A stretch of 64,000 nt of DNA, taken from contig JAFWNM010000028.1 in assembly GCA_017510335.1 (NCBI GenBank), positions 215,458-279,457 on the forward strand, read 5' to 3'. The translations under genes were made by a program, and so were the position numbers. This document shows, one piece after another, positions 1 through 64,000 of the stretch; within the stretch, counting starts at the first letter, position 1; each line of letters starts with the position of its first letter. The notes beneath the pieces are model-generated. The model was not told the DNA's origin. It did no database searches and saw only the letters and a program-made list of their open reading frames with translations. The DNA comes from Paracoccaceae bacterium. Its GTDB lineage: Bacteria > Pseudomonadota > Alphaproteobacteria > Rhodobacterales > Rhodobacteraceae.

Positions 1-511
1 AGTCCATCGCGCGGCGCAAGACACCCGGCAGCAGCCCCGAAGACAATGGTGGTGTGCGCATGCCATCGCCCCTGTCAAAGAACACAGTGGTGATGGTTCC
101 GTCGCAAACTTCGTTGCGTTCGTTCACAAAGATCAGTTCATCCAGCCCTGCGGGCAAAGCCGCGCGTGCGCTGTCATAAATGCCCCGGCGGCTGGATTTG
201 ATGCGCAACCACGGGTCTGAAGATGTCAGCCGTTCAGCTGCCAGCCCCACACGCCATTGTGTGGCAGCTTTTGGCAGTGGATGGGTTTCCAGTTCAAGCT
301 TGCCCTGCGCATCCAGCGTCAGGCGCAGCCGTGCAGGGTGGTCGGGGCCGTGGATTACCGGGTCCGGGCACGGCCAGCCCAATGCGCGGGCACCCGCAGT
401 CAGGCGCGCCAGATGAAGCGGCCAGTGTCTTATGCTATGGCCGTCCCAATACATGGTTTCAAACAGTTTCAGGCCGGGGTGATCAGCGCCTGCATATAGC
501 GTGCTTTCCAC
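1..511 (-). CDS. pabC: Aminotransferase class IV, 4-amino-4-deoxychorismate lyase-like (PabC), 3' end cut by window
   Basis: This fold-type IV PLP enzyme probably releases p-aminobenzoate and pyruvate from aminodeoxychorismate in folate synthesis. About 170 N-terminal residues are visible and the C-terminus lies outside the window. It opens VESTLYAGADHPGLKLFETM, as PabC-like proteins do, and Lys105 in the segment LRIKSSRRGIYD is the expected PLP lysine. I chose the GTG at 511 because GGAGG lies just upstream on the minus strand and the frame stays open. The start lies 43 bp inside the end of pabB, so the two genes are probably translationally coupled. The family call is firm; lyase versus a D- or branched-chain amino-acid aminotransferase rests on the pabB partner. 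Confidence 0.82.
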   Translation of the reverse strand, partial: MESTLYAGADHPGLKLFETMYWDGHSIRHWPLHLARLTAGARALGWPCPDPVIHGPDHPARLRLTLDAQGKLELETHPLPKAATQWRVGLAAERLTSSDPWLRIKSSRRGIYDSARAALPAGLDELIFVNERNEVCDGTITTVFFDRGDGMRTPPLSSGLLPGVLRRAMD

Positions 512-1608
512 AATGCTTCCTCCCATTCGCCTGCGGCGGTGCTGTCGCGCACAACGCCGCCGCCCACATTCGCCAGTATTTGTCCATCGTCCGACAGGCG
601 CAAGGTCCGGATCCCCACAGACCAGCACTGATCGCCTGATGGTGCGGCCCAGCCAATTGCCCCGCAATATACCCCGCGCGGATGGGGTTCGAGTTCGGCA
701 ATAATTTGCATCGCGCGAATCTTGGGTGCGCCCGTGATGGACCCGCAGGGAAACAATGCCGCCATCAGGTCGGGCAGGGTGGCCCCGTTTTGCAAACGGC
801 CCTGAATGCGGCTGCTCATCTGGTGGACGGTCGCAAAACTGTCGATTGCAAACAGTTCGGGCACCTTGACGCTGCCCACGCGCGATATGCGCGCAATGTC
901 GTTGCGCAGCAGGTCAACGATCATCAGGTTTTCGGCCTGCGATTTTTCGCTGTCCAGCAGCTCTTGCAGCAGTTCCGCATCGCGCACAGGGTCGGGGCTG
1001 CGCGGCGCGGTGCCTTTCATGGGGCGACTTTCGATCATTCCGTCTGTCACGCTGAAAAACAGTTCCGGGCTGCGTGATATGATGACCGGGCCGACCCCTG
1101 CATCAATGAATGCGCCGAACCCGACAGACTGCTGCGCCCGCAACGCCCCATATAGACCCAGCCCCGTCCCTGAATGCAATGTCGTGGCAAGCGGGAAGGT
1201 CAGATTGATCTGATAACAATCGCCCGCTTCGATATAGTCCTGTAGCCGTGCAAAGGCCGCGTCATAACAGGCGCGTTCGACAAGCGGCTGCAACGGGGCC
1301 AGCCGCGCATCGGCGGCGGTATCGGCTGCGTGGCGCAAAACCGCATCGGGTGCCAGTGGCGCCTCATATACCCCAAGCACGACAAGCGGGGCGCCCTGAT
1401 CGGGCTTGAGTGAGGCATGCAGGCGCGGCTCGAAGACATGGCCTGCCTCATAGCTCAGGTATCCGGCAACCCATGCGCCCGCGCGGCGTGCCTGTTCGGC
1501 ATGTTCCAGAACGGGCAGCACATCTTGCGGCGTCCACGCGACCAGCAGGCGGGTTGGCGTATCGAAAAGCACGGGTTTGCCCTTGGGGCCATGTTCAATG
1601 AGGATCAC
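469..1608 (-). CDS. pabB: Aminodeoxychorismate synthase component I
   Basis: The product aminates chorismate to 4-amino-4-deoxychorismate, the first step to p-aminobenzoate and folate, in the cytoplasm. The 379 residues cover the chorismate-utilising domain. Diagnostic blocks include SEKSQAENLMIVDLLRND, a VHQMSS segment and CGSITGAPKIRAMQI near the C-terminus, where anthranilate and ADC synthases bind chorismate and Mg2+. At 379 residues it is shorter than E. coli PabB (about 450), as is common for alphaproteobacterial forms that lack part of the N-terminal domain. The start is a GTG at 1608. pabC overlaps its 3' end. The glutamine amidotransferase partner (PabA) is not in the window. Confidence 0.9.
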   Translation of the reverse strand: MILIEHGPKGKPVLFDTPTRLLVAWTPQDVLPVLEHAEQARRAGAWVAGYLSYEAGHVFEPRLHASLKPDQGAPLVVLGVYEAPLAPDAVLRHAADTAADARLAPLQPLVERACYDAAFARLQDYIEAGDCYQINLTFPLATTLHSGTGLGLYGALRAQQSVGFGAFIDAGVGPVIISRSPELFFSVTDGMIESRPMKGTAPRSPDPVRDAELLQELLDSEKSQAENLMIVDLLRNDIARISRVGSVKVPELFAIDSFATVHQMSSRIQGRLQNGATLPDLMAALFPCGSITGAPKIRAMQIIAELEPHPRGVYCGAIGWAAPSGDQCWSVGIRTLRLSDDGQILANVGGGVVRDSTAAGEWEEALWKARYMQALITPA

Positions 1609-1650
1609 GGGCAGGTTGCCTTGTCTTGCGGTTATTGCGGTGGTCGCATT

Positions 1651-1998
1651 TTACATCTGCGCCATATAATGCCGCACAGCCGTTTGCACATGCCGAAAAC
1701 GGTCCCCGCCAAGGTGTTTTCCGCCATACCAGCGTGTGACAACAATAATGTGGTCGCGCAGTCCTTCACGTTCCAGCATGCGCAGGATGGTCAGCCCCGC
1801 CCCCGCTTCGCCATCATCGCTTTTCAGGGGGCCATCGGCGCAGATCAAGGCCCAGCTGTGATGGGTGGCCTTGGCGAATTTGCGATCCTGTTTCAGCAGC
1901 GCCACAAAATTGCGCGCGTCGTCATTGTCGCGGCAGGGACCACCGGACACCGCATATCTGGACCCGCGATCCGTGACAATGTTGTTCAGAATGCGCAT
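1651..1998 (-). CDS. YigZ/IMPACT-family protein, N-terminal domain only
   Basis: A 115-residue protein of the UPF0029/IMPACT N-terminal family. The signature is clear: SWALICADGPLKSDDGEAG followed by VVTRWYGGKHLGGDRFRHVQ, the conserved basic and glycine-rich core. Full-length E. coli YigZ (about 205 aa) has a second ferredoxin-like domain that is missing here, so only the first domain is encoded. The frame stays open upstream to 2124, but those 42 residues do not look like the family and I prefer the ATG at 1998, giving MRILNNIVTDRG. No strong ribosome site precedes either start. Its biochemical role is unknown; eukaryotic IMPACT acts on the translation-stress kinase pathway. Confidence 0.72.
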   Translation of the reverse strand: MRILNNIVTDRGSRYAVSGGPCRDNDDARNFVALLKQDRKFAKATHHSWALICADGPLKSDDGEAGAGLTILRMLEREGLRDHIIVVTRWYGGKHLGGDRFRHVQTAVRHYMAQM

Positions 1999-2151
1999 CA
2001 GCGCTGGATAGGGGCTATCAGCCGAAGGGGCAAGCGCTATGGCGCGCGCTGATGGGCACCTATCCGCGACAATTGGTCTGGCATGGAACATGTCCCTTGT
2101 TTTTGCGTATTGCATGCCTATCATTGAATATAATCAAGTCAGGAACATGTC

Positions 2152-2454
2152 ATGCACAAGCTTATCAAGGTCTATATCCAGCAAGTTGCAATAGGGTTTG
2201 GCCTGTCGGCGGTGTTCACGGCGATCCTGATCTATTTCAATATCGGCAACCTGCAACGTCTGGTCTTTGGGTCCAGTGACGGGCTGTTGGGGTTGTTTCT
2301 GATCTTCTTTTTCAACGGACTGGTATTTGCAGGGGTGCAATTTGCCATTCGCATCATGCGGATGGGATTTGAAGATGACGACGATGACGATGATCATGGT
2401 GGCGATGGCGTGCGCCATACTGACCCAGTGCCCATTCGCATCTCGGTCAAATAA
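2152..2454 (+). CDS. Small two-helix membrane protein with aspartate run
   Basis: A 100-residue protein of unknown function. Two hydrophobic segments (about residues 9-28 and 40-66) predict an inner-membrane hairpin. An uninterrupted run of seven aspartates (residues 75-81) followed by His-Gly-Gly-Asp gives a strongly acidic C-terminal tail. An AGGA ribosome site lies upstream of the ATG at 2152. It stands alone between divergent and convergent neighbours. The acidic tail could bind divalent metal or a basic partner, but that is inference from composition only. Confidence 0.6.
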   Translation: MHKLIKVYIQQVAIGFGLSAVFTAILIYFNIGNLQRLVFGSSDGLLGLFLIFFFNGLVFAGVQFAIRIMRMGFEDDDDDDDHGGDGVRHTDPVPIRISVK

Positions 2455-2848
2455 CGCATCCGGCACAAAAATGGGCACCTGTTTTCTGCGTCTTAACGCG
2501 CGCTACCGCTGTGCAGTGCGCTGTGTGTTGTCATGCATGCAGTAGGTGGCAGGCCCGCAGCGACCGTGGTGGCGTGAATTTCCCGAGAGCCTGAGTGTTC
2601 AGGTGGGCGCCAGATAACAAGGCCAGGACCATGTCAGAGCCAGCTCCCTCGGAGTTGCTTATGGGCCACTGGAAAAGGGCTACGCACGAGAAGAGCAGCA
2701 CCTGCCACTTTTGAAGATAAGCAGCACATGGCAGCAGTTCAAGGCATAGTTTGCCAGATTCATGCGTGCCCGACACAGCGCCTGAAACGGGTTGCTTGCA
2801 GTGCCGGTTCCGCGCGGCATTCCGCCTTCACATAGGGGCGGTGTATCA
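2455..2848. other. Intergenic stretch with no supported gene
   Basis: About 390 bases separate the small membrane protein gene from the convergent ubiH-like gene. An 81-codon minus-strand frame (2531-2776) is open, but it has no recognisable domain or good ribosome site and is cysteine- and leucine-rich in the manner of a chance frame. I see no tRNA, strong terminator or repeat. It may be a decayed remnant. Confidence 0.4.
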
Positions 2849-4039
2849 TTACCTGACGCCGATTCCCATTTTCATAAGCGCATGCCGGACGGGCGATGTT
2901 GAATACATCGCATCCAGCATTTTGGCCCGCATGTCGCGCAAGGGCTGGGCGTCAATCATGGATGCACGGTTGAGCATACCCACACCCGCGACACGCAAGG
3001 CGACATCAGGGTAGCGCCGGTTGTGATAGGCGCGCAGCATCTGTGGCGCGCCCAACGTTTCCGGCGTGGCAATGTCCACCAATGCGGTCAGGTCGGCCAA
3101 CGACATGTTCAACCCTTGCGCGCCAATCGGGGGCACAACATGGGCGGCTTCTGCCATCAGGGCAGTGCGTTCCCCATAGAATCGTTCGGCAATCTGGCTG
3201 ATGATCGGCCATACGGTCCGGCGGGTCACCAGATGCAAGTGCCCGAACAGACCACAGGACCGCAGGTTCATCTCTGCCTCGAAAGCGTCTTTTGGCAGGG
3301 CGGCCAGACGGGCCACTTCTGGTCCGGTTTCCATCCAGACGACGGCCGAACAGGGCGTGCCATCACGATCCGGCAGCGGCACCAGCGTAAACGGCCCGCC
3401 AGAACGGTGAACTTCGGTCGATACATTGTCATGCGGGACAGGATGCGTCACGGCAAAGGCCAGCGCTTTTTGCCCGAACCGGGTTGTTCGCACCCCGATA
3501 TCCAATGCCGCGCGCATGGGCGAATTGCGCCCGTCCGCGGCGATCAGCAGTTTTGCTGCAACCATGGTGCCATCTGTCAGGCCAATCAAGGCGGCTGTTT
3601 CGCGTGTGGTCAGTGTTTTGGTCCCAATGCCAGCGCGAAAGGTGACATTGGGCAAATCTTGCAATCTGGCCACGCATTCACGCCGCAAAAGCCAGTTGGG
3701 CAGGTTCCAGCCAAAGGGTTGGTCTGAAATGTCGGCTGCGTTGAAATCATGGCTGACGCGGGGTTCATGGGTTTCGCCGCCCGCGTCAACAATACGCATC
3801 ACCTGCAGCGGGGTCGCGTGCGCGGCAAAGCGCGGCCAAAGCCCCGCCAGTTCCAGCACCCTGACAGAGGGTTGCAAAAACGCCGTTGTGCGCAGGTCGG
3901 ACCCGGGGTCGGCCTCGGCCATGATCGGGGGCGTGGGGTCCACGCATAACACGCTGTAGCCTTGCGCCCCGAAAGCGGCGGCCGCCGTCAGTCCGGCAAT
4001 CCCGCCGCCAGAAACCACTATGTCGAATGTTTCGCGCAT
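2849..4039 (-). CDS. ubiH: UbiH/UbiF/COQ6-family FAD-dependent hydroxylase
   Basis: A 396-residue flavoprotein monooxygenase that probably hydroxylates the aromatic ring in ubiquinone biosynthesis at the inner face of the membrane. The N-terminal Rossmann dinucleotide motif is VVSGGGIAGLTAA (from about residue 8). The mid-protein DG motif is LLIAADGRNSPMRAAL, and the C-terminal FAD motif is MAEAAHVVPPIGAQGLNMSL. In that last motif the usual aspartate (GDAAH) is replaced by glutamate-alanine (AEAAH). GGGGA precedes the ATG at 4039. Which ring position it hydroxylates (UbiH, UbiF, UbiI or the alphaproteobacterial UbiL/UbiM types) cannot be fixed from sequence alone. Confidence 0.82.
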   Translation of the reverse strand: MRETFDIVVSGGGIAGLTAAAAFGAQGYSVLCVDPTPPIMAEADPGSDLRTTAFLQPSVRVLELAGLWPRFAAHATPLQVMRIVDAGGETHEPRVSHDFNAADISDQPFGWNLPNWLLRRECVARLQDLPNVTFRAGIGTKTLTTRETAALIGLTDGTMVAAKLLIAADGRNSPMRAALDIGVRTTRFGQKALAFAVTHPVPHDNVSTEVHRSGGPFTLVPLPDRDGTPCSAVVWMETGPEVARLAALPKDAFEAEMNLRSCGLFGHLHLVTRRTVWPIISQIAERFYGERTALMAEAAHVVPPIGAQGLNMSLADLTALVDIATPETLGAPQMLRAYHNRRYPDVALRVAGVGMLNRASMIDAQPLRDMRAKMLDAMYSTSPVRHALMKMGIGVR

Positions 4040-4141
4040 GCCATGTCCCCAAACCTAAATCAGGGTCAGACATTAGCGTTGTGACGCGCAAGTGCAATGC
4101 GGCCAAAGGATGCAGCCGAAAATTGTGTCGCGCAGCGCCTG

Positions 4142-4342
4142 TCAGCCAAAGACGATGAAGCACAACAAGACCAACATCCCCAACGCGGCCGGCACCATGA
4201 CCAGCACCAGACCGGGCAGACCCATCGTCACTGTCGCGGTCACCAATGTGGCAATCACAAACAGCACGCCCGCCCAGATACCCCAGGGTTCGTTTTTCAG
4301 GAATGTCGTGGTTTGGGCGGGTTGTGTGGCCGTCATTGTCAT
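4142..4342 (-). CDS. Small two-helix membrane protein, unknown function
   Basis: A 66-residue protein with two predicted transmembrane helices (about residues 19-38 and 43-64) and a short polar threonine/glutamine-rich N-terminus. The frame is open to 4396, but the ATG at 4342 has GGAG at a good distance, so I start there (MTMTATQPAQ). It sits between the HAD phosphatase gene and the ubiH-like gene on the same strand and may be cotranscribed with them. No family is recognised. Confidence 0.55.
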   Translation of the reverse strand: MTMTATQPAQTTTFLKNEPWGIWAGVLFVIATLVTATVTMGLPGLVLVMVPAALGMLVLLCFIVFG

Positions 4343-4436
4343 TTTCACTATCTCCGGTATTGGTTTAACCGCGACATAGTTTTTATTGCGCTGCAATGCA
4401 GCGTGGCATGATGCCGCGCCGGTCCTGCCGTGTGCG

Positions 4437-5081
4437 TCACGACAACTGCGCCAGAAAGCCCGTCAGGTTGTCAGTATGGTGGTCAATGAATGGCGCGTCA
4501 TGGGGGGCAGGGGCGACATGCACCGTGCGCATTCCCATGTCATAGGGCGCAGCAAGGTTGCGGGGGTCATCCTCGAACATGGCTGCGGCGCTGATGTCCA
4601 GCCCATCAAGGCCGAACACATGTTCAAAGGCCGCGCGTTCGGGTTTGGGCTGGTAATTTGCATTCTCGACCCCGTAGACCGCATCAAAGATGCCCGACAG
4701 CCCGCGCGCTTCCAGAACCTTATGCGCATAGGTGCGTGATCCGTTGGTATAGACGATTTTCCGGCCCGGCAGTTCGGATATGCGGTTGCGCAGGTCAGGG
4801 TCAGGCGCGATCACGGAAAAATCAATGTCATGCACATCATGCAGGTAGCGCACAGGGTCCATGTCATGACGGCGCATCAACCCGGCCAAGGTGGTTCCAT
4901 AAGTGGCCCAGTAGTCGCGCCGCAACTGGTTGGCAACGGCCTGATCGACCTTCAGTTCCTGCATGACGAAGGCAACCATGCGCTGTTCGATCTGGTCGAA
5001 TAAACGGATTTCGGGGGGATAGAGGGTGTTATCAAGGTCAAAAACCCAGCCACGCACCCCACAGAAGGAAGAAGACACCAT
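4437..5081 (-). CDS. HAD-superfamily hydrolase, pyrimidine 5'-nucleotidase type
   Basis: A 214-residue phosphatase. HAD motif I is VFDLDNTLYPP (catalytic Asp15 and Asp17), the pattern of the SDT1/PHM8-like pyrimidine 5'-nucleotidase branch. Motif II is IVYTNGS (about residues 109-115). A lysine in NYQPKPERAAFEH and the acidic pair in MFEDDPRNL supply motifs III and IV. The cap domain is helical (type C1). It probably dephosphorylates pyrimidine nucleoside monophosphates or related small phosphates in the cytoplasm. The family is firm; the substrate is inferred from the subfamily signature. Confidence 0.8.
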   Translation of the reverse strand: MVSSSFCGVRGWVFDLDNTLYPPEIRLFDQIEQRMVAFVMQELKVDQAVANQLRRDYWATYGTTLAGLMRRHDMDPVRYLHDVHDIDFSVIAPDPDLRNRISELPGRKIVYTNGSRTYAHKVLEARGLSGIFDAVYGVENANYQPKPERAAFEHVFGLDGLDISAAAMFEDDPRNLAAPYDMGMRTVHVAPAPHDAPFIDHHTDNLTGFLAQLS

Positions 5082-5140
5082 AACCGCCCCTTCGTCTGGC
5101 CAGTCCGGCCCTGACCCAGTCCGACCCTGACAATGTGGTA

Positions 5141-5214
5141 TGGAGAGGGTGAAGGGAATCGAAACCTCGTCTGGAGCTTGGGAAGCTCTCGCTCTACCAT
5201 TGAGCTACACCCGC
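5141..5214 (-). tRNA. tRNA-Gly (anticodon CCC), with unusual mismatches
   Basis: The minus strand folds as a 74-nt glycine tRNA with encoded CCA: acceptor GCGGGTG, D arm GCTCAATGGTAGAGC, and anticodon loop TTCCCAA giving CCC. Three stem positions do not pair by standard numbering: C2 with T71 in the acceptor, A27 with C43 in the anticodon stem, and T53 with C61 closing the T loop, where nearly all tRNAs have G-C. The other stem positions pair, apart from a G-T at 49-65. The gene lies between the HAD phosphatase gene and ssb. It may work poorly or be decaying; a tRNA-Gly(UCC) elsewhere could cover its codon. Confidence 0.85.
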
Positions 5215-5259
5215 AATGGCGACTCATTACCGCGAGACGCCGGACCCGTCAAGCGCCGC

Positions 5260-5763
5260 TTAGAACGGAATTTCATCATCCATGTCGGACGGGCCGGAAG
5301 GCGCGGAACTGCCCGAACCGCCATAGCTGGCGCCATAGCCCTGATCGCGGTCATAGCCACCGCCACTGCCACCACCTGCAGCGCCCCCGCCAGACCCGCC
5401 GCCACCTTCGCCGCGCCCGTCCAGCATGGTCAATGTGCCGCCTATACCCGCGACCACCACATCGGTGGAATAGCGGTCCTGGCCGCTTTGGTCCTGCCAT
5501 TTGCGGGTTTGCAGCGTGCCTTCCACATAAATTTTCGACCCTTTGCGCAAATACTGCTCGGCCACGCGCACCAACCCCTCGCCGCGCAGCACGACATTAT
5601 GCCATTCTGTGCGTTCGCGCTGTTCGCCCGACGCACGGTCGCGCCAGCGTTCGGACGTGGCAATGCGCAGGTTGCAGATCTTGCCGCCATCGGGGAATGT
5701 GCGCACTTCCGGATCGCGCCCCAGATTGCCAATCAGTATTACCTTGTTCACCGATCCAGCCAT
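5260..5763 (-). CDS. ssb: Single-stranded DNA-binding protein
   Basis: A 167-residue SSB that coats single-stranded DNA in replication, repair and recombination. The N-terminal OB fold (residues 1 to about 110) begins [20 protein letters not shown] and includes the WHNVV and KGSKIYVEG blocks. A long glycine-rich flexible linker follows (from about residue 116). The acidic tip is DMDDEIPF, the conserved site that binds partner proteins such as RecO, PriA and DNA polymerase III chi. The length is normal. I found no convincing alphaproteobacterial SOS box upstream. Confidence 0.97.
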
Positions 5764-5947
5764 ATTTGCCCCCTGCGTGTCCTAGAATCTGCGTTTCGTT
5801 TCAACCGCTGTTTTCCATCATTGGCCGCGCGGGGTAAAGCAGGGAATGCGGTTCTTTGACTGACCGGCAGGAAAAAGCCGCATTCAGGCAGGGGCAGGGC
5901 GGCATATTTGGGATAGTGCTGTCGCGGGTTTTGCAGTATCAGAATCG

Positions 5948-6565
5948 ATGATGCGTGCATTATTGTTTACATCCGGCCTTGCTGCCCTTGTTGCGTTTGC
6001 CCCGTCCATCGGGTTCGGGCAGGGTCTTAGCCTGTCGCGGGGCAATGACAGCGCGGGGCGTTCGGATGTAGTGTCGCGCGCAGCGCGCGTGATTGACGGG
6101 CGCTTGTCGCAGCAATATTCGGCATCGGTGCGGTTATTGCCCAACGCCAGCGACCAGTCCCGCGAGGAGCCGGCCATTCCGCGCTATTCCGGGCCGGACT
6201 CAGGTGCGTTTGCCGAAATTGCCCGCACTGCTGCGCGCCGGCACAACATTCCAGAAGATCTGTTCCTGCGCCTTGTGCATCAGGAAAGCCGCTGGAACGC
6301 GGCTGCTGTGTCGCATAAAGGGGCCATCGGGCTTGCGCAGCTTATGCCTGCAACCGCGCAGATGCTGCGTGTGGACCCCCACGACCCGCAACAGAACCTG
6401 GATGGTGGCGCGCGGTATCTGCGCATGATGTATGACAAGTTCGGGGATTGGCGGCTGGCACTTGCGGCCTATAATGCTGGTCCCGGCGCAGTTGAAGCGC
6501 ATGGCGGTATTCCCCCCTTCGCGGAAACGCAGCAATATGTCCGGGTGATTCTGGGCGCGGGCTAG
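5948..6565 (+). CDS. Lytic transglycosylase, SLT domain
   Basis: A 205-residue periplasmic murein hydrolase that would cleave peptidoglycan glycan strands to 1,6-anhydro ends. A signal peptide (residues 1 to about 25) is followed by a low-complexity linker and the SLT domain (about 86-200). The catalytic glutamate is Glu113 in HQESRWNAAA. The fold motifs GAIGLAQLMPATA and LAAYNAGPGAVEAHGG are intact. It stands between ssb (divergent) and the class V aminotransferase gene (same strand, 200 bp away). It resembles the small stand-alone SLT proteins common in Rhodobacterales. Confidence 0.88.
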   Translation: MMRALLFTSGLAALVAFAPSIGFGQGLSLSRGNDSAGRSDVVSRAARVIDGRLSQQYSASVRLLPNASDQSREEPAIPRYSGPDSGAFAEIARTAARRHNIPEDLFLRLVHQESRWNAAAVSHKGAIGLAQLMPATAQMLRVDPHDPQQNLDGGARYLRMMYDKFGDWRLALAAYNAGPGAVEAHGGIPPFAETQQYVRVILGAG

Positions 6566-6763
6566 GGTGGGGGGCTGTTGGCGCCCCTGCGTGATCCCGA
6601 TACGCGTTTTGCCATCTGTATTCTGCCCTGCCGAAGCTGCCGGTTCCGGTCCAGCTGTTGGCGGGGTGGCGTTTTGTCATAACGCTGTCCATTCAACGGG
6701 TTGTGTCGCGCCACTTGTCAGCGCAGACTGACACCAACAGCTGGAAGAAAAGAAAGCCCCGTC

Positions 6764-8002
6764 ATGACCTTGCCTGCTTTGGACCTGAACTTTGTGCATG
6801 CCATGTTCCCTGCCTTTGACCAGCCTGCGCTGGCCGGGCAACGGTTTTTCGAAAATGCGGGCGGGTCATATACCTGCAAGCCCGTGATTGACCGGCTGTT
6901 TCGCTACTATACTGAACGCAAGGTCCAGCCCTATGGCGCCTACGCGGCGTCACGCCTTGCGGGCGCAGAGATGGACGAGGCCCGCAGCCGTCTGGCCGCA
7001 ATGATGGGTGTTGAAACGGATGAGCTGAGTTTCGGACCGTCAAGCACGGCAAACACCTATGTTCTGGCGCAGGCATTTGGCGAAATGCTGTCGCCGGGGG
7101 ATGCGGTCATTGTAACCGATCAGGACCACGAGGCCAATTCAGGCCCATGGCGGCGTCTGGCCGCGCGCGGAATCGACGTGCGCGAATGGCAGATCGATCC
7201 GGCCAGTGGCCATCTGGACCCAGACGCGCTGTGGCGTCTGATTGATGACAAGGTGCGGCTGGTGTGTTTTCCCCATTGTTCGAATATTGTGGGTGAAATC
7301 AATCCTGTCGCGCAGCTATGCGCCGCGCTCAGGCAGCAGGGGATCTGGTCATGCGTCGACGGGGTGTCCTATGCCCCGCATGGATTGCCTGATGTGGGCG
7401 CGCTGGGGGCCGATATATACTTGTTTTCCGCCTACAAGACATATGGGCCACATCAGGGCCTTATGGTGATCCGGCGTGAGCTGGGCATGCAATTGCCCAA
7501 TCAGGCGCATTATTTCAACGCCGACACGCTTTACAAGCGGCTTACCCCCGCAGGGCCGGACCATGCCCAGATTGCCGCCTGCGCCGGGATGGCGGATTAT
7601 TTCGATGCGCTGCATGCCCATCATTTCGGCACGGGTCCACAGCCGGATGCCGCCACGCGAATGGGGCAGGTGCATGACATGATGCGCGCGCATGAAACGG
7701 CGCTTCTGCGTCCTTTGCTGGACTATGTGAGTGGCCGCAATGACCTGCGCCTGATCGGCCCACAGGCGGCGGATGCGCGCGCGCCGACTGTGGCGTTGGA
7801 ACATGCGCGGGCGGGGGCCGATCTGGCGCAGGCGCTTGGCGGGCATGGTATCATGGCAGGGGGCGGCAGCTTCTATGCCAACCGTGCGTTGCACGCCCTT
7901 CAGATTGATCCCGCAAGGGGCGTGCTGCGGCTGTCATTTGTTCATTATACCACACCGGATGATCTTGACGCATTGATTTCGGCGCTAGATCAGGTGCTGT
8001 GA
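6764..8002 (+). CDS. Class V aminotransferase, cysteine desulfurase-like family
   Basis: A 412-residue PLP enzyme of the NifS-like fold, closest to the stand-alone cysteine desulfurase-like family (VC1184 type) rather than IscS or SufS. Family marks are FFENAGGSYTCKPVIDRL near the start, then LSFGPSSTANTYVLA. The PLP lysine lies in YLFSAYKTYGPHQG. The frame extends upstream to 6701, but the ATG at 6764 follows a purine-rich ribosome site and gives the usual N-terminus MTLPALDLNFV. No iron-sulfur assembly genes lie nearby, so a sulfur-donor role is not supported by context and the substrate is open. Confidence 0.8.
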   Translation: MTLPALDLNFVHAMFPAFDQPALAGQRFFENAGGSYTCKPVIDRLFRYYTERKVQPYGAYAASRLAGAEMDEARSRLAAMMGVETDELSFGPSSTANTYVLAQAFGEMLSPGDAVIVTDQDHEANSGPWRRLAARGIDVREWQIDPASGHLDPDALWRLIDDKVRLVCFPHCSNIVGEINPVAQLCAALRQQGIWSCVDGVSYAPHGLPDVGALGADIYLFSAYKTYGPHQGLMVIRRELGMQLPNQAHYFNADTLYKRLTPAGPDHAQIAACAGMADYFDALHAHHFGTGPQPDAATRMGQVHDMMRAHETALLRPLLDYVSGRNDLRLIGPQAADARAPTVALEHARAGADLAQALGGHGIMAGGGSFYANRALHALQIDPARGVLRLSFVHYTTPDDLDALISALDQVL

Positions 8003-8075
8003 CACCCCGCCGCGGCATGATGATTTCCAAAGGGGGCAAGAATAAGTGTTTTCGCAAACTGAACCCCGAGGAAAC

Positions 8076-9497
8076 GTGACACAAAATTCCCCTGTTATCT
8101 GGTGGGTCCGGCGCGATCTGCGTCTGGCGGACAATCCGGTGCTGACTGCGGCTGTGGCGTCGGGGCGGCCGGTGATTGCCGTGTTCATTTGCGATGATGT
8201 TGTCGACGCACTCGGGGCTGCGCCGAAATGGCGTCTGGGGCTGGGGCTGGACGCGTTTGCCCGTGCACTCGATGGGCTTGGCGCACGGCTGATCTTGCGC
8301 AAGGGGGACGCGTTGCGCGTGTTGCGTGATCTTGTCGCCAGCACTGGTGCAACAGCGGTCTGGTGGGGCCGCCAATACGACCCCGCGCAGGTTGGCCGCG
8401 ACAAGATAGTGAAACAGGCACTGCGCGACGATGGAACCCAAGCCCGAAGTTTTCCCGGACATCTGTTGTTTGAACCATGGCAGGTGCAGACGGGGCAGGG
8501 CAAGTTTTATCAGGTGTATTCCCCCTTCTGGCGAGCTGTAAAAGACCTGGATGTTGCGCCGCATCTGGCCGCGCCCGAACAATTACGCCCCCCCGAAACC
8601 TGGCCTGCCAGCGACGCGCTGGCAGATTGGGGGCTGGCGCGCGCCATGAACCGTGGCGCGGCTGTGGTGCTGCCACATCTGCATATCGGCGAAGATGCGG
8701 CCAAGGCGCGGCTTGACAGGTTCATCAAGAACAGCATTGCGCAGTACAAGGACAAGCGGGATTTCCTGGATCAGGATGCCTGTTCGGGCCTGTCGGAAAA
8801 CCTGACATATGGTGAAATAAGCCCGGTCGCCCTGTGGCACGCCGGACGGCATGCGCTGGACGCTGGAAACCCCGGCGCCGAGCATTTCCTGAAAGAACTT
8901 GTCTGGCGCGAATTCGCCTATCACCTTGTCTTCCATACACCACACATAACCCATAGCAACTGGCGCGACGGGTGGGACAGGTTCCCGTGGCGGGATGGCG
9001 ATGGCCCAGATGTGTTGCGATGGAAGCAGGGGCGCACAGGCATTGACGTGGTCGATGCAGCGATGCGCGAAATGTATGTGACAGGGCGCATGCATAACCG
9101 CGCGCGCATGCTGGTCGCATCTTATCTGACAAAACACATGCTGGTGCATTGGCGCGTCGGGCTGGACTGGTTTGCGCAATGCCTTGTGGACTGGGACCCG
9201 GCGGCCAATACAATGGGGTGGCAATGGGTGGCAGGGTCCGGCCCGGATGCGGCACCCTATTTCCGTATTTTCAACCCTGATACGCAGGCGCAGAAGTTTG
9301 ATTCGCAACAACGCTACCGCAAGGCATGGATTGCCGAACTAAGCCGCACCCCCCCGCCCACGGCCACATCGTTTTTTCAGGCCTGCCCGCGCGCATGGGA
9401 CCTGAACCCCAATGACGCGCGCCCCGACCCGCTGGTTGATCTGGCAACCGGCCGCACCCGGGCGCTGGACGCCTATCAGCACAACAAACACTCTTGA
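8076..9497 (+). CDS. phrB: Deoxyribodipyrimidine photolyase (class I)
   Basis: A flavoprotein that repairs cyclobutane pyrimidine dimers using blue or near-UV light. The N-terminal antenna domain starts PVIWWVRRDLRLADNPVL. The FAD-binding C-terminal half has ENLTYGEISP, VWREFAYHL, WKQGRTGIDVVDAAMR and DWDPAANTMGWQWVAGSG. The GTG at 8076 follows GAGGAAAC and gives a family-like N-terminus; a GTG at 8046 is the alternative and adds ten residues. The cfa gene follows closely on the same strand, so the two may be cotranscribed. Confidence 0.93.
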   Translation: MTQNSPVIWWVRRDLRLADNPVLTAAVASGRPVIAVFICDDVVDALGAAPKWRLGLGLDAFARALDGLGARLILRKGDALRVLRDLVASTGATAVWWGRQYDPAQVGRDKIVKQALRDDGTQARSFPGHLLFEPWQVQTGQGKFYQVYSPFWRAVKDLDVAPHLAAPEQLRPPETWPASDALADWGLARAMNRGAAVVLPHLHIGEDAAKARLDRFIKNSIAQYKDKRDFLDQDACSGLSENLTYGEISPVALWHAGRHALDAGNPGAEHFLKELVWREFAYHLVFHTPHITHSNWRDGWDRFPWRDGDGPDVLRWKQGRTGIDVVDAAMREMYVTGRMHNRARMLVASYLTKHMLVHWRVGLDWFAQCLVDWDPAANTMGWQWVAGSGPDAAPYFRIFNPDTQAQKFDSQQRYRKAWIAELSRTPPPTATSFFQACPRAWDLNPNDARPDPLVDLATGRTRALDAYQHNKHS

Positions 9498-9528
9498 AAA
9501 TACCACAGGGACAAGGATCGTATTGCCA

Positions 9529-10782
9529 ATGCGCGATGATACAATATCATGCGACACCATGATGCCACAGGTTTTGACAACACTTGATAATCAGGAAAAC
9601 CTGCCGCGCTTCTTTGGTGCTGCCCATGCGATGGCCGCGCGTTTGAACAAGGGCCGGTTGGATGTCACCTTGCCAGATGGCCGGATTTTCCGTTTTCAGG
9701 GCAAGATGCCGGGCTTTCATGCCGCGATATCCGTGCATGACCCGGACCTGTTCGCGCGCCTTGTGCGCGAAGGGGATATCGGGTTTTCCGAAAGCTATAT
9801 GGAAGGCGGCTGGAGCACACCTGACCTGCAGGCCTTCATGGACCTGATCAATGATGACAACCCGTCGCTGTATGACGAAGTGCTGCCCATGAAACTGGTG
9901 CGCGCAATTGAACGGGTGCGCCATTGGCTGCGCAGCAATTCCAAGACACAGGCGCGCAAGAACATCGCCTATCACTATGATCTTGGTAATGATTTCTACA
10001 AGCTGTGGCTTGATGACAGCATGACCTATTCCTCGGCCATATTCCAGACAGGGCAGGAAAGTCTGGAAGCGGCGCAAGAAGCGAAATATGCCGCCATGGT
10101 GGACAGAATGGGCGTAAAGCCCGGTGACAGCGTGCTGGAAATTGGCTGCGGCTGGGGCGGATTTGCGGAATATGCGGCTGTCAAACGCGGGCTAAATGTC
10201 ACGGGCCTGACCATTTCCCAGGCCCAGCACGATTACGCAGTGGCGCGTATGCAGGCCGCAGGTGTGCAGGACCGCGTGGATATCCGCCTGCAGGATTACC
10301 GCGACACGCGCGGGCAGTATGACGCAATCGCCTCGATCGAGATGTTCGAAGCTGTGGGCGAGGCGTATTGGCCCGCCTATTTCAAATCCGTCCACGACCT
10401 TCTGCAGCCGGGCGCAAATGCGGTTATCCAGATCATCATGGTGCCTGATGAAAGGTTTAAGTTTTATCGAAAACACGTTGATTTTATTCAGAAGTATATA
10501 TTTCCAGGTGGTATGCTGGGGGCGCCCGGACCCGTTCGCAACGTGGCCGAAACCAGTGGACTGTCCTATATCGACACGCATGATTTCGGGGCCAGCTATT
10601 CCGAAACCCTGCGCCGGTGGCACCAAAGCTTCACCGAAAAATGGCCCGAGATTTCAACCCTTGGTTATGACGCCCGTTTTCGCCGGATGTGGGAATTCTA
10701 TCTGACATCCTGTGCGGGGGCGTTCCGGTCTGGCAGTTGCGATGTCACGCAGCTGGTCTTGCAACGCCCGGTCAAAAGCTGA
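9529..10782 (+). CDS. cfa: Cyclopropane-fatty-acyl-phospholipid synthase
   Basis: A 417-residue SAM-dependent methyltransferase that adds a methylene bridge to unsaturated acyl chains of membrane phospholipids, usually in stress or stationary phase. The SAM-binding loop is VLEIGCGWGGFAEYAA. The substrate-pocket signature is NIAYHYDLGNDFYKLWLDDSMTYSS (split here for reading: YHYDLGNDFYKL, then MTYSSAIF). IASIEMFEAVGEAYW and FIQKYIFPGGMLG are also typical. The frame begins inside phrB, but the ATG at 9529, 31 bp after the phrB stop and preceded by AAGGA, is the likely start. Confidence 0.92.
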   Translation: MRDDTISCDTMMPQVLTTLDNQENLPRFFGAAHAMAARLNKGRLDVTLPDGRIFRFQGKMPGFHAAISVHDPDLFARLVREGDIGFSESYMEGGWSTPDLQAFMDLINDDNPSLYDEVLPMKLVRAIERVRHWLRSNSKTQARKNIAYHYDLGNDFYKLWLDDSMTYSSAIFQTGQESLEAAQEAKYAAMVDRMGVKPGDSVLEIGCGWGGFAEYAAVKRGLNVTGLTISQAQHDYAVARMQAAGVQDRVDIRLQDYRDTRGQYDAIASIEMFEAVGEAYWPAYFKSVHDLLQPGANAVIQIIMVPDERFKFYRKHVDFIQKYIFPGGMLGAPGPVRNVAETSGLSYIDTHDFGASYSETLRRWHQSFTEKWPEISTLGYDARFRRMWEFYLTSCAGAFRSGSCDVTQLVLQRPVKS

Positions 10783-10860
10783 TCGGTCGGGCCAGTCCTG
10801 TGGTTGTTAAGCGCATGAACACCCCGTAGGAAGGTCTGGTATGACACCGGATGAGGCGAC

Positions 10861-11319
10861 ATGCCGACACTGACCAGACTTGCCGCAGCTATCCTTTTTG
10901 CTGCCCTCGCGTTTTATGCAGGCGAGAGGTATCTGTTGTTGTATGACTACCCCCCCCGCCGCACCGGTGGCAGCCTGTATCTGGCTGCCATTGCAGCGCT
11001 TGTCGGGTGGCGGTATGTGGGCAAGCATGTTTCCAGAAATTTTTTGCAGTCGATATTCCAGACATTACAAGGTGTTATCGTGACACTTTTCTTGGCGTTA
11101 ACGCTGTTTGGCAGCTACCATGTGTTCTGGCAGGGGTATCGGATGCGCTATTCAGGTCTGGAAGATGCATTCCTTGGATTTGTAGGGTCATGTCTGGATC
11201 ATTTGCGCCGGATGTCAGACACAGATTTCCTGCTGCTGCTGGGCGGAATGACGGTTATATGCGGAATTGTCCTGACGATTGTGTTTCGTTGGGCAGAAGC
11301 ACGGCGGTTTGATCGATGA
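10861..11319 (+). CDS. trgA: TrgA-family tellurite-resistance membrane protein
   Basis: A 152-residue inner-membrane protein with about four hydrophobic segments (residues 6-22, 39-54, 69-92 and 122-143). Its place directly upstream of a gene with the distinctive TrgB architecture identifies it as TrgA, first described with TrgB in Rhodobacter sphaeroides as needed for tellurite resistance. Its stop overlaps the trgB start in an ATGA, so the two are coupled. The molecular role of TrgA is not established. The R. sphaeroides neighbour cysK is absent here. Confidence 0.75.
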   Translation: MPTLTRLAAAILFAALAFYAGERYLLLYDYPPRRTGGSLYLAAIAALVGWRYVGKHVSRNFLQSIFQTLQGVIVTLFLALTLFGSYHVFWQGYRMRYSGLEDAFLGFVGSCLDHLRRMSDTDFLLLLGGMTVICGIVLTIVFRWAEARRFDR

Positions 11320-12434
11320 CAACGCAAATATTCCTGTTTGGCACATTGCGTCATGATGGCTTGCGGGCTGTTGTGCTGGGCGCGGAACATGTGGCCTGTG
11401 GGGCCGTCCTGCCGGGGTCAGCGCTGATTGATCGCGCGGGATATCCAGCCCTTGTCAATAACCCCGATGCACAAGCTGACGGTGTTCTGGTGGTCCTTGA
11501 TGATGCCACGCGCGCCAGACTGGATTTTTATGAAGGGCTTTTTGACTATTCCCGCCACATAGTGACAGTGCTGCGCGATGGCACAGCGGTTCAGGCTCAG
11601 ATATATCTCCCTGCCCATTCGCCACAGGATATATGCGCGCCTTGGTCGTTTTCGCGCTGGTGCGCGCGTCATGCTGATGCTGCAGTTATGGCCGCGCACG
11701 AAGTGTTCGCTTTGCGGGCTGTTTATGACCCCGAGGCGCTGAAGGTGCGCTATCCTATGCTGCTTGCGCATGCGGCGTCACACTTGCGCGCGGCGCGCGG
11801 GGCGCAACCGGCAACGCTGCGCGGAAACTGGACCCGCGATGATGTGGTGTCCCAACAGCGCATGCAGCCCTATGCCTATTTCTTTGGCGTGCAGGTCGAT
11901 GATCTGACGTTCCAGCGCTTTGATGGCTGCGCAAGCGCACTGATCCGGCGTGCGGGTTTTGTCATGAGCGATGCCGTGACGCTACTGCCCTATGACCCTG
12001 TGCTGGATCTGGTGCTGATTATAGAACAGTTCCGATATGGCCCGTATATCCGGGGCGATGTGAATTGCTGGTCGCTGGAACCTATTGCCGGGCGTATTGA
12101 TCCGGGTGAAACGCCCGAAGAAGCGGCATTGCGCGAAACACAGGAAGAAGCGCGCCTTGTCGTGCGCGACGATGCGCTTATAGCGGTGGGGGCGTTTTAC
12201 CCTTCACCCGGCGCGATTTCCGAATATCTGTATTCCTATGTCGCGCTGTGCGACCTGTCGCGCGAGAATGAAGGCGTGTCAGGACTGGCCGCCGAGGCTG
12301 AGGATATCCGCAGCCATGTCATTCCTTTTGCGCAGTTGATGACGTTGATTGACAGTGGCGAGGTGCGCAACGGGCCGCTGATCCAGTCCGCCTATTGGCT
12401 GGCGCTGAACAAGGCGCGCTTGGGGACGGGCTGA
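11316..12434 (+). CDS. trgB: TrgB: gamma-glutamylcyclotransferase-like domain fused to Nudix hydrolase
   Basis: A 372-residue two-domain cytoplasmic protein. The N-terminal part (about 1-150) begins IFLFGTLRHDGLRAVVLG, the opening of the AIG2/gamma-glutamylcyclotransferase fold, where the FGTLR loop binds substrate. The C-terminal part (about 175-365) is an ADP-ribose pyrophosphatase-like Nudix domain with the box GRIDPGETPEEAALRETQEEA. This fusion is the hallmark of TrgB in Rhodobacterales. It overlaps trgA by four bases. A role in glutathione or nucleotide-sugar turnover under oxidative tellurite stress is plausible but inferred. Confidence 0.88.
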   Translation: MTTQIFLFGTLRHDGLRAVVLGAEHVACGAVLPGSALIDRAGYPALVNNPDAQADGVLVVLDDATRARLDFYEGLFDYSRHIVTVLRDGTAVQAQIYLPAHSPQDICAPWSFSRWCARHADAAVMAAHEVFALRAVYDPEALKVRYPMLLAHAASHLRAARGAQPATLRGNWTRDDVVSQQRMQPYAYFFGVQVDDLTFQRFDGCASALIRRAGFVMSDAVTLLPYDPVLDLVLIIEQFRYGPYIRGDVNCWSLEPIAGRIDPGETPEEAALRETQEEARLVVRDDALIAVGAFYPSPGAISEYLYSYVALCDLSRENEGVSGLAAEAEDIRSHVIPFAQLMTLIDSGEVRNGPLIQSAYWLALNKARLGTG

Positions 12435-12439
12435 GTATT

Positions 12440-13036
12440 TCAGGACTGTGCCTTGCGCCATGCCTGCCAGTCTTCTGGGGTGTCCAGATCGGTCAGCGCA
12501 CGCATACCTCTTAATGGATGCAGATGCGGGGGATAGGCGCGTAAAATCGCACGCGCGCCTTGATCGCCCGAAAGGGCCAGCATTTCGGGGAAAAGCGCCC
12601 TTGGCAAAATCACCGGATGACCGGGGCGGTTGTCGGATGTGGCGGCGCGCAGGCAGGTATCCGGCTGGTCCCGCTGCGCCGCGATCAGGGCGCGAAAATC
12701 ATCAGATGTGATGTCGGGCATATCGGGCAGGGCAATCATCAAGGCGTCTACCGGCACAGCCAGCGCCCAGTTTGCAGCCACCCGCAGGCTGGCCGCCATA
12801 CCTTCGTCTGCGTCAGGAACGCGCAGCACTTCTATGGGCAAATCCCCCAGCACAGACGCCCGTTGCACCGCCCCGGGCCGCAAGGTCACCGCCACATGCG
12901 CGCTGGCCTGCAAGGCCCGCTGCGCGACACGGCGCAACAGCGCAGTGCCTTCCACCTGCTCCAGCAGCTTGTCCCCGCCACGCATGCGCCGCGCCAGTCC
13001 GGCGGCAGGCAGCACTATGGCGCAAGGCACACGCAT
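12440..13036 (-). CDS. MobA/MocA-like nucleotidyltransferase
   Basis: A 198-residue NTP-transferase-fold protein. The nucleotide-binding loop is IVLPAAGLARRMRGGDKLL near the N-terminus. The metal-site aspartate lies in MIALPDMPDITSDD, and NRPGHPVILPRALF matches the molybdenum cofactor cytidylyl- or guanylyltransferase family. The start at 13036 overlaps the livM stop by one base, so it is the last gene of the liv-type operon. The frame runs much further upstream but only through livM sequence. It may finish molybdenum cofactor, perhaps for a xanthine dehydrogenase-type enzyme elsewhere; that is inference. Confidence 0.78.
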   Translation of the reverse strand: MRVPCAIVLPAAGLARRMRGGDKLLEQVEGTALLRRVAQRALQASAHVAVTLRPGAVQRASVLGDLPIEVLRVPDADEGMAASLRVAANWALAVPVDALMIALPDMPDITSDDFRALIAAQRDQPDTCLRAATSDNRPGHPVILPRALFPEMLALSGDQGARAILRAYPPHLHPLRGMRALTDLDTPEDWQAWRKAQS

Positions 13037-14340
13037 CAGCGTTCGGGTATCAGACCACGCGGCGCGAAGCGCAACATCAGCAGCAGCGCCACCCCCATGG
13101 TCAAAAGCCGCATATAGGCCGCAGATCCCAGCAAATGCTGTTTCAGTTCTGACCCGTCCGCCATGCCCGATGTCACCACTTCCATGAACCACCGTCCCGC
13201 CGGTTCCACCTGAACCCACAGGAACCATATGACGAACGCGCCCAGCACAGCCCCCCAGTTATTGCCTGACCCGCCGACAATGACCATCACCCATATCAGG
13301 AAGGTAAAGCGCAGCGGTTCATAGCTGCCGGGCGTAAGCTGCCCGTCCATGGACACCATCATTGCCCCGGCCAACCCGCAGACCGCCGACCCAAGCACAA
13401 AGATATTCAGGTGGCGTTTTGTCACGTTCTTGCCCATGGCACGCGCCGACACTTCATTGTCGCGGATGGCGCGCATCATACGGCCCCAGGGCGAATTCAG
13501 CGCCCGTTCCGCAAGCCATATCAGCAGTGCCAGCACAATCACAAACAAGCCCGCATATCCCAACCCCGAAAGAACAGAGGCTGTTTGCGACACATTCCAG
13601 CCCAGTGTTTCGGCCAGCGATTGCACCCAAGGTTGCGGTTGCAAGTCTACCGGGCGGGGCACGGGGCGGTCAATCCCCGTCACATTATTGACCCCGCGCG
13701 CCAGCCAGCGTTCATGTTTCATAACGGCAATGACAATTTCCGATATGCCCAATGTGGCAATGGCCAGATAATCCGACCGCAAGCCCAGACTGACCTTGCC
13801 CACCAGCCACGCGACCCCCGCAGCAAAGACCGCGCCAACGGGCCATGCCAGAATAACAGGCATGTTCAACCCGCCCAGATACCCCTCGGATGCGGGATTG
13901 ACCGCCTGCACTGCGCTTTTGGCAGGGCCAAACACATAGCTTGTCAGCAAATACCCAACTGCCAGAACGCCGAATATGGCCGCGCCGCGCAACTTGCCGG
14001 GCGACAAGTGTTTGTATACGGCAATCGCGGCCAGAATGGTTGCCACCCCCAGCATCAGTCCCAGCAAAATGCCAAGCCCGCCTGCGGCCCAGGCTTCCGG
14101 CACCGGCGGCTGCGCCACAAGAACCACTGCCAGACCGCCCACAGCCGTAAAGCCCATAACCCCCACATTGAACAGGCCCGCATAGCCCCATTGCATGTTC
14201 ACGCCCAAGGCCATGATGGCGGAAATCAGGCTCATGTTCAGGATGGTGATGGCCAGTTGCCAGCTTTGGAACATGCCGACCATTGCCAGAACGGCCCCCA
14301 TCAGCGCAAACAGACCCAGATCGCGCGCAGTCAGGTTCAT
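13036..14340 (-). CDS. livM: Branched-chain amino-acid-type ABC transporter permease LivM
   Basis: A 434-residue polytopic inner-membrane permease with about ten hydrophobic segments. It contains the LivM cytoplasmic coupling stretch SPWGRMMRAIRDNEVSARAMG and LRSDYLAIATLGISEI. It is longer than E. coli LivM core forms because of an extra loop around residues 95-150. It overlaps livH by four bases upstream and the nucleotidyltransferase gene downstream. The partner for the substrate path is LivH. The substrate class is branched-chain amino acids, amides or urea-like; it cannot be fixed from the permease. Confidence 0.92.
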   Translation of the reverse strand: MNLTARDLGLFALMGAVLAMVGMFQSWQLAITILNMSLISAIMALGVNMQWGYAGLFNVGVMGFTAVGGLAVVLVAQPPVPEAWAAGGLGILLGLMLGVATILAAIAVYKHLSPGKLRGAAIFGVLAVGYLLTSYVFGPAKSAVQAVNPASEGYLGGLNMPVILAWPVGAVFAAGVAWLVGKVSLGLRSDYLAIATLGISEIVIAVMKHERWLARGVNNVTGIDRPVPRPVDLQPQPWVQSLAETLGWNVSQTASVLSGLGYAGLFVIVLALLIWLAERALNSPWGRMMRAIRDNEVSARAMGKNVTKRHLNIFVLGSAVCGLAGAMMVSMDGQLTPGSYEPLRFTFLIWVMVIVGGSGNNWGAVLGAFVIWFLWVQVEPAGRWFMEVVTSGMADGSELKQHLLGSAAYMRLLTMGVALLLMLRFAPRGLIPER

Positions 14341-15347
14341 AGCACTTTCCCCTTGAAAATACCTGTTGGCCGGAACAACAGCACAATCACCAGAATTGCG
14401 AACGTGACCGCAAATTTATAATCCACCGGCAAAAGCTGCATCATTGATGTCGGTTCCAGCCCTTCGGGCATCAGATAGCTGAAGACCCGTCGCCATGCAT
14501 AAGTGATGCCCATTTCCGCGAATGCGACGATATAGGCCCCCACAATGGCCCCCACGGGCGACCCAAGCCCCCCCAGAATGGCCGCGGCGAACATGGGCAG
14601 CAGCAGCTGGAAATAGTTGAATGGGCGAAACCCCTTGTCCAACCCGTAAAGCGTGCCTGCGGTCACCAACAGCATGCCGGTAATCACCCATGTGATGATG
14701 ACCACACGTTCCGGGTTGATCCCCGACAGCAGCGCCAGATCCTCGTTGTCGGAATAGGCGCGCATGGATTTTCCCGCCCGCGTGCGGTTCAGGAACCAAA
14801 ACAACACCACCATCCCGATCAGCGCTGTAACAATGGTCAGTGCCTGCGCATTGCGCAGCGCCATCCCTTCGGCCAGCCCGGTAAAATCCCGGAAATCCCG
14901 GACCGAGAAGATGAAGCGCTCGCCGTCTTCAAAACGGGTTTCACCGACCCCCATGAACAGGCGCGTAATACCGTTTGTCACAAACATGACCCCAAGCGAA
15001 GCCATGACGAAGATCATGGGCTTGGCTTTCACCTTGCGATAATACCGATACACCAGACGGTCCGCGATCAGCAGATAGCCAATCAGCACCACCATCCCGA
15101 ACGGGATGGCCAGCACCGCTGTGGGCAGGGGGGAAATGCTGATTCCCCGTGCCTGCAAAAAGAACGTCCCCCCGATAACAGCCGCAGTTCCCAACGCCAT
15201 GGTGTCGCCATGGGCGAAATGCGCAAAGCGCAGGATTGAATAGATCAGCGTGATCCCCAGCGCCCCAAGTGCCAGCTGGCTGCCATAGGCAAGGGCCGGG
15301 ATCAGCATGAAGTTTGTCACGCTGACTAGCGCGTTTAGCGGTTCCAT
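14337..15347 (-). CDS. livH: Branched-chain amino-acid-type ABC transporter permease LivH
   Basis: A 336-residue inner-membrane permease. LivH marks include LGALGITLIYSILRFAHFAHGD near the N-terminus, the coupling-helix region TRAGKSMRAYSDNEDLALLSGIN, and AAILGGLGSPVGAIVGAYIVA. The start has a GGGGGG-rich upstream stretch in the 5-bp gap after livF. It overlaps livM by four bases. The length is slightly above the usual 290-310, mostly from a longer loop near residues 125-160. Confidence 0.92.
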   Translation of the reverse strand: MEPLNALVSVTNFMLIPALAYGSQLALGALGITLIYSILRFAHFAHGDTMALGTAAVIGGTFFLQARGISISPLPTAVLAIPFGMVVLIGYLLIADRLVYRYYRKVKAKPMIFVMASLGVMFVTNGITRLFMGVGETRFEDGERFIFSVRDFRDFTGLAEGMALRNAQALTIVTALIGMVVLFWFLNRTRAGKSMRAYSDNEDLALLSGINPERVVIITWVITGMLLVTAGTLYGLDKGFRPFNYFQLLLPMFAAAILGGLGSPVGAIVGAYIVAFAEMGITYAWRRVFSYLMPEGLEPTSMMQLLPVDYKFAVTFAILVIVLLFRPTGIFKGKVL

Positions 15348-15352
15348 CCTGA

Positions 15353-16063
15353 TCAGCCCCCCAAAAAGCTTTTGCGCACATCCGGGTCTGCCAGAAGCGC
15401 GCGCCCAGTGTCGGTATAGCGGTTGGCGCCCTGCACCAGAACATAACCTTTATCAGCTATTTCAAGGGCTTGTCGTGCGTTTTGTTCCACCATCAGAATG
15501 GAAATACCGCTGCGTGCAATCTCGATGATGCGGTCGAACAATTCATCCATAACAATGGGGCTGACGCCTGCGGTGGGTTCATCCAGCATCAGGACACTGG
15601 GTTTGGTCATCAGCGCGCGCCCGACTGCCACTTGTTGGCGCTGGCCGCCCGACAATTCGCCTGCGGCCTGTCGGCGCTTGTCGCGCAGGATGGGAAACAG
15701 ATCATACACCTGTTCAATTGTTTCTTGGAAATCGTCCCGGCGGATGAAGGCCCCCATTTCCAGATTTTCTTCAACGCTCATTGATGGAAAGATATTGCTG
15801 GTCTGCGGCACAAACCCCATGCCTTTGGCAACACGGGCCTGCGGGGTCAGGGTGGTGATATCCTCGCCATTCAGGCGCACCGCCCCTTTGCGCAATTTCA
15901 ACATGCCGAATACGGCCTTCATGGCAGTCGATTTCCCCGCGCCGTTTGGGCCAACGATCACTGCAATCTGGCCCTTGTCCACCGCGATGGTGCAGTCATG
16001 CAAAATATCCGCCCCGCCATAGCCGCCGGTCATGGCGTCGCCTATCAGAACCGGCTTATCCAT
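15353..16063 (-). CDS. livF: ABC transporter ATP-binding protein LivF
   Basis: A 236-residue cytoplasmic ATPase. Walker A is VGPNGAGKST, the signature is LSGGQRQQVAVGRAL, and Walker B is VLMLDEPTAG. The ILMVEQNARQAL segment, where glutamine sits at the switch position, is normal for LivF proteins. It would pair with LivG on the LivHM permease. It sits between livG (63 bp upstream) and livH (5 bp downstream). Confidence 0.93.
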   Translation of the reverse strand: MDKPVLIGDAMTGGYGGADILHDCTIAVDKGQIAVIVGPNGAGKSTAMKAVFGMLKLRKGAVRLNGEDITTLTPQARVAKGMGFVPQTSNIFPSMSVEENLEMGAFIRRDDFQETIEQVYDLFPILRDKRRQAAGELSGGQRQQVAVGRALMTKPSVLMLDEPTAGVSPIVMDELFDRIIEIARSGISILMVEQNARQALEIADKGYVLVQGANRYTDTGRALLADPDVRKSFLGG

Positions 16064-16126
16064 GGGCAGAACCCTTTATGTGTTTCATCTTGCCCCAAAT
16101 ACTCATGCCAGTGACGCAGCCCGCCA

Positions 16127-16924
16127 TCATAGCGCGCCCTCCTTGGCTTTGACCTTGTTTTTCAAGCCTGTTCCCAGATAGGCCTCGATCACCTGCTCAT
16201 TTGCCTTGATCTCGTCCAGCGTGCCTTGCGCCAGAACCTTGCCTTCGGCCATGCAAATAACCGGGTCGCAAATGCGGCCGATAAAATCCATGTCATGTTC
16301 GATGACAACGAAGGTATAGCCCTGTTCCTTGTTCAGTCGCACAATCGCATCAGCAATCGTGTTCAGAAGTGTGCGGTTCACGCCCGCGCCGACTTCGTCC
16401 AGAAAGACGATGCGCGCGTCGGTCATCATGGTGCGGCCAAGTTCCAGCAGCTTTTTCTGGCCACCGGAAATCTGCCCGGCCTTTTCATCGGCAATATGGT
16501 CAATCGTCAGGAATTCCAGGACTTCATCGGCGCGCGCGCGAATGCGGCGTTCTTCTTCGCGGACGCGGGCGTTGTGAAACCAGACCGACCACAGGTTTTC
16601 ACCTGCCTGACCGGGGGGCACCATCATCAGGTTCTCGCGCACAGTCATGGAATGGAATTCATGCGCAATCTGAAACGTGCGCAACAATCCTTTGGCAAAC
16701 AAGTCATGCGGGGGCAGGCCGGTAATGTCATCACCTTCCATCAGCACGCGCCCCGATGTGGGCGCCAGAACACCGGCAATGACATTGAACAGCGTGGTTT
16801 TTCCCGCGCCATTCGGGCCTATCAATCCGGTGATGGACCCTTTCTGAATTTCCAGTGACGCCCCGTCGACGGCATGAAACCCGCCAAAATGCTTGTGCAG
16901 GTTTTCGACCCGGATCATGGCCAT
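16127..16924 (-). CDS. livG: ABC transporter ATP-binding protein LivG
   Basis: A 265-residue cytoplasmic ATPase. Walker A is IGPNGAGKTTLFN. The signature region ISGGQKKLLELGR is the LivG form, Walker B is IVFLDEVGAG, and the switch histidine is in VVIEHDMDFIG. In Walker B the usual DEP is DEV, a variation seen in LivG-like proteins. GGGAG precedes the ATG at 16924. It follows the hairpin that separates it from the binding-protein gene. Confidence 0.93.
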   Translation of the reverse strand: MAMIRVENLHKHFGGFHAVDGASLEIQKGSITGLIGPNGAGKTTLFNVIAGVLAPTSGRVLMEGDDITGLPPHDLFAKGLLRTFQIAHEFHSMTVRENLMMVPPGQAGENLWSVWFHNARVREEERRIRARADEVLEFLTIDHIADEKAGQISGGQKKLLELGRTMMTDARIVFLDEVGAGVNRTLLNTIADAIVRLNKEQGYTFVVIEHDMDFIGRICDPVICMAEGKVLAQGTLDEIKANEQVIEAYLGTGLKNKVKAKEGAL

Positions 16925-16969
16925 ATGTGTTTCTCCCTGTCCGCCACACCTGTTTTCCGGTGGTATCGG

Positions 16970-17000
16970 AAAAACGGCCCGAGGGGTCGCCTCGGGCCGT
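16970..17000 (-). terminator. Intrinsic terminator after the liv binding-protein gene
   Basis: Reading the minus strand, a perfect 10-bp stem (cggcccgagg / cctcgggccg) with a 5-base loop is followed by a run of five T. It lies between the binding-protein gene and livG. Such a partial stop lets the binding protein be made in excess over the membrane parts. Confidence 0.85.
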
Positions 17001-17026
17001 TGGATCCTTCCGGACCCGTTTCGTGC

Positions 17027-18208
17027 TTAGTGGAACGTAACTGTTACATACTCGCCGCCTTCGACGATGTATTCACGGTAGCTGCCTGCAGCTTCGCCCG
17101 GGCCAACCAGTTCGACATTCGTGGCACCGACATAGTTGATCTCGCCGCCCTCGGCCAGAATTTGCAGCCCCTTGGCCAGTTCGCCCGGCAAGATCAGCTC
17201 GCCCGGTTCATTGGCGACATTCAGAATATTTGCTGCGATGCCTTCGGGGGTTGCTTCGCCTGCAGCCTGTGCCGCCAGTGCCAGCAGGGCCGCCGCGTCA
17301 TAGCTTTCGCGGGTGTAGCTGGAGGATGCATTCACGCCAGCCGCTTCTGCGATTTGCTGGAAGATATCCGCGCCTTCGCCCGATGCCCAGGGAATGGTCC
17401 CGATGGTGCCTTCCAGCGCTTCGCCAACAGCCGAAATCAGTTCATCGCCATACATGCCATCGCCCATGAAGAAGCTCTCGAACGCGCCCAGTTCATAGGC
17501 CGTGCGCAGCATGGACCCGCCGCCGTCAACATACCCCAGAACGACCAGCGCATCGCCACCGGCAGCCGCAAGCTGGCCGACCTCTGCGGAATAATCGCCC
17601 TTGGCTTCTTCGTGCGCCACTTTCGACGTGATGGTGCCGCCAGCCGCAAGGAAGGATTCCTCGAAGGCGTTGGCAAAGCCCGAACCGTAATCGTTGTTGG
17701 TATAGGTCAGCGCGACTTGATCGAAGCCGCGTTCAATCACGATACCTGCCAGAATCTCGCCCTGACGCGCATCAGACGGGGATGTGCGGTAGAACAGGCC
17801 GTTTGATTCGGTTGTTGTGAAGGCTGGCGATGTTGCCGAAGGTGAAATCATCGGAACGCCCGCAGACATTGCGACGTTTTGCAAAATCGCCATCGTCACG
17901 CCAGAACAATCCGCGCCCATTATCGCCACGACCCCGTCAGAGGAGATCATGCGTTCTGCCGCAGCCTGCGCAGCAGAGGAATCAACGCAGGTGGAATCCG
18001 CGCGCACTGCTGAAATGGTCTGACCGCCCAGAAACAGGCCGCTTTCATTGATTTCGGCAAAAGCCAGTTCGGCACTGTCGGCCATATGCGGCGCGATGGA
18101 TTCCAGCGGCCCGGTGAAGCCGACCAGCACGCCCATTTTCACATCATCGGCGAACGCAGCGCCTGCCGAGAAGGCCAGCGCGGTGCTTGCAAGAAGCAGC
18201 TTTTTCAT
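17027..18208 (-). CDS. ABC transporter periplasmic substrate-binding protein, Liv family
   Basis: A 393-residue type I periplasmic binding protein that feeds the LivHMGF importer. The signal peptide MKKLLLASTALAFSAGAAFA is cut before DDVKMGVLVGFTGPLES. The ligand-site stretch ISPSATSPAFTT and the NDYGSGFANAF segment match the family. The frame is open to 18262, but the ATG at 18208 has GGGAG and begins a good signal peptide. It is transcribed first, followed by a terminator and then livG. Branched-chain amino acids are the default guess; amides, urea and other amino acids are alternatives. Confidence 0.9.
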   Translation of the reverse strand: MKKLLLASTALAFSAGAAFADDVKMGVLVGFTGPLESIAPHMADSAELAFAEINESGLFLGGQTISAVRADSTCVDSSAAQAAAERMISSDGVVAIMGADCSGVTMAILQNVAMSAGVPMISPSATSPAFTTTESNGLFYRTSPSDARQGEILAGIVIERGFDQVALTYTNNDYGSGFANAFEESFLAAGGTITSKVAHEEAKGDYSAEVGQLAAAGGDALVVLGYVDGGGSMLRTAYELGAFESFFMGDGMYGDELISAVGEALEGTIGTIPWASGEGADIFQQIAEAAGVNASSSYTRESYDAAALLALAAQAAGEATPEGIAANILNVANEPGELILPGELAKGLQILAEGGEINYVGATNVELVGPGEAAGSYREYIVEGGEYVTVTFH

Positions 18209-18355
18209 AAGGTATCTCCCATAGGGTTTTGTTCTCGTTTTTGTTCTGTGCCAGTCTGGCATGGAACCGGCGGCTTGTTCCGCCCTGTATTATGCCTAGC
18301 ATGGCGGTTTGGTCTAGAAAAGACGTTTTGAAATCCAGCACGCAGCGTTGCGTTT

Positions 18356-18631
18356 TCAGGTTTCGGTCAGGGTGTAGCTGCGCGGTATGCCTGCAGTTGC
18401 CTGTCCCCATGCGCTGGCTTTGGCGCGGGTCTGGTGGGCGTCAAACGCTGCGCGCGTGGCAAAGCGTTCCGACACATCCCAGACAAGCGGATCATCCGTG
18501 GGTGTGACGTCAAACTGCAAACAGCCCGCTTCAGCCCGTGTCAGGCGCGTATGTTCGGGCAGGTGGCGCCGCACAATACCGGCTTGCGCATCATCCACAC
18601 ATCGCAACGTGCCGATCAGGGTAACAGGCAT
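18356..18631 (-). CDS. ABM-domain (quinol monooxygenase-like) small protein
   Basis: A 91-residue dimeric alpha-beta barrel protein of the antibiotic biosynthesis monooxygenase/YgiN family. Typical features are EAGCLQFDVTPTDDPLVWDVSERFA, with a central acidic/tryptophan strand, and HQTRAKASAW. Its start codon shares one base with the stop of guaA (TAATG), so translation is probably coupled. The substrate is unknown. Nothing in purine metabolism explains the pairing, which may be only positional. Confidence 0.75.
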   Translation of the reverse strand: MPVTLIGTLRCVDDAQAGIVRRHLPEHTRLTRAEAGCLQFDVTPTDDPLVWDVSERFATRAAFDAHQTRAKASAWGQATAGIPRSYTLTET

Positions 18632-20193
18632 TATTCCAGTTCGATCGTGCCGGGGGGTTTTGACGTGCAGTCATAGAAGACACGGTTTATCCCGCGCACT
18701 TCATTGATGATCCGGGTGGACGTTTCGCCCAGAAATTCATGCGTGAACGGGTAATAATCGGCTGTCATTCCGTCAACAGACGTGACCGCACGAAGCCCCA
18801 GCGCGAAATCATAGGTGCGACCGTCGCCCATGACGCCCACTGTGCGCATGGGCAAAATGGCGGCAAAAGCCTGCCAGATTTCATCATACAGGCCATGACG
18901 GCGGATCTGGTCAATATAGACCGCATCGGCGCGGCGCAGAATTTCCAGCTTTTCGCGGGTAATCTCACCGGGGCAGCGGATGGCAAGGCCCGGACCGGGG
19001 AAGGGGTGGCGGCCAATGAACTTGTCGGGCAGGCCCAGTTCACGCCCCAGCGCGCGCACTTCGTCCTTGAACAACTCGCGCAGCTGTTCCACCAGTTTCA
19101 GGCCCATCTTTTCAGGCAGGCCGCCGACATTGTGGTGGCTCTTGATGGTTACGGACGGCCCGCCGGAGAAGCTGACCGATTCGATGACATCAGGATACAG
19201 CGTGCCCTGGGCCAGAAATTCAGCGCCATCAATCTGGCTGGCGTATTTCTGGAACACATCAATGAACAATCGCCCGATGATCTTGCGCTTTGTTTCTGGA
19301 TCGGAAACGCCGTCCAACTCGCCAAGGAACAAATCGGCTTCATCTGCGTGAATTAGCGGAATGTTGTAGTTGTCGCGGAACATGGTGACGACTTCTTCGG
19401 CCTCGTTCAGGCGCAAAAGGCCGTGATCGACGAACACGCAAGTAAGCTGGTCACCGATGGCTTCATGTATCAACACCGCGGCAACGGAACTGTCAACGCC
19501 GCCGGACAGGCCGCAAATTACTTGTTTGTCGCCCACCTGTTCGCGGATGCGCGCAATCGCTTCATCCTTGTAGGAAGCCATGGTCCAGTCGCCGGTGAAC
19601 CCTGCCAGCTTCACAAAATTCTCGTATAGCTTGGCGCCGTTCGGGGTGTGGTGCACTTCGGGGTGGAACTGCACCGCGAAGAAATTGCGCGACGGGTCGG
19701 CAGTAATCGCAAACGGTGCGCCGGGCGATGTGCCGAAAACCGCAAACCCCGGGGCAAGGCGGCTGACATGGTCACCATGGCTCATCCAGACCTGTTCGCG
19801 GCCATCCACGCCACCAAACCAGCCGTCCAGCAGCGGCAGGCGTTCGGCAGTGGGGGTCACATAGGCGCGCCCGAATTCGGCCGTGCCGTGCCCGGTTTCC
19901 ACCAGCCCGCCAAGTTCCTGCATCATCACTTGTTGGCCATAGCAGATGCCAAGGATGGGCACCCCCAGCGCGAATACGGATTCCGGCGGGCGGGGTGATC
20001 CGTCGCGCGTCACCGAATCAGGGCCGCCCGACAGGATGATGGCCTTGGGCGCAAATTCGGCCAGAAACGCGTCATCCACCTTCTGATAAGGGTGGATTTC
20101 GCAATACACACTCAGTTCCCGAAGCCTGCGCGCGATAAGCTGCGTGACCTGAGAACCGAAATCGATGATCAGAAGGCGTTGATGCTGGGTCAT
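18631..20193 (-). CDS. guaA: GMP synthase (glutamine-hydrolysing)
   Basis: A 520-residue enzyme converting XMP to GMP with glutamine and ATP. The class I amidotransferase domain (1 to about 195) has nucleophile Cys84 in [11 protein letters not shown] and the HPEVHHT histidine-glutamate pair. The ATP-pyrophosphatase domain has the PP-loop [12 protein letters not shown]. The C-terminal dimerisation domain ends [14 protein letters not shown]. The length is normal. It is the first gene of a two-gene unit with the ABM protein. Confidence 0.97.
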
Positions 20194-20233
20194 GGCGCCC
20201 CGATTAAGTCAAGCCTGCGCGCCCTGCAAGGGC

Positions 20234-21472
20234 CTAAAGGGGCTGCGCGCCGTCAATGCACAGGATTTGCAGATCGGCCACATTCGTGCCGGTGGCCCCT
20301 GTCACCAGCAGATCATCAGCCAATTCCAGTGCATGATAGCTGTCGTTATTGGCCAGCAATGTGGCCGGGTCGCCCCCGGACGCACGAATACGCGCCAGCG
20401 TGTTGCCATCCACCACCGCGCCCGCCGCATCTGTGGGGCCATCGCGCCCGTCGGTGCCCCCTGACAGAAAGCGCCAGCCTGCAATGCCGTCCAGCGCCGT
20501 GGCAACGCGCAGCGCCAGTTCCTGATTGCGCCCCCCGCGCCCTGTGCCCTGCAACCTGACGGTTGTTTCCCCGCCAAACAGCGCGACACGCGGCCCGCCG
20601 TCGCGTACGGTCTGCACAATGCGCGTTGCCGCGCAGCCCACATCCCCGATCAGCGCGTCCGACTGGATCGAGGCCCCGTCACAGGCGCGCGCCATCGCAT
20701 CCAGCGACATACGATTCGACCCGATCAGGCGGTTTTCGGCATGGGGCAGGGGGGGCGTGTCCGGCGTGCGCCCCAGCGCCTCTCGCGCAGCCAGTGGCAG
20801 GCGGTCCCATAACCCGGATGTGGCCAGAAGGGCGCGCACCTCGTCGCGCGTGGCAATCGGCGCGACTGTGGGACCGGACGCGATGGCGCGCAGGTCATCG
20901 CCAATCACATCCGACAGGATCAGCGCATGCACCTGGGCGGGCGCGGCCATGTGCAGCAACCCGCCCCCCTTCATCCGCGACAAGTGCTGGCGGACGGCGT
21001 TCATTGCGACAATATCCAGCCCCGCGCCCAGCAACAGATCATTGACCTGCGCCTTGTCGGCCAGCGACAGGCCCGAAACCGGCGCAGGCATCAGCGCCGA
21101 CCCCCCGCCCGATACCAGCACAAGCACGCGATCAGCCGCACGGGTGCGCGCCAGCATCTTTTGCACGGCCAACCCCGCCTGAAGCCCGTTTTCATCGGGC
21201 ACCGGGTGCCCTGCCGCCATGACACGCGCCCCCTCCAGCGGTGTGGCATTTTCGTAATTGGTGATCACCAGGGCCGCGTGTGGGACAGGCAGCACCGACA
21301 AGGCGGCCTGCATCATGGTGCGCGCGGCCTTGCCCACCGCCAGCACATACAGCCGCCCCCCTTCGGGCAGGTGCAAGGGCGCATCGCATAGGGCATCATG
21401 CACCGCCGCATGCGGGTTTGCCGCAGCAACGCCTGTGGTGAACAAGTCGGTCATCTGCGCACGGTTCAGCAT
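20234..21472 (-). CDS. Glycerate 2-kinase / hydroxypyruvate reductase-like (MOFRL family)
   Basis: A 412-residue enzyme that phosphorylates D-glycerate to 2-phosphoglycerate in the glycerate branch of glyoxylate and serine metabolism. Diagnostic blocks are VLAVGKAARTM, VLVLVSGGGSALMPAP and the C-terminal GRGGRNQELALR with SGGTDGRDGPTDAAGA. The frame is open to 21577, but the ATG at 21472 follows AAGGAG. Older annotations call the family TtuD hydroxypyruvate reductase; the sequence fits glycerate 2-kinase (GckA) better. Confidence 0.88.
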   Translation of the reverse strand: MLNRAQMTDLFTTGVAAANPHAAVHDALCDAPLHLPEGGRLYVLAVGKAARTMMQAALSVLPVPHAALVITNYENATPLEGARVMAAGHPVPDENGLQAGLAVQKMLARTRAADRVLVLVSGGGSALMPAPVSGLSLADKAQVNDLLLGAGLDIVAMNAVRQHLSRMKGGGLLHMAAPAQVHALILSDVIGDDLRAIASGPTVAPIATRDEVRALLATSGLWDRLPLAAREALGRTPDTPPLPHAENRLIGSNRMSLDAMARACDGASIQSDALIGDVGCAATRIVQTVRDGGPRVALFGGETTVRLQGTGRGGRNQELALRVATALDGIAGWRFLSGGTDGRDGPTDAAGAVVDGNTLARIRASGGDPATLLANNDSYHALELADDLLVTGATGTNVADLQILCIDGAQPL

Positions 21473-21633
21473 AGTGCCCCACTCCTTTTTGGTTGATAGC
21501 GCTATCTGCTTTCCTGGCTTTTGTGCCATTGCAAAGGTAAATTGCACAACCCGCTTTCGGTTGGCACAGCGCCCCAAGGCTTGCTATAGGGGCAGGAGAC
21601 AACGCATATACGGGCAGTTTTGGGGAAATATTC

Positions 21634-22371
21634 ATGTTTGATCTGACTGGAAAATCCGCGCTGATCACGGGAGCATCAGGGGGAATCGGTGCCGATATCG
21701 CGCGCGCGCTGCACAGCGCCGGTGCGACAGTGGCCCTTTCGGGCACGCGAGAGGCACCCTTGGAGGAGCTGGCAGCGGCCCTGGGCACGCGCGCGCATGT
21801 GCTGCCGTGCAACCTGTCAGACCCCGAGGCCGTGGAAGCCTTGCCCAAACGCGCGATCGAAGCGATGGGCGCGCTGGATATTCTGGTCAATAATGCGGGC
21901 ATCACCCAGGACAACCTGCTGATGCGCATGAGCGATGCACAGTGGCAACAGGTGCTGGACGTGAACCTGACCGCCGCCATGCGCCTGATGCGTGGCTGCC
22001 TGCGCGGCATGATGAAAGCGCGCTGGGGGCGGATTGTGAACATCAGTTCGGTGGTGGGTGCCACAGGCAACCCCGGCCAGACAAATTACGTTGCCGCCAA
22101 GGCAGGGCTGGTGGGTATGTCCAAGGCGTTGGCACAAGAAGTCGCGTCGCGCGGGATCACGGTGAATTGTGTGGCGCCAGGGTTTATTGCCACCCCCATG
22201 ACGGAAGCACTGACCGATGACCAGAAGGCGGTGATCAATGCGCGCATCCCCGCAGGCCGCATGGGCACCCCTGCCGATATTGCCGCGGCTGTGATGTATC
22301 TGGCCAGCCAGGAAGCCGGGTATGTGACGGGCGCGGTTCTTCACGTCAATGGCGGCATGGCGATGATCTGA
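21634..22371 (+). CDS. fabG: 3-oxoacyl-[acyl-carrier-protein] reductase
   Basis: A 245-residue NADPH-dependent reductase of fatty-acid elongation. The cofactor loop is ITGASGGIGADIA (about residues 11-23) and NNAG is present (87-90). The catalytic set is Ser138, Tyr152 and Lys156, in NISSVVG and NYVAAKAGLV. The C-terminus ends VTGAVLHVNGGMAMI. It begins the fabG-acpP-fabF-mltG run common in proteobacteria. GGGGAAAT precedes the ATG. Confidence 0.96.
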   Translation: MFDLTGKSALITGASGGIGADIARALHSAGATVALSGTREAPLEELAAALGTRAHVLPCNLSDPEAVEALPKRAIEAMGALDILVNNAGITQDNLLMRMSDAQWQQVLDVNLTAAMRLMRGCLRGMMKARWGRIVNISSVVGATGNPGQTNYVAAKAGLVGMSKALAQEVASRGITVNCVAPGFIATPMTEALTDDQKAVINARIPAGRMGTPADIAAAVMYLASQEAGYVTGAVLHVNGGMAMI

Positions 22372-22573
22372 CGCGCGAACACGCGCTGCATGCCGCGCAG
22401 CACGCTTGCGGTGGCGCGGCGCTGTGATATGAAAGTGAGACTACAGTTTCAAAAGCCGCAATACTCTTGACCTGCGGACATGAAGGCCCTATTGGGCGCG
22501 CAATACGCCGCCGAACACTGGCGGACGAGGGATATTACAGGCCGGCTACCGGCAAAAAACCGAGAGGAAGAAC

Positions 22574-22807
22574 ATGAGCGATATCGCGGATCGTGTGAAG
22601 AAAATCGTTGTCGAGCATCTTGGCGTCGAGGAAGGCAAGATCACCGAAGGCGCGTCCTTCATCGACGATCTGGGCGCAGACAGCCTTGACACTGTGGAAT
22701 TGGTAATGGCGTTCGAAGAAGAGTTCGGCATTGAAATTCCCGATGACGCTGCCGAGAATATCCAGACCTTTGGTGATGCAGTGAAATTCATCTCGGAAGC
22801 TGCCTGA
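22574..22807 (+). CDS. acpP: Acyl carrier protein
   Basis: A 77-residue acidic helical carrier for growing acyl chains. Ser37 in [13 protein letters not shown] takes the 4'-phosphopantetheine arm. Acidic helix II follows ([15 protein letters not shown]). AGAGGAAGA precedes the ATG. A 200-bp gap after fabG probably holds its own promoter, as expected for this abundant protein, and a strong terminator follows. Confidence 0.98.
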
Positions 22808-22831
22808 TATTCGGATTGCTTTCGGAAGTTG

Positions 22832-22858
22832 AAACGCCACCTTGCGGGGTGGCGTTTT
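22832..22858 (+). terminator. Intrinsic terminator after acpP
   Basis: A perfect 10-bp stem (aaacgccacc / ggtggcgttt) with a 6-base loop ends in a T run. It lies 25 bases after the acpP stop and should limit read-through into fabF. Confidence 0.88.
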
Positions 22859-23001
22859 GCATTTTGGCGGGCCGCCCCGTCGGCAGGTTCCCGCAGCTTG
22901 CCGCTTTGTGAGCACCCGCGCCATGCTCAACCCTTTCCCTGCGGCCCAAATCCCGCTATCAGAACGATAATATCTTCAGACGGACAGGAGAGAGAGGGCA
23001 C

Positions 23002-24264
23002 ATGCGCAGGGTTGTCGTCACAGGGCTGGGAATGGTCACACCGCTGGCTTGCGGTGTTGAGGAAACATGGGCACGCCTGCTGGACAGTCAATCGGGTGCA
23101 GGACCGATCACGCGTTTTGACGCCAGCCGTCTTGCCACCACCTATGCGTGTGAAGTGCCGCGTGGGGACGGTTCGGGGGGCACGTTCAACCCCGATGACT
23201 GGATGGAGCCGAAAGAAGCCCGGAAAGTTGATGAATTCATCCTGTATGGCGTGGCCGCCGCCGTGCAAGCGGTGCAGGATTCAGGGTGGATGCCCGAAGA
23301 CGAGGACAGCCGCTGCCGCACGGGGGTGATGATCGGATCGGGCATAGGGGGCTTGTCCAGCATTGCAGAAACAGCCGTTCTGATCAAGGAACGTGGCCCG
23401 CGCAGGGTTTCGCCGTTTTTCATTCCGGGCGCACTGATCAATCTGGTGTCCGGGCATGTCAGCATTCGGTATGGGTTCAAGGGGCCGAATCACGCAGTGG
23501 TGACAGCCTGTTCAACGGGCGCGCATGCCATTGGCGACGCAGCCCGGCTGATTGCGTTTGGCGATGCTGATGTCATGGTCGCGGGCGGGGCAGAAAGCCC
23601 GATTTCCGAAATCGGCATTGCGGGGTTCAATGCCTGCAAGGCGTTGTCAACCAAGCGCCCTGATGACCCGGCGGCGGCCAGCCGCCCCTATGACGCGGAC
23701 CGCGACGGATTCGTGATGGGTGAAGGCGCGGGTGTTGTGGTGCTGGAAGAATATGAACACGCCAAAGCACGCGGCGCGAAAATCTATGCCGAGGTGCTGG
23801 GCTATGGCATGTCGGGCGATGCTTTCCATATCACCGCCCCGTCCGAAAATGGCGATGGCGCGTTGCGGTCCATGAAAGCGGCTGTGGCGCGCGCGGGAAT
23901 TCACCCGTCAGAACTGGATTACATCAATGCCCATGGCACATCCACGATGGCTGATGTCATTGAACTGGCAGCAGTGGAACGGTTGCTGGGGGATGATGCG
24001 GCCAAGGCCACGATGTCATCGACAAAATCAGCGATCGGGCATTTGCTGGGGGCTGCCGGCGCAGTAGAAGCGATTTTCTGCATTCTGGCCATCCGCGACC
24101 AGATTGCGCCGCCCACGCTGAACCTTGATACGCCAGCCGTTGAAACCCCGATTGACCTGGCCCCCAAACTGGCCCGCAAACGCAACATCCGGCTGGCGCT
24201 GTCCAACAGCTTCGGGTTTGGCGGCACCAATGCCAGCTTGATTCTGGGAAAGATTGACAGCTGA
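23002..24264 (+). CDS. fabF: 3-oxoacyl-[acyl-carrier-protein] synthase II
   Basis: A 420-residue condensing enzyme that extends acyl-ACP with malonyl-ACP. The catalytic triad is visible: Cys170 in VVTACSTGAH, one histidine in INAHGTSTMAD and the second in SAIGHLLGAAG. The C-terminus has the usual SNSFGFGGTNASL. GGAGAGAG precedes the ATG. The stop overlaps the mltG start by one base, which links fatty-acid and cell-wall genes in one transcript. Confidence 0.96.
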   Translation: MRRVVVTGLGMVTPLACGVEETWARLLDSQSGAGPITRFDASRLATTYACEVPRGDGSGGTFNPDDWMEPKEARKVDEFILYGVAAAVQAVQDSGWMPEDEDSRCRTGVMIGSGIGGLSSIAETAVLIKERGPRRVSPFFIPGALINLVSGHVSIRYGFKGPNHAVVTACSTGAHAIGDAARLIAFGDADVMVAGGAESPISEIGIAGFNACKALSTKRPDDPAAASRPYDADRDGFVMGEGAGVVVLEEYEHAKARGAKIYAEVLGYGMSGDAFHITAPSENGDGALRSMKAAVARAGIHPSELDYINAHGTSTMADVIELAAVERLLGDDAAKATMSSTKSAIGHLLGAAGAVEAIFCILAIRDQIAPPTLNLDTPAVETPIDLAPKLARKRNIRLALSNSFGFGGTNASLILGKIDS

Positions 24265-25427
24265 TGGTGCGCCATGTTGTAGCCAATGCGCTGACGCTGA
24301 TGATTGTTGGCCTTATTGGCCTGGCAATCATCATTTCTGCCGGAAAACGCCAGTTTGAAGGCCCCGGACCGCTAACCCAGCCTGTGTGCTTTCGCGTCGA
24401 ACCCGGCGCAAGCCTGCGGGTGGTATCGCGCGGGCTTGCCGAACAATCTGCCATCAAATCCGAACAGGTGTTTCGTGTCGGCGCACAATATAGCGCGCGC
24501 GCGGATCGCTTGCGCTTCGGATCGTATCTGATTCCCGAAGCGGCCTCGATGGATGAAATACTTGATATTCTGACGCGTGGCGGGGCGTCGACCTGTGGCA
24601 GCGAAATCCAGTATCGGATCGGGGTTACCCGCATTGATACGCTGGTGCGCGAACTGGACCCTGCAACGCAGCGGTTTGCAACTGTGGTGCAGTTCGATGC
24701 CGGGCAAGAACCGCCCGAAGACTACGCGCGATTTACCGCGCAATCGGATATGCAATACCGTGTGACAGTCGCTGAAGGGGCCACAAGCTGGCAAATTTGG
24801 GAAGGGCTCCGGCTGGCGGAATTCCTGGAGGGCGAGGCGGGTGAAGTGCCCCCCGAAGGCATGCTGGCGCCTGACAGCTATTCGGTGACGCGCGGAGCAA
24901 GCCGCGAAACGCTGCTGGCGGATATGCAAAGCCGACAGGAAGCGATTCTTACGCAGCTATGGGAAACCCGCGCCGATGGTTTGCCCTATCAGACCCCACA
25001 AGACGCGCTGATCATGGCGTCCATTGTGGAAAAGGAAACCGGCGTTGCAGATGAACGCCGTCAGGTCGCCAGCGTGTTTGTAAACCGTCTGGCCGTGCCC
25101 ATGCGGTTGCAGACGGACCCGACGGTTATTTATGGTATAACACAAGGGCGCGGCACGTTGGGGCGCGGGTTGCGGCGGTCTGAACTGGACGCAGTAACCC
25201 CTTATAATACCTACCGGATTGACGGTTTGCCGCCCACGCCCATCGCAAACCCCGGGCGCGCCGCCATTGCCGCCGCGCTGGACCCTGATGATACGCCTTA
25301 TCTGTATTTCGTTGCGGATGGCACGGGCGGGCATACGTTCAGCACCAATCTGGCCGACCATAACCGCGCAGTTGCCCGCTGGCGCGAGATTGAGGCAGAG
25401 ATGCGCCAGCAACAGCAAACGGATTGA
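24264..25427 (+). CDS. mltG: Endolytic murein transglycosylase MltG
   Basis: A 387-residue inner-membrane enzyme that cuts nascent glycan strands and sets their length. One N-terminal membrane helix (about residues 8-26) anchors a periplasmic LysM-like and YceG domain. The catalytic region is MASIVEKETGVADER (glutamates near 256-258), followed by RLQTDPTVIYGITQG. PYNTYRIDGLPPTPIANPG is a family hallmark. The ATG shares a base with the fabF stop. Confidence 0.93.
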   Translation: MVRHVVANALTLMIVGLIGLAIIISAGKRQFEGPGPLTQPVCFRVEPGASLRVVSRGLAEQSAIKSEQVFRVGAQYSARADRLRFGSYLIPEAASMDEILDILTRGGASTCGSEIQYRIGVTRIDTLVRELDPATQRFATVVQFDAGQEPPEDYARFTAQSDMQYRVTVAEGATSWQIWEGLRLAEFLEGEAGEVPPEGMLAPDSYSVTRGASRETLLADMQSRQEAILTQLWETRADGLPYQTPQDALIMASIVEKETGVADERRQVASVFVNRLAVPMRLQTDPTVIYGITQGRGTLGRGLRRSELDAVTPYNTYRIDGLPPTPIANPGRAAIAAALDPDDTPYLYFVADGTGGHTFSTNLADHNRAVARWREIEAEMRQQQQTD

Positions 25428-25473
25428 CGTGTTTCAGCGCCGGAGGTCATAAGTCCATCTGCCGAAATTGTAC

Positions 25474-25500
25474 AAAAAGGGGCGCTTTTGCGCCCCTTTT
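25474..25500. terminator. Bidirectional terminator between mltG and pdhC
   Basis: A 7-bp G+C stem (ggggcgc / gcgcccc) with a TTTT loop is flanked by A residues on one side and T residues on the other, so it can end transcription from both convergent operons. Confidence 0.85.
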
Positions 25501-25529
25501 CAATGCTTTGCAGGTGTTTGTTAAAGCTG

Positions 25530-26834
25530 TTACGCCAGCATGGTGACAGGGTTTTCCAGATAGGTGACAACCTCTTTCAGGAATTCCGCCCCCAAGGCGC
25601 CGTCAATCACACGGTGATCGACCGACAGCGTCATTGACATGACCGTGGCCACTTTCAATTCACCATCCGCGCCCACCACCGGCTTTTTCAGGCCCGCGCC
25701 CACAGCCAGAATTGACCCATGTGGCGGGTTGATGACCGCATCGAAATTTTCGATCCCGAACATGCCGAGGTTGGAAATCGCCATCGCGCCACCGACATAT
25801 TCATGCGGCGCCAGCTTCTTGGTGCGCGCGCGTCCTGCAAGGTCTTTCATCTCGGCCGACAGGGCGGAGAGGGATTTTAGATGCGCGTCCTTCAGAACCG
25901 GCGTGAACAGCCCGCCTTCGATTGCGACAGCCACGGCCACATCGGACGGTTTCAGGCGCAAAATGCGGTCACTGGCCCAGACGGCATTGCAATCAGGCAC
26001 TGCTTGCAGGGCCATGGCGCAGGCCTTGATGATGAAGTCATTGACCGACAATTTGACGCCGCGCGTTTCAAGCTGTTTGTTCAGATCGGCGCGGAAGGAC
26101 ATCAGCGCATCAAGCTGCACATCGCGGCGCAGATAGAAATGCGGAATGGTCTGCTTGGCTTCGGTCAGGCGGCTGGCAACTGTTCTGCGCATGCCGTCAA
26201 GTTTGACTTCTTCAAAATCGCGCCCTTCATACATGCGCGCGACCTGATCGGCACTTGGGCCAGTCGCAGGGGCAGGCGCTTTTGCTGTCGCAGCGCTTGT
26301 GCTGTCTGCTGGGGCCGCAGTTTTGGGGCCACTGGCCGGTTTCGCGCTGTCGAGATCAGCCTTGACGATGCGTCCATGCGGGCCGGAGCCGGTGATTTGC
26401 GTCAGATCAATGCCCTTGTCGGCGGCCATGCGCCGCGCCAGCGGCGAGGCAAAGATGCGTTGGCCGTCCCGTTGCGGGGAAGGGGGGGCGGCTGCGGCGG
26501 AGCCCCCTTCGGGGGCCGCCTTCGCAGCCGCGTCAGCCGCCGGGGCGGCTTCCGGCGCGCCCGCGCTGGCGGTGATGTCATCGGCGCTTTCGCCATCTTC
26601 GAGCAGCACTGCGATGGGCGTGTTGACCTTGACCCCTTCCGAACCGGCGGCGACAAGGATTTTGCCGATTATACCTTCGTCCACGGCCTCGAATTCCATC
26701 GTGGCCTTGTCGGTTTCAATTTCGGCCAGAATGTCGCCAGAGGACACGCTGTCGCCTTCCTTGACCAACCATTTGGCAAGCGTGCCTTCTTCCATGGTGG
26801 GCGAGAGGGCGGGCATCAGGATTTCTGTAGGCAT
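25530..26834 (-). CDS. pdhC: Pyruvate dehydrogenase E2, dihydrolipoamide acetyltransferase
   Basis: A 434-residue core subunit that passes acetyl groups from lipoate to CoA. One N-terminal lipoyl domain (1 to about 80) carries the modified lysine in [14 protein letters not shown]. An alanine/proline linker is followed by the peripheral subunit-binding domain ([17 protein letters not shown]). The catalytic domain has the C-terminal [13 protein letters not shown] with the active histidine. It is the last gene of pdhA-pdhB-pdhC and ends at the shared terminator. Confidence 0.95.
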
Positions 26835-26848
26835 TCTTCCCTCCCTTT

Positions 26849-28237
26849 TCAGCGATAGGTGACTTTGCGCACGGCCTCGACGACGTCATCGGTGGTGACC
26901 AGCGCTAGTTTTTCAAGATTGGCGGCATAGGGCATGGGCACATCCTTGCCGGTCAGGTTGATGACCGGCGCATCCAGATAATCAAACGCCTGCTGCATCA
27001 CCACAGAAGTGATGTAATTGCCCACTGAACTTTGCGGGAAGCCTTCTTCCACTGTCACCAGCCGGTTGGTTTTGCGCACCGAGGCCAGTATCGCATCGGT
27101 ATCCATGGGACGGATGGTGCGCAGGTCGATGACTTCGGCGCTGATCCCGTCTTCGGCCAGCCTCTCGGCCGCTTCCAGGGCGTAGGTCATGCCAATGCCG
27201 AAGCTGACAATGGTGACATCCGTTCCTTCGCGCCAGATTTTGGCCTTGCCGAAGGGCACGGTAAAATCATCCAGCACAGGCACATCAAAACTGCGCCCAT
27301 ACAGGATCTCATTTTCCAGGAAGATGACCGGGTTCGGGTCGCGGATGGCTTGCTTCAGCAGACCTTTTGCATCGGCGGCGGAATAGGGCATCACGACCTT
27401 CAGGCCGGGAATATGGCTATACCAGGCGGCATAACACTGGCTGTGTTGCGCGCCCACACGCGCCGCGGCGCCGTTGGGGCCACGGAACACAATGGGACAC
27501 CCCATCTGGCCACCCGACATATACAATGTCTTCGCAGCCGAGTTCAGGATCTGGTCAATGGCCTGCATGGCGAAGTTGAACGTCATGAATTCGACAACCG
27601 GACGCAAGCCCCCAAAGGCCGCACCCACGCCAATGCCGGCAAACCCGTGTTCGGTGATGGGCGTGTCGATCACACGGCGCGCGCCGAATTCTGCGAGCAA
27701 CCCTTGGGTGATCTTGTAGGCACCCTGATATTCGGCCACTTCTTCGCCCATGACAAACACTTCGTCATGGGCACGCATTTCTTCGGCCATGGCGTCGCGC
27801 AGCGCTTCGCGGACTGTCTGGGTTTTCATTTCGGTGCCATCGGGCCAGTCGGGGCTGGTGTCGGGCATGGGCGCAGCGGGGGGCGCGGCCTTCGCGGAGC
27901 CCCCGTTGGGGGCCGCCTTGTCGGCCGCCTCGGCCTGCGCAGGCGCGGCCTCGGGGGACGACGACGCTGAGGTTTGGATATTCTCGGCGCTTTCGCCTTC
28001 TTCCACCAGAACGGCAATCGCGGTGTTCACCTTGACGCCTTCGGTGCCTGCGGCGATCAGGATTTTGCCGATCACCCCTTCGTCCACCGCTTCGAATTCC
28101 ATGGTGGCCTTGTCAGTCTCGATCTCGGCCAGAATGTCGCCGGCGCTTACGGTATCGCCTTCTTTCACCAGCCATTTGGCCAATGTGCCTTCCTCCATCG
28201 TGGGAGAGAGCGCGGGCATCAGTATTTCGGTTGCCAT
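26849..28237 (-). CDS. pdhB: Pyruvate dehydrogenase E1 beta with N-terminal lipoyl domain
   Basis: A 462-residue subunit. The first 80 residues are a lipoyl domain with lysine in [11 protein letters not shown], almost identical to that of the E2 next door. An alanine-rich linker follows, then the transketolase-like E1 beta core ([52 protein letters not shown]). This fusion is established for alphaproteobacterial PDH. AGGAAAC before the ATG at 28237 decides the start. Confidence 0.95.
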
Positions 28238-28254
28238 GTTTCCTGTCCCCCCTG

Positions 28255-29265
28255 TCAAGCGTTCTGCGGCACGTCAGATGCGTAAATGTCAGTCCAAAGT
28301 TCGTCCAGTGCGGGTTCCGGGCTTTCCTTGGAGAATTCGGCCGCGTCATTCACGACTGCCTTGATGTCCTTGTCGATGGCCTTCAGGTCATCTTCGGTGG
28401 CATGTTTGCCCTGCAACAGCAATTCGCGCACATGTTCGATCGCGTCGCGTTCCTCGCGGATTTTCTGGACTTCGTCACGGGTGCGATATTTCGCAGGGTC
28501 GGACATGGAATGCCCGCGGTAGCGATAGGTCATGACTTCAAGGATATACGGCCCCTTGCCTGCACGGCAATGCGCGACAGCCTTTTCACCGGCGGCCTTG
28601 ACGGCCAGAACATCCATTCCGTCGACTTCTTCGCCCTTGATGCCGTAAGCGGCGCCGCGTTCCCACAGGCTGGGCGATTTTGTGGCGCGCTGCACCGATG
28701 TGCCCATGGCGTATTTGTTGTTTTCAATAACAAAAATGACCGGCAAATCCCACAACATCGCCATGTTATAGGTTTCATACACCTGGCCCTGATTGGCCGC
28801 CCCATCCCCGAAATAGGTGAAGGTGACGTTGTCATTGCCCTTGTATTTGTCCGAAAACGCCAGCCCAGCACCCAGCGGCACTTGCGCGCCGACAATGCCA
28901 TGCCCGCCATAGAAATGCTTTTCCTTGGAGAACATGTGCATCGAGCCGCCCTTGCCCTTGGAATAGCCCCCTTCGCGCCCGGTCAGTTCGGCCATGACGC
29001 CTTTTGGGTCCATCCCACAGGCCAGCATATGGCCATGGTCGCGGTAGGACGTGATGCGCTTGTCGCCTTCCTTGGCGGCGGCTTCAAGCCCGACAACGAC
29101 CGCTTCCTGCCCGATATAGAGATGGCAGAACCCACCGATCAGGCCCATTCCGTAAAGCTGGCCTGCTTTTTCCTCGAATCGTCGTATCAGCAACATGTCG
29201 CGGTAATATCCCAGCAACTCTTCAGCCGAAACGTTTGGTTTCGCGGCAGTTTTTCGTGTGGCCAT
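28255..29265 (-). CDS. pdhA: Pyruvate dehydrogenase E1 alpha
   Basis: A 336-residue thiamine diphosphate subunit that decarboxylates pyruvate with PdhB. The ThDP motif is [19 protein letters not shown], ending near the NNKYAMGTS stretch. The phosphorylation-loop equivalent [15 protein letters not shown] is present. The frame is open to 29367, but GGGAGG before the ATG at 29265 fixes the start. It is the first gene of the operon. Confidence 0.95.
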
Positions 29266-29417
29266 ACCTGGCAGCCCTCCCGACAAAAGTGATAGTTCAA
29301 CGTTAAACAATTGAATAGCGCATATTTTTGCGGGTTGCGAGTGTTTTTCGACATCCTTGCCCGCCACGCTGCGCGCGGGCGCGCAGCATGCCCGTTTGGC
29401 GCTGCAATATGCGGGGT

Positions 29418-30257
29418 TCAGCAGGGTTTTGCGATCAGAAGATCGGTGGGTGGCGCGCGCATAAGGTCACGCGCGTAATTGCCAAGGCTGGCGGCATTGC
29501 GGCCCGAGGCGCTGCCGATCACGATAAGATCGGGGTTGAGTTCATTGATGCGGAACTGCAGAACTTCGTGAACGCCGCCCGCAATTATTTCGGGCACGTT
29601 CATCTGCGGGGGCAACCCGTCAAGCCGCATGAAAGCGTCGCGCAGCAACATGGCTGTGGTCATGGTGGTGCCGTTTTCCACTTCGGATGTGGGAAGCTTG
29701 TCTTTCAACGGCAGTTGCAGCGCGTGGATGGCGTTGAATTCGGCATCTGGCGCAAGAATACCGGCAGTTGCCATGGCCTGCGCGCTTGCAGGTGCAAAGG
29801 TGATTGCCCCCAGAACACGACGATAAGGCATGACCGCGGCAGTATGTGCCACCAGAACAGGGCATGACACCGCAAGCGCAATGCGTTCCATGGTGGTCAG
29901 TCGCAGGGTATCCAGCACCTTGCGGACCTTGTGTAGCCCCAGAACCACCAGATCAGCCGAAACATCCAGGGCTGTTTGGGAAACGACGTCTTCTACTGCG
30001 CCCGACGCAATGACATGTTCCATACGAACATCGCGGTACTGGTCCGCTATGCGCGCAAGGGCGGTTTCACTTTCGTCCTGGCTGGCCGGTTTTTTGCGCA
30101 GGGCGAAACGTGCAACAGGGCCGATTCGCCCGGGCGTCGCATGAACCAGCACAACGCGCGCGCCCAGTTGCCGCGCAAGCGCCGCAGCACGTTCGGGTGC
30201 TGCCTCTGATCGTTGCTGAAGATCCGTCGCAACAAGAATTGTTTTAATAGCAGGCAA
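29418..30257 (-). CDS. Tandem-domain universal stress protein
   Basis: A 279-residue cytoplasmic protein with two Usp folds. The first (1 to about 140) begins IKTILVATDLQQRSEAAPERA and has an ATP-site-like VVLGLHKVRKVLDTLRLTT followed by PVLVAHTA. The second (about 145-279) ends DLIVIGSASGRNAASLGNYARDLMRAPPTDLLIAK. In each domain the glycine pattern differs from the standard nucleotide loop, so binding is uncertain. It lies upstream of pdhA on the same strand, 150 bp away, with a G+C hairpin at 29368-29387 between them. Confidence 0.83.
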   Translation of the reverse strand: MPAIKTILVATDLQQRSEAAPERAAALARQLGARVVLVHATPGRIGPVARFALRKKPASQDESETALARIADQYRDVRMEHVIASGAVEDVVSQTALDVSADLVVLGLHKVRKVLDTLRLTTMERIALAVSCPVLVAHTAAVMPYRRVLGAITFAPASAQAMATAGILAPDAEFNAIHALQLPLKDKLPTSEVENGTTMTTAMLLRDAFMRLDGLPPQMNVPEIIAGGVHEVLQFRINELNPDLIVIGSASGRNAASLGNYARDLMRAPPTDLLIAKPC

Positions 30258-30346
30258 CGCCGCACCCTGTCATGATACGAAAATATGGCACCATGTCTTA
30301 GCAGATCGGAATTGTGCCGTCACTTTGCTTTCGAAGATGCGCAGAC

Positions 30347-31324
30347 CTATGCGCGCGGACTTGCGCCATGCGGCGCGTTTATTGGCTGGTCTGACGCCAC
30401 GTCCTGCGCAAAATGTGGCTTGTGCTGCAAATTGGGGTAACGGGCCTGCAAATCTGTCCGCAGCGCGGGGGGCAGGCGTGTCATGGTCGCGCGCGACACA
30501 AGCAAACTTTCCATGGGAACGCCTTCTGCATAGATGATCTGGTGTTCATCAAATGCCAGACTGAAATAATCCACAAACCCGCCTTCGTGTTGGGTTATGC
30601 CCGCAGAGCCGACAAGGTGCAGCGCCTGCACCAGCACTTCGGCGCGCCCCCCCAGCCGTTTATCCCCCCGTTGGTACAGAAAGATGCGCTGGCGCGGGGC
30701 AAGTTTCAGACTGCGCAGATTGCCAAGGCCCCCTTCGGGAATGACAACGGGCGCATAGGCCCCATACCCGCGCAAGGTTACCTTGCCCAGCCACCGCACA
30801 GGTTGCGCGCCCTGATCACGCGTCAGGACCATGTCCCCGCTTTGCAGCTGTTCGATGGGGGTCAGGCTTCCATCTGCCATGGTAACCCGCGTGCCCGCAC
30901 CAAAACACCCGCGCACAATTTCGGACAGGCGCAGCGCTGTGTCTGTTGTGTTGATGTCGATCAGCGCATAGCCGGTTGCCGCGCGCATGGGACCAAGGGG
31001 CAGGCCAAAGAACTGCCCTTCGACTTCCAACAAGATGATCTCCAGCACATCCCCGTCATGCGCCATTAACCGAAGCTGGCCCAACAGCCGGACCTTCGCG
31101 CCCGCTGGCAGGGCAGGACGGGTGCCGCCATGGTGGTGCACCACTGTGATGGGGCTGCCAAGTTGTAAGGTCAGTCTGGAAAAAACATCTGCGGATTTCA
31201 GGCTGTAAATATCGCCCAGCACAGTTTCCTTGGGTGGCCCAAGCGCGTCGCCTTCATTTATGCCCCAAGTCACCGCAAAATCATGGGCGCAAAAGACCTC
31301 GCATTCGTATCTGGTTCCCGACAT
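30347..31324 (-). CDS. Hint (hedgehog/intein)-domain protein
   Basis: A 325-residue protein. An N-terminal region of unknown fold (1 to about 130) contains HHHGGTRP. A Hint domain follows, beginning at the cysteine of GCFGAGTRVTMADGSLTPIEQL, then GDMVLTRDQGAQPVRWLGK and APRQRIFLYQRGD. The stretch SLAFDEHQIIYAEGVPMESLL is the usual Hint C-terminal block in Rhodobacterales. No extein follows, and no classical His-Asn splice end is visible, so autocleavage rather than splicing is more likely. I start at the ATG at 31324 (MSGTRYECEVF). Role unknown. Confidence 0.78.
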   Translation of the reverse strand: MSGTRYECEVFCAHDFAVTWGINEGDALGPPKETVLGDIYSLKSADVFSRLTLQLGSPITVVHHHGGTRPALPAGAKVRLLGQLRLMAHDGDVLEIILLEVEGQFFGLPLGPMRAATGYALIDINTTDTALRLSEIVRGCFGAGTRVTMADGSLTPIEQLQSGDMVLTRDQGAQPVRWLGKVTLRGYGAYAPVVIPEGGLGNLRSLKLAPRQRIFLYQRGDKRLGGRAEVLVQALHLVGSAGITQHEGGFVDYFSLAFDEHQIIYAEGVPMESLLVSRATMTRLPPALRTDLQARYPNLQHKPHFAQDVASDQPINAPHGASPRA

Positions 31325-31622
31325 GTAGCCCTTTCGCCCCAAATCTACCTTTCATCTGTGGGTGAACGCAGCAACTGCCAAAAAGTTTCGGCCATGGGCC
31401 GAATTCAGGCAAGGGCATCACCACTTCAGGATGGTCGCGCAACCCGGGATGCGGTGTTGCGCGCGACGGAAGACATTCTTCTGATTTGCACCATTTACCA
31501 TAAGCAAGCCCTGCACAATAGCAAGCCTGCAGGGATGCGCGCACATTGTCGCGGGCCATCATACTGGCGCAAGGGCACGAAAGACTACCGCGCGGCGGGG
31601 CATTGCCGCGCGGTGCGTCAGG

Positions 31623-32015
31623 TCAGTTTACACGCGTCCAAGCTGACTCTCGGCACAGTCCCATGACACAGCCCGAAACGCCAAGCTCGCGCCCGCGCAA
31701 TTCCATGCGCGACGTATAGGTGCGGTCGCGGTCCGGGGCATAGACGCGACCGTTCCGATATTGCCCGTCCCCTTGCGGTTCCATGTCCCAGACAATGGCA
31801 CGCCCGATATTGTCCGACGCGATCTGTTGTGAACTGCCGTCAAACGCCGCGACCAGCCCGCCACATATTTTACCGTTGGAACAGGTCTGTATCTGGACAT
31901 GACCGAAATTGCCGTTGTCATCAGGGGCGGTTTTCCAAAGCCCGTGCGCAGGGTCGGCCAGTGCAGGGACTGCAAACAGGGCCAGAAGGCCCGCCATCAG
32001 GATCGAATTTTTCAT
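31623..32015 (-). CDS. DUF2147-family exported protein
   Basis: A 130-residue protein with a signal peptide (MKNSILMAGLLALFAVPALA) cleaved before DPAHGLWKT. The mature part has a small beta-barrel pattern with cysteines in IQTCSNGKICGG and VSGCVMGLC, probably two disulfides in the periplasm. This matches the DUF2147 family. AGGAGG before the ATG at 32015 fixes the start although the frame is open to 32072. The function of the family is not known. Confidence 0.8.
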   Translation of the reverse strand: MKNSILMAGLLALFAVPALADPAHGLWKTAPDDNGNFGHVQIQTCSNGKICGGLVAAFDGSSQQIASDNIGRAIVWDMEPQGDGQYRNGRVYAPDRDRTYTSRMELRGRELGVSGCVMGLCRESAWTRVN

Positions 32016-32120
32016 GCTCACTCCTCCTAAGCAGGAAGAGGTGTTGTGCCAAAGCAGGCATATGGCAAGCACGACCTCGCGTCAGGCACGATCGTAGGAC
32101 AGGCACGGGGGCGCGCGCAG

Positions 32121-32149
32121 CAAAAAGGCGCCCGCGAAGGCGCCTTTTG
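32121..32149 (-). terminator. Intrinsic terminator after the BCCT transporter gene
   Basis: On the minus strand, a stem of ggcgcc pairs extended by flanking A/T pairs (aaaaggcgcc / ggcgcctttt) has a 6-base loop and ends in five T. It lies 20 bases after the BCCT stop and before the DUF2147 gene. Confidence 0.85.
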
Positions 32150-32168
32150 GTTTTGTGCATGTGCGGCG

Positions 32169-33851
32169 CTATCCGCGCGGTTCGCTAAGCAACCCCTTGA
32201 TCAGTGCGTAGCAGGCCAGCACCAGAACTATGGCGAATGGCAGCCCTGTCGACACAGACGCAGCCTGCAAGGCGGCCAGCCCGCCCCCGATCAGCAGGGC
32301 CGCGGCCACCAGCCCTTCGAAAATGACCCAGAAAATCCGCTGGCTGACAGGGGCATTGATCTTGCCACCCGCTGTTATCGTATCAATGACCAACGACCCT
32401 GAATCTGACGATGTGACAAAGAAGACAATCACCAGAATGATTGCAATCGTCGATGTGATGGCCGCCAGTGGCAGTTCCGACAGCATGCCAAACAACGACA
32501 ATTCAGGCACATACGCCGCGATGACATAGCCATAAACCGAACTTTCGGTGACTGTGTTGATCAGTTGGTCAATGGCCGTGCCGCCGAAAACGGTCATCCA
32601 GATTGCGGATACAAGGGTGGGAATCAGCAGCACACAGGTCAGGAATTCGCGCACAGTGCGGCCCCGGCTGACGCGTGCAATGAACATGCCCACAAATGGC
32701 GACCAGCTGATCCACCACGCCCAGTAGAATGCAGTCCACCCCTGCCGGTAGCCGTCATCCTCGCGCCCGATCGGGTTGGACAAATTGATGATTTCACCGA
32801 AATACGCCCCCAGATTGCCCAGAAACTGCGTCACCAATGTCAGTGTCGGCCCTACCAGAAGCACGAAGCCCAACAGCAGCAGCGCAAGCCCCATGTTGAT
32901 TTCCGACAGCAGTTTCACACCGCCATCAAGCCCGCGCAGCACCGATATCAGCGCCATGCCCGTAATGATGAAAATAAGGATGACAGAGGCCGTGACCGTG
33001 TCGTTGATGCCGTCAATCCCGAAGACAAACCCAATGCCCGCCGTGGCCTGCTGTGCCCCAAGGCCCAGCGATGTGGCCAGCCCGAACAACGTGGCAAACA
33101 CTGCCAGAATATCAATGACATGGCCCGGCCAGCCCCAGATGCGTTCCCCGAAAATCGGGTAGAAGATGGAACGCACTGTCAACGGCAGCCCCTTGTTATA
33201 GGCAAATAACGCCAGCGACAGCGCGACGACCGCATATATTGCCCAAGGGTGCAAGCCCCAGTGATAGATGGTTGCGGCCATGGCTGTCAGTCGCGCGGCT
33301 TCTACTGCGGCGGGGTCAACAAGAACGCCGTCAACAATGCCGATATCGCGCATCAGCGGCTGATCGCCCCATGGCGTGCCGAAGTAATACACAGGTTCGA
33401 GCACCCCAAAGAACATCAGGCCAATGCCCATGCCTGCGGCGAACAGCATCGCAAACCAGCCTGCATAACTGTAATCCGGCGTTGCATCCACACCGCCAAT
33501 GCGCACCCGGCCCAGTGGCGACACCAGAATACCCAGACAGACCAGCACAAACAGATTGCCCGCCATCAGGAAGAACCAGTCGAAGCTGGATGTCAGAAAT
33601 CCGCGCAGGTCCGTAAGTATTGGCCCAACCTGGTTCTGGAAGGCCAGTGTGATGATGACAAACGCAACGACCACCAACCCCGAAATCGCAAAGACAGGGT
33701 TATGTATGTCCAGCCCGAACGGGCCGATTTGCGGGGTTATGTTATCCTGTCCGACCTCGTAATCAGTTTCAATGATTTCGGACGCTCCTTCGGGTTCGGG
33801 CAGGGCTTCTGCCTCGTCGGTATGTGTGTCGTCATCGTCATGGTTCGACAT
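32169..33851 (-). CDS. BCCT-family transporter (betaine/choline/carnitine type)
   Basis: A 560-residue secondary transporter with about twelve membrane helices, probably bringing in compatible solutes or their precursors with Na+ or H+. The family core is seen in AGWFAMLFAAGMGIGLMFFG, HWGLHPWAIYAVVALSLA, WTAFYWAWWISWSPFVGMFIARVSRGRT and TSSDSGSLVIDTITAGG. The tryptophan-rich block is the substrate box. The N-terminus is acidic and histidine-rich (NHDDDDTH), which could sense ions or osmotic state (inference). A Usp gene lies 78 bp upstream. Confidence 0.93.
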   Translation of the reverse strand: MSNHDDDDTHTDEAEALPEPEGASEIIETDYEVGQDNITPQIGPFGLDIHNPVFAISGLVVVAFVIITLAFQNQVGPILTDLRGFLTSSFDWFFLMAGNLFVLVCLGILVSPLGRVRIGGVDATPDYSYAGWFAMLFAAGMGIGLMFFGVLEPVYYFGTPWGDQPLMRDIGIVDGVLVDPAAVEAARLTAMAATIYHWGLHPWAIYAVVALSLALFAYNKGLPLTVRSIFYPIFGERIWGWPGHVIDILAVFATLFGLATSLGLGAQQATAGIGFVFGIDGINDTVTASVILIFIITGMALISVLRGLDGGVKLLSEINMGLALLLLGFVLLVGPTLTLVTQFLGNLGAYFGEIINLSNPIGREDDGYRQGWTAFYWAWWISWSPFVGMFIARVSRGRTVREFLTCVLLIPTLVSAIWMTVFGGTAIDQLINTVTESSVYGYVIAAYVPELSLFGMLSELPLAAITSTIAIILVIVFFVTSSDSGSLVIDTITAGGKINAPVSQRIFWVIFEGLVAAALLIGGGLAALQAASVSTGLPFAIVLVLACYALIKGLLSEPRG

Positions 33852-33929
33852 GTTCTTCTCCAGTTTTCGTGACGGATGGGGTGGCCCTGACCCGGCACCA
33901 GTCAGGGCGCAAATTCATTGTTCCCGGTG

Positions 33930-34352
33930 TCAGCTGTGCGCACGCACCAGAAACACCGACGCCTTGGACCGCGCGGCAATGGTGTCGCCATGCCCTGCCC
34001 AGATATAGTCCAGCGCTTTGGGGGCATGGGTCTGCATAACAACCAGATCCCCGCCCAGATCCTCGATCGCGCCAAGCAGGGTCTTGTCTGTATCTATTGT
34101 GGGGTCGGGGCTGATGCAGGCGGTGGCGCTGCTTTTCAGCCCATGCGCAGCGCCTTGTTCCTGCGCGAAGGCCTGCAGCTTGCGTTCATATTCCTGCGGG
34201 GTGTGTGCAACGGGACTGGGCGCAGTGCCGGTCACCCCCACAAAGCAGATTTCCGCCTTGTAATGGATTGCCAGATCAAGCGCTGTTTGCAGTGCCTTGG
34301 TCAGATGGTCGACATGTGTCAGGTCGACCGGAAATATCACTTTCCGATACAT
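33930..34352 (-). CDS. Universal stress protein (single domain)
   Basis: A 140-residue UspA-family protein. It opens MYRKVIFPVDLTHVDHLTKALQ and has the long middle helix of the fold. The ATP-loop region is DLVVMQTHAPKALDYIWAGHGDTIAARSKASVFLVRA, where the standard G-2x-G-9x-G-S/T pattern is only partly kept. GGAGG precedes the ATG at 34352, which I prefer to an upstream in-frame start at 34370. It is probably cotranscribed with the BCCT transporter downstream, a pairing also seen for other transporters with Usp proteins. Confidence 0.85.
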   Translation of the reverse strand: MYRKVIFPVDLTHVDHLTKALQTALDLAIHYKAEICFVGVTGTAPSPVAHTPQEYERKLQAFAQEQGAAHGLKSSATACISPDPTIDTDKTLLGAIEDLGGDLVVMQTHAPKALDYIWAGHGDTIAARSKASVFLVRAHS

Positions 34353-34544
34353 GGTCCCTCCTGTTGTCATTTGGGGACAGATTTATGATGATTGAATGCT
34401 TAATGGTAACACAGGCGTGAAGGGGGATTGCAACCCCTGCGGCGAAATAATGTGCAAATTCGACATATCTTGGCCAGCAAGGGCGGCTTTTACATTCGCG
34501 GGCGCAATGCTAGGTCTGACACAGACCATAATGGAGGCATAGGT

Positions 34545-35324
34545 ATGGATCTTGGAATTTCGAGGAAACGCGCGCTGGTCTGTGCCAGTTCCAAAGGGTT
34601 GGGGCGCGGCTGCGCCGAGGCATTGGCGGCCGAAGGCGTGCATCTGGTGATGAATGCGCGCGGGGCCGAAGCGCTGGAAGCTGCCGCTGCAGAAATCCGC
34701 GCGGCCCATGGGGTTGATGTGGTGACTGTCGCGGCCGATATCACCACCGAAGACGGGCGCGCGAAGGTTCTGGCAGCCGCAGGTGACGTGGATATTCTGG
34801 TCAACAACGCTGGTGGTCCCCCCCCGGGAATGTGGACGGACTGGAACCGCGACGATTTCATCAAGGCGCTCGATGCCAACATGCTGACGCCCATTGCCCT
34901 GATCAAGGCACTGGTGCCCGCAATGATGGACAGGGGCTGGGGCAGGGTGGTCAACATCACCTCGCAATCGGTGAAAAGCCCCATTCCGGTTCTGGGCCTG
35001 TCGAATTCCGCACGCGCGGGTCTGACCGGGTATGTTGCGGGCACATCGCGGCAGGTTGCAGGCAAGGGCGTGGTCATCAACAACCTGTTGCCCGGCATTC
35101 ATGACACCGACCGCGCAACGTCGCTTGATGGTGGCGTGGCCAAGGCCGAAGGCATCAGCATGGATGACGCGCGCAAAAAACGGCAGGCAACCATTCCCGC
35201 AGGCCGCTACGGCACCGCGCAGGAATTTGGCGCGGCCTGCGCGTTCCTGTGTTCGCAACATGCAGGGTTCATTGTCGGGCAAAACCTGCTGCTGGACGGT
35301 GGCGCGGTAAATACCACGCTGTAG
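34545..35324 (+). CDS. SDR-family protein lacking the catalytic Tyr-Lys pair
   Basis: A 259-residue short-chain dehydrogenase fold. The cofactor loop CASSKGLGRGCAEALAAEG, DILVNNAGGPPPG and the serine of NITSQSVKSP are present. Where the usual Y-x3-K stands, the sequence reads LGLSNSARAGLTG, so both tyrosine and lysine are missing. This fits the BKR-like SDR group with altered active sites. GGAGG at the ATG at 34545 decides the start, and the open frame upstream is not used. Substrate unknown; calling it FabG would be wrong. Confidence 0.82.
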   Translation: MDLGISRKRALVCASSKGLGRGCAEALAAEGVHLVMNARGAEALEAAAAEIRAAHGVDVVTVAADITTEDGRAKVLAAAGDVDILVNNAGGPPPGMWTDWNRDDFIKALDANMLTPIALIKALVPAMMDRGWGRVVNITSQSVKSPIPVLGLSNSARAGLTGYVAGTSRQVAGKGVVINNLLPGIHDTDRATSLDGGVAKAEGISMDDARKKRQATIPAGRYGTAQEFGAACAFLCSQHAGFIVGQNLLLDGGAVNTTL

Positions 35325-35362
35325 GCGGCTTGTGTGCACATGCCTGCTGCTTGAGTAGGGTG

Positions 35363-35403
35363 TAAGGCGCGCAAAGCCCCCTGCATGGGTGTTGCGCGCC
35401 TTA
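35363..35403 (+). terminator. Long hairpin after the SDR gene
   Basis: A perfect 12-bp outer stem (taaggcgcgcaa / ttgcgcgcctta) encloses a second small stem. It lies 38 bases after the SDR stop. No T run follows, so it may stabilise the 3' end or act with Rho rather than be a textbook intrinsic terminator. Confidence 0.55.
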
Positions 35404-35749
35404 TGAAACAGGCTGTTCAAAAGTGGGAACGGGTTTTGAGCTTCTCGACCCCGCGAAACCAATAAGTGAAGTATGTCGCCCGAATGCCAATGAATGCGAC
35501 ATGGCCCAACCTTCGGCCAGAACGGCGCTTGCCGCCGCGTGATGGTCGCTGAACGCTTGCCCAGCGCAGCATCGCGGGCAAAACCGGCGGCCAAAGATAT
35601 GCATTTTGCCCGAAAAGGGGGCATCCATTGCTTTTGATGCCTGCAATATAAGCGGCATGATGGAACCGTACTGCGCCCCTGTGCCGCACACCCTTGTCGC
35701 GCGAAGGGCACGCTGCGATGCAGAAACCTGTTCGGGGCACAGGCGGGTC
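35404..35749. other. Region upstream of nasT with no supported gene
   Basis: About 345 bases between the SDR hairpin and nasT. Two minus-strand frames (down to 35401 and 35417) stay open through it but show no domain, no ribosome site and conflicting frames. The stretch must hold the nasTS promoter. I found no clear sigma-70 pair or NtrC palindrome by eye. Confidence 0.4.
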
Positions 35750-36325
35750 ATGAAACTTCACATTGTCATTGTCGAACCGGATCAGGACCGCGCACGGCTG
35801 ATGATTGACAGCCTGCGCCCCTTGGGCCACGCCGTGACTGTCATTGCCGAAGCTGCGGGCCTTGCGCGGCGGGTGCGCGACCTTGCGCCCGATATTGTCC
35901 TGATAGATATGGCCAACCCGTCGCGCGACACATTGGAAGAAATGGCGCTGGCTTCTGGCCCGCTGGACCGGCCCGTGGCCTTTTTTGTGGACCGCACAGA
36001 CCGTGACCTGACACATCAAGCCATCGAAGCGGGCGTTTCGGCCTATGTTGTGGACGGGCTGCAACCAGACCGCGTTGCAACGGTCATGGATGCGGCGATC
36101 ATGCGGTTTCAGATGTTCCGACGCATGCGCACCGAACTGGAAACCACGCGCCGCGCATTGGAGGAACGCAAGCTGATAGACCGCGCCAAGGGCATCTTGA
36201 TGAAAGCCCGCGGCCTGAGCGAGGAAGACGCCTATGCCCTGCTGCGCAAGGCCGCGATGGACCAGGGCCGCAAGGTTGCTGAAGTCGCCGGCGCATTGGT
36301 GACCGCAGCGGGGCTGCTGTCATGA
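35750..36325 (+). CDS. nasT: NasT: ANTAR-domain RNA-binding antiterminator
   Basis: A 191-residue regulator. The N-terminal receiver-like domain (MKLHIVIVEPDQDRARLMID) has Asp53 in PDIVLIDMANP at the phospho-site. The ANTAR domain (about 130-185) reads RKLIDRAKGILMKARGLSEEDAYALLRKAA, whose helices bind hexaloop RNA. In Azotobacter and Paracoccus NasT lets RNA polymerase pass a leader terminator and is held inactive by NasS. A suitable leader lies 1.3 kb downstream, in front of nrtA. I start at the ATG at 35750; the upstream in-frame stretch is not family-like. nasS overlaps by four bases. Confidence 0.92.
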   Translation: MKLHIVIVEPDQDRARLMIDSLRPLGHAVTVIAEAAGLARRVRDLAPDIVLIDMANPSRDTLEEMALASGPLDRPVAFFVDRTDRDLTHQAIEAGVSAYVVDGLQPDRVATVMDAAIMRFQMFRRMRTELETTRRALEERKLIDRAKGILMKARGLSEEDAYALLRKAAMDQGRKVAEVAGALVTAAGLLS

Positions 36326-37491
36326 ACCTGACCCCCCTGCGCATCGGTTTCGTGCCGCTTCTGGATGTTGCCCCTATTGCCATCGCGCATGAATTGGGGT
36401 TCGCGCAATCCGAAGGGCTGGCGCTGGGTTTGCACCGCGCGCCGTCATGGTCCAGCCTGCGCGACATGCTGATCTGGGGGCGGGTCGACGCGGCCCAGAT
36501 GCTTGCGCCCGTGCCCGTCGCCATGGCGCTGGGGCTGGGGGGGGACTTCGCGCAACTGGATATTTTGCAGGTGTTGTCTGTGAATGGCGATGTGGTGGGT
36601 GTGTCAAACGCATTGGCCGCACGGCTGCGCGATGTGGGGCATGATTTCGCATTTGCCAATGCACAGATGGCCGCGCATGACCTTGCGCTGGCCGCGCGCG
36701 GGCCGTTGCGCATTGGGGTTCCGTTTCCCTTTTCCACGCATGTTGAATTGGTCACCTACTGGTTGCGGGCGTCGGGGGTGGCCTATGAGCTTTGCACCAT
36801 TCCGCCCCCGCGCATGGCAGAGGCCCTTGCCGCAGGCGAGGTGGACGCATTTTGTGTGGGCGAACCCTGGGGGTCGGTCGCGGTGGAACTGGGGGCGGGC
36901 ACCTTGCTGTTGCCCAGCCGCGCCATATGGGCCGTTGCCCCTGAAAAGGTGCTGGCCGCGCGCCATGACTGGGTGTGCGAAAACCCGGATCTGACAGGGC
37001 GCATGATGCGGGCAATTTGGCGGGCTGCAAAATGGCTAAGCGCGCCCGAAAACCGCATGACGGCGTCTGAAATCCTGTCGCGGGCGGAATACGTCAACGC
37101 CCCGACGGATGTTCTGGAGCGTGCCTTGCGCGGGGAAATGGTGATTTCCAACAAGGGAGAGCTGCGCCAGGTGCCCGACATGATCCGCTTTTTTGACGGG
37201 GCGGCAAGCTTTCCCTGGCGGTCACAGGCCGCATGGTTCGCCGCCCAGATTGCACAGCGCCACGGTCTGGACATTGACGCCAGCATGCGCAGCGCAAAAT
37301 CCTTGTGCCGCACTGACCTGTATCGTGAAAACCTGCGCAGTGCGGGCGCGGATTTGCCCGGCGCATCGGAAAAACTGGAAGGCAGCCTGACGCATGCGAC
37401 CGCTGTTGCGTCCGAACGTGGCCAGATGATTCTGGCCCCTGATGCGTTTTTCGATGGCTTCATTTTTGACCCTGACGTTCCGAATGGCTGA
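36322..37491 (+). CDS. nasS: NasS: cytoplasmic nitrate/nitrite sensor
   Basis: A 389-residue NrtA/CmpA-type binding protein with no signal peptide (it starts MNLTPLRIGFVPLLDVAPIAIAHELG), so it stays in the cytoplasm. Conserved blocks are WGRVDAAQMLAPVPVAMALGLGG, GVPFPFSTHVELVTYWLRA and FCVGEPWGSVAVE. It resembles NrtA further downstream (LRIGF...DVAPIAIA versus LTLGF...DMAPLAIA), as expected for a duplicated sensor. In the known system nitrate or nitrite binding releases NasT. It is coupled to nasT by an ATGA overlap, in the order nasT-nasS as in Paracoccus. Confidence 0.9.
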   Translation: MNLTPLRIGFVPLLDVAPIAIAHELGFAQSEGLALGLHRAPSWSSLRDMLIWGRVDAAQMLAPVPVAMALGLGGDFAQLDILQVLSVNGDVVGVSNALAARLRDVGHDFAFANAQMAAHDLALAARGPLRIGVPFPFSTHVELVTYWLRASGVAYELCTIPPPRMAEALAAGEVDAFCVGEPWGSVAVELGAGTLLLPSRAIWAVAPEKVLAARHDWVCENPDLTGRMMRAIWRAAKWLSAPENRMTASEILSRAEYVNAPTDVLERALRGEMVISNKGELRQVPDMIRFFDGAASFPWRSQAAWFAAQIAQRHGLDIDASMRSAKSLCRTDLYRENLRSAGADLPGASEKLEGSLTHATAVASERGQMILAPDAFFDGFIFDPDVPNG

Positions 37492-37589
37492 AATATTAGG
37501 CTGTCGGGCGCTGGGTGGCACAATTTCAGGTTGTCCCCGCATCAAATATTTGACGTTCGTTCCGGCGTTGGGGACATAGTAGCATACTT

Positions 37590-37640
37590 GGACCAGCACC
37601 GTCGCTGTCCGAAATGACATAGACCGCCAATGATGGGGGT
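37590..37640 (+). promoter_or_regulatory. ANTAR-target leader: two hexaloop hairpins upstream of nrtA
   Basis: Hairpin P1 spans 37590-37610: stem GGACCAGC/GCTGTCC with one bulged C and a six-base loop ACCGTC. Hairpin P2 spans 37623-37640: stem ACCGCC/GGGGGT with one G-G mismatch and a six-base loop AATGAT. Both loops have A at position 1 and G at position 4, the pattern described for RNA bound by ANTAR proteins. They stand just before a strong terminator and nrtA, and downstream of nasT. The function is inferred from this layout. Confidence 0.78.
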
Positions 37641-37649
37641 TACGGGCAC

Positions 37650-37707
37650 AGCCGCCTGACCGATCCACGCAGCATGCGCTGGTTCCGGTCGGCGGCTTTT
37701 TTGTTTT
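37650..37707 (+). terminator. Leader terminator (regulated) before nrtA
   Basis: A long stem pairs agccgcc with ggcggct and gaccg with cggtc, with one bulged T. It ends in six T, one G and four more T. It sits 47 bases before the nrtA start and would stop the nitrate operon unless antiterminated by NasT. Confidence 0.88.
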
Positions 37708-37753
37708 CGGTCCTTCACACATCTTCACGGACCACAGCCACAGGATATGACCC

Positions 37754-39118
37754 ATGATCCGCAAGTTACTTCTGACCACATCGGCCCTTGCAACACTGGC
37801 TTCCGCCCCCTTGCAGGCCACCGACTTCCCCGAGATTGAGGATCTGACCCTCGGTTTCATCAAACTGACAGACATGGCGCCATTGGCCATCGCCTATGAA
37901 CGCGGGTATTTCGAGGATGAGGGGCTGTTTGTCACCCTTGAAGCACAAGCCAACTGGAAGGTGCTTTTGGATGGCGTGATTGACGGCAACCTGCACGGTG
38001 CGCATATGCTGGCAGGTCAGCCCTTGGCAGCGACAATCGGCTTTGGCACCAAGGCGCATATCGTCACCCCCTTCGTTATGGACCTGAACGGCAATGCCAC
38101 CACCGTATCCAACGAGGTTTGGGACATGATGCGCCCGGCCATTGCATCCGGTGCCGATGGCCGCCCCGAACACCCCATTTCCGCAGCAGCCTTGCGCCCC
38201 GCGCTGGACGCTTTTGCCGATCAGGGCCGCCCGTTCAACATGGGCATGGTGTTTCCCGTCTCAACCCATAATTTCGAATTGCGCTACTGGCTGGCCGCAG
38301 GGGGCATTCACCCGGGCTTTTACAGTGCGGACAATATCAGCGGCCAGATCGATGCCGAAGTGCTGTTGTCAGTAACCCCGCCCCCCCAAATGCCCGCCAC
38401 ATTGGAAGCAGGCACCATCAGCGGCTACACTGTGGGCGAACCGTGGAACCAGCAGGCAGTTGCAATGGGCATTGGTGTCCCTGTCGCCACGGATCTGGAT
38501 ATCTTTCCCATGCGCGCCGAAAAGGTTCTGGGCCTGCGCGCCGATTTTGTGGAACAAAACCCCAACACTGTGCGCGCCCTGACACGCGCGCTTATTCGTG
38601 CGGCCATGTGGCTGGATGCTGAAAACAATGCCAACCGCGACGAAGCTGTGCAGATCATCAGTCGCCCGAATTATGTCGGTGCCGATGAACAGGTATTGGC
38701 CAATTCCATGACCGGCACATTCGAATTCGAACCAGGTGACGTGCGCCCTGTTGCTGATTTCAATGTGTTCTTCCGCTATAACGCCAACTATCCCTTCCTG
38801 TCGGATGCAGTGTGGTATTTGACCCAGATGCGCCGCTGGGGCCAGATAACTGACGCGCAGCCAGATGACTGGTATGCCGGTATTGCCCAAAGCGTATTTC
38901 TGTCCGATCTGTTTCTGGACGCGGCGCAATCGCTGGTTGATGACGGGCTGGCCCCGCGCGATGCCTTCCCTTTTGACAGTGACGGCTACCGCGATGTGGC
39001 TGATCACGCCATTGACGGCATCCCCTATGATGGCCGCACTCCCAACGCCTATATCGACAGCTTGCCCATCGGCCTGAAGGGCGAGCAGCGCGTGACCGGC
39101 GGCGGCGTGCAGGGCTAG
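37754..39118 (+). CDS. nrtA: Nitrate ABC transporter substrate-binding protein
   Basis: A 454-residue periplasmic protein that captures nitrate (possibly nitrite). A signal peptide (MIRKLLLTTSALATLASAPLQA) is cut before TDFPEIEDLTLGF. Family blocks include DMAPLAIAYERGYFEDEGL, GMVFPVSTHNFELRYWLAAGG and GYTVGEPWNQQAV. No lipobox cysteine is seen, unlike cyanobacterial NrtA, so it is a soluble periplasmic form. It is the first gene behind the ANTAR-regulated leader. Confidence 0.93.
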   Translation: MIRKLLLTTSALATLASAPLQATDFPEIEDLTLGFIKLTDMAPLAIAYERGYFEDEGLFVTLEAQANWKVLLDGVIDGNLHGAHMLAGQPLAATIGFGTKAHIVTPFVMDLNGNATTVSNEVWDMMRPAIASGADGRPEHPISAAALRPALDAFADQGRPFNMGMVFPVSTHNFELRYWLAAGGIHPGFYSADNISGQIDAEVLLSVTPPPQMPATLEAGTISGYTVGEPWNQQAVAMGIGVPVATDLDIFPMRAEKVLGLRADFVEQNPNTVRALTRALIRAAMWLDAENNANRDEAVQIISRPNYVGADEQVLANSMTGTFEFEPGDVRPVADFNVFFRYNANYPFLSDAVWYLTQMRRWGQITDAQPDDWYAGIAQSVFLSDLFLDAAQSLVDDGLAPRDAFPFDSDGYRDVADHAIDGIPYDGRTPNAYIDSLPIGLKGEQRVTGGGVQG

Positions 39119-39228
39119 GGGCATGCAGCCCCGTCCCGCACCTTGCCCACACGCAAAATCAACAGGCCAACGCCGACGCGCGCGCGCCGCCCGCGCCCCG
39201 CTGCCTGCGCGATAAAGGAGTTCCCGAC

Positions 39229-40299
39229 ATGACTGTGACCGAAACGACCGCCAACCTTGCAGACCGCCGCGCCCGTCTGTTCACGCGGATCAACAAACTT
39301 GATGGCTGGTTCAAGGTGCTGGGCCTGTCCTTCATGACACCGCTTTTGCGTGCGCTTGCAGGGGACAACCCGCGCGCCCAAGGCAAACAGATCTGGCAGC
39401 TTCTGGGCGTGCCGGTTCTGGCAATCATGGGGTTCTTGCTACTGTGGGGCAATCTTGCGCCGCGGGTGGAAACATCGCTTGGGGCCATTCCCGGCCCCGC
39501 GCAGGTCTGGTCGCAGGTTCAGGTTCTGCATGGCGAACATCTGGCGGAAAACGCGCGCAGGACCGAATTCCTGCAGCGGCAGGATGCGCGCAACGCGGAA
39601 CTTGTGGCCGCAGGACAGGCCGATCGTGTGCGCGAACGCAGCTACACCGGATCGCCCACCTATTATAACCAGATCTGGACGTCAGTGCAGACCGTGTTCT
39701 TTGGCTTCATCATCGCAACCGCGATTGCAGTGCCATTGGGCATTGCGGCCGGGTTGTCGCCCACTGCAAATGCCGCGCTGAACCCGTTGATCCAGATATT
39801 CAAACCTGTCAGCCCGCTGGCATGGCTGCCCATTGTAACCATGGTGGTGTCAGCAGTGTATGTCACACAGGACGGCATGTTTTCGCGGTCTTTTCTGACA
39901 TCGGCCATCACGGTGACCCTGTGTTCGCTGTGGCCGACATTGATCAACACGGCCCTTGGCGTGGCCAGCATAGACCGCGACCTGATTTCGGTCAGCCGTG
40001 TGTTGAAGCTGAACACCTGGACGAAGATCACGCGTCTGGTGCTGCCATCGGCCTTGCCACTGATTTTCACAGGGTTGCGCCTGTCGTTGGGGGTTGGCTG
40101 GATGGTGCTTATTGCCGCCGAAATGCTGGCGCAAAACCCCGGTCTTGGAAAATTTGTCTGGGATGAATTTCAGAACGGGTCTTCCACCAGCCTGGCGCGC
40201 ATCATGGTTGCCGTGTTCACCATCGGGATCATCGGCTTCCTTCTGGACCGGATGATGTATGCGCTGCAATCGCTTTTCACCTATTCGAACAACAGGTAA
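39229..40299 (+). CDS. nrtB: Nitrate ABC transporter permease
   Basis: A 356-residue inner-membrane permease of the NitT/TauT type. A polar N-terminus (1 to about 55) comes before the first helix, and a charged periplasmic loop (about 95-140, rich in Arg/Glu) before the core. The transmembrane core has FIIATAIAVPLGIAAGLS, the EAA-like stretch VSRVLKLNTWTKITRLVLPSALP and LGVGWMVLIAAEML. GGAG at a good distance precedes the ATG. The nrtCD ATPase gene follows after 5 bp. Confidence 0.93.
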   Translation: MTVTETTANLADRRARLFTRINKLDGWFKVLGLSFMTPLLRALAGDNPRAQGKQIWQLLGVPVLAIMGFLLLWGNLAPRVETSLGAIPGPAQVWSQVQVLHGEHLAENARRTEFLQRQDARNAELVAAGQADRVRERSYTGSPTYYNQIWTSVQTVFFGFIIATAIAVPLGIAAGLSPTANAALNPLIQIFKPVSPLAWLPIVTMVVSAVYVTQDGMFSRSFLTSAITVTLCSLWPTLINTALGVASIDRDLISVSRVLKLNTWTKITRLVLPSALPLIFTGLRLSLGVGWMVLIAAEMLAQNPGLGKFVWDEFQNGSSTSLARIMVAVFTIGIIGFLLDRMMYALQSLFTYSNNR

Positions 40300-40304
40300 C
40301 CGTC

Positions 40305-41966
40305 ATGTCCATTTTGGAATTCAAGCAGGTGTGCAAAGGCTTCGGAACAGGGCTGGACCGCAAGGAGGTGCTCAAGAACATCACCTTGCAGGTTCAGGAT
40401 GGCGAATTTCTGGCGATACTGGGCTTTTCCGGCACTGGCAAAACCACGCTGATCAACCAGATTGCGGGCCTTGATCACCCCGATAGCGGGCAGGTGCTGT
40501 TCAAGGGCGCCCCCATTACCGGGCCGGGGCCGGAACGTGGGCTGGTGTTTCAGTCCTATTCCCTTATGCCGTGGCTGACAGTGGCGGGCAATGTCGCGCT
40601 GGCGGTGGATGCAGTGCATAAATCCGCCAACCGCGCAGACCGCGCCGCAATCGTTGATAAATATGTTGCCATGGTGGGGCTGGCCCACGCCAAGGGGCGT
40701 CGCCCGGCGGAACTGTCGGGCGGTATGCGCCAACGTGTGTCTGTGGCGCGTGCGCTTGCAATGAACCCTGAAATGCTGCTGCTTGATGAGCCACTCTCGG
40801 CGCTGGACGCCCTGACGCGCGCCAATCTGCAAGACGAGATCACGCAGATTTGGCAGGCCGATCAGAAAACCGTGGTTCTGATTACCAATGACGTTGACGA
40901 AGCGCTGCTTCTGGCTGACCGGGTTATTCCGCTGAACCCCGATGGCACGCTTGGCAACGCGTTTAACGTGGCCATCCCCCGCCCGCGCATGCGCACAGCT
41001 ACGAATAACGATCCGGTGTTCAAGAAACTGCGCGCCGAAATTACCAAATACCTGATGGATGTGGGCATCGCTGCCAAAGTCGCGGAAACGCGCAAACTGC
41101 CGGATGTCACGCCCCTTCACGGCACACCCAAAGCCTATGCGCAGGCCGCAAAAAGCGGGATTGATGAAAAATATCTGGAATTCTCGCAACTTTCCAAGGT
41201 GTATCCCACGCCAGAAGGTCCGCTGACTGTGGTGGACCGGTTCGACCTGAAAATGAAGAAGGGCGAATTTGTCAGTTTGATCGGGCATTCGGGCTGCGGC
41301 AAATCCACAGTGCTGACAATGGCCGCGGGCCTCAATGACATATCCGGCGGTGCGATCAAGCTCGACGGGATGGAAGTGCACGGCGCCAACCCCGAACGCG
41401 CCGTTGTATTCCAGTCGCCCAGCCTGTTTCCCTGGCTTTCGGCCAAGGAAAACGTGGCCATCGGGGTGGACCGTGTCTATCCGCGCGCCAGCCGCACTGA
41501 GCGTCAGGATGTGGTGGAATATTATCTGGAACGTGTGGGCCTTGGCGATGCGATGGACCGGCAGGCGGCAGAGCTGTCCAACGGTATGAAGCAGCGTGTG
41601 GGCATTGCACGCGCCTTCGCGCTTAGCCCCAAACTGCTGTTGCTGGACGAACCCTTCGGGATGCTGGACAGCCTGACGCGCTGGGAATTGCAGGAAGTGC
41701 TGATGGAAGTGTGGTCACGCACCAAAGTGACCGCGATTTGCGTGACCCATGATGTGGATGAAGCCATCCTTCTGGCAGACCGCGTGGTGATGATGACCAA
41801 TGGCCCGCGCGCGCGTATCGGCAAGATTGTGGATGTGCACCTGCCGCGCCCGCGCACCCGCAAGGCGCTGCTCGAACACCCCGACTACTACAATTACCGC
41901 GCCGAGGTTCTGCAGTTTCTTGAAGACTACGAACATGGCGCGCACAAGAAGAAGGAGGCCGCGTGA
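40305..41966 (+). CDS. nrtC: Double ATP-binding subunit of the nitrate transporter (NrtC-NrtD fusion)
   Basis: A 553-residue protein with two full ABC ATPase cassettes. NBD1 has Walker A GFSGTGKT (40-47), signature LSGGM (137-141) and Walker B MLLLDEP, but the switch histidine is Asn195 (VLITNDVDEA). NBD2 has Walker A GHSGCGKST (327-335), signature LSNGM (424-428), Walker B LLLLDEP and intact His482. In a head-to-tail dimer the altered NBD1 switch and altered NBD2 signature fall in the same ATP site, leaving one canonical site. Separate NrtC and NrtD are usual in cyanobacteria; here they are fused. The C-terminal solute-sensing NrtC domain is absent. Confidence 0.93.
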   Translation: MSILEFKQVCKGFGTGLDRKEVLKNITLQVQDGEFLAILGFSGTGKTTLINQIAGLDHPDSGQVLFKGAPITGPGPERGLVFQSYSLMPWLTVAGNVALAVDAVHKSANRADRAAIVDKYVAMVGLAHAKGRRPAELSGGMRQRVSVARALAMNPEMLLLDEPLSALDALTRANLQDEITQIWQADQKTVVLITNDVDEALLLADRVIPLNPDGTLGNAFNVAIPRPRMRTATNNDPVFKKLRAEITKYLMDVGIAAKVAETRKLPDVTPLHGTPKAYAQAAKSGIDEKYLEFSQLSKVYPTPEGPLTVVDRFDLKMKKGEFVSLIGHSGCGKSTVLTMAAGLNDISGGAIKLDGMEVHGANPERAVVFQSPSLFPWLSAKENVAIGVDRVYPRASRTERQDVVEYYLERVGLGDAMDRQAAELSNGMKQRVGIARAFALSPKLLLLDEPFGMLDSLTRWELQEVLMEVWSRTKVTAICVTHDVDEAILLADRVVMMTNGPRARIGKIVDVHLPRPRTRKALLEHPDYYNYRAEVLQFLEDYEHGAHKKKEAA

Positions 41967-44407
41967 TGAAACAGAAACTCGTCATCATCGGCGCGGGAAT
42001 GGCCTCGGGGCGCGTGATAGAACACCTGCTGGCGGGGGACCCTGACGGTTGGGACATAACCTTGTTCAATGCCGAACCGCGCGGGAATTACAATCGCATC
42101 ATGCTGTCGCCGGTGCTGTCGGGCGAAAAGACCTATCAGGATATTGTGATCCATGACGATGCTTTCTACACGGGCCATAACATCACCTGTCGCTTTGGCG
42201 AGCCGGTGGTGCGCATCGACCGCAAGAACAAGGTTGTCTATTCCAACGCGGGCGGCGCGCCTTATGACAAGCTGCTGATTGCCACAGGCTCCGCGCCGTT
42301 CATCATTCCGGTCGCAGGCAAGGATTTGCCCGGTGTTGTGACCTACCGTGACCTTGATGACACCAACGCGATGATGGCTGCCGCAGAAAAACCGGGGGGC
42401 AGGGCGGTTGTTATCGGTGGTGGTCTGTTGGGGTTGGAAGCCGCCGCAGGGCTGAAGGCGCGCGGCATGGAGGTGACGGTCATTCACTTGATGGGCCATT
42501 TGATGGAACGCCAGTTGGACCCCGCCGCAGGCTACCTGCTGCAAAAGGATCTGGAGGCGCGCGGAATTGCGGTGCATTGCAAAGGTGCCACCAAAGCCAT
42601 TCTGGGCAAGGACCATGTTGAAGCCGTGCTGCTGGAAGATGGAACTGTCTATCCTGCGGATATGGTGTGCATGGCGGTGGGCATTCGTCCTGAAACGCGC
42701 CTTGCCACGGATGCAGCCCTTGATGTGGCGCGCGGGGTAAACGTGACCGACCAGATGGTGACATCGGACCCCGACATTCTGGCGGTGGGCGAATGCGTGG
42801 AACATGACAGCCAGCTTTTCGGCCTTGTTGCCCCGCTTTATGATCAGGCGCGTGTGGTGGCGGCCACGCTTCTGGGGCAGGATGCAGCCTTTGCCCCTGT
42901 CCAGACCGCGACCAAGCTGAAAGTCACCGGGGTTGATTTGTTCAGCGCGGGCGATTTTGCGGATGGGGCAGGGCGCGAGGATATTGTCTACCGTGACCCG
43001 GCGCGCGGGGTTTATAAACGGCTGGTCATCGAAAAAGACCGGCTGGTTGGCGCGGTCATGTATGGCGACACGGCGGACGGGCCTTGGTTCTTCGGACTGA
43101 TCAAGGACGGGGCCGATATTGCGCCCATGCGCGACACCCTGATCTTCGGGCCGGCCTATCAGGGGGGTGCCCAGGCGGACCCTTTGGCAGCCGTTGCAGC
43201 ATTGCCGCCTGATGCGGAAATTTGCGGCTGCAACGGCATATGCAAGGGTGCGATCACAGCGGCCATCGACGCGGGCGCGTCCACTTTGGCCGACATTCGC
43301 GCCACCACCAAGGCCAGCGCGTCCTGCGGCACCTGCACAGGGCTGGTCGAACAGGTTCTTGCCAGTACCCTGGGTGATGCGTTCCAGATGCCCGCAGCGC
43401 AGCCCATATGCGGCTGCACGGACCTGACGCATGAAGATGTGCGCCGCCTGATCAAGGCGCGCGGGCTGAAATCCATGCCGGCTGTCATGCAGGAACTGGG
43501 GTGGAAAACACCTTGCGGCTGCCATGTCTGCCGCCCAGCGCTGAATTTCTACCTGCTGGCGGACTGGCCGCAGGACTACACCGACGATCCGCAAAGCCGT
43601 TTTGTCAATGAACGCAACCACGCCAACATTCAAAAGGACGGCACTTATTCAGTGGTTCCACGCATGTGGGGGGGCATGACCAACCCGCGCGAATTGCGCG
43701 CCATTGCCGATGCGGCCGAAAAATACGCCATCCCGGCGGTCAAGGTCACGGGCGGGCAGCGCATTGACCTGCTGGGCGTGCAAAAAGAACATCTGCCCCA
43801 TATCTGGGCCGATCTGAACGCGGCGGGGCTGGTTTCTGGCCACGCCTATTCCAAGGGGCTGCGCACAGTGAAAACCTGTGTCGGCACCGACTTTTGCCGC
43901 TTTGGCACGCAGGATTCCACGGGCCTTGGCATCAAGCTGGAAAAACGGCTTTGGGGGTCATGGACACCGCATAAGGTTAAACTGGCCGTGTCGGGCTGCC
44001 CGCGCAACTGTGCGGAATCCACCTGCAAGGATGTGGGGATCATCTGCGTCGATAGCGGCTTCGAGATTGGCGTGGGCGGTGCTGCGGGCATGGACCTGAA
44101 GGAAACCGAACGATTGGCCAAGGTCGAAACCGAAGCGGAAGCCATCGATCTGACCGTGGCCTTTGTCCAGCTTTACCGCGAACACGCCAAATATCTGGAC
44201 CGGCCCTATAAATGGCTGGCCAAGGTGGGGCTGGACTGGGTGCAGGCGCAAATTGTGGACAACCCCGCCAACCGCGCCGCCCTGATCAAACGCTTCGATC
44301 TGTCGCAAAGCATCTATCAGCGCGACCCATGGGCGGACCGGGCAACGCCGCAAGCACAGGCCGATTTCGCGCCGCTGGCCGATCTTACGAAGGAGGCCGC
44401 GGAATGA
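41966..44407 (+). CDS. nirB: Assimilatory nitrite reductase [NAD(P)H] large subunit
   Basis: An 813-residue cytoplasmic enzyme that reduces nitrite to ammonium. The FAD/NAD(P)H half opens KLVIIGAGMASGRVIEHLL and has a second Rossmann loop AVVIGGGLLGLEAAAGLK. Two BFD-like [2Fe-2S] regions follow (ICGCNGICKGAI with SCGTCTG, then ICGCTDLTHEDV with CGCHVC). The C-terminal half binds sirohaem and [4Fe-4S] through CVGTDFCRFG and SGCPRNCAESTCKD. I use the ATG at 41966 behind GGAGG; it shares one base with the nrtCD stop. nirD overlaps by four bases. Called NasB in Paracoccus. Confidence 0.96.
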   Translation: MKQKLVIIGAGMASGRVIEHLLAGDPDGWDITLFNAEPRGNYNRIMLSPVLSGEKTYQDIVIHDDAFYTGHNITCRFGEPVVRIDRKNKVVYSNAGGAPYDKLLIATGSAPFIIPVAGKDLPGVVTYRDLDDTNAMMAAAEKPGGRAVVIGGGLLGLEAAAGLKARGMEVTVIHLMGHLMERQLDPAAGYLLQKDLEARGIAVHCKGATKAILGKDHVEAVLLEDGTVYPADMVCMAVGIRPETRLATDAALDVARGVNVTDQMVTSDPDILAVGECVEHDSQLFGLVAPLYDQARVVAATLLGQDAAFAPVQTATKLKVTGVDLFSAGDFADGAGREDIVYRDPARGVYKRLVIEKDRLVGAVMYGDTADGPWFFGLIKDGADIAPMRDTLIFGPAYQGGAQADPLAAVAALPPDAEICGCNGICKGAITAAIDAGASTLADIRATTKASASCGTCTGLVEQVLASTLGDAFQMPAAQPICGCTDLTHEDVRRLIKARGLKSMPAVMQELGWKTPCGCHVCRPALNFYLLADWPQDYTDDPQSRFVNERNHANIQKDGTYSVVPRMWGGMTNPRELRAIADAAEKYAIPAVKVTGGQRIDLLGVQKEHLPHIWADLNAAGLVSGHAYSKGLRTVKTCVGTDFCRFGTQDSTGLGIKLEKRLWGSWTPHKVKLAVSGCPRNCAESTCKDVGIICVDSGFEIGVGGAAGMDLKETERLAKVETEAEAIDLTVAFVQLYREHAKYLDRPYKWLAKVGLDWVQAQIVDNPANRAALIKRFDLSQSIYQRDPWADRATPQAQADFAPLADLTKEAAE

Positions 44408-44736
44408 ACTGGCTTGATATTGGCGCGCTAAGCGACATTCCCCAACGTGGCGCGCGATTGGTCAAAACCATGCATGGTTGCGTGGCGGTGTTTCGCACCG
44501 GCGATGATGAAGTTTTTGCCATTGATGACCGCTGCCCGCACAAGGGCGGGCCATTGTCCGAAGGGATCGTGCACGGCCATGCGGTGACATGTCCCTTGCA
44601 TAATATGGTCATTTCTTTGGAAAGCGGACTGGCCCAGGGGGCAGATCAGGGCGCGGTAGCCACTTACCCCGCACGGGTCGAGGACGGGCGCATCTTGCTG
44701 GATGCCAAGCGCCTGATCCGTGGGGCGGCGGCATGA
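44404..44736 (+). CDS. nirD: Nitrite reductase small subunit / Rieske ferredoxin (NirD/NasG)
   Basis: A 110-residue protein with a complete Rieske [2Fe-2S] site: Cys44 and His46 in DRCPHKGGPL, Cys63 and His66 in VTCPLHNMV. Many NirD proteins lack these ligands; here they are all kept, so it should carry electrons, like NasG in Paracoccus, which links NirB to the nitrate reductase. The ATG at 44404 overlaps the nirB stop in ATGA, and the stop overlaps the nitrate reductase start by four bases. This tight spacing suggests a fixed ratio of the three proteins. Confidence 0.94.
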   Translation: MNWLDIGALSDIPQRGARLVKTMHGCVAVFRTGDDEVFAIDDRCPHKGGPLSEGIVHGHAVTCPLHNMVISLESGLAQGADQGAVATYPARVEDGRILLDAKRLIRGAAA

Positions 44737-47333
44737 GCACGGTCCGCACCACCTGCCCCTATTGCGGCGTCGGCTGCGGTGTTCTGGTCACGCCCAACGG
44801 GGCAGGGGGCGCGATGGTCAAGGGTGATCCCGACCATCCGGCGAATTTCGGGCGGCTGTGCTCCAAGGGCGCGGCGCTTGGCGAAACGCTGGGGCTGGAC
44901 GGGCGCATCCTGACGCCTGTGGTTGGTGGTGCGCCCGCAACATGGGACAGTGCGCTGGATCTGGTCGCGGGCCGGTTTAAGGCCGCAATCCGCGATCATG
45001 GCCCCGATAGCGTGGCCTTCTACCTGTCCGGCCAGATGCTGACCGAGGATTATTATGTCGCCAACAAGCTGATCAAGGGCTACATGGGCACGGCCAATGT
45101 CGACACCAATTCGCGGCTGTGCATGGCGTCATCCGTAGCGGGCCACAAGCGCGCGTTCGGCGCGGACACAGTGCCGGGCACCTATGACGATCTGGATCAG
45201 GCCGATCTGGTGGTGCTGGTGGGCAGCAATCTGGCATGGTGCCATCCGGTTCTATACCAACGGCTGGTTGCGGCAAAAGCGGCGCGCGGCACACGCGTTG
45301 TCGTGGTGGACCCGCGCCGCACTGCAACTTGCGACATTGCCGACCTGCATCTGGCGCTTGCGCCGGGCAGCGATGCCGCGCTGTTTAACGCTGTGCTGGT
45401 TGCGCTGGCGGACAGGGGTGCGGTAAACCGCGCTTATGTCGCGCAGCATGTCGCGGGGTTTGACGCGGCCCTTGCCACGGCACGCGCCTCGGACCCCGCC
45501 ATGACCGGGCTGACAGCGCAGGATATGGCGTTGTTTCTGGACTGGTTCACGACCACCGACCGTGTTGTGACCGTCTATTCCCAAGGGATCAACCAGTCCT
45601 CCAGCGGCACTGACAAGGTGAACGCAATCCTGAATTGCCATCTGGCCAGCGGGCGTATTGGTCGCCCCGGCGCGGGGCCGTTTTCCGTCACCGGCCAGCC
45701 CAACGCGATGGGCGGGCGCGAAGTGGGGGGGCTGGCCAATATGCTGGCCTGCCATCTGGATATTGAAAACCCCGCCCACCGCGCCGCTGTGCAGGGGTTC
45801 TGGAAAAGCCCTGCCATGCCCGACAAACCCGGCCTGAAAGCAGTCGAGATGTTTGACGCGGTGGCCGATGGGCGCATCAAGGCGCTGTGGATTATCCACA
45901 CCAATCCTGCAGTCACCTTGCCCGATTCAGACGCCGTTGCGCGCGCCATCAAGGGGTGTGATTTCACCGTTGTCAGCGACATTACCCGGACGGATACCAC
46001 GCGACTGGCCGATGTTGTTTTGCCGGCCACTGCATGGGGCGAAAAATCGGGCACTGTCACCAATTCCGACCGCACGATCAGCCGCCAGCGCCCGTTTTTG
46101 CCCGCCCCCGGTCAGGCACGCGATGACTGGCGCATAGTTGCTGATGTCGCCGCGCGCATGGGGTGGGGCGCGGATTTTGGCTGGACCAGCGCGGGCGATG
46201 TGTTCGCTGAATACGCCGCGCTTTCTGGCGTTGCAGGCGATCTGGGGCGCGATTTCGACATTTCCGGGCTGGCGCAGGCCGATTATGATGCACTGCCCCC
46301 CACCCGCTGGCCGGTCAACGCGCGCAAACAAGGCGGGCGCTTCTTCGGGGGGGGCGGCTTCTTCACCCCCGATCAGCGCGCCCGGATGCTGCCCATCACC
46401 CCGCGCTTGCCCGTGGCCAAAACCGCCCCGCGCTACCCGTTCCGTCTGAACACTGGGCGCATCCGTGACCAGTGGCACACAATGACGCGCACCGCACTTG
46501 CGCCGCGTCTGAACCAGCATATCGCGGAACCGTTTCTGGAAATCCATCCATCTGATGCAGCGGGCCTTGGCTTGATGCCTGCAACCCTTGCGCATGTGAC
46601 AAGCCCGCAGGGGCAGGCTATTTTGCGTGTGTCCATTTCTGACCGGGTGCAGCGGGGCCATGTGTTTGCACCGATGCACTGGAGTGGCGAAACTGCGCCG
46701 TCAGGGCGGGTGGATGCCCTTGTCGCGCCAGTGACAGACCCAGTGTCGGGCCAACCCGAAAGCAAGGCCGCAGTTGTGGCGGTCGCGGCGCTGGTGCCTG
46801 CATGGTATGGCTTTGCTGTGTCAGTTGGCCCACAAAACCCCGACGCCGCCTATTGGGCACGCGCCCGATGCGAGGGCGGCTGGCGCAGCGAACTTGCCGG
46901 AACAGCGCTTCCCCACAATTGGGAGGCTTACGCCCGCGCGCTGTTCAACCTGCCCGATGCAACCTGCCTGAGTGTCGAGGACCGCGTGCGCGGCACCCAC
47001 CGCATCGCGCTGATGGAGGGCGGGCGCGCCTTGGCCGCGCTGTTTGCCGCACCCGACCCTGTGCAACTGGCGCGCGGGCATATCGCGGCGCAGGTGGGGC
47101 AGGCCGGGGCCGCGCTTTTGGCCGGTCGCCCCGGCGCGGGCGTTGTCGATCCCGGCCCGACCGTGTGCGCCTGCCTGAATGTCGGATTGCATACCATCAC
47201 AACGGCCATTGCAACGCAAAACCTGACATCAGTTGACCAGATCGGCGCGGCCCTGCATGCGGGCACAAGCTGCGGATCATGCCGTCCCGAACTGGCCGCC
47301 CTGCTGGCCAGGCAGATGGAGGCCGCAGAATGA
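44733..47333 (+). CDS. nasC: Assimilatory nitrate reductase catalytic subunit
   Basis: An 866-residue cytoplasmic molybdenum bis-MGD enzyme reducing nitrate to nitrite. The N-terminal [4Fe-4S] ligands are Cys8, Cys11, Cys15 and Cys43 (TCPYCGVGCGV and RLCSKG). The MGD-binding region includes NSRLCMASSVAGHKRAFG with the likely Mo-ligand cysteine, and a C-terminal molydopterin dinucleotide domain (LNTGRIRDQWHTMTRT). A BFD-like [2Fe-2S] tail (CACLNVGL, GTSCGSCRPEL) ends the protein. There is no Tat signal. Electrons probably come through NirD/NirB. It is the equivalent of NasA in Klebsiella. Confidence 0.95.
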   Translation: MSTVRTTCPYCGVGCGVLVTPNGAGGAMVKGDPDHPANFGRLCSKGAALGETLGLDGRILTPVVGGAPATWDSALDLVAGRFKAAIRDHGPDSVAFYLSGQMLTEDYYVANKLIKGYMGTANVDTNSRLCMASSVAGHKRAFGADTVPGTYDDLDQADLVVLVGSNLAWCHPVLYQRLVAAKAARGTRVVVVDPRRTATCDIADLHLALAPGSDAALFNAVLVALADRGAVNRAYVAQHVAGFDAALATARASDPAMTGLTAQDMALFLDWFTTTDRVVTVYSQGINQSSSGTDKVNAILNCHLASGRIGRPGAGPFSVTGQPNAMGGREVGGLANMLACHLDIENPAHRAAVQGFWKSPAMPDKPGLKAVEMFDAVADGRIKALWIIHTNPAVTLPDSDAVARAIKGCDFTVVSDITRTDTTRLADVVLPATAWGEKSGTVTNSDRTISRQRPFLPAPGQARDDWRIVADVAARMGWGADFGWTSAGDVFAEYAALSGVAGDLGRDFDISGLAQADYDALPPTRWPVNARKQGGRFFGGGGFFTPDQRARMLPITPRLPVAKTAPRYPFRLNTGRIRDQWHTMTRTALAPRLNQHIAEPFLEIHPSDAAGLGLMPATLAHVTSPQGQAILRVSISDRVQRGHVFAPMHWSGETAPSGRVDALVAPVTDPVSGQPESKAAVVAVAALVPAWYGFAVSVGPQNPDAAYWARARCEGGWRSELAGTALPHNWEAYARALFNLPDATCLSVEDRVRGTHRIALMEGGRALAALFAAPDPVQLARGHIAAQVGQAGAALLAGRPGAGVVDPGPTVCACLNVGLHTITTAIATQNLTSVDQIGAALHAGTSCGSCRPELAALLARQMEAAE

Positions 47334-48319
47334 CCCTGGCACGCTATGTCCACGTCATGGGGCGCGGGCCGGGTCGGTCGCGCAACCTGGACCAGGCCGA
47401 GGCCCGCGACGCCATGCGCCTGATCCTGTCGCAGGATGCCGACCCCCACGCCATTGGCGCGCTTTTGATGCTTATGCGCTATCGGGGGGAAAGCGCTGCA
47501 GAAATCGCAGGTTTCGCACAGGCCATCCGCGCAACCCTGCCTATTATGCCCGAGGTTGATCTGGACTGGCCAAGCTATGCCGCCGGACGCACGCGCGGGC
47601 TGCCGTGGTTCCTGCTGGCGGCGCGGTTGGTGGCGCAGGCGGGGGCACGGGTCTTGCTGCATGGATGGAACGCGCCCCAGTCGCACGGGGCAGATACGCG
47701 CGCGGCGCTGCCTTTGGCCGGGATCGCGCAAGCCACCACCCCCGAACATGCCGCGCGCCTGCTGGACAGGGACGGAATTGCCTTTCTGCCGCTGGAATGC
47801 TTTGCGCCGCGCACGCTGGCCTTGTTGCGCCTGCGCGAGGTTCTGGGCCTGCGGTCCTGCATCAACACTGTCTGTCGCGTCCTGAACCCGGCCCGCGCGC
47901 CTGCGGCTGTGCAAGGGGTATTCCATCCCCCCTACCGTGCACTGCAACAGGCGGCGGGACAACTTCTGGACCAGCCGGACCTGTGCATCCTGAAAGGTGG
48001 CGGGGGCGAATTCGAACGCAACCCCGGCAAGGATGTCACGCTGTTTCGTCTGTCCGCAGGTTTGCCCCTGGAAACCGTGCTTTCGCCCCTTTTGCCCGCG
48101 CCGCGCAGATTGTCAGACACCACATATCCGCCTGATGCGCTGGCGGCGCTTTGGCATGGCCAGCTTCACGACAAATCTGCGACAGCCATCGTCACTGGCA
48201 CGGCTGCGGCGGCGCTGATCGCGCTTGGACACGCGCCTGATGCAGCGCAGCTTCAGGCAAACACCCTATGGGCCAGACGCCTGCACCCCCATTCTACGCC
48301 CTTCACACAAGGAGCCTGA
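47330..48319 (+). CDS. TrpD2/YbiB-like protein (anthranilate phosphoribosyltransferase fold)
   Basis: A 329-residue protein of the glycosyltransferase family 3 fold. The N-terminal helical part (LTLDQAEARDAM-like, here LDQAEARDAMRLILSQDADPHAIGALLMLMRYRGE) matches TrpD and YbiB. The glycine-rich KHGN loop of true TrpD is replaced by VLLHGWNAPQSHG, and the acidic catalytic pair is not evident, so tryptophan synthesis is unlikely. ILKGGGGEFERNPGKDV is the conserved C-terminal block. E. coli YbiB binds nucleic acid. It overlaps nasC by four bases and precedes cysG, so it belongs to the nitrate operon; its role there is unknown. Confidence 0.82.
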   Translation: MTLARYVHVMGRGPGRSRNLDQAEARDAMRLILSQDADPHAIGALLMLMRYRGESAAEIAGFAQAIRATLPIMPEVDLDWPSYAAGRTRGLPWFLLAARLVAQAGARVLLHGWNAPQSHGADTRAALPLAGIAQATTPEHAARLLDRDGIAFLPLECFAPRTLALLRLREVLGLRSCINTVCRVLNPARAPAAVQGVFHPPYRALQQAAGQLLDQPDLCILKGGGGEFERNPGKDVTLFRLSAGLPLETVLSPLLPAPRRLSDTTYPPDALAALWHGQLHDKSATAIVTGTAAAALIALGHAPDAAQLQANTLWARRLHPHSTPFTQGA

Positions 48320-48324
48320 CGCCC

Positions 48325-49722
48325 ATGAAAACATTTCCCATGTTCCTGCAAATGGCCGGTCGGCATGTCGTCATCGTCGGCGGGGGCGAACAGGCGGCGC
48401 AAAAGGCGCGGCTGATGCTGAAAACCGACGCGCGCATTGTGCTGGTCGCGCCTGATCTGGATGGCGAACTGTCCGCGTTGGTGGCGCAGGGGCGCGCGCA
48501 GCAGGTCACCACGCTGTCGGTCGATATATTTCGGGATGCCGCGCTGGTTTTTGTTGCAACGGGGTGTGTCGGTCTGGACTATGCTGCCCATGCACTGGCC
48601 AAGGAAGCGGGCGCGTTGGTCAATGTTGTGGACCGGCCCGCGCTGTGCGACGCCACCACCCCGTCAATTGTGGACCGTGATCCGGTTGTCGTGGCCATTT
48701 CGACCGAAGGAACCGCGCCGGTTCTGGCCCGTCAGATTCGTATGAAGGTGGAAACACTGCTGGAACCTGCCTTGGGCGACCTTGCCGCGCTGGCCGGTCG
48801 GCTGCGTGCTGATGTCGCCCGCCGCATTCCCCAGCGCGAAAGACGCTTTTTCTGGGATTGGGTGTTCAATGGCCCGCCACGCCAAGCCATGGCGCGCGGT
48901 GCTGGCCGCGAGGCCGCTGCATTGCTCAAGGGCGCACTGGCGCGCGGGCAGGGCACAGACGCCGCACAAGGGAGCATCGCACTGGTTGGCGCCGGGCCGG
49001 GCGCAGCGGATCTTCTGACCCTGCGCGCGCTACGTCTGATGCAGGACGCAGATATAATCTATTATGATCGGTTGGTGGACCCGGGCGTTCTGGAACTGGC
49101 GCGCCGCGACGCGGAACGCGTGTTCGTCGGCAAGGAGGTGGGCGCGTGCGCCTGGCCTCAGGACCGCATCAATGCGGTCATTATTGCAGCTGCCAGACAG
49201 GGCAAAAAGGTTGTGCGCCTGAAATCGGGGGACCCCGGCATCTTTGGACGCGCGACCGAGGAACTGGACGCCGCACATGCCGCCGGCATCCCGATCCAGA
49301 TTGTTCCCGGCGTCACCGCCGCCAGTGCCGCTGCGTCCAGTCTGGGACGCGCCCTGACGGAACGCGGCGCCACCGATCGCGTGATCCTTGCAACCGCAAC
49401 CTGCCGCCCCGAAGATCCGGGGCCGGACTGGCAGGATATGCTACCCCCCGGAACAACGCTTGCGGTCTATATGGGGGTGGGCAAGGCGGCTGATATTGTG
49501 ACATCCCTTCGCAAGGCGGGGGTTCCTCCGGGCCTGACAGTCGAGATTGTTACCCATGCCAGCAGCCCGCATGAAAAAATCCACCGCTGCACGCTGCGCG
49601 ACTTGCCGAGCCTTGCGCGCGGCGGGGCACTTGAAAACCCCTCGATCATTCTTATCCGTCGGCCAAAGCGGCAAAGCGCGCATCAGCCCGCAGGCCAGCT
49701 TGTGCGCATCGGGGCAATTTGA
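48325..49722 (+). CDS. cysG: Sirohaem synthase
   Basis: A 465-residue trifunctional enzyme: the N-terminal NAD-dependent precorrin-2 dehydrogenase/ferrochelatase domain (1 to about 210, MAGRHVVIVGGGEQAAQKARL) is joined to uroporphyrinogen III methyltransferase (VGAGPGAADLLTLRALRLMQDADIIYYD, VRLKSGDPGIFGRATEEL). It makes the sirohaem that NirB needs. AAGGAG before the ATG at 48325 decides the start. Its place at the end of the nitrate operon ties cofactor supply to enzyme production; a second copy for sulfite reduction may lie elsewhere. Confidence 0.96.
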   Translation: MKTFPMFLQMAGRHVVIVGGGEQAAQKARLMLKTDARIVLVAPDLDGELSALVAQGRAQQVTTLSVDIFRDAALVFVATGCVGLDYAAHALAKEAGALVNVVDRPALCDATTPSIVDRDPVVVAISTEGTAPVLARQIRMKVETLLEPALGDLAALAGRLRADVARRIPQRERRFFWDWVFNGPPRQAMARGAGREAAALLKGALARGQGTDAAQGSIALVGAGPGAADLLTLRALRLMQDADIIYYDRLVDPGVLELARRDAERVFVGKEVGACAWPQDRINAVIIAAARQGKKVVRLKSGDPGIFGRATEELDAAHAAGIPIQIVPGVTAASAAASSLGRALTERGATDRVILATATCRPEDPGPDWQDMLPPGTTLAVYMGVGKAADIVTSLRKAGVPPGLTVEIVTHASSPHEKIHRCTLRDLPSLARGGALENPSIILIRRPKRQSAHQPAGQLVRIGAI

Positions 49723-49790
49723 AATTCGTTCACGCGCATCGCAATCTTGGCTTGCATTCCATTCCGACGTTACGCTACACGGCACATGCC

Positions 49791-49880
49791 GGAGAGGTGG
49801 CCGAGTGGTCGAAGGCGCACGCCTGGAAAGCGTGTAGGCGGGAAACCGTCTCGCGGGTTCGAATCCCGCTCTCTCCGCCA
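49791..49880 (+). tRNA. tRNA-Ser (anticodon GGA)
   Basis: A 90-nt class II tRNA with encoded CCA. The acceptor stem is GGAGAGG, the anticodon loop CTGGAAA gives GGA, the long variable arm spans about TAGGCGGGAAACCGTCTC, and the T arm is GCGGGTTCGAATCCCGC. All stems pair well. It marks the border between the nitrate operon and the accessory region; serine tRNA 3' ends are frequent integration sites. Confidence 0.97.
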
Positions 49881-50001
49881 CATGCCTCTGATTTCATTTA
49901 ATAAAATTGAACTTCAAGAAATCCACCCCACATAAGGCCCCGCAACCTCAAAACGCTTGGTCGAAAGCACTGACAATAAAGCCAGATAACGTGCAAAGCG
50001 T

Positions 50002-50514
50002 TCAGTGCTCTTCAGAAAGCCGCCTCTCGATCAAAGACCAGTTATCGCGGAATCTATCGAATTGGGCGATGGAAACAGCTGTGTGAGTCGACTGTGGGTT
50101 CTTGGGTCGAATCCCGCCATGCTTGGCCAGCCATTCGGAATGGTTGACCTGAATGATTTGTTGCAGCGCACCTTGCTCAAGAATGAAAAAACGGTCTGCA
50201 CCTGATTGTTGACCGATGCTGACGACAACAAAGATCAGCGCTGCGTTCAGAACAGGGGAAGCGCCGGTTATGAACTGCCGGTCACCCTCGAACTCGATTG
50301 TCATGAAGCGCTTGGCGTCAAAACTGATCGAACCTGTCCGCACCGATTTCACCTGCAAGGCAATCGTGCGCCCGGCTCGGTAGGCCAGAAGGTCAATATC
50401 AGGCACATTACCCGCGAAAGCAGTCGCGACAATGCCACGACGCCCAAGTTCGGCCACAACAAGGCTTTCGCCAATCTGCCCGGCAAGCTGAGTCTGGAAG
50501 TTGCGCTGCTTCAT
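50002..50514 (-). CDS. PD-(D/E)XK nuclease-fold protein, last gene of the R-M operon
   Basis: A 170-residue protein of unknown function. The N-terminal part looks like a restriction/Holliday-junction nuclease fold: Glu16 in QIGESLVVAELGRRG, Asp41 in PDIDLLAY, then Gln54-Val-Lys56 in IALQVKS. This E-D-QxK order keeps the spacing of the active site, with Gln in the D/E position as in some family members. The C-terminal half (about 90-170) has no recognised domain. The start overlaps the hsdR stop by four bases, so it is made with the R-M system. It could be an accessory nuclease, a DNA-end sensor or an immunity factor; none is proven. Confidence 0.62.
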   Translation of the reverse strand: MKQRNFQTQLAGQIGESLVVAELGRRGIVATAFAGNVPDIDLLAYRAGRTIALQVKSVRTGSISFDAKRFMTIEFEGDRQFITGASPVLNAALIFVVVSIGQQSGADRFFILEQGALQQIIQVNHSEWLAKHGGIRPKNPQSTHTAVSIAQFDRFRDNWSLIERRLSEEH

Positions 50515-52826
50515 GACGAATACAACTGCGCCTGCATTTTGTGAAACGCAGTCTTGATTTGAGGTAATCCACCCAGCCGATTCTTGGCTTCTCCAACACT
50601 TCCGTAGCGCGCGGTCAAAAACTGGCCCAGCTTTGTTCCAGCCAGTTCGTGCTCGCCATTTCGTTCATACGCATCGAGGATGCTGATCAGCAGGTCTTTC
50701 AGTTCATCCTGCGCATCTGCGAGGTCTTCGCCTCTGACAGCATCCGCCCGATCATGGCGGGTCTTCGGGTCAGTGGTGAACAGCACATAGCCCAGCACGT
50801 CGAACAGATCACTGTCAGGCGCATCCACTAGCCTTCGGATGTCGTTCAGGCGGTCAGTGTGATAGCCTCTATCTGACAGCTGCGTTAGGAAAGACTCGCG
50901 ACTATCGGGGTTGCTCCAGACCTCGCGCAAATGGTCTTCGTCCGTGATCAGTCCAGTAAGATCGCCAAAAAGCCGCTCCATGAACTCTTGAGTCGAAATC
51001 GGCTTACCGTCTGCACTCCAATAGGTTGTCGTGGCGAGATAGCGGATTGCGCGGGTCTTGCCATCTGCCAGCTTGATCCTGATCTTCGCTTTAGGTTCAT
51101 CCTCGCCGTCTTCACCCTCTGGCCCTTCTGGGTTAGTCGGCGGCTCTGGCGTGGGCTGATCTGGTCTCGGGCGTGGTGGCTCTGGGTCAATCGGGTCGCC
51201 ATCCCATTCCGGGTCGTTGAAATTCTCATGCGCCTTTACGAAATCCCAGATCGTGAAGAAATCCTTGCCCTCATAGACCCGCGTCCCACGCCCGATGATC
51301 TGCTTGAACTCGATCATCGACCGGATCGGGCGCATCAGCACGATATTGCGCACATTCAGCGCATCCACCCCCGTGGACAGCTTTTGCGAGGTCGTCAGGA
51401 TCGTCGGGATCGTCTTGGCGTTGTCCTGAAAGTCGCGCAGGTGTTGATCACCGATAGCCCCGTCATCTGCCGTCACGCGCACGCAGTAATTCGGGTGGGT
51501 GCCGGGCTTCACCTGATTGATCAGGTCGCGCACCAGCGCCGCGTGATCCTGCGTGGCGCAGAACACGAGCGTTTTGTGGCGCTGGTCGATCTGGTCCATG
51601 AACTCGCGCACGCGGCTCAGCTCGCGTTCTTCGATGATCACGCGAGTGTTGAAATCGCCCTCGCCGAACTTGTCACCAAGCTCGACTTCGCCTTCCAGCA
51701 CCTGATCGCTGCCATCATAGACATATTCATCAATCGTGCTGGCCATCTGGCGCACTTTGAAGGGGGTTAGGAAGCCATCTTCGATCCCGTCGCGCAGGGC
51801 GTAGGTATAGACCGGCTCGCCGAAATAGGCGTAGGTGTCAGCATTGTGCTTGCGCTTGGGCGTGGCGGTCAGGCCAAGCTGGGTGGCGGGCTCGAAGTAT
51901 TCCAGCAGCCCGCGCCATTCGCTCTCATCCTTGGCCCCGCCCCGGTGACATTCGTCGATGATGATGAAATCGAAGAAATCCGGGTCATATTGGCGAAAGA
52001 TCGGCTCACCTTCGCCGGTCATGAAGGTCTGGAAGATGGTGAAGAACAGGCTGGCATTGCGCGGCACGCGACCGCCATTCTTGCGGATCGTGGTCGGGTC
52101 GATGCGGGTAATGGCGTCGGACGGAAAGGCGCTGAAGGAGTTATAAGCCTGATCGGCCAGAATGTTGCGATCCGCCAGAAACAGGATGCGCGGGCGGCGC
52201 ACGGGTTTGCGCGTCAGGTTCCACTTGGCATGAAACAGGTTCCACGCGATCTGGAACGCGATGGAGGTCTTGCCGGTCCCTGTGGCCAGCGTCAGCAGGA
52301 TGCGACGCTGGTCCTGCGCCACGGCTTCCAGCGCGGCACTGATGGCGTTGTGCTGGTAATAGCGCGGCTGCCATTTGCCGCCATTTGCCTCGAAGGCCAC
52401 GGCCCCGAACCGCTCGCGCCACAGGTTCTGGTCGCCATAGGTTCGGTCCCACAGGTCTTCGGGCGTGGGGAAGGGCAAGGCCGCTTCTCCCTCGGCCCCG
52501 GTTTTCATGTCAATCTGATACCATTTCAGGCCATTCGTCGCCCAAGCAAAACGGGTGCCAAGGCGGGTGGCGTAGTCCTTGGCCTGTGTGATGCCCTCAC
52601 GATGCGACAGGCCCGCGCGCTTGGCCTCGATCACGCCGAGTTTCTGGCCCTTGTGGATCAGGACGTAATCGGCGCTCAGCCCCTTGCCGCGCGTGCCGCC
52701 GGACTGGATGCGACCGGGGCAGATCACCTCGCGCCGGATCGCGCCTGCGCCCCAGCCCGCAGCGGCGAGAACCGGGTCGATGCGCCCCGCGCGGGTATCG
52801 GCTTCGGTCTCATTGGCAAGGGTCAT
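50511..52826 (-). CDS. hsdR: Type I restriction enzyme R subunit (EcoEI-like)
   Basis: A 771-residue restriction/translocase subunit. The nuclease site is Asp53 in LSADYVLIHKG with Glu67 and Lys69 in GVIEAKRAG. The SF2 helicase has Walker A ATGTGKTS (181-188), DECH box (291-294), TAT motif (320-322) and QIIGRGTRVYEGKDF (motif VI). An acidic/proline linker (around 550-580) comes before the EcoEI R C-terminal domain. At 771 residues it is shorter than EcoKI HsdR (about 1170), as expected for the EcoEI type. Both ends overlap neighbours by four bases. Confidence 0.93.
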   Translation of the reverse strand: MTLANETEADTRAGRIDPVLAAAGWGAGAIRREVICPGRIQSGGTRGKGLSADYVLIHKGQKLGVIEAKRAGLSHREGITQAKDYATRLGTRFAWATNGLKWYQIDMKTGAEGEAALPFPTPEDLWDRTYGDQNLWRERFGAVAFEANGGKWQPRYYQHNAISAALEAVAQDQRRILLTLATGTGKTSIAFQIAWNLFHAKWNLTRKPVRRPRILFLADRNILADQAYNSFSAFPSDAITRIDPTTIRKNGGRVPRNASLFFTIFQTFMTGEGEPIFRQYDPDFFDFIIIDECHRGGAKDESEWRGLLEYFEPATQLGLTATPKRKHNADTYAYFGEPVYTYALRDGIEDGFLTPFKVRQMASTIDEYVYDGSDQVLEGEVELGDKFGEGDFNTRVIIEERELSRVREFMDQIDQRHKTLVFCATQDHAALVRDLINQVKPGTHPNYCVRVTADDGAIGDQHLRDFQDNAKTIPTILTTSQKLSTGVDALNVRNIVLMRPIRSMIEFKQIIGRGTRVYEGKDFFTIWDFVKAHENFNDPEWDGDPIDPEPPRPRPDQPTPEPPTNPEGPEGEDGEDEPKAKIRIKLADGKTRAIRYLATTTYWSADGKPISTQEFMERLFGDLTGLITDEDHLREVWSNPDSRESFLTQLSDRGYHTDRLNDIRRLVDAPDSDLFDVLGYVLFTTDPKTRHDRADAVRGEDLADAQDELKDLLISILDAYERNGEHELAGTKLGQFLTARYGSVGEAKNRLGGLPQIKTAFHKMQAQLYSS

Positions 52827-53065
52827 ATCAATCCATCAACACTCAAACCTGCTGCGCCGCCCTGACAGCGTGGGCATTTGCGATGGTGAAAATCCGATCC
52901 ATTCGCGCCATAACGATAGCCACACAAGTCACCGTTGTCCAAACGTCGTGCACAGACCAGAACCCAGACATATTGCATGTGGTCAGTGCCAGGGCGGTCT
53001 GTTCTGGCAATCAGAACCTGATCATTCCGGCTAATGTCGCCAAGTTGCCGTTTGGAAGTGCCCAT
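52823..53065 (-). CDS. Small zinc-ribbon-like protein inside the R-M operon
   Basis: An 80-residue protein with four cysteines in a metal-site pattern: Cys38, Cys48, Cys64 and Cys67 (the last pair in HHRKCPRCQGG). It lies between hsdS (1-bp gap) and hsdR (4-bp overlap), and the coupling argues that it is a real gene. No known family is recognised. It could bind DNA or adjust HsdR assembly; that is speculation from position and cysteines. Confidence 0.62.
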   Translation of the reverse strand: MGTSKRQLGDISRNDQVLIARTDRPGTDHMQYVWVLVCARRLDNGDLCGYRYGANGSDFHHRKCPRCQGGAAGLSVDGLI

Positions 53066-53066
53066 G

Positions 53067-54221
53067 TCAGTTACCTTTGGTCAATTCGCCTGCGAAGGCT
53101 TTTTGCAAGAGGGATTGGCGGAGGTCGTCGAGGCCTTGAATTTTGGCTTCATACTTCGTTTGAACAACTTCCAACTCCATTTCTGCAGCCGCCAGTTTGC
53201 TTGCAAGCTCAGCTTGTAATTCAACGGAGGCAGGAAATTTGAGTTCAAGATCAGCAAGAGACGAGTTGGAAATAACAGGCTGTGCCGCTTGTCTGGCAAG
53301 ACTGCGCAAATTCTTGAAGTTCAATAGATAGGTGAGGAATTTGCAATCGAAAGGAAAACTGTAGTTCACCACTTTAAATGCGTTATCCGTCAACCAGATG
53401 TCTTGGTCAATGTATCTTGCGTTCCCGCAAAGCGCGCCAACGCGTCCTATGATCACGTTGTCGCCCGAGAGATTAGACTCGTTATGAGTACCAGCAATTC
53501 CATTGCCTCCATATACTGGAAACCGACCCGCAACCATTTTCTTAGCCGTAAGATTATCGCCGCTTTTCAGTCGGAAACAGTCTCCAAGACGGTGAACTTC
53601 CCATCCTTCCGTACGCTCTGAGAGCATCGCAAAGCGCAGGCTCTCAAACAACTCCCGCGCGTTTTGGAGGTTGGCTTCGGTGTGGGCGCGGGCGCGGGCG
53701 AGACCTTCGAACGCCTCATCCAGAACCGCAACAATCCGCCGCTGTTCTTCGAGTGGAGGGAAGGGGATGGGTAGTGACTTGATGAGTGGCATGTCCAGTT
53801 TGTGGACGGTTGCCCCTCTAGTCACGCGATCCAGAAGTTGACCTTCGGCACTTCGAAGAAAATACGCCAAGAAGTGTCGATCCAACCCCTTATCAGGAAC
53901 CATCGCTTTCAGGTCTTGGTTAACCGTCAGTTCTCTGCCCGCGATCGCTATTGGGATCGTGCGTGCCAAGATGCCGGAGCGAACCACTATCAAAAGCGAT
54001 CCCTCGGGTATCCTCTTTGCGGCAGACTGTTCTATCGCCGACTCGGTGACATGGTCGATGCTATCGGAGACAATCTCCGACTTCATGTCCTTTGGTGAGA
54101 CCCACGGGAAGTTACCGCCCCAAAAAGCTGGGTTCTGCTTAGACGGCGTTCCGCCGCCAATGAACTTGCATACCTCGCCAAGCGGCTTGGTCTCCCAACG
54201 TGATTGGGCAACGTCCTTCAC
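53067..54221 (-). CDS. hsdS: Type I restriction-modification specificity subunit
   Basis: A 384-residue DNA-recognition subunit with two target-recognition domains. The first (about 1-145) begins RWETKPLGEVCKFIGGGTPSKQNPAFWGG and ends in PLPPLEEQRRIVAVLDEAFEG-type conserved helix sequence (here IPFPPLEEQRRIVAVLDEAFE). The second (about 200-340) begins WEVHRLGDCFRLKSGDN and ends in another conserved helix (AAAEMELEVVQTKYEAKI). Base composition is lower in G+C than in the neighbours, as is usual for hsdS. The start overlaps the hsdM stop by four bases. The target sequence cannot be read off. Confidence 0.92.
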   Translation of the reverse strand: MKDVAQSRWETKPLGEVCKFIGGGTPSKQNPAFWGGNFPWVSPKDMKSEIVSDSIDHVTESAIEQSAAKRIPEGSLLIVVRSGILARTIPIAIAGRELTVNQDLKAMVPDKGLDRHFLAYFLRSAEGQLLDRVTRGATVHKLDMPLIKSLPIPFPPLEEQRRIVAVLDEAFEGLARARAHTEANLQNARELFESLRFAMLSERTEGWEVHRLGDCFRLKSGDNLTAKKMVAGRFPVYGGNGIAGTHNESNLSGDNVIIGRVGALCGNARYIDQDIWLTDNAFKVVNYSFPFDCKFLTYLLNFKNLRSLARQAAQPVISNSSLADLELKFPASVELQAELASKLAAAEMELEVVQTKYEAKIQGLDDLRQSLLQKAFAGELTKGN

Positions 54222-55666
54222 AGCATCCCCCGAATGTCTTCAAGGATTTGCGCTGTCTCGGCATCGCGCGCCAGCATGTCGGCGATGATCTCTTCGGGGC
54301 TGCGCAGCGCCGCGGCCTCTGGCGCGTTGGGGTTCTTCACTGACAGATCGCAGGTCGCGTCATCCAGATCGGCGCGGTTAAGGGTCCAGCTTTTCGGCCC
54401 CTCGACCCGGCTGCGCTGCAAATCCACAAATTCTGCCAGATCATCATCATTCAGCGGGTTGGTCTTGCCCATGCTGCGCCCCGGATCAAGCTGGTAATAC
54501 CAGATATCCCGCGTGGCAGCGCCCTTTTCGAAAAACAGCACCACGGTTTTCACGCCCGCGCCCTGAAAAGTGCCTTGCGGGCAATCAAGGATGGTGTGCA
54601 ATTCCGCAGCCTCCAGCAATTCCCGCCGCAGGGCCACGCTGGCATTGTCGGTATTGCTCAGAAACGTGTTCTTGATCACCACCGCCGCGCGCCCGCCCGC
54701 GCGCAGTTTGCGGATGAAATGTTGCAGGAACAGGTAGGCGGTTTCGCCCGTACGGATGGGGAAGTTCTGCTGCACCTCACGCCGCTCGCCCCCGCCGAAC
54801 GGGGGATTGGCGAGGATGATGTCGAAGCGGTCCTTTTCCTGAATATCCATCACGTTTTCATTGAGCGTGTTGGAATGGATCAGGTTCGGCGTTTCGATCC
54901 CGTGCAGGATCATGTTCATGATGCCGATGATATAGGCCAGCCCCTTCTTTTCCTGCCCGAAGAAGGTGCGGGTCTGGAGCGTTTCCCAATCAGTGGCCGT
55001 GGTGGCGCGGGGGCGCAGGTAGTCGAACGCCTCGCATAGAAAGCCAGCGGACCCCACCGCGCCATCATAAATAGTTTCGCCGATCTTTGGGTCTGTCACC
55101 TTGATCATGGCGCGGATAAGCGGGCGGGGGGTGTAGTATTCGCCCCCGTTGCGGCCCGCATTGCCCATGCGCCGGATGCGGGATTCATAAAGCTGGGATA
55201 GTTCGTGGCGCTGGTCTTGGGTGTTGAAGGCCAGCTCATCAATGGTTTCCAGAACATCGCGGAGGATATAGCCTGAGCGGAACTTGTTACGTAGTTCGTT
55301 GAAGACCTCGCCAATCTTGTATTCGATCGTGCGCGGGCTGGTGGCGGTTTCGCGGAAGCTGGCAAGATAGGGGAAAAGGTTGTCATTGACGAAGCGGATC
55401 AGGTCATCGCCAATCAGCGCGCGGTTGTGGTCAAATTTGCCATCGGTCTTGGGTGCTGCCCATTGGTCCCATGTATAGCGGCCCGTGATGATCGGAGTGT
55501 AGTCCTTGCCATCGAGTTCGGCCCGGTCGCGGCGCTCGGACTCCAGATCATGCAAGTATTTCAGGAACAGCACCCAAGAAGTCTGTTCCACATAGTCGAG
55601 TTCGTTGGCCACGCCCTCTTCGTTGCGAAGCTCTCGCTCGATCCGGTTGAAGGCGTTGTCATACAT
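54218..55666 (-). CDS. hsdM: Type I restriction-modification methyltransferase subunit
   Basis: A 482-residue N6-adenine DNA methyltransferase. The N-terminal HsdM helical domain (1 to about 150) is followed by the SAM loop IYDGAVGSAGFLCEAF (about 199-214; the usual DPxxGSGG is changed to DGAVGSAG) and the catalytic motif LANPPFGGGE (motif IV, from about 286). It would modify host DNA and, with HsdS and HsdR, form the restriction complex. It is the first gene of the five-gene operon; its promoter should lie in the odd region 55667-56308. Confidence 0.94.
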   Translation of the reverse strand: MYDNAFNRIERELRNEEGVANELDYVEQTSWVLFLKYLHDLESERRDRAELDGKDYTPIITGRYTWDQWAAPKTDGKFDHNRALIGDDLIRFVNDNLFPYLASFRETATSPRTIEYKIGEVFNELRNKFRSGYILRDVLETIDELAFNTQDQRHELSQLYESRIRRMGNAGRNGGEYYTPRPLIRAMIKVTDPKIGETIYDGAVGSAGFLCEAFDYLRPRATTATDWETLQTRTFFGQEKKGLAYIIGIMNMILHGIETPNLIHSNTLNENVMDIQEKDRFDIILANPPFGGGERREVQQNFPIRTGETAYLFLQHFIRKLRAGGRAAVVIKNTFLSNTDNASVALRRELLEAAELHTILDCPQGTFQGAGVKTVVLFFEKGAATRDIWYYQLDPGRSMGKTNPLNDDDLAEFVDLQRSRVEGPKSWTLNRADLDDATCDLSVKNPNAPEAAALRSPEEIIADMLARDAETAQILEDIRGML

Positions 55667-56308
55667 GCGGGTGTTCCTTGGAAATTTGTTCTGTCATCAG
55701 ATGAACAGTTAGCATGACGGGGCGCAAGGCTGAATAGCCAAGCCTGACGCGGCTTTGCCGTTCCCGCATAGCCGACGTAGAAGCGTTAAAGTGGCCTTTC
55801 GCTGCGCTGGCATCGAACGGCATCAGTTGGCAGACAGCGGTGTTTGCAACGCAGCGCGTCAGGGCCTCAGTGTGCGACATGCGCGGCCCTTTACGGTCCT
55901 TCAGCTTGGTTTCAGTACGGCGGCGGGGCTTCACCGAACCGGCCGTTTGTGCAGCGCGCAGCATTTTTTAATGCTAGATAGCGGCAGAGCGCACGCCTCA
56001 TGGGGAGCGGCCATGATACAAGTGCTCATAGAGCAACGTCAGGATGGCCACATCTGCCGTCAAGGGCACGAACCATGCGAGGTGTTCGACCAGATAGGCC
56101 AGTCGGGTATCAAGCACGTCTACAGCGTCGCCAGACAGCAGACGGCGGCAAACAGCCTCATCTCGAGCGCCGCCGTCATCAACAAGGCTTTGGCAATCGG
56201 ACACTCGTCCTTCGGCCACGTCGCATTTTCTTGTTATCGCAGTTCACCGCTCAAGCCCCTGCGCTTTCATGCCTTGCCTCGCGCCTGGCGCAGACATAGC
56301 ACTTTCGC
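55667..56308. other. Long intergenic region with broken frames, no supported gene
   Basis: About 640 bases between hsdM and the MFS gene. Frames stay open on both strands (minus 55659-55964; plus 55755-56312) but give arginine- and cysteine-rich peptides that change frame and match no domain I know. The stretch looks like decayed DNA or a non-coding repeat unit. It must hold the hsd operon promoter (minus) and perhaps that of the MFS gene (plus). Confidence 0.4.
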
Positions 56309-57445
56309 ATGACTAATTTCCCCGCTGAGCGCACAGACTGGCCGTTGATCCTCCTGCTTTGGACAACCGGTCTGCTGGTCGCATCGCAATTTGCCAAAGT
56401 GACCCTGACGCTGGACAGTTTGCAGCTGCTCTATCCTAGCGCGCCGGTCACCTATGCTGTGTCTGGTGTGGCGGTGGTGGGGGTCTTGGGCGGGGCCATG
56501 GCAGGGTTTGTGGTGGCACGGTTCGGACTGCGCCATTCGGTGCTTTGGGCCTGCGGGCTCTCGGCGTTACTTGCGCTGGCCCAAGGGTTGGAACTGCCGT
56601 TCTGGGCCTACATGACCCTGCGTATCGCCGAAGGGGCAGGGCATCTGCTGTTTGTGGTTGCCTTGCCGACCCTGATGGCCGCGCGTGCGCGGGCCGTAGA
56701 TAAAAGCGTGGTCATGGGCTTCTGGGGTACGTTTTTTGGCGTTGGCTATGCGCTGCTGGCAGTAATTGTCCCGCCGGTCGAGGCTTGGGGCGGGCTACAG
56801 GCGGTGTTTGTCGGCCACGGGCTGTTACTGGTTGCGGTGTTTCCCTTGCTTTGGCGGGCTTTGCCGCGCGGCATTGTGGCCGGACGCACTTCGGTCCCAA
56901 ACCCTGTCGAGATCCACCGCCAGATCTATACCAACCCGCGACTGGCCGCATCAGGGCTGGGCCATGGTACATATACGGCGCTCTTTATTGCTCTGGTGGC
57001 GTTCTTACCTGCCGCAATGGAGGCCGCATGGCTGTTGTTGGTGCTGCCGATAGCCAATCTGCTGGGGACCTTCGCTGCGGGTTTTCTGTCACGCCATGTG
57101 GCGGCCCCGCGAATCGTGGTTTGGGGGTTTGGTATTTCGGCGCTGGTGTTCGCGGCGATGGCGGTGAGTGGCCTTCCTTCCGTTGCAGTGCTCGCATTTT
57201 TGGCCACAGGGGTGGTGGCGGGCGGCAATTTCGCGGCTGTTCCCCTGCTGAACAACGCCCCCCGCGATCAGGCATTGGCCAACGGGGCTATGGCGCAACT
57301 GGGGAATATTGGCACATTCAGCGGTACACCCCTTTTCGCGTTGGTGGCGGGTAGTCTGTGGGGCTTGGCGGGCCTAGCAATTGCGATCTGCCTTTTTGGG
57401 GTGATCGTCGCTGGATATGTCTATCGAACGGCTTGTCGTAACTAG
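56309..57445 (+). CDS. MFS transporter
   Basis: A 378-residue inner-membrane carrier with about twelve predicted helices. It opens WPLILLLWTTGLLVASQFAKV; the conserved loop after helix 2 is weakly kept (GFVVARFGLRHSVLWACG). LRIAEGAGHLLFVVALPTLMAARA fits the helix 4-5 part of drug- or metabolite-type carriers. Substrate unknown. It converges with yaeQ and lies in the accessory region, with no partner gene that hints at its cargo. Confidence 0.83.
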   Translation: MTNFPAERTDWPLILLLWTTGLLVASQFAKVTLTLDSLQLLYPSAPVTYAVSGVAVVGVLGGAMAGFVVARFGLRHSVLWACGLSALLALAQGLELPFWAYMTLRIAEGAGHLLFVVALPTLMAARARAVDKSVVMGFWGTFFGVGYALLAVIVPPVEAWGGLQAVFVGHGLLLVAVFPLLWRALPRGIVAGRTSVPNPVEIHRQIYTNPRLAASGLGHGTYTALFIALVAFLPAAMEAAWLLLVLPIANLLGTFAAGFLSRHVAAPRIVVWGFGISALVFAAMAVSGLPSVAVLAFLATGVVAGGNFAAVPLLNNAPRDQALANGAMAQLGNIGTFSGTPLFALVAGSLWGLAGLAIAICLFGVIVAGYVYRTACRN

Positions 57446-57475
57446 GCCTTGGATATGTGTGGCGATAGCTGGGCG

Positions 57476-58021
57476 CTACGCCGCACTTTTCCATTTCAGC
57501 GGGGTAACGTAAAGGATGGTATCACCGATACTGACCATCACATCGCCGTCCTGAATGTTGACCTGAAGCTTCATCGCCCGGCTTGCCAGTTTTGCCAGTT
57601 CGCCCGTGTCCTTGGCGGAAAAATTTATGACCTGAAGGTTTTCAAAACGGGTTGCAGTAGTCTTGATCTTGTCCCACCACATCTCCGCCGTCCTGCCGCC
57701 GTAAGGATAGACAATTACCTTGGCCGCTTTGCGGCAGGATTGACGCATCACCTTTTCGCTCGGAAGGCCCAGAGCCACCCACACATCAAGGTCGCCGCTC
57801 AGGCTTTTTTGCCAGATGTCCGGCTCATCATCCGTTGAAAGGCCCCTGGTCATTTCCAAGTTTTCATGCGCATTCAGCGCAAACGCAACAAGGCGCACCA
57901 TCAGGCGTTCGTCCGTTTCCGAGGGATGCTTGGCAACGGTCAGTTTATGCGTCTCGTAATAGTGACGATCCATGTCGGAGACGGAAAGTTCAACTTTGTA
58001 GATGGTGGCATTTTGCGCCAT
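57476..58021 (-). CDS. yaeQ: YaeQ-family protein
   Basis: A 181-residue protein of the YaeQ family, which has a PD-(D/E)XK-like fold but unknown function. Family blocks are ATIYKVELSVSDMDRHYYETHKLTVAKHPSETDERLMVRLVAFAL (given in part), DLDVWVALGLPSEKVMRQSCRKA and VYPYGG. The lysine and aspartate of the fold are in DVWVALG and KVIVYPYG. It converges with the MFS gene with 30 bp between the stops, and a decayed region lies upstream of its start. Confidence 0.88.
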   Translation of the reverse strand: MAQNATIYKVELSVSDMDRHYYETHKLTVAKHPSETDERLMVRLVAFALNAHENLEMTRGLSTDDEPDIWQKSLSGDLDVWVALGLPSEKVMRQSCRKAAKVIVYPYGGRTAEMWWDKIKTTATRFENLQVINFSAKDTGELAKLASRAMKLQVNIQDGDVMVSIGDTILYVTPLKWKSAA

Positions 58022-58478
58022 GACTGGTCCAGTTCTTCGGAGATTGCGTTACTTACTGCATCTGGTAACCTTGTGAAAGTAGATAAGGGCTTCACGACGG
58101 TGAAGGGGCGAACAGGGAAGAATGACTGACCGCTTCCGCCGAACGCCGCGGTTGCGCTGTTGCCAAGCTGCTTGCCGCTAATTGCGCTGGTGGGCTTGCC
58201 GTTGACCAGCCCGGCCCACAGCGGACGGTGACACACTGGCCACCGCTTCTGCAAAGCGGCCATTGGACGTAAGTGCTGCCAGTAGATCGAACAACACTTT
58301 GTGGGCGTTGGTTCCGCGGATTTCGACCACGTCAGGTCGCAGAAAAGGTCTCGCAGCCCTGACCAGTTACGCTTGAACGTCACAAACATGGAACGCTCCT
58401 TTTGATACGCCATCAGATTGCCGCCTCCGACCCTAAACAAAACCATCTGTTTCGATCTGGTTTTCTTGACGCATGCAG
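58022..58478. other. Intergenic region with a possible decayed coding remnant
   Basis: About 457 bases between yaeQ and the TIM-barrel gene. On the minus strand a peptide DVVEIRGTNAHKVLFDLLAA followed by LTSNGRFAEAVASVSPSAVG reads well for about 60 codons near 58190-58340, then hits a stop and continues only in another frame behind an AAGGAG-ATG (near 58390). This suggests a frameshifted gene, but I cannot name its family. Confidence 0.4.
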
Positions 58479-59297
58479 TTAACAGGCCAAGCCCATCGCC
58501 TCGAGCCGCGCGACAGTAGCGGGCAAGCGCTGCAGGTCGCTGCGCACCTCGAGTGTCAGGCGCGGGCGCTCTGTCAGGGCTGCCAAGGCGCTGAAAACAG
58601 GTTGCCACGCAATCCGACCATCCCCTGGGTGCCAGTGGCGGTCGGCGTAGCCGTCCACATCTTGCAAATGAACATGACCCAGATGGCCCGCGGCGGCGGC
58701 GATATAATCGACGACATGCGGCGCATCATAGCGGCCATGGCAGATATCGGCGTGCCCTGTATCGATCGACACCTGCAAATTGGGGTGCCCGATCTGACGC
58801 ACCAGATCGACGCGGGCCACTGGGTCCGTGTCATCGCAATTCTCTAGCACAAGCGTGCAGCCGATGTCGGCGGCACGCGCGAGCACAGGCGCCAAACAGG
58901 TCGCGGCGGCGTCCATCAGACCGGGATAGACGTTGGCATAATTGACGCGGTTCAGTTGGTGCCAATGGTTGAACGGGCTATGGATCACCATCAGATCGGC
59001 GCTTAGGGCCTCGGCTACTGATAGGGCTTGCAGCATCCGTTTTTGAATGACCGCGCGCATCTCGGCGTCGGGGTTGGAAATGTCGAGGCCGAAGAAAGGA
59101 CCGTGAATGCCGCGCGGACCGCTATGGCCGTCCAGTTGGGTCAACCATGCCGCCAGCAGGTCGGAATGGTCCCGCTCCAGCACGCCGATCGCGCAGAAGT
59201 CCTGAATTTCCAACGCGCGTCCGGGGCCGCAGACCCAGTCACGGATTGGCGGATAGGTGGTCAGCGTGACGGCAGTTCCAAGCAGGGGCAGTATCAT
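58479..59297 (-). CDS. Sugar phosphate isomerase/epimerase-like TIM-barrel protein
   Basis: A 272-residue xylose isomerase-like (AP endonuclease family 2) barrel. Metal ligands are likely in VIHSPFNHW (about 105-113), LVLENCDDTD, SIDTGHADICHG and VHLQDVDG, with the terminal LEVRSD. It could isomerise or cleave a sugar, polyol or sugar acid. It is the last gene of the ABC importer operon (10 bp after the second permease), so its substrate is probably what the importer brings in. GAAGGA sits at a better distance from the ATG at 59297 than from 59303. Confidence 0.83.
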   Translation of the reverse strand: MILPLLGTAVTLTTYPPIRDWVCGPGRALEIQDFCAIGVLERDHSDLLAAWLTQLDGHSGPRGIHGPFFGLDISNPDAEMRAVIQKRMLQALSVAEALSADLMVIHSPFNHWHQLNRVNYANVYPGLMDAAATCLAPVLARAADIGCTLVLENCDDTDPVARVDLVRQIGHPNLQVSIDTGHADICHGRYDAPHVVDYIAAAAGHLGHVHLQDVDGYADRHWHPGDGRIAWQPVFSALAALTERPRLTLEVRSDLQRLPATVARLEAMGLAC

Positions 59298-59307
59298 GGT
59301 CATTCCT

Positions 59308-60138
59308 TCATTTTATGCCAGCGCGCATGAAGCTTTGCACGAACTGGCGTTGAAACAGCAAAAACCCGATCAGAAGCGGGCCAGAGGTGATCAGCGTGGC
59401 AGCGGTAATGATCGACCATTCGATGCCGCTATCCGTGGTGGCAAAGATCGACAGGCCGACGGTCAGCGGTCTGGTGTTAACCGAAGAGGTGACGATGAGG
59501 GGCCACACAAAATTGTTCCAGTGATTGCTGACCGATACGAGCGCGAAGGCAAGTATCGTGGGTTTGGCAAGCGGCACATAGACACGCCAGATCAGGCCCA
59601 ACAGGGTGACGCCTTCGATCCGCGCGGCCTCGTCTAGCTCTTTGGGGATCGTCTTGAAGGTTTGGCGCAGCAGAAAGATCGCAAAGGCCGAGGCGAAATA
59701 GGGCAGGCCGATGGCAAGGATCGTATCGAGAAGCCCCAATTGCGCGACCGTGGCATAGTTGCGCACCAGCAAGATGTCAGGCGTAATCATCAGTTGCATC
59801 AGCACCAGCGCGAAAAGCAGGTTCTTGAACGGAAATTCCAGCCGTGCGAATGCGAAAGCCGCGTGAATGCAAAGCAATAGCTGTGCTGAAAGGATCATTG
59901 TAACCAGCATCACAGTGTTCAGCAGGTAGCGCCCGAAAGGGGCGGCGTTCCATGCGTCAATGAAGTTCTGTGTCGTCAGTGGGGCCAGCGGGTCGAAGCG
60001 GGTGACGAATTGCGCCGGATGGATCGCGGCCCAGATGGCCCAAGCCAGCGGCAAGATCCAGACCAGCGCCAACAGCCAAGCGCCGGTGACAAAGAGCGCG
60101 CGGTCAAACGGACTGTCGCTGGTGGGCATCGTGCTCAT
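59308..60138 (-). CDS. Carbohydrate ABC transporter permease (MalG/UgpE type)
   Basis: A 276-residue inner-membrane permease with six helices. The EAA loop ELDEAARIEGVTLLGLIWRVYVPLAKP is the contact site for the ATPase. FFQ-like and QRQFVQSFMRAGIK C-terminal residues match UgpE/MalG proteins. The start overlaps the end of the partner permease by four bases. The operon order (ATPase, binding protein, two permeases, TIM-barrel enzyme) suggests uptake of a sugar, polyol or glycerophospho compound. Confidence 0.9.
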   Translation of the reverse strand: MSTMPTSDSPFDRALFVTGAWLLALVWILPLAWAIWAAIHPAQFVTRFDPLAPLTTQNFIDAWNAAPFGRYLLNTVMLVTMILSAQLLLCIHAAFAFARLEFPFKNLLFALVLMQLMITPDILLVRNYATVAQLGLLDTILAIGLPYFASAFAIFLLRQTFKTIPKELDEAARIEGVTLLGLIWRVYVPLAKPTILAFALVSVSNHWNNFVWPLIVTSSVNTRPLTVGLSIFATTDSGIEWSIITAATLITSGPLLIGFLLFQRQFVQSFMRAGIK

Positions 60139-61028
60139 TTGTAATGCACCCGCCGGTCCATCAGGAAGAATTGGCCAAGCCCGACCACAACAAGGATGAC
60201 AACCATCACCACGGTCAGCGTGGCCGCATAGGCGGTGTCCCAGAAGGTGAAGCCAGTTTCATAGATGTAATACAGCAGCAAATTCGACGCATGGTTTGGC
60301 CCGCCTTGGGTCATCACGAACAAATGGTCCACGGTGCGGAACGCGTTGATCGTGGCATTGACCGACAGAAACAGCGTGGTTGGCATCAGAAGTGGCCACG
60401 TCACACGGCGGAAGAAGGTGAAGCGGGGGCAGCCCTCGATCGCGGCGGCTTCGCGCAGGGCGACGGGGATGGTCTGCAACGCGGCCAGATAGAAAATCAT
60501 GAAAAACCCGGCCTGCGCCCAGATGGTCACGATGGTAACCCCGTAAAGCGCGGTAGACTGATCCCCTAGCCAGTTGCGCGGCGACAGGCCAACCCACTGG
60601 CGCAGCTGTTCGAACATGCCAAAGCCCGGCAGGAAAAAGAACACCCAGATATTGGCGACGGCGATCAGCGGCAGCACGGTTGGGGTGAAATAGGCGAGCC
60701 GCAGGAACCCACGCCCAATGATCCGCCCTTGCACATAGAGCGCCATCGCCAAGGCCAGGGCAATCGACGCAGGGATCGTCAATGCGGCATAGATTGTGTT
60801 GTTCCACATCACCCGGCGAAAGGTGGGGTCGGCCATCAGCCGCTCGTAATTTGCCAGCCCCACAAAGACCGAAGGGCGCCGCCCGCGCGGGGTTGACCAG
60901 AGGCTGTCGATGACAGTCTGGATAGCCGGCCAATGGGTAAAGCTGACCAGCAGTACCAAGGCAGGCGCAAGCAGCAAGGCAGCATGAAGCCAGTCACGGC
61001 GCATTCGGGGGATCACCTGTGGTTGCAA
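60135..61028 (-). CDS. Carbohydrate ABC transporter permease (MalF/UgpA type)
   Basis: A 297-residue inner-membrane permease with six helices. Typical blocks are FVGLANYERLMADPTFRRVMWNT-like sequence (here FRRVMWNNTIYAAL) and the EAA loop ALREAAAIEGCPRFTFFRRVTWPLLMP. VMTQGGPNHASNLLLYYIYETGF is the UgpA/MalF hallmark. It comes after the binding protein and a hairpin, and overlaps the second permease by four bases. Confidence 0.9.
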   Translation of the reverse strand: MQPQVIPRMRRDWLHAALLLAPALVLLVSFTHWPAIQTVIDSLWSTPRGRRPSVFVGLANYERLMADPTFRRVMWNNTIYAALTIPASIALALAMALYVQGRIIGRGFLRLAYFTPTVLPLIAVANIWVFFFLPGFGMFEQLRQWVGLSPRNWLGDQSTALYGVTIVTIWAQAGFFMIFYLAALQTIPVALREAAAIEGCPRFTFFRRVTWPLLMPTTLFLSVNATINAFRTVDHLFVMTQGGPNHASNLLLYYIYETGFTFWDTAYAATLTVVMVVILVVVGLGQFFLMDRRVHYK

Positions 61029-61031
61029 ACA

Positions 61032-61056
61032 CGGGCGGCCCGACTTGGGCCGCCCG
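61032..61056 (-). terminator. Hairpin between binding-protein and permease genes
   Basis: A perfect 10-bp G+C stem (cgggcggccc / gggccgcccg) with a 5-base loop. Only a short T-rich tail (tgttt) follows on the minus strand, so it is a weak terminator or an mRNA stabiliser that keeps the binding protein in excess. Confidence 0.65.
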
Positions 61057-61074
61057 TTCGAAGTTCAGGGCAAT

Positions 61075-62358
61075 TTAGCGATAGGCCGCCAAAATCGCGT
61101 CGGCTGAGGCCTGTGCGTCTGCCATAGCCTGCGCCGGTGTCTTCTCGCCGACAATCGCAGCCGCGATATTGTCGTTTATGATTTTGGTAATTTGCGGTCC
61201 TTGGAACGTGGACAGTTCCGGCACGGCAAATTCCAGCTGGTCACGCGCAACCAAGGCACCGGGCACCTCTTCGGCGTAAGTGCGCATCAGATCGGTTTCC
61301 CAAGTGTCAGCGCGTGGGGCGACATAGCCTGTGTCGATCGACCATTGCGCGGCCTGCGCGGGTTCGGTCGCCCAGCGGGCAAAATCGACCGCGGCCTGCA
61401 ATTGCTCGGGGCTAGAGCCATCGAACAGATAGAAGTTGCCCCCACCCGTCGGCGCCCCGCGGCGAACATTCGCGGGCAGCATGGCCAACCCGAAATCAAA
61501 CGTGGCGTTGCTGCGGATGTTGGTCAGGTTGCCAGTCGTGGTCCATGCAATGGCGGTTTGTCCGTCCAGAAACGCGCGCGGGGTCGCGCCCCAGTCCAGG
61601 ATGCCAGGTTCCATCACGCCATGCTCATTCGCCAGCGAAACCAGATAGTCCAGCGCGCCGATCACTTCGGGCGTGTTGAAATACACCTCGGTCCCGGCGT
61701 CATTGGCCAGTCCGTCCTGCCCGTTCGACGCGACAAGCCCCGTAAACAGCCATGAGGGGAAACCCGAGGACGGGATGCGCACGCCCCATTGCGTCACGTT
61801 GCCGGATGCATCGCGCAGGGTCAGGGTTTTGCCCATCTCGACCATCTCGTCCCACGTCGCGGGGGGCGTGTTCGGATCAAGGCCAGCCGCGGCAAACGCT
61901 TCGCGATTACAGTACATCACGGGTGTCGAGCGCTGGAACGGAATGCCCCACGTCTGCCCGCCGGTCTGGCTGTTGCGCATGAACGAGGGGTAGAAGCCGC
62001 CCAGAAATGCTTCACGCTCGGCTTCGGGGATGAATTGGTCCCATGGCAGGATGATCTCTTCGTCGATCAGCGCGAACATGTCGACGGACAGCAGGATCGC
62101 CAGTTGCGGCGCATTCCCGCCCCGCGCAGCCGTGATTGCGCGTGTCGTCGTGTCAGCATAGCTGCCCGTATAGATCGCGTTGATGGTGACGCCGGGGGTC
62201 TGCGCCATATAGGCATCGGTCATCCGCTGGATGATCCCCGCCGCATCGCCACCGACAGCGACAGGGAAGTAGAACTCCAGCTCTGCCGCCTGTGCGGCAG
62301 TAGCAAGGCCCAGCGCAAGCGCGCAGGTCGTGGCGGTCAGTCGTAGGCGGTCGAACAT
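61075..62358 (-). CDS. Extracellular solute-binding protein (UgpB-like, family 1)
   Basis: A 427-residue periplasmic protein. A signal peptide (MFDRLRLTATTCALALGLATAAQA) precedes AELEFYFPVAVGGDAAGIIQ. TGSYADTTTRAITAARGGNAP and WGIPFQRSTPVMYCNREAF resemble UgpB, the glycerol-3-phosphate binding protein, more than maltose-binding proteins. The frame is open to 62550, but AAGGAGC before the ATG at 62358 decides the start. The cargo could be glycerol-3-phosphate, a glycerophosphodiester or another sugar phosphate/polyol. Confidence 0.9.
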   Translation of the reverse strand: MFDRLRLTATTCALALGLATAAQAAELEFYFPVAVGGDAAGIIQRMTDAYMAQTPGVTINAIYTGSYADTTTRAITAARGGNAPQLAILLSVDMFALIDEEIILPWDQFIPEAEREAFLGGFYPSFMRNSQTGGQTWGIPFQRSTPVMYCNREAFAAAGLDPNTPPATWDEMVEMGKTLTLRDASGNVTQWGVRIPSSGFPSWLFTGLVASNGQDGLANDAGTEVYFNTPEVIGALDYLVSLANEHGVMEPGILDWGATPRAFLDGQTAIAWTTTGNLTNIRSNATFDFGLAMLPANVRRGAPTGGGNFYLFDGSSPEQLQAAVDFARWATEPAQAAQWSIDTGYVAPRADTWETDLMRTYAEEVPGALVARDQLEFAVPELSTFQGPQITKIINDNIAAAIVGEKTPAQAMADAQASADAILAAYR

Positions 62359-62380
62359 GGAGAAGCTCCTTTGGTTCGGG

Positions 62381-63454
62381 TCAGGGAAAGGGAATGCGCA
62401 GGCCATCGGGACCGAAGCGATGCGCGGCAGTATCGGACCAGCGCAAGGCATGGCCGCCATCCGGCAGAACCTCGCGCGCGGACAGGCGTATGAGCACCCG
62501 TGCGGGCGCGTTTGCAGGCCCGATCTCGAATGCTGCAAGTTGGTCGGCACCCAGATATTCGACCCCGATCAGGCGGGCAGGGATACCGATTGGATCAAGC
62601 GTGATATCTTCGGGCCGAATGCCCAACGTGTCGCCCACGGGCAATCCGTGCAGGTCGGGCAGGGCCACAGCCGGGATCAGGTTCATTGGCGGCGTTCCAA
62701 TGAAGCGCGCGACAAAGGTATTGGCGGGGCGCTCGTATAGGTCGCGGGGGCTTGCCACCTGCTGGATGCGGCCGCGATCCAAGACCACGATCCGGTCGGC
62801 CATCGTCATCGCCTCGACCTGATCATGGGTGACATAGACCATGGTCAAACCCAGCCTGCGCTGCAGGGCCCTGATTTCGACCCGCATTTCGGCCCGGAGC
62901 TTTGCGTCCAGGTTGGAAAGCGGCTCGTCCATCAGGCAGACGGGCTTGTCCGCGATGACCGCACGCGCCAACGCTACGCGTTGCTGCTGGCCGCCTGACA
63001 ATTGCGACGGTCGGCGGTCAAGAAGTTCGGACAGTCCCATCATCGACGCGACACGCCCAAGCCGCTCTTTCTGCTCGGCTTTCGGGACGCGGCGCACGGA
63101 CAGGCCAAACAGGATATTCTGCGCCACATCAAGATGCGGGAACAGTGCATAGGACTGAAACACCATTGAAAGGTTGCGCTCGGCTGGTGGCGCTGTGGTG
63201 ATATCCGCCTGCCCCAGAAACATCCGCCCAGAGGTCGGGGTATCCAGACCAGCAATCAGCCGCAACAGCGTTGATTTCCCACATCCGGACGGCCCCAGCA
63301 GAACCGAGAACTGCCCCTCAGGCAAATCCACCGTAACATCGTCAAGCGCGATGCTCGTGTCGAAACGGCGCATGACATTTTGCAAAACCACATGCGCCTG
63401 CGCGGCTTGTGCAGGTCTGTGCAGGTCATTTAAGGCAGTGCGATGCAGGTCCAT
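62381..63454 (-). CDS. ABC transporter ATP-binding protein (MalK/UgpC type)
   Basis: A 357-residue ATPase. Walker A is LLGPSGCGKSTLLR, the signature is LSGGQQQRVALARA, Walker B is VCLMDEPLSNLD and the switch histidine is in VYVTHDQVEAMT. The C-terminal TOBE-type domain (about 245-357, LGIRPEDITLD) is shared with MalK and UgpC and often takes regulatory input. It is the first gene of the importer operon. The ATG at 63454 begins MDLHRTALND; an upstream start at 63469 is possible. Confidence 0.92.
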   Translation of the reverse strand: MDLHRTALNDLHRPAQAAQAHVVLQNVMRRFDTSIALDDVTVDLPEGQFSVLLGPSGCGKSTLLRLIAGLDTPTSGRMFLGQADITTAPPAERNLSMVFQSYALFPHLDVAQNILFGLSVRRVPKAEQKERLGRVASMMGLSELLDRRPSQLSGGQQQRVALARAVIADKPVCLMDEPLSNLDAKLRAEMRVEIRALQRRLGLTMVYVTHDQVEAMTMADRIVVLDRGRIQQVASPRDLYERPANTFVARFIGTPPMNLIPAVALPDLHGLPVGDTLGIRPEDITLDPIGIPARLIGVEYLGADQLAAFEIGPANAPARVLIRLSAREVLPDGGHALRWSDTAAHRFGPDGLRIPFP

Positions 63455-63989
63455 GCCACCCGCGTACAATACTGTCTTGACGGTTCAATGACGCTTTCTT
63501 GGGGCTCCGGCGCCTTCGTTCTTTGTCTCGAGGTCCAGCGTTCTGACTGACTTTGCTCCGATCACGTGAGCGCTGCGCTTCGGAAGGTACTCATTCGGCA
63601 AGCCGATGCCTTCTGGACAACACGCTGGGTCGAGCCAAAAAACCGCGCGGCGAACGATCTCTATTGATAAGTGCGTCTCGGATCAGCAATTCTATTGAAC
63701 AACCGCTTTCCGCCCTGCTCGACCAAATGCTCAGCGTAGGCGCAACAGCCGCCGCGAATGACCGCTATCCCGGAATACTGCAGGTGCGATGCCGCACCCG
63801 CTCGGGTCCGCTTTCCGCCCCTCACGAAGGTGACGACAGGATCGACGTGCCCGGCCCTTGGACGAAGCCGCTCCGCGGCATTGGTGCATTTGGCTGATGG
63901 TGTGAGACGCCCATAGCGGTGAGTATTTTGCGATCTGGCAAATCCGTCTGACGATTGGGGTCTTCTCAATCATCAGACAGGAGGTTTCC
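63455..63989. other. Intergenic region at the right edge, no supported gene
   Basis: About 530 bases. It must hold the importer operon promoter (minus). Several short frames are open on both strands but none has a recognisable domain. Its last 40 bases form a strong hairpin just before a new gene. Confidence 0.4.
63946..63978 (+). repeat. Inverted repeat directly upstream of the last gene
   Basis: GTCTGACGATTG pairs with CAATCATCAGAC over 12 positions with one mismatch, around a 9-base loop. It ends right before the GGAGG of the next start codon, so folding could change access to the ribosome site. Confidence 0.7.
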
Positions 63990-64000
63990 ATGACAGAGGA
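63990..64000 (+). CDS. Start of a gene cut by the window (possible transposase)
   Basis: GGAGG at 63980-63984, then ATG ACA GAG GA (Met-Thr-Glu-Glu or Asp), gives a strong translation start at the edge. The layout (decayed flank, hairpin, strong start) is typical of insertion-sequence transposases, but only four codons can be seen, so the identity is a guess. Confidence 0.35.

Follow-up and report, generated by a model that had tools for sequence, protein, structure and literature searches.

A nitrate operon leader with three consecutive ANTAR-type hexaloop hairpins ahead of an ABC-type importer in a Paracoccaceae bacterium

The first genes of the Klebsiella nasFEDCBA operon encode an ABC-type nitrate importer. 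ANTAR control of Klebsiella nasF, and NasT-dependent antitermination of nas leaders, are both already known. SELEX, described together with the nasF P1P2 hairpins, highlights a C:G pair, A1 and G4, and the two-hairpin motif is present also in NasT systems (PMC7496416); dual-hairpin matches have in addition been found upstream of nitrate transporters (PMC3369931). The linkers of the eut leaders in E. faecalis are 5-12 nt long, with 3 or 14 nt being harmful (PMC3369931), and those of actinobacterial ANTAR RNAs are 2-25 nt long (PMC8164766). It is not settled in what way an ANTAR dimer makes use of a pair of hairpins: in the EutV structure, contacts are confined to a single hexaloop, and each hexaloop is contacted in turn (PMC8934654). 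NasT targets have been described in Bradyrhizobium (PMC6759348), and in P. denitrificans NasT binds the leader RNA of nasA and the NasS-NasT complex is dissociated by nitrate, with the leader referred to as a "series of regulatory hairpins" for which that text does not give the data (PMC3795266). A P. denitrificans mutant in leader hairpin HI has lost growth on nitrate, and a mutant in HII is little affected on nitrate and 2-fold up on ammonium (PMC5424462). The leader that we describe here adds a third, upstream hexaloop, which recurs across Proteobacteria; we found no report of a three-hexaloop nas leader in our searches of open-licence papers.

The nitrate locus and its leader

We analyzed a 64-kb stretch of DNA (the window) from Paracoccaceae bacterium, assembly GCA_017510335.1, contig JAFWNM010000028.1, positions 215,458-279,457 of the forward strand. 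The locus has the order nasT-nasS, leader, nrtABC-nirBD-nasA, with all genes on the + strand:

35753..36325, + strand: nasT, REC-like plus ANTAR RNA-binding regulator, 190 aa
36322..37491, + strand: nasS, NrtA-like, presumed cytoplasmic nitrate/nitrite sensor, overlapping the end of nasT
37754..39118, + strand: nrtA-like nitrate-binding protein (Pfam NMT1_2, 290 bits), putatively the first regulated gene
39229..40299, + strand: nrtB-like permease (TIGR01183 at 150.6 bits, under its cut-off of 209; BPD_transp_1 above cut-off)
40305..41966, + strand: fused nrtC/D with two nitrate-type ATP-binding domains (TIGR01184 in two stretches, 594 against a cut-off of 291.8)
41963..44407, + strand: nirB, nitrite reductase large subunit (TIGR02374, 863.5 bits, cut-off 578)
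44398..44736, + strand: nirD, nitrite reductase small subunit (TIGR02378, 100.8 bits, cut-off 74.7)
44733..47333, + strand: molybdopterin oxidoreductase with a C-terminal BFD [2Fe-2S] domain (Pfam Molybdopterin, Fer2_BFD)

The top NCBIfam matches of this last product (Fdh-alpha and NasC) are under their cut-offs, and we read it as an assimilatory nitrate reductase of the nasA/nasC type from its operon context. NasT matches Pfam ANTAR at 77.3 bits (cut-off 27.3) and Response_reg at 25.1, under the cut-off of 30.2; its PDB matches are 1s8n, EutV (6wsh/6ww6) and NasR (4akk), and it is the one ANTAR match in its own genome at E<=0.001. NasS matches Pfam NMT1_2 at 209 bits, with NrtA (2g29, E 1.3e-38) as its top PDB match, i.e., an ANTAR protein adjoins an NrtA-like sensor, as in a NasS-NasT two-component system. 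The gap between nasS and nrtA is 262 bases long, and holds the leader, which stands downstream of nasT as the first-pass annotation of this DNA had described, with nasT-nasS directly upstream:

37550..37555, + strand: TTGACG, a weak candidate -35 of a leader promoter, from which transcription would start near H1
37588..37612, + strand: H1, additional hexaloop hairpin at the upstream end, with the loop ACCGTC at 37598-37603
37622..37641, + strand: H2, middle hexaloop hairpin, loop AATGAT at 37629-37634, with a G-G mismatch at 37626/37637
37643..37658, + strand: H3, hexaloop hairpin CGGGC[ACAGCC]GCCTG, loop ACAGCC at 37648-37653
37650..37697, + strand: intrinsic terminator stem AGCCGCC..GGCGGCT (-30.0 kcal/mol, z -4.68)
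37697..37707, + strand: T6-G-T4 tract of the terminator, read from the sequence

The leader consists of three consecutive C[ANNGNN]G hexaloop hairpins, each with A1, G4 and C:G closure, so that two adjacent hexaloops of this type are found in H2 and H3 and a further one in H1. The first-pass annotation had recognized H1 and H2, as its P1 and P2, and both are present with the loops and the A1/G4 pattern it gave; the long terminator stem and the T6-G-T4 tail, ending at 37707, are likewise as it described them. Its reading of the region as a NasT/NasS antitermination leader is well supported by our analysis, but its two-hexaloop anatomy is not, H3 having been missed. It had also placed the tail 47 bases before nrtA; the two are indeed close, with 46 bases counted between the end of the U tract at 37707 and the nrtA ATG at 37754. 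The loop and 3′ arm of H3 form the 5′ arm of the terminator, and H3 and the terminator are therefore mutually exclusive, which is the standard ANTAR geometry. The H2-H3 linker as folded is 1 nt, and the loops of H2 and H3 are 19 nt apart, those of H1 and H3 50 nt. The leader has no Rfam match at gathering scores, the two matches that were found being far under them.

Folding of positions 37588-37660, i.e., with the 3′ arm of the terminator omitted, gave exactly H1, H2 and H3, at -27.8 kcal/mol. When the RNA was lengthened stepwise, H3 remained intact to 37688, lost one pair at 37691, and was replaced by the terminator by 37697, so the overlapping hairpin and the terminator exclude each other in the computed folds as well. 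Across 37588-37706, the leader with H3 forced has -42.9 kcal/mol against -51.4 kcal/mol for the free fold, a cost of 8.5 kcal/mol, so that read-through requires H3 to be held in place in some way.

Using a hexaloop rule (C[ANNGNN]G with a stem score >=10) on both strands of the window, we identified 41 and 27 hairpins on the two strands, respectively, with a single cluster of three hairpins within 60 nt on either strand, which is the leader; 100 dinucleotide shuffles of the window, with ~45 such hairpins each, gave zero three-hairpin clusters within 60 nt. H2 and H3 are the only dual hexaloop in the window whose second loop overlaps a terminator, and this terminator scores 20, which is just the threshold value.

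We consider, with a probability of about 0.85, that the leader is a NasT antitermination device with H3 as the loop that excludes the terminator, whichever hairpin partners H3. Behind the advancing RNA polymerase, H1 would fold first, followed by H2 and H3, as in the computed structures. If H3 is left unheld, the 3′ arm of the terminator displaces it in these folds, and transcription would be expected to stop at the U tract. Published work on NasS-NasT suggests that NasS would keep NasT inactive when nitrate and nitrite are absent; with either present, and taking into account what is described for ANTAR proteins, NasT would be freed, bind the C[ANNGNN]G loops and hold H3. With H3 held, the terminator would be prevented and the operon read. 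If H2 is the partner of H3, H1 would serve as an additional NasT site, made ~50 nt before H3.

Conservation of the leader among NasS relatives

In order to survey conservation, we collected 81 leaders, i.e., that of the window and those of the best 80 of at least 576 NasS relatives, from named genomes, with the nearest relative among the matches listed being Roseinatronobacter sp. HJB301 (NasS 86% identical). Column and fold counts refer to an uncorrected MAFFT alignment (alignment A1) in which L004, L006, L007, L061 and L079 are poorly lined up. The loop of H1 has A1 in 79 of 81 leaders and G4 in all 81, and the loop of H3, which is nearly invariant, has A1 in 77 and G4 in 80 of 81, the commonest form of H3 in the relatives being TGAGC[AAAGCC]GCTCG. 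The signature is strict in H3 and relaxed at A1 in H2, where A1 is present in 56 of 80 leaders, A or G at this position in 73 of 80, and G4 in 74 of 80; the H2 loop of the relatives often contains one extra base, and a loop of 5 or 7 bases can be drawn there. Since the H2 loop varies in this way, NasT may fail to bind H2 in the majority of species. The spacing between loops, counted in 76 of the 81 leaders (L004, L006, L007, L061 and L079 left out), is 23-31 nt for H1-H2, 18-25 nt for H2-H3 (median 21) and 43-53 nt for H1-H3.

Covariation across the related genomes, on which the first-pass annotation had staked its reading, is strong in H1 and the terminator and weak in H2 and H3. In the 81 leaders, 85.4% of the cells of H1, H2 and H3 are paired (<=42% in slid versions), and 192 cells have both sides changed compared to 71 in shuffles, most of them in H1, where 6 of 8 pairs show changes on both sides. 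For the terminator, 85.8% of cells are paired (<=65.4% in slid versions), with 52 both-side-changed cells compared to 16.6 in shuffles, and 9 of 13 pairs show changes on both sides. H2 and H3 show few compensatory changes because they hardly vary. When the leaders are folded with the 3′ arm of the terminator omitted, H1 forms in 79 of 81, H2 in 73, H3 in 74, and all three hairpins in 71, counts in which L004, L006, L007 and L079 were entered as H2 misses without a test; the leaders not folding all three are these four together with L042, L058, L061, L062, L064 and L071. In the folds of whole leaders, the terminator forms in 78 of 81 and H3 is kept in none of the 81.

At 79 of the 81 loci, an NrtA motif is matched by the long frame that comes next, and at an 80th (L004) by eye, the exception being L007. 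The first-pass annotation had regarded a leader of this kind as unreported in front of an ABC-type nitrate importer, a view at odds both with these counts and with Klebsiella nasFEDCBA, which is an ANTAR target (PMC3369931, PMC7496416). Two of the loci (L004:5170-5469 and L006:5170-5469) retain, 3′ of nasS, the hexaloop of H1 and a further A1/G4 hairpin beyond it, with no run of five T at the expected end of a terminator, and may use another mode of control. L007:5252-5376 (Rhodobacteraceae, strain LNNU 3342) contains two hexaloops only, 27 nt apart and before a terminator, with no NrtA-like gene found as its next frame, and is a natural two-hexaloop form within the Rhodobacteraceae group.

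The G-G mismatch in the middle of H2 is present where the first-pass annotation had seen it, but the idea that it tunes the stability of the hairpin finds no comparative support: by eye, L002 is the one other leader of the 81 aligned that shares the CCGCC/GGGGG arm of the window with this mismatch, and we reject it as a tuning device. In the window sequence, a short frame starts at an ATG within the H2 loop; the base that creates this ATG is a T in only 27 of 80 leaders, which speaks against control by a leader peptide.

The word TTTGAC is found 5′ of H1 also in L002, L004 and L005, and TTGAC starting 41-50 nt 5′ of the H1 loop occurs 8 times among the 81 leaders; a rule-based search identified no sigma-70 promoter for the leader. 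A perfect 12-bp palindrome, TCAAATATTTGA, lies at 37542-37553, 5′ of H1, and overlaps the possible -35 word; the aligned L002-L006 contain no clear copy of TCAAATATTTGA. An inverted repeat, TGTCCCC ... GGGGACA, flanks the possible leader promoter at 37532-37576. Three near-matches to the Paracoccus NtrC consensus, two of them overlapping, are located 5′ of nasT at 35607-35654. Matches to this published consensus with <=2 mismatches number 124 in the window compared to 137 expected, i.e., there is no excess, and we do not regard NtrC-type sites as established here.

A covariance model seeded with 75 of the 81 leaders, including the window (R1; L004, L006, L007, L061, L072 and L079 dropped), scores the leader at 40.2 bits in its own genome, with the next place at 16.1 bits (E 0.25). 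Over 289 genomes of the class, R1 matched 23 at E<=0.01, and a leader with a terminator is seen by eye in three of these (G000, G022 and G107), the others being chance-like. It is highly improbable, and the weakest of the alternatives, that the hairpin directly 3′ of nasS is a mere terminator of nasTS, with nrtA transcribed from its own downstream promoter and no switch at all, since this would not account for the persistence, throughout 81 leaders, of hexaloop hairpins and of an H3 that excludes the terminator, and the U tract is only 46 bases from nrtA.

Leaders in other families and the partner of H3

We scanned 52 loci around NasS-like matches, allowing a loop spacing of up to 75 nt, and observed a hexaloop pair with an overlapping terminator in 33 of them. 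The loops are separated by 18-24 nt in 16 of these 33 leaders and by 41-68 nt in the other 17, several of the long-spaced ones being from the window's own family. In the window, the H2-H3 spacing fits the short-spaced class and the H1-H3 spacing fits the long-spaced class. A middle hexaloop is present in the long-spaced leaders L115, L119, L145 and L157; by eye, at least L120, L124, L128 and L142 are without a strict middle A1/G4 hexaloop.

A stricter scan covered 129 loci, some mutually overlapping (L161 and L183 were too short), and allowed 16-30 nt between loops, so that the observed range of 17-29 nt is partly set by the rule. It gave 50 matches, or 48 after removal of identical 60-mers, and a control with one shuffle per locus gave zero matches. 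Of the 48 leaders, 11, from 11 family handles, contain a third A1/G4 hexaloop 45-66 nt 5′ of the loop that overlaps the terminator, where 0.4 would be expected by chance in all 48 (200 shuffles of the stretch per leader). One of the 11 (L147) belongs to the window's own family, and L187, L190, L233 and L241 are from outside the class. By eye, the next frame of the third-hexaloop leaders is NrtA-like in L115, L119, L147, L187 and L233, a major-facilitator transporter in L157, L190 and L241, NasS/NrtA-like in L137 and NirB in L171. At L169:4872 (+), a three-hexaloop leader with a terminator is followed by a frame that is outer-membrane-protein-like by eye, and L169 is possibly an additional type of NasT target.

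The covariance-model check proposed by the first-pass annotation was carried out with a second model (R2), seeded with 34 of the 37 two-hexaloop leaders that contain no third hexaloop (L152, L219 and L244 dropped), none of them from the window's family. Run on a 601-nt segment containing the leader, this independent model has its best match at 37622-37658, i.e., H2 and H3, at 17.9 bits (E 2.3e-4), with the next at 4.8. Within 781 kb, the same leader has an E of 0.3, and the search of its own genome does not list it among the results, which are six other places (best 19.6 bits) with no T run in the following 90 nt; R2 is useful locally and unspecific genome-wide. A further NasT regulon in this genome is rejected, given the low score of the next R1 place and these R2 places without a T run. 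At E<=1, the window and its 80 relatives gave 42 R2 matches, 37 in the leader and 5 elsewhere. The leader matches span H2-H3 only in 23 cases and H1 to H3 in 13 (including the two-hexaloop L007); in L054, H1 is the second hairpin of the match, which makes this the sole leader match without H3. A leader match containing H3 is found in 36 of the 81 sources, and 44 of the 81 have no leader match.

Based on spacing and on the match to this model, the partner of H3 is most likely H2, i.e., the canonical ANTAR P1 would be H2 and P2 would be H3. The reading that competes with it most closely retains the same core and makes H1 and H3 the functional pair, with H2 a structural spacer hairpin that NasT does not read. 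A1 and G4 are most strictly conserved in H1 and H3, 13 of the 37 leader matches of R2 extend from H1 as far as H3, and 17 of the 33 leaders of the wider scan have a best pair with a spacing of 41-68 nt, where the long-spaced leaders without a strict middle hexaloop favour this pairing. Set against this, the H2-H3 spacing of 18-25 nt in the relatives fits the short-spaced class (18-24 nt, 16 of 33), and that of H1-H3 (43-53 nt) does not; H2 keeps G4 in 74 of 80 leaders despite its variable other loop bases; and lengthening of the eut linker to 14 nt resulted in drastically less induction (PMC3369931). We judge H1+H3 to be a real contender, at less than even odds.

Far less probable is the version of the first-pass annotation, in which NasT binds H1 and H2 as a two-hexaloop leader ahead of a separate terminator. 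Both hairpins do exist with A1 and G4, and their spacing in relatives (23-31 nt) overlaps that of two-hexaloop leaders. However, H1 and H2 have no base in common with the terminator, which could thus still form if NasT were bound to these two alone, whereas the nearly invariant H3 is itself the 5′ arm of the terminator; in addition, R2 selects H2 and H3 in the window, and H3 is part of 36 of the 37 leader matches of this model. For lack of any overlap of H1 or H2 with the terminator, we reject H1+H2 as the main model of the antiterminator.

With H2 and H3 as the probable pair, H1 would be an addition, and two leaders with the same genus handle illustrate this. L157 has three hexaloops and L150 two, and the middle hexaloop of L157 is near-identical in sequence to the first of L150 and in the same place (-19); for this reason we take the canonical first hairpin to be H2, with H1 as the element that was added. 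By eye, L150 and L151 contain an upstream hairpin at about the place of H1 with a loop that is not A1/G4, and the upstream hairpin may therefore predate its ANTAR signature. We give even odds to what is the most likely role for H1, that of recruiting NasT early, or within a NasT oligomer, by which H3 would be caught before the 3′ arm of the terminator emerges. Somewhat more tentatively, and just short of even odds, we suggest that proteobacterial nitrate operons use a distinct three-hexaloop ANTAR class, in which H1 would load NasT (or an oligomer) on the nascent RNA and hand it to H2/H3, with a kinetic advantage over the terminator; such a class would recur in alpha- and other proteobacterial families and have been missed by the accepted two-hairpin description.

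Comparison with known systems

Natural leaders with three or two hexaloops and the same kind of regulator offer constructs with which loading could be separated from exclusion of the terminator, a distinction that bears on how an ANTAR dimer uses its hairpins, and they tell annotators which hairpin to seek before nitrate operons. Among the closest described systems is nasTS-nasA of P. denitrificans, which shares with our locus the upstream nasT-nasS and a hairpin leader, there of ~200 bp and as NasT-bound RNA (PMC3795266, PMC5424462). It differs in that nasA encodes a NarK-like transporter, as judged from a reference title, in place of an ABC importer, and in that the 2017 paper, in its account of the leader hairpins, names HI and HII only (PMC5424462), compared to H1-H3 here. 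Klebsiella nasF/NasR shares ANTAR antitermination, C:G-closed A1/G4 hexaloops, the second of which overlaps the terminator, and nitrate as the signal, but with the one-component NasR and a two-hairpin motif instead of NasS-NasT and three hairpins (PMC7496416, PMC3369931). In the Enterococcus eut/EutV system, a dual A1/G4 hexaloop with P2 inside the terminator stem and a short P1-P2 linker is likewise present, and the signal is ethanolamine/phosphorylation, unlike nitrate here (PMC3369931, PMC8934654); the descriptions of the eut leaders consulted in these sources include no third hexaloop, an extra single hexaloop being located in the EutX sRNA (PMC8934654). Finally, the two-hexaloop nas leaders of other Proteobacteria (L116, L150, L192 and others) contain the same C[ANNGNN]G pair with short loop spacing, and with the second hexaloop inside the terminator as in the window, and differ from the window in being without a strict upstream third hexaloop.
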